A DNA stretch of 23,684 nucleotides from a virus, in IMG/VR virus record IMGVR_UViG_3300005253_000619, positions 1 to 23,684 of that record. One strand, 5' to 3'. This document shows positions 1 through 23,684 of this stretch, piece after piece. Under the pieces are notes generated by a model. The model worked only from the letters and a program-made list of their open reading frames with translations, did not search any database and was not told where the DNA came from. A program made the position numbers and the translations under genes. Numbering within the stretch: the first letter of the stretch is position 1; each line of letters begins with the position of its first letter.

Positions 1-73
1 GGGCTATAACCACTGATGTTGGATTTTTTATTTAAAAAATATACTACTCCACATTACATTTATACAACCTCCC

Positions 74-102
74 TTGACTTTTATAGATTTTTAGACTATC
101 TT
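74..102 (+). promoter_or_regulatory. Predicted sigma70-type promoter for the first gene
   Basis: A -35 box TTGACT (74-79) is separated by 17 nt from a -10 box TATCTT (97-102). The spacer ends in TAGAC directly before the -10. The stronger promoter at 15395-15423 has the same end, which suggests both belong to one promoter class. It lies about 50 nt upstream of the ATG at 153, leaving a leader that holds an AAGGAG ribosome-binding site. Confidence 0.6.
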
Positions 103-152
103 TGTTTTATAAGATACTAAATATCTTAAATAAAAAATAAGGAGAAGTAAAT

Positions 153-698
153 ATGGAAACGTTTGAAGAAAAGTTTCAAGTTGTAATAAAAGGAATATCT
201 CCATTATTACATCATCAGTACAATATGGAAAAGACTACCAAAGGACTCTCCAAATCTGGTATATCTTACGATCCTAAAGAAGAAGCCGAGAAGGTTCTCT
301 ACACAGATGAATCAGATAATCCAGTCCAACCTGCAAACCATATTGAAGGTGCGATGGTGAAAGAAGCTACTAACTTTAAGATTCCTGGTCAAGGTAAAAA
401 GACCTTTAAGGATGCTTTTAAAGCTGGTATTTTTATTGATCCTGTATTGATTCCTCATAAGTTTCCTAAATGGGTAATTGATAATCAAACTGTAGTAGTT
501 GTAAGGGCAAGAATTGTCAGATCAAGACCACGTTTTGATAAGTGGGAATTGGAGTTTATTATCAATAACATTGATGAAAGAATAACTCCTGAGATTTTGA
601 AAATGGTCCTCGAAGGTGCAGGACGTTTTAAAGGTATTGGTGACTATCGACCAAAGTATGGTAGGTTTGATGTTATCAAGTTTGAGAAAGTAGTTTAG
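153..698 (+). CDS. Conserved phage hypothetical with C-terminal glycine-rich loop
   Basis: 181 aa. The ATG follows a strong AAGGAG site. It is not a family whose function I can name. What is visible: an N-terminal beta-like stretch (VVIKGISPLLHH, residues 10-21), a middle segment rich in Ala/Lys, an RSRPRFDKWELEF segment near residues 123-135, and a C-terminal loop GIGDYRPKYGRF at about residues 161-172. The layout (strand, 'SPLL' turn, RPRF..W strand, then GxGxxRPxxG loop) resembles conserved hypotheticals from other phages. It also superficially resembles the glycine-rich loop of RAMP-fold (Cas5/Cas6/Cas7-type) RNA-binding proteins. That resemblance is inference only. It is preceded by its own promoter and followed by an RNA hairpin and then the first GGTNN array. 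Confidence 0.85.
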   Translation: METFEEKFQVVIKGISPLLHHQYNMEKTTKGLSKSGISYDPKEEAEKVLYTDESDNPVQPANHIEGAMVKEATNFKIPGQGKKTFKDAFKAGIFIDPVLIPHKFPKWVIDNQTVVVVRARIVRSRPRFDKWELEFIINNIDERITPEILKMVLEGAGRFKGIGDYRPKYGRFDVIKFEKVV

Positions 699-707
699 AG
701 TTTAACA

Positions 708-750
708 ATGTGTATGTTTGTACAGCTAAAGAAGCTGTGAATATACACAT
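708..750 (+). other. RNA hairpin after the first gene
   Basis: An 8-bp outer stem, ATGTGTAT (708-715) with ATACACAT (743-750), encloses an inner 5-bp stem ACAGC (722-726)/GCTGT (734-738) with a 7-nt loop. No U-run follows, so it is not a typical intrinsic terminator. It may be a processing or stability element on the 3' end of the upstream message, or the 5' boundary of the repeat array that starts 18 nt later. Confidence 0.5.
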
Positions 751-767
751 ATGGAATTTTGAAATGA

Positions 768-1008
768 GGTTCGGTATGATGGGGTATGGTGGGGTAAGGT
801 CTGGTAAGATGCGATACGGTATGGTGGGGTATTTTCTTAAAAATGTAGTTTAAGATTTTCGGTTTGGTACGGCAAGCTTGGGTAAGGTGTGGTGAGTTTT
901 TGGTTTGGTGGGGTAGGGATTTTTCTTAAAAGATTTATGGTATGGTAAGGTACGATTTGGTGAGGTGAGGTAGGGTCCGGTATGGTAAGGTATGGTAAGG
1001 TGAGGTTT
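768..1008 (+). repeat. GGTNN degenerate pentamer array 1
   Basis: Tandem units of 5 nt with GGT fixed and the last two bases free. There are four in-phase blocks at 768-832 (13 units), 861-900 (8), 902-921 (4) and 939-1008 (14). About 31 of 39 units are exact; the rest are mostly one-base variants such as GAT, GTT or GGC. Blocks are separated by AT-rich spacers containing TTTTCTTAAAA. The + strand here is G/T rich with almost no C, in sharp contrast to the AT-rich surroundings. The array fills nearly the whole gap between the first gene and the endonuclease gene. The GG-N3-GG-N3-GG-N3-GG spacing is compatible with two-tier G-quadruplexes. No reading frame stays open through it. Confidence 0.9.
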
Positions 1009-1037
1009 TTTACAAACCTTTTTGATAGGATATAAAA

Positions 1038-1328
1038 TTGACTAATTTAGAAAAGATAATGAAAGATGCATTGGAAGAACAGAAGATTCCTTTTGAACAA
1101 GAATTTCCTGTTCGTTTAGGTTTTGTTTTGGATTTCGCTCTTTTAAAACAGAGAATTGCTATTGAATGTGATGGTGAGAAATGGCATGATAATCCAAAAA
1201 GAATAAAGAAAGATAGATTTAGAGATTATCTGTTAAGAAGAGCAGGATGGAAAGTGATAAGATTTAAAGGTCAAAAAATAATGGAAGATATTGATGGTTG
1301 TATAAGAGAGATTAAAGAAGTTTTATGA
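1038..1328 (+). CDS. Vsr/DUF559-like PD-(D/E)XK endonuclease
   Basis: 96 aa from a TTG start. The start is chosen because AGGA lies 7 nt upstream and the same AGGATATAAA leader precedes the next gene. The core matches the very-short-patch-repair/DUF559 nuclease fold: D32 in VLDFALL, then IAIECDGEKWH (E43, D45, H50), KKDRFRDYLL (D59, R60), and a GWKVIRF ending strand (residues 70-76). It is a minimal single-domain enzyme, likely a nicking or double-strand DNA endonuclease. It lies between GGTNN arrays 1 and 2 with almost no other non-coding sequence. It could be a mobile or homing-type nuclease or a recombination factor. The C-terminal half of the homing endonuclease at 19310 has the same core. 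Confidence 0.8.
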   Translation: MTNLEKIMKDALEEQKIPFEQEFPVRLGFVLDFALLKQRIAIECDGEKWHDNPKRIKKDRFRDYLLRRAGWKVIRFKGQKIMEDIDGCIREIKEVL

Positions 1329-1333
1329 TTTGT

Positions 1334-1604
1334 GGTTTGGTGTGGTATGGTAAGGTGAGGTATGGTACGGTGGGGTGCGGTGTGGTGAGTTAAGGTGTGG
1401 TAAGGAATTTTTATAAACAGTTTGTAATTTACGGTGAGGTGGGGTATGGTAGGGTCAGGTTTGATATGGTAAGGTAAGGTAAGTTAAGGTATGGTAAGGA
1501 ATTTTTTTAAAAGATTTAAGGTATGGCATGGTGTGATGTGGTGGTGTGAAGTACGGTCAGGTTTGGTCGGGTATGATGAGTTGAGGTATGGTGTGGTAAG
1601 GATT
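1334..1604 (+). repeat. GGTNN degenerate pentamer array 2
   Basis: Same 5-nt unit as array 1. There are three in-phase blocks at 1334-1408 (15 units), 1433-1502 (14) and 1520-1604 (17), with about 34 of 46 units exactly GGTNN. It starts 6 nt after the endonuclease stop and ends 25 nt before the next ATG. All three blocks end in GGAAT or GGATT followed by a T-run. The spacer TTTTTTTAAAAGATTTA (1503-1519) is nearly the same as the spacer in array 1 (922-938), so there is a higher-order block-spacer repeat. Block 3 is the most degenerate. Confidence 0.9.
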
Positions 1605-1629
1605 TTATAAAAATAGAGAGGATATAAAT

Positions 1630-2589
1630 ATGGGAAAAATTATTTGTTGTGGTGATACACATTTTAAAGTTGAATCACCTTTTTTTGAAGCAGGTCAAAG
1701 TTTTATGAAGTGGTTTGTTGAACAAGATTTTAATAATGAAAATAATTATTTGGTTCATTTAGGTGATGTTTATCATCAGTCTCGACCAAATCCAAGAGTT
1801 ATTAAAGTAGTTGAAAATTGGTTTTTAAATAAATTAAAATTTAAAAAGATGTATATTTTATCAGGAAATCATGGTTATAATAGAGCAAGAAACAGTTATG
1901 CAGGATCACCTTTAACTAATTTTGGAAATATTGAACTTCTTAAAGAACCACAGACATTTAATATTGAATCTTTGAAATTTTTAAGTCTTCCATATTATTA
2001 TCCTTTTATCCTCAAAGATATTCCACCAATGGAGGAATATTATTCTAATTTACCTGAAGAACTAAGAGTAAAAGTTGATTTTATAGTTAGTCATGTAGAA
2101 GATGAAACTTCTCATTTTAGTGATTATTATTGTGATTTATCATACCTTAAAGGGCAGAGAATTTCAGGGCATATTCATATCCCGTCAGGGCATTTTCTTG
2201 GTTCAGCATTTATTTCAAGATATGATGAGAAAGGAAAATCTGGCAATCTTGAAATAATTGATATAAAAACAAAGAATACTAAATTAATTCCTATCCCAAT
2301 ATTTTTAGATTATTATGATGTGAATTATCCTGATTCAATACCAAAAGTTTCAGCAGAATTTCCAATATGGAATATTCATGATATTTCAGATAAAGAAAGT
2401 GTTTTAGAACAATATCCAGATATTTATATTCATGAAATGTTTAAAAAACAAACTAGAAAAAAACTTAAAAGGAAAGATATTTCAACATCTAAAAAGTCAA
2501 TTATGGAATACTTTAAGGAATATATACAACTAAATAAGTATATAGATGATCGATTAGAAAGTAGATTAATAGAATTAATAAAAAAGTAA
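1630..2589 (+). CDS. Calcineurin-like metallophosphoesterase, MRE11/SbcD/gp47-like
   Basis: 319 aa; ATG with a GAGAGGA site. All the two-metal phosphoesterase motifs are present in order: GDTH (D9, H11), LGDVYH (D46), GNHG (N80, H81), SHVED (H155) and GHIHIP (H181, H183). The usual GNHD/E is GNHG here. The length is close to T4 gp47 (about 340 aa), the MRE11-family subunit that works with the gp46 ATPase in DNA-end processing. No SbcC/gp46 partner is in this window, so the recombination role is inference and another phosphoesterase activity is possible. The residues from about 200 onward are Lys-rich and not recognised. It is flanked on both sides by GGTNN arrays. Confidence 0.85.
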   Translation: MGKIICCGDTHFKVESPFFEAGQSFMKWFVEQDFNNENNYLVHLGDVYHQSRPNPRVIKVVENWFLNKLKFKKMYILSGNHGYNRARNSYAGSPLTNFGNIELLKEPQTFNIESLKFLSLPYYYPFILKDIPPMEEYYSNLPEELRVKVDFIVSHVEDETSHFSDYYCDLSYLKGQRISGHIHIPSGHFLGSAFISRYDEKGKSGNLEIIDIKTKNTKLIPIPIFLDYYDVNYPDSIPKVSAEFPIWNIHDISDKESVLEQYPDIYIHEMFKKQTRKKLKRKDISTSKKSIMEYFKEYIQLNKYIDDRLESRLIELIKK

Positions 2590-2598
2590 ATGTAGTCT

Positions 2599-2659
2599 GG
2601 TAAGGCAAGGTGGGATATGTTGAGGTATTGGTAAGGTTTGGTAGGGTGTGGTTTGGTTT
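2599..2659 (+). repeat. GGTNN degenerate pentamer array 3
   Basis: Twelve units, nine of them exactly GGTNN, with one single-base phase slip at 2629. It starts 10 nt after the phosphoesterase stop and occupies most of the spacer before the next gene at 2687. It is the shortest of the three arrays. No further GGTNN or reverse-complement NNACC arrays are seen in the rest of the window. Confidence 0.85.
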
Positions 2660-2686
2660 AAATAAATTATTGGAGTTGATACAAAG

Positions 2687-3814
2687 ATGATAGAACCTTT
2701 TGCATATGATAAATTGTTTTGGCCTACTATAACAATTTCTTTAAAAGATATACCTTTTAATGAAGAAGATGAATATATTGAAAAAATTAAAAAACAATTT
2801 GTACGTTATTTTGATTTTGATTTTGATGATTTAAAAGATATTTTTTATAAAGAAAATGAAAAATTTGTTATTCAACTAACTCATGGAATTGAAAGAAAAT
2901 CTGTTGATAAAATGATAAAAAAAGCGTCAAGGTTTCACGAAGAAAGAAAAAAACATTTTATATATCAAACTTCATATCATTTAGATTTAGATTTTTTAAA
3001 TACAGATGTTGTATTTAAAGATAATAATAAAAATCCCATAAATATAGGAACACTTAGAGAGAATAAAATGGAAAAAAAAATGGAAAAAGAAAAAAAATAC
3101 ACTGATGTAACACTTGAAAATAATGTAAAGATAAATGAAAATATAATCCTTCATAAAGACACAAATATTCGTGTATATGAAGCTACACCATTTCAAGGTA
3201 CTTTTGGATTTGAAGGTGATCCTGATTGGGTAGAAAATATATATCTTCCAGAAATGGCTTCAGAAGAAAGGATTGAAAAGACACTTGAAATGTTGAAACA
3301 AGAAGCAGAATGGATCACAGATTATGTTGAAAATAATGATGATTATGTAAATCAATATGTTCATTTACCAATAGAAGAAAATTTTAGTGGTGCTGAAATT
3401 GATGAAGATTTTGAAAAAAAATATTTTGCTCCTTTTATACAAACAGGAAATTACATAAAAGAAGATATTCTTGAAGTATTGTGGAATCGAGGAACTATTG
3501 AAGCTAAATATATCTCAGGATATGGTTCCCCTTTTGGTTATGTTGTTATTTTTTCTTCATATGAAATAGGTGATTATGAAACTCAATTTGGAGAAGAATT
3601 ACAGAGAATGTTAAAAAGTTTATCACCTGAAGAATATAAAGAAGTACAAGCAAATTCAGATATTTATTTATCTGATGATAGTGGATGGAGTCAGGATAGA
3701 GAACTTGGTTATTTAAATATGCAGGGTAATATCTTTTTCTATATAGAAGAAGGAGAAGCAAAAAAAGTAATGGAAAATTTTGCAAAAGAAAAGAATATAA
3801 CTTTAATGAAATAA
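2687..3814 (+). CDS. Unknown 375-aa phage protein
   Basis: No family recognised. The start has TTGGAG upstream at a spacing of about 11 nt. The N-terminal half is acidic/aromatic and probably a mixed alpha/beta domain. Residues 126-135 are a Lys/Glu/Met linker (KMEKKMEKEKK). A short module follows (KINENIILHKDTNIRVYEA, near residues 148-166) that resembles a module in the head gene at 6326 (RIGDQILEKGDRIIITKK). The C-terminal domain (about 170-375) contains YGSPFGYVVIFSSYE and ends with a likely beta-alpha element (GNIFFYIEEGEAKKVMENFAKE). It lies between GGTNN array 3 and the zinc-ribbon gene. The shared module suggests a virion-associated role, but this is weak. Confidence 0.8.
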   Translation: MIEPFAYDKLFWPTITISLKDIPFNEEDEYIEKIKKQFVRYFDFDFDDLKDIFYKENEKFVIQLTHGIERKSVDKMIKKASRFHEERKKHFIYQTSYHLDLDFLNTDVVFKDNNKNPINIGTLRENKMEKKMEKEKKYTDVTLENNVKINENIILHKDTNIRVYEATPFQGTFGFEGDPDWVENIYLPEMASEERIEKTLEMLKQEAEWITDYVENNDDYVNQYVHLPIEENFSGAEIDEDFEKKYFAPFIQTGNYIKEDILEVLWNRGTIEAKYISGYGSPFGYVVIFSSYEIGDYETQFGEELQRMLKSLSPEEYKEVQANSDIYLSDDSGWSQDRELGYLNMQGNIFFYIEEGEAKKVMENFAKEKNITLMK

Positions 3815-3848
3815 AAGAAAATAGAGAAAATAGAGAGAGGACTTTAAA

Positions 3849-4079
3849 ATGACAGAATATGCATATAAATGTAGTGAGTGTGGGTGTGAACAGGATTTTG
3901 AACACAGTATGAAAATTGGACCTCCAAAAGTACATGAGTGTACAGAATGTGGTGGAGTAATGAAAAGAAATTTTAATATTTCTATAATAATTCCACACCA
4001 TTTTAATGAGTCTGGAAATAAAATTAAGTATGATAAATCACCAAGTGGAAGAAAACATTTTTGGCCTGTAAATAAATAA
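3849..4079 (+). CDS. FmdB-type zinc-ribbon protein
   Basis: 76 aa with GAGAGGAC upstream. The N-terminal ribbon has two Cys pairs, YKCSECG (C8, C11) and HECTECGG (C31, C34), separated by about 19 residues and followed by a basic MKRNF. This is the arrangement of the FmdB/CxxC_CxxC_SSSS family, small zinc ribbons often found near phage structural genes. A third Cys (C13, in GCEQDF) is an extra. The C-terminal 35 residues (IIPHHFNESGNKIKYDKSPSGRKHFWP) are not recognised. Function is unknown; regulatory or nucleic-acid binding is the usual guess. Confidence 0.8.
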   Translation: MTEYAYKCSECGCEQDFEHSMKIGPPKVHECTECGGVMKRNFNISIIIPHHFNESGNKIKYDKSPSGRKHFWPVNK

Positions 4080-4096
4080 TGTTATAGGAGTAAAAT

Positions 4097-4135
4097 ATGA
4101 ATAAAATTTATAATAAATATCCAGATGGATTATAA
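4097..4135 (+). CDS. Possible 12-residue peptide ORF
   Basis: ATG with AGGAG 6 nt upstream, encoding MNKIYNKYPDGL and a stop. The site is as good as those of real neighbours, but there is no further support. It could be a leader peptide or a remnant of the small gene that follows. Confidence 0.25.
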   Translation: MNKIYNKYPDGL

Positions 4136-4154
4136 AAAAATAAGGAATAACTTT

Positions 4155-4298
4155 ATGAAAAATATAAAGAAATCTACAAATGATTCTATAGTACCAATTG
4201 ATACAGAATGGATTAAACAATCTGATTGGACTATCAATCATTTAGACTTAAGATTTAAACTACAACAAAAGAATGAAATGAAACCCATTAATAGATAA
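4155..4298 (+). CDS. Small hypothetical protein, 47 aa
   Basis: ATG preceded by AAGGAA at a spacing of 8-9 nt. It encodes a 47-residue protein with KNIKKSTNDSIVPIDTEWI at the N-terminus and a mixed-charge C-terminus (DLRFKLQQKNEMKPINR). No family recognised. It occupies the gap between the zinc-ribbon gene and the terminator. A further AAGGAGGA follows its stop but leads only to a 7-codon ORF at 4319-4342, so there may be a decayed gene here. Confidence 0.45.
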   Translation: MKNIKKSTNDSIVPIDTEWIKQSDWTINHLDLRFKLQQKNEMKPINR

Positions 4299-4374
4299 TA
4301 AGGAGGAAGAGAATAGATATGAAAAAAGAATTAGAATGTTGATTCATTAGAAACAAAAATATGAAATGAAATCT

Positions 4375-4394
4375 AATCCAACACTAGTATAATT
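4375..4394 (+). promoter_or_regulatory. Virion-class promoter-like motif A (ACACTAGTATAAT)
   Basis: It closely matches the shared 20-mer found at 8001 and 11064, differing in CC for CA and in ACTAG for ACTAA. The TATAAT (4388-4393) is in the -10 position. It is followed only 30 nt later by an intrinsic terminator, so a transcript from here would be about 60 nt. Confidence 0.45.
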
Positions 4395-4422
4395 TTCGCC
4401 CTCATTCTCCCTCTATTTTCTG

Positions 4423-4455
4423 AAGGACAGGCTATTTATAGTCTGTCCTTTTTTT
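4423..4455 (+). terminator. Intrinsic terminator upstream of the portal operon
   Basis: The arms AAGGACAG (4423-4430) and CTGTCCTT (4443-4450) form an 8-bp stem, with a possible CTA/TAG extension into the loop, followed by a run of seven T. It closes the upstream small-gene unit and isolates the head operon. Confidence 0.85.
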
Positions 4456-4457
4456 GT

Positions 4458-4476
4458 CTACTAATAAAGTATAACT
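4458..4476 (+). promoter_or_regulatory. Virion-class promoter-like motif B before portal
   Basis: CTACTAATAAAGTATAAC is a variant of the recurring ACTAAT-TATAA motif. It comes directly after the terminator and about 18 nt before the portal ATG. It is the most likely promoter for the head operon. Confidence 0.45.
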
Positions 4477-4493
4477 AATATTGGTGGGAAAAA

Positions 4494-6260
4494 ATGTCAG
4501 AAAAAACTAATAAATTAATAGAACAGGAAAATAGGAAAGGATTTTTTGGAAAATTAAGAAATTATTTTTCAATAATGGTTAAAAAACCACAATTTAGTAC
4601 CACAGCAATTACAGTTCCAGCAGCAGTTATAAATGGAAAAGCGAAAGTTGTAAAATTACCTTCTGATTTAGAATTATTATGGAAATGGTGGTTAACAGAA
4701 GCTTCTGATGATGCTGAAACTTTAAAGAATCGAACAGATAGATATGATGATTTGTCTTACATGTATTATAATAATACTGTTATGTCTATGGCTACAGAAT
4801 TATATGCTGATGAGACAGTTCAAGCAGATTCACAATCACAAGTATTACAGATTACAGCAAAAAAAACTAAAGTAAAAAAATATATAGAAGATTTTTTTGA
4901 TAAAATTGGTATTACACAACCAATGTTAAAAGCTACCGCATTTGATTTGGCCCTTTATGCTGATCATTTTTGGGTAAACACATCTAATCAAAAAGAAGGT
5001 ATTACAGAAATTATTCCACTTGATGTATATACAGTTAAAGATAGAATAGAATTTAATGCGCTTGAAGCTACAAAACGGATGGATAAAAAACAAAGATTAT
5101 ATACTCAATTAATTAATAAACATGATAAACTTCAAAAATTAGCCAAGGTATTAAATGATACTAAAACTGATTATGCTTCTTATTTTAGAAAATATTTATT
5201 TGGATTCCAAATGGAAAAGGACATTTTTCTTCCACCTTGGAATATTTCACATTTTAGACGATTTTCTTCTCAATCAGAATTTTATCCATTTGGTAGACCA
5301 TTATTTATTAATTGTATTTCTCCATTTAGACAATTACAAACAAGTAAAAATTTAGTAGCAATGGCAAGAGTAGCAAAGTTCCCAAAAGAACACTTTGAAG
5401 TTGAAGTTAGTGATAGAATGACAGAAGTAGAAAAATGGAATGCAACAAATCAAGCAAGAGAAGAATATGATAATTTAGGTACAAATCAAACAGGAAAAGA
5501 GGAATTTGGTGTAGGTGGAAAAATTTGGACACCAAAAGGTCTTTTAGATTATAAATTGATTGAAAATCGAATGAAAGTTGAAGATATAAACGATTTAGAA
5601 ATGTTACGTGATGATATGATTTTAGGAACAAGGGTCCCAAAAGGATATTTAATAGTTGATAGAGCATCATTTGGAACAAGTGGTCAAGCATTATTACAAC
5701 AATTTAAACCATTTGGTAGAGCAGTTTTTTCATTACAAAGTTGTATATTAAATGAATTAATTAATTTAGTTAAATTACAATTTGTAATGACAGATGATTA
5801 TGAAGTGGATGAGCCTTTTGAAATTAGTATGAATTTTCCTGTTATTGAAGAATCAAGTGATCGTTTGCGTGTTAAAAGTGATACACTTAGATTAGCAAAT
5901 GATATTATAACAAATCTTCAAAATGCACTTGGATTAGGTAGAGGTGAAGCGATTCCACCAGAAGTTGTGAAAGATGTATTCTCAAAAATATCATTTATTG
6001 ATGTAGAAGATATTGAAGATTGGATTGATGCTATTAAACCTGAAGAAGATGTTGAGATAAAAGAATCAATAAAAAAGAAAATTAAAAATCGATTAACTGA
6101 AGAGTTAATTAAAGAGATTGAATTTAAAACAAAAAAAGATAATAGAATGTTTGAAGGTGTTTCTAGTGGTAGACATTTTTGTAATTCTTTTAAAGTAGAT
6201 AAGATGCAAAAAACTATATTAGATTTATTTAAAAATGATAGTGGAAAGTTAAAAGGTTAA
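4494..6260 (+). CDS. Portal protein, T4 gp20-like
   Basis: 588 aa. The portal is the dodecameric ring at the head vertex through which DNA is packaged and ejected. The long alpha/beta portal core is recognisable from YDDLSYMYYNNTVMSMATELYADETVQAD (about residues 83-111), the FRRFSSQSEFYPFGRPLF segment with the following stem-like helix ISPFRQLQTSKNLVAMARVAKFPKEHFEV, and an acidic C-terminal clip/tail. Length and order (portal, then protease, scaffold, capsid) fit T4-type myoviruses. The start uses a GGTGG site. The first eight residues, MSEKTNKL, are repeated at the predicted nested scaffold start at 8048. The C-terminus is Lys-rich and not conserved-looking. Confidence 0.92.
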   Translation: MSEKTNKLIEQENRKGFFGKLRNYFSIMVKKPQFSTTAITVPAAVINGKAKVVKLPSDLELLWKWWLTEASDDAETLKNRTDRYDDLSYMYYNNTVMSMATELYADETVQADSQSQVLQITAKKTKVKKYIEDFFDKIGITQPMLKATAFDLALYADHFWVNTSNQKEGITEIIPLDVYTVKDRIEFNALEATKRMDKKQRLYTQLINKHDKLQKLAKVLNDTKTDYASYFRKYLFGFQMEKDIFLPPWNISHFRRFSSQSEFYPFGRPLFINCISPFRQLQTSKNLVAMARVAKFPKEHFEVEVSDRMTEVEKWNATNQAREEYDNLGTNQTGKEEFGVGGKIWTPKGLLDYKLIENRMKVEDINDLEMLRDDMILGTRVPKGYLIVDRASFGTSGQALLQQFKPFGRAVFSLQSCILNELINLVKLQFVMTDDYEVDEPFEISMNFPVIEESSDRLRVKSDTLRLANDIITNLQNALGLGRGEAIPPEVVKDVFSKISFIDVEDIEDWIDAIKPEEDVEIKESIKKKIKNRLTEELIKEIEFKTKKDNRMFEGVSSGRHFCNSFKVDKMQKTILDLFKNDSGKLKG

Positions 6261-6273
6261 CTTTTTCATATAT

Positions 6274-6292
6274 TAAAAACTAATAGTATATA
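6274..6292 (+). promoter_or_regulatory. Virion-class promoter-like motif C
   Basis: AAAACTAATAGTATATAA lies between the portal stop and the next ATG at 6326. It is the ACTAAT motif with a TATATAA -10-like element two bases further downstream than in the core form. Confidence 0.4.
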
Positions 6293-6325
6293 AGGAAATA
6301 GAATAAATTTTATAGGATATTATAA

Positions 6326-7306
6326 ATGATTAAAGTAAAAGATAAGAAAAATATTAAAGAAGCTGTTGATATAAATAAGGTTGTAAAAGATTTACAAGGT
6401 AATTTTGGTGGATCAAATGAAGAGCAAATGGCTGGTGTACAATTACTTAAAGGTCTTGCAACTTCTGATGAAAAAATTGCTAATGATTTTATGAAAAAAT
6501 TAGATACAGTAATTACCAAGATTAGTAAAGAAGTTCTTGGTGGGAAGAAGGAAGAAGTTAGTGAAAGTATTATATTAAAAAATGATATTCGAATTGGTGA
6601 TCAAATACTTGAAAAAGGTGATCGAATAATAATTACTAAGAAAAATAAGAAACAAGAAGCTATAAATCTAAATGTTTTTCAAAAACATCAATTTAGTATA
6701 GCAAAAAAAACTTTGAAAATGAGTGATGTAGGTGCAAGTATTATGGGTGGAATGACAAAAGATGAAGCTGAAAAATTTTTATATTCAATTGGTTATACAC
6801 AAAATCAAATCGATAGACTTAAAGAAAATAAGAAACAAGAGGCTGTTCCTGTAGAACGTAATACAAGAGTAGTGGATAAAGTTATAGAATATTTATATGC
6901 AAGACATTACAGAGATATAAGAACAGCAAAACAAGCAAAAGCTTGGCTACAAAAAAAATTAGGAAGAAAGTTTAATTCTCTTCTTATGAAATTTGGTAAT
7001 CCAGATGCAGGAAATTTTGATGTAGTATTTAATAAATGGAATATTTATATGGGAACATTGAGAGAGAAAAAAGAATCAATGACAGGTTCTTCTACTCATT
7101 TGGAAAAACTATTAAAAGATTTATTTAGATCATTTGGTTTAAAAGTTAAATGGACTGTTGATAGTATTGAAATTGAAATGCCAAGTGAGAATTGGTACTG
7201 GGATGAATTTTCTCAAAGTGGGAAATTAGAAGAATTTAATAGTATCGTAAGACAATTTAATGTAGATTATGATATTGTAGATGATACAATTATAGTATTT
7301 ATATAA
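6326..7306 (+). CDS. Head-module protein of unknown function
   Basis: 326 aa between portal and protease, where T4 carries the small prohead-core genes 67/68. AGGA lies about 9 nt upstream. The N-terminus (MIKVKDKKNIKEA) is Lys-rich and contains IKE|A, which fits a T4-type prohead protease site. Modular layout: a helical N-terminal part, a short beta module RIGDQILEKGDRIIITKK, a helical motif IAKKTLKMSDVGASIMGGM (about residues 127-145), and a C-terminal alpha/beta domain ending in DDTIIVFI. The phrase NKKQEA(I/V) occurs twice, just before the MGGM module and just after it, as if marking domain borders. The kTLKM..ImGGM motif recurs in large-phage structural proteins as far as I can recall. 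A core, neck or protease-accessory role is inference. Confidence 0.8.
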   Translation: MIKVKDKKNIKEAVDINKVVKDLQGNFGGSNEEQMAGVQLLKGLATSDEKIANDFMKKLDTVITKISKEVLGGKKEEVSESIILKNDIRIGDQILEKGDRIIITKKNKKQEAINLNVFQKHQFSIAKKTLKMSDVGASIMGGMTKDEAEKFLYSIGYTQNQIDRLKENKKQEAVPVERNTRVVDKVIEYLYARHYRDIRTAKQAKAWLQKKLGRKFNSLLMKFGNPDAGNFDVVFNKWNIYMGTLREKKESMTGSSTHLEKLLKDLFRSFGLKVKWTVDSIEIEMPSENWYWDEFSQSGKLEEFNSIVRQFNVDYDIVDDTIIVFI

Positions 7307-7327
7307 AGAAAAATAAAGAGGTAAAAT

Positions 7328-9040
7328 ATGAAAAAGGTATTAGTAAATGGTAGACTATTAGAACAAAGAGATGATGGTAAGTATAAACTTATTGAAAGTA
7401 TGATGGTAAAACCACAACATATTAATAAAATTAATCTTAATGAAAGTGTTTCAAGAAAAGTTTTGCATGAAGGTAAGGAATATAAAGCCATTGCTATATT
7501 TAGCTTTCCAGTGAGTCGGCCAGGTCAAAAGAATTATAATGAAAGAATCTATTCAGAAAGTCTTTGGAATCGAATTATTAAAGAAAAAATGGGCGAAAAT
7601 TCTTATGGTTTAATGGGACATCCAGAAGATGATGGGAATCCAAAAGATGCTTGGTGTGTATGGAGAAATGTTAGACAAGAAAAAATTAATGGGGAACTAT
7701 TTGCATTTGCAGATGCTTGGCTTTTTGGTCCTCATGGTAGACAAGTTAATGAAGGAATAGAAGCTGGATCGGGAGTAGGTTTATCAACGGTTGGTTATGG
7801 TGATTTTGAAGAAGATGGAATAACCATACGAGAATCAGATTATGAACTTTGTCGTGTTGCTGATCATGTACTTGAACCTTCTTTTGGTGTATTTGGAACA
7901 CTCGAGGATATAAAATCAGAGAAAATTGAAAAGAAAGATGAAGTAGTTATTAAGACTAAAAAATTGATTGTAGAAGAAAATAAGGATTTACTTTCAGAAA
8001 AATCAAACACTAATATAATAACAATTAAAGAAGTAAAGGAAGATAATATGTCTGAAAAAACTAATAAATTAGTTGAAAAAAACTTTAGATTCTTTGTTGA
8101 ATCCAAAATAAAAGAAATCAGTAAAACTGAAGATTTAAAAGAACGTTATACAAGTTATAATGAACTTTTAAGTAATTTCGATGAAGATTCAGATTTTGCA
8201 AAAAATTTAAAAGAAAAAATTGAAAAAGAAATTTTAGTTGTTAAAGAAGAACTTGATAAACTTGTTGAAAAAGGTAAAGAACTTGATACTGTTAAGGAAT
8301 CAGGAACTAAACTTGCTGAAGAATTAAAAACAGTAAGAGAAGAACTTCAAACAAAGAAAGAAGAAAAAGAAGTACTTCAAAAGAAATATGATGAATCTTG
8401 TAAACTTCTTGAAGATACAAAACTTTACACAAACAAAGTACGAGATATGTTAGAAATATCTAAAGCAGAAAAGAATGGGATGGTTACTGCAACTGAATAT
8501 AAAGAATTGTCAGTTTTTGTGGAAGAAAAAGAAGTAGAGAATAAAGATTTGAAAAAAGAAATTATCAAATTAAAAGAAGAAGAAAAAGATGACAAGAAAA
8601 ATGATAAGAAAGATGATAAGAAAAATGATAAGAAAGACGATGATGACGACAACGATGATAAAAAAAATGATAAGAAAGAAGAAAAAGAAAAAGATAAAGC
8701 TCTTGATGGCAATGGTGATTTGGAAGATGAAAATATAGACGATAAAGATAAAAATAAAAAGAAAAAAGAATCTTTTACACTTGATTTAAGAAATGATGTA
8801 GAAGTTAATTATTATTATGAAGATTTAGAAGAAGCTGATCCAAGAGTTAAGTTAATTAAAGAAGATATTATTAAATGTAGAACTATAATGGAAGCACAAA
8901 GAACTTATCTTAGATTGAAAGATTTACTTGAAGATAGTCCTTCTGTATATAAAGTAAAATTAGAAAATGTAGATAAAGACAGAGAAATTCGACCTCAAAC
9001 AATCAAATTTAATAAGATTAAAAGAGAAGGTTGGTTCTAA
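7328..9040 (+). CDS. Prohead protease fused to coiled-coil scaffold
   Basis: 570 aa with GAGGT upstream. Residues about 40-200 are a phage prohead maturation protease: FSFPVSRPGQKNYNERIY, GLMGHPEDD with the likely catalytic His98, FAFADAWLFG, and GVGLSTVGYG with the likely catalytic Ser153, then VLEPSFGVFG. After a linker (about 205-240) comes a long charged coiled coil (about 255-420), a Lys/Asp repeat (about 420-480) and a helical C-terminus (PRVKLIKEDIIKCRTIMEAQ). In T4 the protease (gp21) and the scaffold (gp22) are separate; here they share one frame. The fusion could deliver the protease into the prohead core. A nested start at residue 241 probably makes free scaffold, as in lambda C/Nu3. 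Confidence 0.88.
   Translation: MKKVLVNGRLLEQRDDGKYKLIESMMVKPQHINKINLNESVSRKVLHEGKEYKAIAIFSFPVSRPGQKNYNERIYSESLWNRIIKEKMGENSYGLMGHPEDDGNPKDAWCVWRNVRQEKINGELFAFADAWLFGPHGRQVNEGIEAGSGVGLSTVGYGDFEEDGITIRESDYELCRVADHVLEPSFGVFGTLEDIKSEKIEKKDEVVIKTKKLIVEENKDLLSEKSNTNIITIKEVKEDNMSEKTNKLVEKNFRFFVESKIKEISKTEDLKERYTSYNELLSNFDEDSDFAKNLKEKIEKEILVVKEELDKLVEKGKELDTVKESGTKLAEELKTVREELQTKKEEKEVLQKKYDESCKLLEDTKLYTNKVRDMLEISKAEKNGMVTATEYKELSVFVEEKEVENKDLKKEIIKLKEEEKDDKKNDKKDDKKNDKKDDDDDNDDKKNDKKEEKEKDKALDGNGDLEDENIDDKDKNKKKKESFTLDLRNDVEVNYYYEDLEEADPRVKLIKEDIIKCRTIMEAQRTYLRLKDLLEDSPSVYKVKLENVDKDREIRPQTIKFNKIKREGWF
7991..8020 (+). promoter_or_regulatory. Internal promoter for nested scaffold gene (motif D)
   Basis: Inside the protease coding region. 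CTTTCA (7991-7996) lies 17 nt upstream of TATAAT (8014-8019), within the 20-mer AATCAAACACTAATATAATA (8001-8020). The identical 20-mer occurs at 11064-11083, upstream of the gene after the capsid protein. CTTTCA at the same 17-nt spacing is also seen at 15976. It ends 27 nt before the internal scaffold ATG. Confidence 0.6.
8048..9040 (+). CDS. Nested scaffold protein (internal in-frame start)
   Basis: 330 aa, in frame with the protease gene from codon 241. The ATG has AAAGGA ending 7 nt upstream, as good as any start in the window, and the promoter motif at 7991-8020 lies just before it. The product begins MSEKTNKLVEKNF, almost the same as the portal N-terminus, which supports a true start codon. 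The body is coiled coil (KEELDKLVEKGKELDTVKES and onward), an acidic/basic repeat and a C-terminal helix. Expected role: the major prohead scaffold, made in excess over the protease fusion. The arrangement parallels lambda C/Nu3 and herpesvirus UL26/UL26.5. Confidence 0.65.
   Translation: MSEKTNKLVEKNFRFFVESKIKEISKTEDLKERYTSYNELLSNFDEDSDFAKNLKEKIEKEILVVKEELDKLVEKGKELDTVKESGTKLAEELKTVREELQTKKEEKEVLQKKYDESCKLLEDTKLYTNKVRDMLEISKAEKNGMVTATEYKELSVFVEEKEVENKDLKKEIIKLKEEEKDDKKNDKKDDKKNDKKDDDDDNDDKKNDKKEEKEKDKALDGNGDLEDENIDDKDKNKKKKESFTLDLRNDVEVNYYYEDLEEADPRVKLIKEDIIKCRTIMEAQRTYLRLKDLLEDSPSVYKVKLENVDKDREIRPQTIKFNKIKREGWF
8588..8635 (+). repeat. 24-nt tandem repeat encoding DDKKNDKK
   Basis: Two adjacent 24-nt copies (8588-8611 and 8612-8635) differ at one base, C or T. 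Each encodes DDKKNDKK. Degenerate copies continue to about 8700, giving the Lys/Asp-rich segment of the scaffold. It is likely to change in length by slippage, and its position between two helical regions suggests a flexible linker. Confidence 0.75.
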
Positions 9041-9068
9041 AACTTAAAGATATTAATAGGAGATATAA

Positions 9069-9359
9069 ATGTCAGTTACAGTGAAAACAAACATAACAAA
9101 TGGTGTATCATACGGATTACGGCATGTTATTACTGCAGCAGAAGCTTCAGATGGAACAATTATATTTGATTTTCAAAATAGTGTAGATTTAGTTGCTACT
9201 ATTATGGTTACGACTACTGCTGGTGTAGTATTAGTAATTGATGGAATGGTTGTTACTTATCCTGCTGATGGTCAAGTACAAATTTCTGGTAGTGGAAATT
9301 ACACTGTTACAGCAACAGATATTATTCATTTGATTGCAAATAAAATGAGAGATGATTAA
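9069..9359 (+). CDS. Small beta-rich head protein, possible decoration protein
   Basis: 96 aa with ATAGGAG upstream. The sequence is rich in Val/Thr/Ile with alternating strands (VDLVATIMVTTTAGVVLVIDGMVV) and a Gly/Ser turn (QISGSGNYTVTATDII), the composition of small capsid-decoration or cement proteins. Its position directly between scaffold and major capsid genes matches that of lambda gpD-like proteins in many phages. No specific family identified. The protein at 13166 has similar size and composition. Confidence 0.7.
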   Translation: MSVTVKTNITNGVSYGLRHVITAAEASDGTIIFDFQNSVDLVATIMVTTTAGVVLVIDGMVVTYPADGQVQISGSGNYTVTATDIIHLIANKMRDD

Positions 9360-9387
9360 GTATAAACACAATTAGCTTTTTATAAAG

Positions 9388-9416
9388 GTGTACCAACTTT
9401 CCCAAAGTTGGTACAC
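9388..9416 (+). other. Perfect 13-bp hairpin before the capsid gene
   Basis: GTGTACCAACTTT (9388-9400) and its exact complement AAAGTTGGTACAC (9404-9416) enclose a CCC loop. It lies 28 nt after the stop at 9359. No T-run follows on the + strand, so it may be a processing or 3'-stability element rather than a terminator. Its right arm overlaps the promoter-like motif at 9413. Confidence 0.7.
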
Positions 9417-9429
9417 TAATGTAATATAA
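9413..9429 (+). promoter_or_regulatory. Virion-class promoter-like motif E for the capsid gene
   Basis: ACACTAATGTAATATAA is a member of the ACTAAT/TATAA motif set, about 110 nt before the capsid ATG. It overlaps the foot of the 13-bp hairpin. Transcripts from here would carry a leader containing two further hairpins. Confidence 0.4.
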
Positions 9430-9447
9430 AATGAGAAGTAATAATCT

Positions 9448-9492
9448 CGATATATATATATATCGGAACCCCAATTATAATAAATTATAATT
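9448..9492 (+). other. Two leader hairpins upstream of the major capsid gene
   Basis: CGATATATATATATATCG (9448-9465) is fully self-complementary. AATTATAA (9473-9480) and TTATAATT (9485-9492) form an 8-bp stem around a 4-nt loop. Both lie in the 5' leader of the capsid gene and stay clear of the ribosome-binding site (ACGGAG, about 9528-9533). They could protect this highly expressed message at its 5' end. The first could also act as an AT-rich cruciform. Confidence 0.5.
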
Positions 9493-9539
9493 CCAAAATA
9501 TTTGTTTTACATTATTTAAAAAATTAACGGAGAAATATT

Positions 9540-10991
9540 ATGAGAACAGCAATGAAGAAAGACAGAGAACAAAGAGAAATGGAATCTCATAGAACCGAAG
9601 AAGCTAATAGACTTGTTGAGAAGTGGTCAAGAAAACATGGTCTTGGTGATGGTTTGGAAGAAGCATATGATGAGAATCCAAGAAAAGTTAAAAATTTAGT
9701 ATTCGTTCTTGAAAATCAAGAAAAACATTTACAAGCACTTACTGAAGGTCAAATTTCAAGTGCATTTTCAACAACACCTGAGAATGTTATGAGAATTGTA
9801 AGATTAGGTTATCCTAATTCAGTTCGTGGTGAAATTTTCCTTGAATGGGGAATGGAAACAGCAAGAGACAGTATTTATTACTTAAAACCTATTTATTCTA
9901 CTACTTCAAGTGGCAGAATGAGAGGTGCAACAGCAGGTAATGTTACACATGAATCCGCAGCATATCGTTATGCAACAGAGATTGAAGAGGAAAGTATTGG
10001 TACAGGTGATGATTCAACAATAGTATTCACAGGTGCATCAGCAGGTAATGTTGCAAACCCACCTCTTAGACCTTTTACGGTTAAGATTCTTGTTAATGAA
10101 GAAATTGTCGCAGCAGATAATGGAAGTAGAACAAGTGGAACACTTGTAGGTGATGATCTTGATTCAAGTGCTACAAACACAGTTAATTATACCTCAGGTG
10201 CAATAACAGTTACTTTTTCTACAGCTCCTGCAGCTGGTGCAACAATTGTTGTTCAGTACTTCTATGATTCAGAAGATTCAGATCAGTATGCTGACCTTGG
10301 TGAAGTTCAGTTGACATTAGCTGATTATCTTTTCAGAGCAAAACCTTATCCACTTGGTGTTTCATGGTCAAAGATGACTGAGTTGTTACTTGGTACAACT
10401 TTGAATATTGACGCTGAGGAAGCATTGATTCGTGGTGCAGCTGATGAAGTTAAAAAGTCTTTGGATTTTATGGCGTGTCGAATGGGTTACAGAAGAGCAT
10501 TAAGTAATTCTTCAGTAACTTTTGATGCTGATTTTGCAAGTGCTGGTGCTGATTCAGAAATGATTCATGCACAGAGTATTGTAAGAACAATTGAAGATGC
10601 TGGTGATGTTATTTATTCTGCATTACAGCGTGGCGGAGTTACAAAGATGTTTGGTGCTCCTAACATTTGTAATTACCTTAGACTTCATAATAGGTTTTCA
10701 GCAGATGGAAAACAGCCAACAGTTGGTATTCATAAAATTGGTAGCCTTGATGGTATCGATATTTATAAAGCACCTACTTCTATCGTTCCTACAGGAAAGA
10801 TGGTATGTGTGTACAGAAATGAGCAAGTACCTGAAGACGTAAGTATTGCCTTTGGAACACTTGTACCATTGTACCAAACACAGACATTGGAATTCAAGAA
10901 TATGTATAAGGAAATGGGTCTTGCACACTTTGGAGATTTTAGAGTGTTACAGAGTCAATATCTTATACTGATGAATGTAACAAATCTTTAA
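9540..10991 (+). CDS. Major capsid protein with inserted Ig-like domain
   Basis: 483 aa, GGAG site. HK97/T4 gp23-type capsid subunit. Residues 1-69 form a charged helical N-terminal arm ending HLQALTE69|G70, a hydrophobic-x-Glu site like the T4 gp21 cleavage consensus, so the mature protein probably starts at G70. The fold starts at QISSAFSTTPENVMRIVRLGYPNSVRGEIF. Residues about 153-245 are a beta-rich insertion (TIVFTGASAG ... PFTVKILVNEEIVAADNGS ... NTVNYTSGAITVTFSTAPAAGATIVVQYFYDSE) of the kind seen in the exposed domain of other large-phage capsids. The C-terminal part has GVTKMFGAPNICNYL and KIGSLDGIDIYKAP. It is followed at once by a strong terminator and has the richest codon use in the window, as expected for high expression. 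Confidence 0.92.
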   Translation: MRTAMKKDREQREMESHRTEEANRLVEKWSRKHGLGDGLEEAYDENPRKVKNLVFVLENQEKHLQALTEGQISSAFSTTPENVMRIVRLGYPNSVRGEIFLEWGMETARDSIYYLKPIYSTTSSGRMRGATAGNVTHESAAYRYATEIEEESIGTGDDSTIVFTGASAGNVANPPLRPFTVKILVNEEIVAADNGSRTSGTLVGDDLDSSATNTVNYTSGAITVTFSTAPAAGATIVVQYFYDSEDSDQYADLGEVQLTLADYLFRAKPYPLGVSWSKMTELLLGTTLNIDAEEALIRGAADEVKKSLDFMACRMGYRRALSNSSVTFDADFASAGADSEMIHAQSIVRTIEDAGDVIYSALQRGGVTKMFGAPNICNYLRLHNRFSADGKQPTVGIHKIGSLDGIDIYKAPTSIVPTGKMVCVYRNEQVPEDVSIAFGTLVPLYQTQTLEFKNMYKEMGLAHFGDFRVLQSQYLILMNVTNL

Positions 10992-11012
10992 AAATTAATT
11001 AGTAAATTAATG

Positions 11013-11046
11013 AGCCTTATTCTTTAATTAGAATAAGGCTTTTTTA
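11013..11046 (+). terminator. Intrinsic terminator after the major capsid gene
   Basis: AGCCTTATTC (11013-11022) pairs perfectly with GAATAAGGCT (11031-11040) around an 8-nt loop, followed by a T-run. It ends the head operon. Confidence 0.92.
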
Positions 11047-11063
11047 TTATCTTATTTTTATAT

Positions 11064-11083
11064 AATCAAACACTAATATAATA
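11064..11083 (+). promoter_or_regulatory. Virion-class promoter-like motif F
   Basis: AATCAAACACTAATATAATA is identical over 20 nt to 8001-8020 in the protease gene. TATAAT is at 11077-11082. It is placed between the capsid terminator and the next gene (ATG at 11104), where a new promoter is required. Confidence 0.6.
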
Positions 11084-11103
11084 TATAGATAAAGGATAAG
11101 AAT

Positions 11104-11832
11104 ATGGCCGTAACAATTTCAACAGATGATTTTAATGAAATTTTAACAATAGTAGGATTTCCAATTATAGCTGTTACTGATCTAGGATTATCAGATGAAA
11201 ATATTAAAAAACTATTGATTTTCCCTGCTATGAGAACTTATTTTCGATTTTTTCCAATACAAGTTGAATCTGAACATGAAATTGGGACAACAACTTTTGA
11301 GATAGCTTTTCCTGATTCGTATACATTTGGTGTAGTTGATGCAAGATTAAATACTGCAAGGTACAGAGGACTTGCTATTACAGGAAGTCCTTTTTTGAAT
11401 GCACAAAATATTGGGGTTGCACAGAGACATAGAGGTATGTATGGAACTCGTAATAACTATGAATTTACACTTGTAAGGTCTATGGAGAATTTAGAAAGAC
11501 AGTCTATTATAGATACAAATAAAGCATTCAAAATAAAGATTGATGAAGGTGCTCAAACAGTTTCAGGGTTTTCGAATGTAACAGGTAGACTTTCAATAAC
11601 ATGGGCAAAGTATTCACAGGATTTTTCTGATGTTTCATTCAATAAATTTGATGATGTAAAACAATTGGCGCAAGCAAACATTTTGGAATATTTAGGGATG
11701 TTAAGATCACAACAGACTACTGATATACCTAACATACTTGATCCTCGAGTGTTTTTAGATAAAGCAACTGATCTTAGAAATGAGGTTATGACAAAATTCA
11801 GAGAATTTACAAAGGTGGTTATTCTCCGCTAG
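11104..11832 (+). CDS. Putative head-completion/connector protein
   Basis: 242 aa, AAAGGA site. No firm family. It starts with a Thr/Ile-rich strand and DLGLSDENIKKLLIFPAMRTYFRFFP (about residues 26-51), followed by beta-rich sequence (EIGTTTFEIAFPDSYTFGVVDARLN) and a helical C-terminus (VFLDKATDLRNEVMTKFREFTKVV). It is the first gene after the capsid protein, in its own transcription unit. That is where T4-type phages carry neck or head-completion proteins (gp13/gp14), so a connector role is inferred from context. Confidence 0.75.
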   Translation: MAVTISTDDFNEILTIVGFPIIAVTDLGLSDENIKKLLIFPAMRTYFRFFPIQVESEHEIGTTTFEIAFPDSYTFGVVDARLNTARYRGLAITGSPFLNAQNIGVAQRHRGMYGTRNNYEFTLVRSMENLERQSIIDTNKAFKIKIDEGAQTVSGFSNVTGRLSITWAKYSQDFSDVSFNKFDDVKQLAQANILEYLGMLRSQQTTDIPNILDPRVFLDKATDLRNEVMTKFREFTKVVILR

Positions 11833-11885
11833 AGTTTATATTTAGTTTAAAAATATTAAAATAGTTTAAAATAGGGAGATTCAAA

Positions 11886-12125
11886 ATGAAAAGTATAATA
11901 AATAAAATAACATTTTGTGAATATAAAAAAATAAGAAAAACTTTAGAAGAAATAATAGAATCAAGAGATAAAGGAATTATAGAATTATGTGAAATAATAG
12001 AAAATTATAAAAAATATTCTAATACATGTAAAATTATAATAAAAAAATCTAAAGATAAATTATTAATTGAAGAATATAATAAAGCATTTATTGAATTAAG
12101 AAAGCAAATAGAATATAAAAAATAA
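11886..12125 (+). CDS. Small helical Lys/Glu-rich protein
   Basis: 79 aa with a good GGGAG site. Almost entirely predicted helix, with a coiled-coil-like pattern (RKTLEEIIESRDKGIIELCEIIENY). Three Cys, not in a zinc-binding spacing. No family recognised. It lies between two probable structural genes. Its base composition is even more AT-rich than the neighbours, so it may be a later insertion. Confidence 0.7.
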   Translation: MKSIINKITFCEYKKIRKTLEEIIESRDKGIIELCEIIENYKKYSNTCKIIIKKSKDKLLIEEYNKAFIELRKQIEYKK

Positions 12126-12148
12126 ATATATTTATATGAGATTATTAA

Positions 12149-12844
12149 ATGCCTGATGCAATAGCTGGAACATTTACAATGAGACAAGTACTGTTTTTTA
12201 CACAACAGTATGTCAAAAATCGTTTTGATAATTATAAACGTGATGTTACAAAACGAATAGTTATAAAAAGAATCCAAAAGTATAAAGCAGATAGACCTGG
12301 TGGACCGACTATTTTATTTCAAGTTGAAAGTAAATCTTATCCACAATACAATCCTTATTTTACTAGAAAAGATAAACGTGGTCGATTAAGAAGTTATCAA
12401 AGAACAACACCACATTATTATGATTGTATTTTACAATTTGATAGACTTAGTATTGATACTGTACACTGGCGTGGTCGAGTTGGAAGTGGGAAGGTTTGGA
12501 TAGCACATCCACCACAACAGAAAATTAAACAGATTTATAAAGAAACAAGAGCAGATTGGAAAAAAAGATATACTCCAGAAAGATATAAAGAAGAGATCAA
12601 GAAACAAAAAGATAGAGCAAAATATCTTGACGTTGGAGATTATAATAGTCAGGTGAATGGAATTAATGGAGATTTTATTTTTCGTTGTTCATTTGCTTGG
12701 TGGTCACATGGTCATCAATATGGTCGTTCATATTATGGAAATGTACCATCATCACTGAATCCAAAAAATGTAATTTTTTTACCAAAACATATGATAAATT
12801 TTATAACTGTTTTATTACAACAGGGAGTATTAAAAGAAGGATGA
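12149..12844 (+). CDS. Putative neck/tail-connector protein
   Basis: 231 aa. A short spacer after the previous gene holds only a weak ribosome-binding site. The protein is Arg/Lys/Tyr-rich, with TRKDKRGRLRSYQRTTPHYYDCILQFDRLS (about residues 72-101), a Trp/His-rich part (TVHWRGRVGSGKVWIAHPP; FAWWSHGHQYGRSYYG) and a C-terminal helix after NPKNVIFLPKHM. The N-terminus (FTMRQVLFFTQQYVKNRFDNY) may be an anchoring helix. No specific family identified; a structural role is inferred from the neighbourhood. Confidence 0.7.
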   Translation: MPDAIAGTFTMRQVLFFTQQYVKNRFDNYKRDVTKRIVIKRIQKYKADRPGGPTILFQVESKSYPQYNPYFTRKDKRGRLRSYQRTTPHYYDCILQFDRLSIDTVHWRGRVGSGKVWIAHPPQQKIKQIYKETRADWKKRYTPERYKEEIKKQKDRAKYLDVGDYNSQVNGINGDFIFRCSFAWWSHGHQYGRSYYGNVPSSLNPKNVIFLPKHMINFITVLLQQGVLKEG

Positions 12845-13110
12845 AAACAGAAAATCAAGATGTAAAAATCGAATATCAAAATCTTATTGAATTTGAATTT
12901 GAAGAAGATAATTATTCTGTTTTTTACAATGAGGATAACCAAGTTTGGTTTGCAGAACATTTTGATAAAAAACTTGAAATTTCTCAAGATATTGAGGTCA
13001 TTGAGGACAAAAAGAACGAAATTATAATGGAAGATAATATCCAATTGTTTGATACATATACATTTACAGTAAAAAAGCTAAATGAGTTTAAAAAGGTGAT
13101 AAACTTATAA
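12841..13110 (+). CDS. Small acidic hypothetical protein
   Basis: 89 aa. The reading frame is open further upstream, but the ATG at 12841 is preferred because it overlaps the previous stop as ATGA, implying translational coupling, and the upstream extension is only the shadow of the 12149 gene. Acidic (EFEFEEDNYSVFYNEDNQVWF), with two likely beta hairpins and a Lys-rich end. No family recognised. Confidence 0.65.
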   Translation: MKTENQDVKIEYQNLIEFEFEEDNYSVFYNEDNQVWFAEHFDKKLEISQDIEVIEDKKNEIIMEDNIQLFDTYTFTVKKLNEFKKVINL

Positions 13111-13137
13111 GCTATCTTTTAATTAAATGAAAAATGA

Positions 13138-13153
13138 TTACTAATAAAATATA
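13138..13153 (+). promoter_or_regulatory. Virion-class promoter-like motif G
   Basis: TTACTAATAAAATATAA lies directly before the GGAG site of the gene at 13166. It is close to motif C (6274). A start site this close to the SD would leave a very short leader, so the assignment is tentative. Confidence 0.35.
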
Positions 13154-13165
13154 AGGAGAAATTAA

Positions 13166-13522
13166 ATGGCAGCGACAAGCGCATCCATTAAACTAACTGT
13201 TACAGGTGAAGAATTGGTTACTGGTTTAACCAATACACAATCAGTAAATGTAGCAGAAAAATTAGAACAAAATATTACATTAACTAGTTCATCACAAACA
13301 ATCGATATTTCATTTTTAGATACTATTAAAACTTTTATATTTGAAGCAAGTAGTAATTATATTGTTGAAATTACAGCAGATTCAGAAGTAATTGAATTTG
13401 GGTGTAATGGAGTATTTATGTTACAACCTACTGCAGCATTTGTAGCTACTATTGATAGTATTGTAGTTAAGAATGAATCATCAACTGCTTTAACAATTAA
13501 AGTAAGAATTTACAGTGAATAA
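13166..13522 (+). CDS. Small beta-rich virion protein
   Basis: 118 aa, strong AAGGAG site. Thr/Ser/Ile/Val-rich with regular strands (SIKLTVTGEELV, NITLTSSSQTIDISFL, KTFIFEASSNYIVEITADSE, TALTIKVRIYSE). This fits an all-beta head-decoration or tail-fitting protein. It resembles the protein at 9069 in size and composition, but I see no clear alignment. Confidence 0.75.
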   Translation: MAATSASIKLTVTGEELVTGLTNTQSVNVAEKLEQNITLTSSSQTIDISFLDTIKTFIFEASSNYIVEITADSEVIEFGCNGVFMLQPTAAFVATIDSIVVKNESSTALTIKVRIYSE

Positions 13523-13598
13523 AGAATATTAAAATGATTTTCCTGATTTTAAATTTAGAAGAATAAAAGAAAAACTTATTGAAGAGATGAGATAAATT

Positions 13599-13877
13599 AT
13601 GCGTTGTTTATTAAAAACACTTGTTATTTTTGATAATTCTAAAGGATGGACATTAAAAAATTCTAAAGGTGAAAAAACTTTTTATGGAAATCAAGAAGGA
13701 TTTGTTACTCTTTTAAAACGATTAAAAGTAAGTGATGATTTGAGTAATCCAAGAAGTTACAGGGCTTTAAAATATTCAGATATTGTAAATGGAATTATTG
13801 ATCACACTTCACCTTATATTTGGGTGTGGTCAAATATTTGGAATAAGAATAAAAAAAGAATACTAAATAGAGGATAA
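13599..13877 (+). CDS. Small hypothetical protein
   Basis: 92 aa. No good ribosome-binding site beyond GAGATGAGA. Contains VIFDNSKGWTLKNSKGEKTFYGN and a helical LLKRLKVSDDL, then a basic tail with several Trp (YIWVWSNIWNKNKKRI). Not recognised. It is followed after a single base by the next start, so it is part of a coupled run (13599, 13879, 14253). Confidence 0.65.
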   Translation: MRCLLKTLVIFDNSKGWTLKNSKGEKTFYGNQEGFVTLLKRLKVSDDLSNPRSYRALKYSDIVNGIIDHTSPYIWVWSNIWNKNKKRILNRG

Positions 13878-13878
13878 A

Positions 13879-14250
13879 ATGGAAAAATATAAATATAGGT
13901 TAAAAGATTCTGCAAAAAAAGATATGATGATCATCAATGGTGCTCATTTAGAAAAAGGAAAAGATTATCATTCATCCAAAAAATTAGATTTTGGAAAGTT
14001 TAATGGTTTAATTATTACTAATATAAATGAAAAATATGAGAAATTTCTTATTCAAGAAGAAAAGAAAAAAATAAAAGAAAAAGAAAAAAAGATAATAAAA
14101 ATACTTGATTTGACTAAAGCATCAAAAAAATCTTTAGTTGAATATATATTACAGAATACAGATAATCCAATATTAAATGATAGAAATTTATTGGAATCAT
14201 TAAAAAAATCTGATTTAATTGATATTTTGAATATGCTGGAGGAGGATTAA
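13879..14250 (+). CDS. Hypothetical protein with coiled-coil linker
   Basis: 123 aa, AGAGGA site. The N-terminal part (YRLKDSAKKDMMIINGAHLEKGKDYHSS) looks like a short beta domain of the kind used by phage virion proteins. A Lys/Glu helix follows (KYEKFLIQEEKKKIKEKEKKII), then a C-terminal pair of helices (LLESLKKSDLIDILNMLEED) similar in pattern to small HeH/Rho-N-type modules. Function unknown. Confidence 0.7.
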   Translation: MEKYKYRLKDSAKKDMMIINGAHLEKGKDYHSSKKLDFGKFNGLIITNINEKYEKFLIQEEKKKIKEKEKKIIKILDLTKASKKSLVEYILQNTDNPILNDRNLLESLKKSDLIDILNMLEED

Positions 14251-14252
14251 AA

Positions 14253-15092
14253 ATGTTATCACCTTATGTAAAAGCACTAATGAAAGAAACAGGACAATCT
14301 GAACAAGAAATGTCAGTATTATGGAATAAAGCAAAATTAATTACTAATGATACATTTGGAAAATCTGATGAACAATTTGGTAAAAAGGAATACCGATATA
14401 CAACAGATGTTGTAAAAAGTATGCTTGGTGTAAATGAAAATTGTGTAAAGCCAATTGATTTTTTAAAGTTCAATGGTTCAGTAGATGAGTTTATGGAAGT
14501 TGTAACTTCAGGTGCTTTTCCTTCTTTAGATAAACATATTGTATCAAAAGATACAAAGAAAAAAACAAAAGTTATTCAATTAGATAAAGAAGTGGATAAA
14601 AATAAAGAAAAAAAATCACTTAATGCAGTTGAAGAAGCTGAAAATTTAATATTTGATCATGAACAATATGGTGATGATGATCCTAAACAAAAATATGAAT
14701 ATGAACAATATGAACAAACAGATAGATTTAATATTGGACAAGATCAGTTTAGAAAACATCATGAAGAAAGAATAAAAGAACAAGAAGAGAATGATGATAA
14801 AGAACAATTAGCACGGGAAAAAGAGCTTGATAAAGAACAAGCAGATTACGATAGGCAAAAAGAGAAAGAAAAAGCTGATGCTGAAAAAGCTGATGAAGAA
14901 GAAAAAAAAGATCGTGGTAAGGAAAAAGATAAAGAAAGTGATGAGTTGACTAAAGAAAAAGAAAAAGAACGTTCCGATCAAGCTAAAGAAAAAGAGAAAG
15001 AAAGATTAGCACGAAAGAAAGAAAAAGAAGCAGAAATGGAAAAACAAAAACAAGCAAGTAAAGAAAAAAGTGCAACATCTGTAAATAAATAA
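14253..15092 (+). CDS. Phage protein with charged coiled-coil tail
   Basis: 279 aa, GGAGGA site. N-terminal domain: MLSPYVKALMKETGQSEQEM, then LWNKAKLITNDTF and YTTDVVKSMLGV (to about residue 60). This W.KAK...Y..V.K.M arrangement recurs, as far as I can recall, in phage proteins of uncertain function. Residues 70-95 contain FLKFNGSVDEFMEVVTSGAFP. From about residue 150 to the end the chain is nearly all Glu/Lys/Asp/Gln in long uninterrupted helix-forming repeats. It looks like a single alpha-helix or coiled coil and could be a tape-like spacer, chaperone or core component. Position before a small membrane protein and a terminator gives no firm role. Confidence 0.7.
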   Translation: MLSPYVKALMKETGQSEQEMSVLWNKAKLITNDTFGKSDEQFGKKEYRYTTDVVKSMLGVNENCVKPIDFLKFNGSVDEFMEVVTSGAFPSLDKHIVSKDTKKKTKVIQLDKEVDKNKEKKSLNAVEEAENLIFDHEQYGDDDPKQKYEYEQYEQTDRFNIGQDQFRKHHEERIKEQEENDDKEQLAREKELDKEQADYDRQKEKEKADAEKADEEEKKDRGKEKDKESDELTKEKEKERSDQAKEKEKERLARKKEKEAEMEKQKQASKEKSATSVNK

Positions 15093-15115
15093 AAATTTAA
15101 TAATGGAGGTAGAAA

Positions 15116-15340
15116 ATGGTCTTAGCAATCGTTTTGGGTGTAGTTTCAGCAGTATTAGCAGGAATTATCACTATCAAGATTCTTAAAGATTCTGGAAAAG
15201 AAGAAAAACTTGATAAAATTTCAACAGTTATCAAGACTGGTGTTGATGCTCTTATTGATAGAATGCCTGATGGACTTACACCCGCAGAAATAGGTGAAAT
15301 TGTAACTGCTTTAGTAAAATCAGCTAAAGAACAATTTTAA
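15116..15340 (+). CDS. Small single-pass membrane protein
   Basis: 74 aa, GGAGG site. One N-terminal hydrophobic segment (VLAIVLGVVSAVLAGIITI, residues 2-20), then a Lys/Glu helix and an amphipathic C-terminal helix (TPAEIGEIVTALVKSAKEQF). No lipobox or cleavage site. It could be a holin-like or superinfection protein, or a virion membrane-interacting peptide. It ends its operon; a terminator follows. Confidence 0.7.
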   Translation: MVLAIVLGVVSAVLAGIITIKILKDSGKEEKLDKISTVIKTGVDALIDRMPDGLTPAEIGEIVTALVKSAKEQF

Positions 15341-15358
15341 TCTATTTGATTTAAAAAT

Positions 15359-15393
15359 AAACCACTATAATTTTAAGTTATAGTGGTTTTTTT
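15359..15393 (+). terminator. Strong intrinsic terminator
   Basis: ACCACTATAA (15361-15370) pairs with TTATAGTGGT (15378-15387), extendable by two A-T pairs at the base (from 15359), and is followed by seven T. It abuts the promoter at 15395. Confidence 0.92.
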
Positions 15394-15394
15394 A

Positions 15395-15423
15395 TTGACA
15401 TTTACTTATAGATAGACTATATT
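15395..15423 (+). promoter_or_regulatory. Strong sigma70-type promoter
   Basis: TTGACA (15395-15400), a 17-nt spacer, and TATATT (15418-15423). This is near consensus for host housekeeping RNA polymerase, so an early or middle gene is expected. The predicted start site, about 7 nt after the -10, falls on or next to the ATG at 15431. Confidence 0.85.
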
Positions 15424-15430
15424 ATTTAAT

Positions 15431-15964
15431 ATGAAGGATTATATAACTTACATTGAAGAACAATTAAAAATATTCAGAAAAGATGTAAATGTAATAGATG
15501 AAAGTATTAATGAAGTAACACCGCTATTACTTAATACAAGTTTAGCTATTTATACTGTAGTAAGTAGTGCTCTCAATGCTGAATATCAAAGAAAGAAAAA
15601 AGAATTACGAACAGTTAATAATAATTTTCAAAGTTGGTGGGATGAGAAATATATAATAACAAGAAGAAGATTAAATCCTGATTCAGCACCTAAAAATAAA
15701 TGGTTAAGTAAAGGTGAAATTGAATCAGAACTTAGATATGAATATAAAAAAGAGTATTTGGAATGGAGAAATACTTTAGATGATTTAGAAATGAGTAAAT
15801 CATTTGTTCTAAGATTACTTGGACAATGGGATACTCATAGTAAAATTTTGAATACACTTAGTTATAATATGCAATCAGAATTGAAAGCATTAGAACTAGG
15901 AGAAATGAGTTCACGCCCTTATGCCCCAGTAGAAACAAAACCTATCAGAAAAAAGAAAGAATAA
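15431..15964 (+). CDS. Possible UvsY-like recombination mediator
   Basis: 177 aa, nearly all helical. No Shine-Dalgarno is possible because the promoter ends 7 nt before the ATG, so the message is probably leaderless or nearly so. The pattern is a central helix with YQRKKKELRTVNNNFQSWWDEKY, then WLSKGEIESELRYEYKKEYLEWRNTLDDLE, and a C-terminal helix with FVLRLLGQWDTHSKILNTLSYNMQSEL. This resembles the layout of the small T4 UvsY recombination mediator family. The resemblance is by eye and weak. It is in its own early-type unit between virion genes, which fits a DNA-metabolism gene better than a structural one. Confidence 0.75.
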   Translation: MKDYITYIEEQLKIFRKDVNVIDESINEVTPLLLNTSLAIYTVVSSALNAEYQRKKKELRTVNNNFQSWWDEKYIITRRRLNPDSAPKNKWLSKGEIESELRYEYKKEYLEWRNTLDDLEMSKSFVLRLLGQWDTHSKILNTLSYNMQSELKALELGEMSSRPYAPVETKPIRKKKE

Positions 15965-15975
15965 ATACTTTATTA

Positions 15976-16004
15976 CTTTCAACTATAATTAAAACTAATA
16001 TAAT
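15976..16004 (+). promoter_or_regulatory. Virion-class promoter-like motif H
   Basis: CTTTCA (15976-15981), a 17-nt spacer, and TATAAT (15999-16004) inside AAAACTAATATAATAAC. Both elements and their spacing match those at 7991-8020. It precedes the gene at 16051. Confidence 0.55.
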
Positions 16005-16050
16005 AACTATTAATAATTTAGGAAAAATTTAATAAAAGAGGAAATTATTA

Positions 16051-16563
16051 ATGAGTATTCAAGATAAGCTTTCTAAAATTCATAGTGGTCTTATGAGAAA
16101 ACTTTTTGATTATCAACTTGGTCTTGTTAGTTCAGATGTAAAAGTTATTCGATTGAAAATAACTGAGAATCAATATTTAGATGAAACTATAGAAGTTATT
16201 TCTGATGATACAATTACATTAAAATTAGCTCTTCCAACAGAAATTCCATTATATAGACTTAGAGGAGAAGAACAAGATGCAATTGATGATAAAACAGGAA
16301 TCTTTCTTTATGATATTCTTCCAATTGAAGGATATAGTAAGTTTACTGATAATGTAGAGAAATTTGATATTTTTATTAAAAAACTTAAAGATGAAAATGT
16401 TGATACTGATCCATTATTAATGATCTTAAGAGTTTCAGAAACAGTAGGTAGTTTTAATGTTAATCAATTAGTTTGGAAGAAATTTTATTGCGCTCCATAT
16501 AATATGACTATTTCAACAGAAATACAAACAATAATTGACACATATGAAGCAGAAGAAGAATAA
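16051..16563 (+). CDS. Putative virion protein, unknown family
   Basis: 170 aa, GAGGAA site. An N-terminal helix (DKLSKIHSGLMRKLFDYQLGL) is followed by a beta-rich middle (VKVIRLKITENQYLDETIEVISDDTITLKLALPTEIPLYRLR) and an acidic end. It has a virion-class promoter motif upstream, so late expression and a structural (tail or connector) role are likely. No homologous family recognised. Confidence 0.75.
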   Translation: MSIQDKLSKIHSGLMRKLFDYQLGLVSSDVKVIRLKITENQYLDETIEVISDDTITLKLALPTEIPLYRLRGEEQDAIDDKTGIFLYDILPIEGYSKFTDNVEKFDIFIKKLKDENVDTDPLLMILRVSETVGSFNVNQLVWKKFYCAPYNMTISTEIQTIIDTYEAEEE

Positions 16564-16580
16564 ATTAAAAGGATAAATAA

Positions 16581-16958
16581 ATGAGAATAATAGAATCAAA
16601 ACCTAATTTTTTTATAACTGACAATATTTATGATACTCAAAGTGGGTTTCGTTTATTAGGACCTGTCCGTAAAAGGATAAATGCTGAGTTTTATAAAATG
16701 GTTTATAATACATATTTTGATGCAATTCCTTTACAGGATATAAGTGATATCTTAAATGTATATAATATATTCTTAATTCAAGAAGATGGATTGCCTTGGT
16801 CTGGTTTTCTTTTAGGTGATAGTTCACAAACTCAAATTGATTTAGCTCAATATGATGGGGAAAGTGATTCTTACTCTTGGATTAAAAATGCTAATTTACA
16901 ATTACAATGGTATAAAATGGAATCAGGACATTATGAAATTAATACTTATGTAGGATAA
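16581..16958 (+). CDS. Putative virion protein, unknown family
   Basis: 125 aa, AAAGGA site, 17 nt after the previous gene and presumably co-transcribed. Contains GFRLLGPVRKRINAEFYKMVYNTYFDAIPL and LIQEDGLPWSGFLLGD, ending with beta-like NLQLQWYKMESGHYEINTYVG. Not recognised. Confidence 0.75.
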   Translation: MRIIESKPNFFITDNIYDTQSGFRLLGPVRKRINAEFYKMVYNTYFDAIPLQDISDILNVYNIFLIQEDGLPWSGFLLGDSSQTQIDLAQYDGESDSYSWIKNANLQLQWYKMESGHYEINTYVG

Positions 16959-16963
16959 ATTAA

Positions 16964-17152
16964 ATGATAAAAATGAAAAATTTCAATATGACTTATAAAG
17001 ACCCTTTACCAATAGGAACAAAAGTAACAGTAAGGGGTATTCCTTATGAAGTTTTAAAAATTAAAAATGATAATATTGTTACCGCTAAACATTTGGAAAC
17101 AGGTGACACAGTAGTATTTACTAAAGGACATATTGATGGTATATTGAAATAA
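16964..17152 (+). CDS. Small SH3/KOW-like protein
   Basis: 62 aa, AGGA site. Short beta-barrel pattern: LPIGTKVTVRGIPYEVLKIKNDNIVTAKHLETGDTVVFT, with alternating hydrophobics and turns typical of SH3-like or KOW folds. The first eight residues (MIKMKNFN) partly resemble the shared tag of the downstream genes but lack the Glu at the predicted cut site. It may be a diverged member or a coincidence. Confidence 0.7.
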   Translation: MIKMKNFNMTYKDPLPIGTKVTVRGIPYEVLKIKNDNIVTAKHLETGDTVVFTKGHIDGILK

Positions 17153-17175
17153 AAATCTAATGAATGGTTAAATAT

Positions 17176-18084
17176 ATGATAAGAATAAGAAAGTTCATAG
17201 AAGAATTTAGTACAGGTTTCAAGCTTCGTGGTTATCATGAAGTATTTGTTAATCCAACTAAGAAAGAGTTAGATATAGTTTATAATGAAAGTGATGAAAG
17301 ATTCCCTTCTATAAGATTTATAGCAAGAAATGATACCAAAGAATTATATGTTTTCAATGGCGAAATACTACATACTATTGCTATGCAAGAGATATTTAAA
17401 ATGGATGTTTTTAAAATGGTTAGTGAAGGTTCTGATATGTTACCTGGAACCATTAGAAAATTAGATGATGGATATAAATTTACATCTAGTGATTCATTAT
17501 TTGAAGGGGATATAGGGCATAGTAATCATCCTATTGCTTATATAGAATTTTTATTGGGTACAGATTGGAGTTGGATAGATAAATACATAATATTTTCCCC
17601 TTTATGGAAAAGAGCTTTAGTTCCAGATTTAGAAAAACAATTAGAAAAATTTAAAATAAAATTTTCTGAAAATAGAAAACTTCATTATAGAACTGAATTT
17701 CAAGGTTTACCTATTTCAATAGAGAATCGAAAAGGAAGTAAAAGATATTGGTATGATCCTTTAAAAGATGAATCAGGTGAAACTAAAATGAATTATGCAT
17801 ATGGTTATATTAGGTCAACAGAGGGTGCTGATGGTGATAGTATAGACTGTTATCTTGGTGATAATAAGGAATCAACAAAAGTATTTGTAGTTCATCAAAA
17901 TAATCCAAAAACAGGTAAGTTTGATGAAGATAAGGTAATGCTTGGATTTGATACAGAGAAAGAAGCTAAAAAAGCATATTTAACTCAATATGATGATCCA
18001 AAGTTTTTTGGAAGTATAACAGAAATGAATATCGATGATTTTCAGGATAAAGTAACTCATAAACAAAAAGGAAAAATTAAGTGA
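17176..18084 (+). CDS. Tagged protein: NPTKKEL domain plus pyrophosphatase-like domain
   Basis: 302 aa from the ATG at 17176. An ATG at 17164 would add MVKY, but the inner start aligns the product with seven tagged neighbours. Residues 1-10 are the tag MIRIRKFIEE. Residues about 20-150 are the family domain shared with 18313 and 18809 (YHEVFVNPTKKELDIVYNE, IRFIARNDTKELYVFN, FLLGTDWSWIDKYI). Residues about 172-290 match the inorganic-pyrophosphatase-like (InPase) domain known from phage and plasmid polyvalent proteins: GSKRYWYDPL, MNYAYGYIRSTEGADGDSIDCYLG, FVVHQNNPKTGKFDEDKVMLGFDTEKEA. The Asp/Glu-rich core suggests a metal-dependent hydrolase. The activity in this context is not known. Inferred to be packaged in the head and injected. 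Confidence 0.82.
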   Translation: MIRIRKFIEEFSTGFKLRGYHEVFVNPTKKELDIVYNESDERFPSIRFIARNDTKELYVFNGEILHTIAMQEIFKMDVFKMVSEGSDMLPGTIRKLDDGYKFTSSDSLFEGDIGHSNHPIAYIEFLLGTDWSWIDKYIIFSPLWKRALVPDLEKQLEKFKIKFSENRKLHYRTEFQGLPISIENRKGSKRYWYDPLKDESGETKMNYAYGYIRSTEGADGDSIDCYLGDNKESTKVFVVHQNNPKTGKFDEDKVMLGFDTEKEAKKAYLTQYDDPKFFGSITEMNIDDFQDKVTHKQKGKIK

Positions 18085-18320
18085 TTAAATTAAGAAAGTT
18101 TCAAGAAAGAAAATTTAGAGTAGAAGAAATTATACCTTATGATTTAGATGCATTATATTTAGATGATGAATTAATTGGATTTAATTATTTTAAGAAAACT
18201 CTTGTTGTAGCTAATTTTCCAGAATTAAAAGGTTATAATTATGTAGTAGATGATTGGATTTTAAATCCTGAAAAATCAAAACCTGCTAAATTATTTCAAA
18301 GAATTAAACAAAATGATTAA
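18081..18320 (+). CDS. Tagged small protein, 79 aa
   Basis: GTG start overlapping the previous stop by 4 nt. Begins VIKLRKFQER, the same tag as its neighbours, with a FQE end. The body (EIIPYDLDALYLDDELIGFNYFKKTLVVANFPELKGY) is a short alpha/beta sequence not recognised. The C-terminal residues ND come from the same bases that encode the next gene's start (8-nt overlap). Confidence 0.75.
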   Translation: MIKLRKFQERKFRVEEIIPYDLDALYLDDELIGFNYFKKTLVVANFPELKGYNYVVDDWILNPEKSKPAKLFQRIKQND

Positions 18321-18816
18321 AATAAGAAAGTTTAATGAAGAATTTTATGATGGTATGTTGTATGATGATACTTACCATGAAATATTCATTAATCCAACTA
18401 AAAAAGAATTAGATATAGTTTATAAAGAAGGTTTTAATATTGAAGGATACAGGGGTATTCGATTCATAGCAAAAAATGATACTAAACAATTATTTGTTTT
18501 TAATAGTGATTTATTACATGCTTATGCTGTAAAAAAAATATTTAATAAAAATGGAAAAATACTACTTGATGCAAATTATCAAATGGTTAGTGGATCAATA
18601 GAAGGAAATGATTATGTAGTTTCTGAAAGCGATACTCTTTGGGAAAGTGAAATTAAATTTAGTAATGATCCTGTAATGTATCTTGAATTTTTATTAGAAA
18701 CCGATTGGTCTTGGATTGATAAATATATTTATTTTTCAGATTGGTGGGAAGAAACTATGGTTCCAAAATTAAAACTTCAATTAATAACAATTGAACAGGA
18801 AAAATTAAGTGATTAA
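18313..18816 (+). CDS. Tagged NPTKKEL-family paralog 1
   Basis: 167 aa. ATG overlaps the previous stop by 8 nt. Tag MIKIRKFNEE, then the same domain as the first half of the 17176 product: YHEIFINPTKKELDIVYKE, GIRFIAKNDTKQLFVFN, LLHAYAVKKIFNK, MVSGSIEGNDYVVSESDTLWE and FLLETDWSWIDKYIYFSDWWE. No InPase domain. It is nearest to the paralog at 18809, so the pair looks like a recent tandem duplication. No catalytic motif seen; function unknown. Confidence 0.82.
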   Translation: MIKIRKFNEEFYDGMLYDDTYHEIFINPTKKELDIVYKEGFNIEGYRGIRFIAKNDTKQLFVFNSDLLHAYAVKKIFNKNGKILLDANYQMVSGSIEGNDYVVSESDTLWESEIKFSNDPVMYLEFLLETDWSWIDKYIYFSDWWEETMVPKLKLQLITIEQEKLSD

Positions 18817-19306
18817 AATAAGAAAGTTTAATGAAGAATTTTATGATGCTATAAACTATGGTAATTATCATGAAATATTTGTGAATCCAACTAAAAAAGA
18901 ACTGGATATAGTTTATAATGAAGGTTTTGATATTGAAGATTATCGAGGTGTTCGATTTATAGGAGATAATAGCATTAAAAAATTATATGTTTTTAATAGT
19001 AGTATTCTACATAGTACTGCTGTAAAAAAAATATTTAATAAACCTGGAAGAATTTTACTTGATCCTGATTATCAAATGATTAGCGGAATAATAGAAAATG
19101 ATGATTATATTGTTTCTAGTAGTGATTCTCTTATGTACGATATTAAAAAAGATAATAATTCTTATATGCTAGAATTTTTATTAGAAACTGATTGGTCCTG
19201 GCTTGATAAATATATTTATTTTTCAGATTGGTGGGATAAAACTATGGTTCCTGAATTAATACTTCAATCAATAAAAGTTGAACAAGGGTTAGAGGATATA
19301 GATTAA
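18809..19306 (+). CDS. Tagged NPTKKEL-family paralog 2
   Basis: 165 aa, GTG start overlapping the previous stop by 8 nt. Tag VIKIRKFNEE, then YHEIFVNPTKKELDIVYNEG, VRFIGDNSIKKLYVFNSS, QMISGIIENDDYIVSSSDS and FLLETDWSWLDKYIYFSDWWD. Closely similar to the 18313 product along its length. It is followed after 3 nt by the homing endonuclease gene, which lies at the cluster's only break in tagged genes. Confidence 0.82.
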   Translation: MIKIRKFNEEFYDAINYGNYHEIFVNPTKKELDIVYNEGFDIEDYRGVRFIGDNSIKKLYVFNSSILHSTAVKKIFNKPGRILLDPDYQMISGIIENDDYIVSSSDSLMYDIKKDNNSYMLEFLLETDWSWLDKYIYFSDWWDKTMVPELILQSIKVEQGLEDID

Positions 19307-19309
19307 AAA

Positions 19310-20197
19310 ATGAATATTCATAAATTAATTAATTTTTATAATATAGCAACAAAAAATAAAATAAATAATGGATGGAAAAAAATAAAAATAAAATATTCAT
19401 TTATTTTTAAAATGATTAAAGAAAAAACTATTTTTTTAAATAATTCTTATTCTTATCCTGAAAGGATTTATTGTATTTTATATAATATTTATAAAATACC
19501 TATATGTAATCATGAAAATTGTAAAAATGAAATTCATTTCCAAAAACAACATGGTTATTCTTATGGATTTTTAAAATATTGTGGTAGAAATTGTGCTTTA
19601 ACAAGTAAAAACAGAAATAAAAGTGTTTCTAATGGTTTAAAAGGAAATACTAATCATAAAGGAAAAAAACATTCTCTAGAAGTTAGAAAAAGAATAAGTG
19701 AAAAACATAAAGGAAAAAAGTTATCTAAAGAAACAAGAAAAAAAATATCTGAAGCTTTTAGTGGTAAAAAACACCCTATGTATGGAAAACATCATTCTGA
19801 AGAAGCAAAAAGAAAAATAAGAATTTCAACTATTAATCAAATTAAAAAACAAAAAGGGCAAATACATCCAGTTTATAATGTAAATTCTATTCAATATTTA
19901 AATTGGATTAATAGAACTTTTAATTTAAGTGGCCAATATGCAGAAAATCCTAATGAGTATCATATAAAAGATTTAGGTTATTTTATAGATTTTATAGATT
20001 TTAAAAATAAAGTAATTATTGAATGGGATGAAAAAAAACATTATGATAAAAATAATAATTTAAGAAAAAAAGATTTAAAAAGACAAAATATAATTCAAAA
20101 TTATTTTTCTGATTTTAAATTTATTAGAATTAATGAAAATAAATTTCTTTCACTTACAATTAAACAACGTTACCAATACTTTAACAAGGTGTTATAA
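19310..20197 (+). CDS. Homing endonuclease: NUMOD3 repeats and Vsr-like nuclease
   Basis: 295 aa, very AT-rich and Lys/Asn-rich compared with its neighbours. Order: a helical N-terminus; a Cys cluster (C66, C71, C91, C95) like a zinc finger; three NUMOD3-type DNA-binding repeats (NHKGKKHSLEVRKRISEKH, KGKKLSKETRKKISEAF, HPMYGKHHSEEAKRKIR, residues about 115-171); and a C-terminal nuclease core, GYFIDFIDFKNKVIIEWDEKKHYD (D227, E238, D240, H244), then RKKDLKRQNII and FKFIRI. The core resembles the Vsr/EDxHD-type and matches the endonuclease at 1038. It is free-standing and spreads by cutting unoccupied sites in related phages. It has no ribosome-binding site and no shared tag, which fits an invader of the cluster. 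Confidence 0.85.
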   Translation: MNIHKLINFYNIATKNKINNGWKKIKIKYSFIFKMIKEKTIFLNNSYSYPERIYCILYNIYKIPICNHENCKNEIHFQKQHGYSYGFLKYCGRNCALTSKNRNKSVSNGLKGNTNHKGKKHSLEVRKRISEKHKGKKLSKETRKKISEAFSGKKHPMYGKHHSEEAKRKIRISTINQIKKQKGQIHPVYNVNSIQYLNWINRTFNLSGQYAENPNEYHIKDLGYFIDFIDFKNKVIIEWDEKKHYDKNNNLRKKDLKRQNIIQNYFSDFKFIRINENKFLSLTIKQRYQYFNKVL

Positions 20198-20198
20198 A

Positions 20199-20621
20199 TT
20201 GAAAAAAACTGGCGAAATATTAAAACTAAATTTGGGGCTTGAAAAATTTAAATATGTAAAGATAGCAAGAGCATTAATATCTTCATACAAGATTTTGTTC
20301 GTTTGGTATGATAGTCGTAGACCAAATGTCCCATTGACTACACATCGAATTAGAAAATTTCCTTGGACAACTATGATTTTTTCAGGGACCGACATTTTTC
20401 ATAATACAAAAGATGGCACAACATTTGCCCCACCCGTTCCAATAAGTGAGTTTAATGGAATGATTCGTGGTGCTTTAATTATCACAGTAGATATGATTGG
20501 AAATAATCTTATAAATACAAAGTCTTTTACAAAGATATTCAGAGATAGTAAAAATCAAATTAGAATTAAATGGTATAGATATGATAAGGAACTTAAAGAG
20601 ATTAAGGTGAAATATAAATGA
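20199..20621 (+). CDS. Untagged hypothetical protein next to the homing endonuclease
   Basis: 140 aa from a TTG start chosen because AAGGTG lies 6 nt upstream. An ATG at 20133 would overlap the endonuclease by 65 nt and add shadow sequence. The product begins LKKTGEILKLNLG without the tag found in all other genes of the cluster. The body (KILFVWYDSRRPNVPLTTHRIRKFPWTTMIFSGTDIF, then FNGMIRGALIITVDMIG) is not recognised and has a richer codon use than its neighbours. The tag may have been lost when the endonuclease gene entered, or this may never have been a tagged gene. Confidence 0.7.
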   Translation: MKKTGEILKLNLGLEKFKYVKIARALISSYKILFVWYDSRRPNVPLTTHRIRKFPWTTMIFSGTDIFHNTKDGTTFAPPVPISEFNGMIRGALIITVDMIGNNLINTKSFTKIFRDSKNQIRIKWYRYDKELKEIKVKYK

Positions 20622-22222
20622 TAAAAATTAGAAAATTTATAGAGAAAACTTTTAATATTGAACAAAGAGATGTTGAATTACTTATGGAACCTTTTAAAAT
20701 TTTTATAAATGATTTGACAAATAAAGGTAAAGAATATTTTAATTATTACCATATTTCAGATGCAATTATAGAAGGAAATGATTGGCAATTTATAAAGCTT
20801 TCATCAGGTGATTTAATATCTGAAGATTGTAAAAAAGCACATTTAATTAATCCAGTAAAAATATACATTGGAATTTTTAAAGAAGGTAATTATTATATGC
20901 CATCAGCAGGTTTAATTTCAATTTCTATAAGTTATAGTTTTCTTTCTTTGTTATTTCAGACTATGAATGCTGATTATAACGAAGAACTTTTTTTACCTAT
21001 TGATTTCAAAAAATTACTTATGCATACAACATTATCAAATGTTGATAAAGCATTAACAGAAATAACTGAATTAAAATGGGAAAATTCTATACATCATGAA
21101 CTTGCACATTGGTTAGATGATACATTCCATTCATTACATATTGGTAAAACTTTACAAAAAACTAAAGGTAAAATAGCACCATATTATGGTGTTAAAAATA
21201 TTAATGTTTCTCATATGGAAATTGAAGCACAAATTCATAGTATAAAATTTTTAAAACAAAAGTTTGCTAATGTTTGGGATACTTTTACTATTTTTGATGT
21301 ACTCAATAAAGATACAAGTATGAGATTTATTTATCAAGGTCTATCACATGAAGAACGTAAAATATGGATAGATCATTTACTTAAAAGAATGGCAAGAGAA
21401 AAATTAATCGGTCGAAATATGACTTATATTCCTAATGATGATAGAATTTTAATAGAAGCTTTAATTGAAGATCAAGTAAATTATATTAAACCTATTTATA
21501 ATGGAACAATTATAGAGATTACAAAACAACTTCTTGAAAAGAATAAAGATTTTGAAATAAAAGAATTTAAAGAAGATTTACTTAATATTTTACACGAATA
21601 TACAATATCTGATCTTAGAAGTAATGCTTCAAACCCACATGAAAAAAAGTTTTTAAAAACCAGACAAAAGAAAGGAGAGCAAGGTTCTTTTCTTGTTGGC
21701 TTAAGTTGGAATGATCGTAATAAACGAGCAGTAGGGAAAGAAAGATATACTTCTACACTTACACTTACTTTTAAAATTCAACCTACTTATAAAGATTCAC
21801 AAGGTAATTATACAAAGAAAGGTAATCAAACAGGTACTAAGAAAAATTATCAAATTAAATTACAATTTCAAGCTATTAATGATTGGGTAGAAAGTAGACA
21901 AGCATTTTTGGAACTTACTAGGGGTGAACAAGTAGAATTTATAAGAGGTATAATAAAAGGTGCTGATGTAAAAATATGGAGTGATGATCCAAGTTGGTTA
22001 TACCAAGGGCATTATGAGAATGCAGTTGAATTAGATTATTCACTTTATGAATGGCCAGGTAATATTCCAAGAGCTAAAGGAAGATGGGCATTAATAAAAA
22101 CAGGAAGTACAACAACCCCTTATTTCTCACTTAGTAAACATATGATTGAAGTACTCACAGTTATTCCTTTTATTCCTGATGAAATTGCAAGTATGATTCG
22201 AAAGGAGTATGGAAGTGATTAA
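20618..22222 (+). CDS. Tagged zinc metalloprotease (HExxH)
   Basis: 534 aa; ATG overlaps the previous stop by 4 nt. Tag MIKIRKFIEK, then a large N-terminal domain. The zincin motif HHELAHWLDD is at residues 159-168 (H160, E161, H164), with a likely third ligand in SHMEIEAQIHS (E201 or E203). A helical middle follows. The C-terminal domain (about 345-520) contains LRSNASNPHEKKFLKTRQKKGEQGSFLVGLSWNDRN and DVKIWSDDPSWLYQGHYENA, ending PYFSLSKHMIEVL. That last stretch resembles the CSCPDFxYR ... CKH motif of some phage proteins, with the Cys lost; this is tentative. If packaged in the head, it would be injected and could act on host proteins, or it may process the prohead core. Confidence 0.85.
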   Translation: MIKIRKFIEKTFNIEQRDVELLMEPFKIFINDLTNKGKEYFNYYHISDAIIEGNDWQFIKLSSGDLISEDCKKAHLINPVKIYIGIFKEGNYYMPSAGLISISISYSFLSLLFQTMNADYNEELFLPIDFKKLLMHTTLSNVDKALTEITELKWENSIHHELAHWLDDTFHSLHIGKTLQKTKGKIAPYYGVKNINVSHMEIEAQIHSIKFLKQKFANVWDTFTIFDVLNKDTSMRFIYQGLSHEERKIWIDHLLKRMAREKLIGRNMTYIPNDDRILIEALIEDQVNYIKPIYNGTIIEITKQLLEKNKDFEIKEFKEDLLNILHEYTISDLRSNASNPHEKKFLKTRQKKGEQGSFLVGLSWNDRNKRAVGKERYTSTLTLTFKIQPTYKDSQGNYTKKGNQTGTKKNYQIKLQFQAINDWVESRQAFLELTRGEQVEFIRGIIKGADVKIWSDDPSWLYQGHYENAVELDYSLYEWPGNIPRAKGRWALIKTGSTTTPYFSLSKHMIEVLTVIPFIPDEIASMIRKEYGSD

Positions 22223-22682
22223 AATAAGAAATTTTAAAGAAGAATGGGTTGATGGTTTAAAAATTAAACCTGATCATTGGAATGATCTTGGTTATTATGA
22301 AATATTCAAAAATCCTTCTAAAAAAGAATTAAATGATTCAGATGGTTATGATACAAGGGGTGTAATTTTAAAAAATGGTGATTTTTATATTGTGTCACCA
22401 TCTGAAGAATTAATTCATGTTAGTTTACTTAAAATATTAAGTACAATAAAAATAATAACAACTAAATGGATTGATGATGATTGGGGAAAAGATGGAGATA
22501 GTCTTACTGAATTTTTATGTGTAGAACGTGCCGGAGATTCATTTGATTTTTATCAATCTGAAAGTTATTTTATAAAAATAATGCCTTCACTTTTTGAAGA
22601 ATATAAAATAAATTTTAAAAAAAATAATCCTTTTTATACATTATTTACTCGTTCTGAACGTGTGTTTAATTTAAATGATTAA
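22215..22682 (+). CDS. Tagged diverged NPTKKEL-family protein
   Basis: 155 aa from GTG at 22215. An ATG at 22209 would add ME, but the GTG start restores the tag VIKIRNFKEE and the same 8-nt overlap with the upstream stop seen at other junctions. The body has YYEIFKNPSKKELNDSDGYDTRGVILKNGDFYIVSPSEELIH, an evident distant relative of the domain in 17176, 18313 and 18809. The WSWxDKY segment is missing and the C-terminal half is different. Function unknown. Confidence 0.78.
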   Translation: MIKIRNFKEEWVDGLKIKPDHWNDLGYYEIFKNPSKKELNDSDGYDTRGVILKNGDFYIVSPSEELIHVSLLKILSTIKIITTKWIDDDWGKDGDSLTEFLCVERAGDSFDFYQSESYFIKIMPSLFEEYKINFKKNNPFYTLFTRSERVFNLND

Positions 22683-22701
22683 AATAAAGAAATCTAAATG
22701 A
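22675..22701 (+). CDS. Eight-residue tag-only mini-ORF
   Basis: ATG ATT AAA ATA AAG AAA TCT AAA TGA encodes MIKIKKSK. It starts inside the end of the 22215 gene with the usual 8-nt overlap and ends on the ATG of the next gene. It looks like a relic of a tagged gene whose body was lost, or a coupling peptide that hands ribosomes to the next start. Confidence 0.35.
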   Translation: MIKIKKSK

Positions 22702-23246
22702 TTAAAATAAAAAATTTTAAAGAAAATATTGATTGGGATGATTATGATAATATTAGAAAATGGATTCAAGCATATCAAAGAGAAAGTGATAAAATATCAA
22801 TTAAAAAAGTTTTAAGATATGCAAATAATGATGAATTTCGTGATAAAAATAAAAAATATGTTTTGTACAGAGGTATATATTTAAGAGATGAAGAAGGTTA
22901 TATAGATTCTTATGATTTAAAACAAATAAAAAAAGATAAAATATTTTTTCCTGAAAGATTACAAATTTCATGGACATTTAATAAAAATCAAGCTTATGGG
23001 TTTGCTATTGGTAATAAAACTTGGTTGGATTCAAAAAGAGAATTAACATCTCAAGCTAGATTTTATAAACATTATGGCATTATTTTAAAACAAGACTTTA
23101 GTTTAAATGAAATAATATTTGATTTTAATTATATAGATAAAAATAATGAATATTTAAAAAATATAATTGATTTTCCTATGGAAGAAGAAGTTATTATTAA
23201 TCCTTTTAAATATAAATTTTTTAAAATAATCGAATTATTGGAGTAA
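22698..23246 (+). CDS. Tagged ADP-ribosyltransferase
   Basis: 182 aa. Tag MIKIKNFKEN, then an ADP-ribosyltransferase of the R-S-E type: KYVLYRGIYL with R58, QISWTFNKNQAYGFA with S91-W92-T93 in the place of the STS strand, and FPMEEEVII with the ExE pair (E162, E164) near the end. The order, spacing and length fit single-domain toxin/phage mono-ADP-ribosyltransferases such as T4 ModA/ModB. T4 Alt, a larger member, is packaged in the head by an N-terminal targeting sequence and injected to modify host RNA polymerase, which is the best model for this protein. The target and activity here are inferred. Confidence 0.85.
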   Translation: MIKIKNFKENIDWDDYDNIRKWIQAYQRESDKISIKKVLRYANNDEFRDKNKKYVLYRGIYLRDEEGYIDSYDLKQIKKDKIFFPERLQISWTFNKNQAYGFAIGNKTWLDSKRELTSQARFYKHYGIILKQDFSLNEIIFDFNYIDKNNEYLKNIIDFPMEEEVIINPFKYKFFKIIELLE

Positions 23247-23249
23247 TAA

Positions 23250-23652
23250 GTGATTAAAATAAGAAAATTTAATGAGAGTTTATCTAAAGTAGTCTTTCAT
23301 AATACATATATAGAACGATTATATAATATTCTTTTATCTAACACATTTTATTTAACATCAAATCTTGGAACAGATTCAGATAAACTTCAAAAAGGATTTT
23401 ATTATTTTTCTGTATCAAGAATTAAGTTTGGTGGTTATGCACATTCAATGGGTGAAAGTGATCATGTAAATATTGTACTTGATGGTGACAAATTTAATCA
23501 GAGATATAAAGGTGGACCAGTTGATTATTGGGGTCGTGAAATGAGAGTAGGAGAAAAAATTTCATTAGAAATGCAATTAAGAAATGATGAAAATGAAGAA
23601 AGAATATTTTCTGATGATTCTGAAATTCCAAATGCAAAGAATTATATTATAG
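23250..23652 (+). CDS. Tagged protein, truncated by contig end
   Basis: GTG start 4 nt after the previous stop. Tag VIKIRKFNES, then an open frame that runs into the adapter sequence, so the 3' end is missing. The first 134 codons include FHNTYIERLYNILLSNTFYLTS, KGFYYFSVSRIKFGGYAHS and VDYWGREMRVGE. The HNT..IL.N.F.LT ... YYFSVSR pattern is reminiscent of the ADP-ribosyltransferase-like or PARP-like folds, with a His and a Ser/Tyr-containing strand, but the diagnostic Glu region is not in the contig. It could be a second ADP-ribosyltransferase; confidence in the family is low. Confidence 0.72.
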
Positions 23653-23684
23653 CTGTCTCTTATACACATCTCCGAGCCCACGAG
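23653..23684 (+). other. Nextera transposase adapter read-through
   Basis: The last 32 bases begin CTGTCTCTTATACACATCT, the Tn5 mosaic-end/Nextera adapter, and continue with the CCGAGCCCACGAG tail of the read-2 adapter. It is a library artefact at the contig end, not phage DNA. Confidence 0.97.

Follow-up and report, generated by a model that had tools for sequence, protein, structure and literature searches.

Organization of the locus

The window analysed here is the whole stretch of 23,684 nucleotides of IMG/VR virus record IMGVR_UViG_3300005253_000619. It starts 152 bases upstream of a gene at 153-698 that encodes a protein of 181 amino acids, and behind this gene three intergenic spacers (699-1037, 1329-1629 and 2590-2686) hold arrays of GGTNN pentamers in which the NN bases are free. 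The spacers contain 31, 35 and 9 GGT triplets, respectively, 75 in all, nearly all of them spaced by multiples of 5 nt. Pairs of GGT at a lag of 5 nt number 54 on the whole + strand and 0 on the - strand, and the 273 GGT outside the spacers include only 2 such pairs. Five GGTNN units followed by a sixth GGT were matched 13 times on the + strand of the window and never on the - strand, and a reversed-pattern control gave no match. C is scarce in the spacers, occupying 22 of 339, 9 of 301 and 3 of 97 positions. These counts bear out an original prediction for this DNA, which had described the arrays as lying on one strand, poor in C and absent from the rest of the window. It had also proposed three arrays with about 97 units, about 74 of them exact; the three arrays are real, with 75 GGT in register, whereas counting by hand gave about 92 units, including GGC, GAT and GTT variants. 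The prediction missed the decisive upstream gene at 153-698 and the division of the arrays into blocks with tails.

There are seven such blocks, of 11 to 16 units each, and an AT-rich tail closes every one. We call them vrRNA1 to vrRNA7, after the guide RNAs of a published system described below; all the features of the locus lie on the + strand. A strong hairpin at 707-753, between the stop codon of the upstream gene and the first block (-20.4 kcal/mol, z of -4.2, with 0 of 200 shuffles as good), is a possible terminator or processing element. It is followed by vrRNA1 (768-860, with 13 units at 768-832), vrRNA2 (861-938, with 11 units at 861-916, one of them of 6 nt rather than 5, and the tail GGATTTTTCTTAAAAGATTTAT) and vrRNA3 (939-1030, with 13 to 14 units at 939-1008). 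Between the first and second arrays a gene with a TTG start (1038-1328) encodes a protein of the MTES_1575/DUF559 endonuclease fold (PF18741, E=2.7e-14; PF04480, E=2.4e-13). The second array consists of vrRNA4 (1334-1432, with 14 units at 1334-1403), vrRNA5 (1433-1519, with 13 units at 1433-1497 and the tail GGAATTTTTTTAAAAGATTTAA) and vrRNA6 (1520-1620, with 16 units at 1520-1599). Between it and the third array lies the gene of a calcineurin-like metallophosphoesterase (1630-2589; start MGKIICCGDTHFKVES; PF00149, E=1.6e-8), which has a weak similarity to SbcD (NCBIfam sbcd, E=2.7e-4, under the family cut-off). The third array is vrRNA7 alone (2599-2672), the most degenerate of the blocks, with about 12 units at 2599-2659, one of 6 nt, and a short tail. 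The tails resemble GGA-ATTTTT-n-TTAAAAG-ATTTA, and the junction GGTAA-GGA-ATTTT is common to several blocks. Judged by folding energies, the tails fold weakly, and an Rfam search at the arrays found neither a hammerhead ribozyme nor any other family.

Far downstream in the window, seven proteins (17164-18084, 18081-18320, 18313-18816, 18809-19306, 20618-22222, 22209-22682 and 22698-23246) share an N-terminal peptide like MIKIRKFxEE, while their bodies are largely different; the body of one is a PF18823 inorganic-pyrophosphatase domain. Such a peptide might mark internal head proteins for the capsid, as a targeting or sorting signal. Within the run of these proteins, 19310-20197 encodes a protein with NUMOD3 and a DUF559 fold, which is probably a homing endonuclease.

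A Vipr-family protein encoded upstream of the arrays

In a phmmer search of solved structures, the product of 153-698 matched PDB 36pp, the SUSP1 Vipr protein, with E=1.3e-11. It also belongs to phrog_4652 (E=6e-22), a family of no assigned function. An AlphaFold2 model built from a 34-member alignment had a pLDDT of 93.7, and its best structural matches were Csm3 and type VII Cas7-like chains (VIA Z of about 13 over about 160 residues). Residues G157, G161, R166 and G170 are invariant in the 34 homologues, the glycine-rich G-loop is conserved and the reading frame is intact. Judged by its sequence and its modelled fold, 153-698 is a Vipr-family gene for a RAMP (Cas7/Csm3-like) protein, and it is the key gene of the locus, although it lies outside the segment to which the original prediction was confined. 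The closest relatives of the protein, in loci L068 and L048, are 43-44% identical to it. In a tree, where deep support is weak, it falls outside the SUSP1 group. The sequence comparisons thus place the locus in a divergent VIPR lineage outside that group. Another homologue, 43% identical, is encoded in IMGVR_UViG_3300014202_001563, where no run of three GGTNN units was present in the 12 kb examined; the array of that virus may lie beyond this stretch or may have been lost.

VIPR (Viral Interference Programmable Repeat) is a CRISPR-related system of phages described in a 2026 preprint (PMC13142463). It consists of a RAMP protein and of vrRNAs with 9-16 YNNGG repeats and a 3' tail, and in the published model the GGY triplets are held by the Vipr protein while the NN bases carry the target sequence (PMC13142463). 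The vrRNA pairs with double-stranded DNA in the pattern NNxNNx, the single skipped nucleotide being mostly the wobble base, and the ribonucleoprotein acts as a repressor of genes that belong to competing phages and satellites; according to the preprint, this is the first guide system with a noncontiguous reading of DNA (PMC13142463). Our positive control, SUSP1 itself (KT454805), has runs of GGT and NN with tails on either side of its Vipr gene. In the window we likewise find a RAMP protein with an RRM core and a G-loop, GGY/NN repeats numbering 11-16 per vrRNA with free NN and some GAT or GTT units, and intergenic arrays that flank vipr. Because protein, repeats and layout all agree, we conclude with high confidence, from sequence, from the modelled protein and by analogy with the published system, that the locus is very probably a phage-encoded VIPR system in which the GGTNN arrays would be guide-RNA (vrRNA) genes. 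The original prediction knew of no such element in phages, a statement now overtaken by the publication of VIPR (PMC13142463).

Arrays and vipr in other viruses

We scanned 2.9 million viral contigs (IMG/VR) for (GGTNN)6GGT and obtained at least 120 stretches. Among the matches listed, many are pentamer repeats of a simple kind or isolated short matches; about 45 loci have many units with near-maximal entropy at NN, at 29-64% GC. In the richest loci that we read, blocks of about 9-13 units are separated by a short conserved element that is specific to the contig (GGCAGTT, GGCTAATG, GGAATGGTTTAATGAATTTAATTTA and others). The search for (GGTNN)n in viral genomes, which had been suggested as a check, recovered the same element in dozens of independent contigs of 29-64% GC, which makes an assembly artefact an unlikely source of the arrays. 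Comparison among relatives, the other suggested check, showed that the number of units and the NN bases vary while GGT is kept; the proposed selection on spaced GG(T) contacts, with NN left free, was a correct reading.

The association with the protein is close. From the matches listed, 44 other virus records were picked solely because they contain degenerate GGTNN arrays; phrog_4652 was present in 40 of them and in 0 of 14 control genomes. In relatives the intergenic arrays adjoin vipr, as they do at 768-2659 in the window, and in L068 the array lies directly behind the homologue of 153-698. Where arrays and vipr could both be mapped (39 loci), the nearest arrays were on the strand of vipr in all but L063.

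These data bear on the proposal that recombination or replication proteins of the phage bind the arrays as double-stranded DNA, or that the arrays are G-rich DNA that folds into quadruplexes. A GG every 5 nt could indeed give two-tier quadruplexes, and in relatives ERF, an SMC/AAA protein and a gp32-like protein are found among the neighbours of vipr. This proposal leaves unexplained the tie to a RAMP protein, the block-plus-tail arrangement, the strand fixed relative to vipr and the codon-like NN described below; the association with Vipr largely refutes it, and we consider it extremely improbable. The recombination-protein element of the original prediction gives way, on the same evidence, to guide-RNA genes.

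Fit of the NN bases to codon positions 1 and 2

If NN were to pair with target genes while the wobble base was skipped, NN should fit codon positions 1 and 2. Across the window, the 90 NN agree with the sense codon positions 1-2 of this phage's genes better than with any other frame, by 26 bits; the scoring was against the phage's own genes, and a base composition common to both explains part of the fit. TA, the prefix of Tyr and stop codons, occurs in 0 of the 90. In other loci, 149 vrRNAs again put these codon positions at the top, both in total and by count. All-against-all matching of guides over 2.2 Mb of loci did not distinguish among skips of 0, 1 and 2, and Pfam gave no match to the decoded guide peptides, which are very short.

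Guides of the relatives matched genes of their own loci only slightly above chance. Guides compared with neighbouring genes gave two sense-frame matches with z>4 among 141, in L127 and L084, which at the sequence level are suggestive only; a match in L023 was outside the expected frame. In L127, the vrRNA at 6181 matches a gene of its own contig (7735-8475) at 22 of 28 letters in the sense codon frame. The corresponding figures are 20 of 28 for L084 (vrRNA at 5658, gene at 4762-5649) and 22 of 30 for L012 (vrRNA at 1243, gene at 905-1243). By sequence, these three guides look as if they were aimed at diverged alleles of a nearby gene.

vrRNA6 and the phosphoesterase gene

When its NN are read as codons (IIVVGDTHFRIEDIVK), vrRNA6 decodes as I-I-V-V-G-D/E-T-H/Q-F/L-R-I-D/E-D/E-I-V-K/N, a sequence that resembles the first motif, at the N-terminus, of calcineurin-like metallophosphoesterases. 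The first ten units, comprising 20 NN bases, have one exact match in the 2.9 million contigs of IMG/VR. This match, in locus L159, falls in the reading frame of an SbcD/Mre11-like phosphoesterase that another phage encodes, at the N-terminal residues IMVVGDTHFR. The 20-base patterns of vrRNA1 and vrRNA4 gave no match in exact scans of IMG/VR with a 1-nt skip, and the background for the vrRNA6 match is therefore low. Units 1-10 of vrRNA6 match L159 by construction; beyond them only 2 of the 6 remaining units do so, and L159 is therefore taken as a homologue of the target and not as the target itself. An inner part of vrRNA6 had no match in the exact 1-nt-skip scan of IMG/VR, and the C-terminal half of vrRNA6 had 19, none in a phosphoesterase, which we attribute to chance. 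No complete natural target was found in the scans made of IMG/VR (with vrRNA1, vrRNA4 and vrRNA6) and of GTDB (with vrRNA6), and searching phages by tblastn with the vrRNA6 peptide, or with the phosphoesterase, gave no match. In GTDB genomes vrRNA6 matched one intergenic repeat family of two MAGs, also taken as chance; this dispersed repeat (ATAATAGTAGTCGGTGAAACGCATTTGCG; L162-L172) belongs to two Clostridia/Oscillospiraceae MAGs. On these sequence matches, vrRNA6 is likely to be directed at the metallophosphoesterase gene of a rival phage.

The main alternative is that vrRNA6 regulates the phosphoesterase of its own phage. About 10 bases separate the tail of vrRNA6 from that gene, which lies downstream and whose start (IICCGDTHFKVES) is the best match on the + strand of the window for the first nine NN, with 14 of 18 letters and hence with mismatches. 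When all 16 units are counted, the agreement is only 18 of 32 letters (32nd of 23,634 positions). Where the guide has the codons VV, R and I, the gene has CC, K and V, a pattern that an escaped allele would show. Regulation of the phage's own gene is accordingly judged distinctly unlikely. If a rival's gene is the target, the resident copy, which differs at several of the paired positions, would be spared.

The GAT and GTT units, the two units of 6 nt and the short, irregular vrRNA7 raise the question of whether the arrays have decayed and are without function in this phage. The NN of degenerate units keep the codon reading, since TGTGA and AGTAC of vrRNA6 supply D and T of GDTH, and vipr is intact. 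Decay of the arrays as a whole seems to us very unlikely; vrRNA7 by itself may have decayed.

The two nuclease genes between the arrays

The original prediction had placed the arrays around two nuclease genes. At the heart of the system are probably not these two but the Vipr gene upstream. Among 38 other loci, a DUF559/MTES_1575 gene adjoins vipr in none and a phosphoesterase is found near it in one (L052), and in the closest relatives, L068 and L048, the array lies directly behind vipr and neither gene is present. Genes for phosphoesterases and for DUF559 enzymes are frequent in phages at large. The searches found no close relative of the window phage or of its phosphoesterase. The two genes could encode accessory proteins in this lineage, or they could be ordinary genes of a phage. 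A different reading would make one or both of them true Vap effectors, so that the target would be cut and not repressed. Both genes lie between vrRNA arrays, and predicted nucleases are accessory genes in some types of VIPR, namely only types III and V (PMC13142463). Set against this are the frequency of such enzymes in phages and their lack of conservation beside vipr in the other loci, nearest relatives included, and we regard an effector role as possible and rather doubtful. A search for a homologue of vap1 found none in the window, with its 152 bases upstream of vipr.

Proposed mechanism and implications

By analogy with published VIPR, the arrays would be transcribed into vrRNAs, and Vipr subunits would polymerise along each of these and grip the GGY triplets. 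The exposed NN would then pair with double-stranded DNA as NNxNNxNN, with a skip of 1 nt. Guides would be directed at coding sequence, so that the wobble base is the one skipped, and the complex would keep the genes of competing phages or satellites from being transcribed. We can also imagine a variant whose guides lie next to genes and are directed at the alleles of those genes in rivals. Here the array beside the phosphoesterase gene would encode a guide against the homologue in other phages, the diverged resident allele would give self-protection and the nucleases between the arrays would be accessory effectors that cut the target; as a whole this is unlikely. In such an arrangement, gene and guide would be passed on together as a selfish unit.

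The locus adds a divergent phage example of VIPR outside the SUSP1 group. The advance is a modest one. It consists of evidence for the codon-phase code that is independent of the published work and comes from sequence alone, in that NN appear to act as codon positions 1-2, and of a guide apparently aimed at homologues of the adjoining gene, which bears on the origin of guides and on the avoidance of self-targeting.

Comparison with known systems

The sites of TRAP, the trp RNA-binding attenuation protein, are (G/U)AG-NN repeats. Like the arrays of the window they are tandem triplets with two free bases between them, read by a protein oligomer. The triplet differs, a RAMP protein takes the place of TRAP, of which no homologue was noticed in the window, and here NN appear to be informative.

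The backbone RAMPs of class 1 CRISPR-Cas (Csm3/Cas7) are alike in fold and in the G-loop and, on the proposed mechanism, also in forming a helical polymer on a guide RNA and in the periodic interruption of pairing. In those systems the period is 6 nt with 5 paired bases, whereas the unit of the window has 5 nt, of which 2 would be paired, and the protein is a single small subunit. Identity with CRISPR-Cas was rejected: neither a repeat-spacer array of the CRISPR kind nor any other cas gene was seen, the variable part is itself GGTNN, and Pfam found no Cas family in ten window genes. VIPR is a proposed ancestor of the CRISPR RAMP effectors.

The closest comparison is with the type II VIPR of Escherichia phage SUSP1 (PDB 36pp; PMC13142463). 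The window Vipr is distant from that of SUSP1, with similarity chiefly in the C-terminal 60 residues, the tails are AT-rich and without a clear strong fold, the arrays are split by the DUF559 and phosphoesterase genes, and several units (GAT, GTT) depart from the GGY consensus of the preprint (PMC13142463). Both systems are phage-borne, and they have in common a Vipr RAMP protein, (GGY)NN vrRNAs in which a 3' tail follows 9-16 units, and intergenic arrays that lie beside vipr on the same strand.
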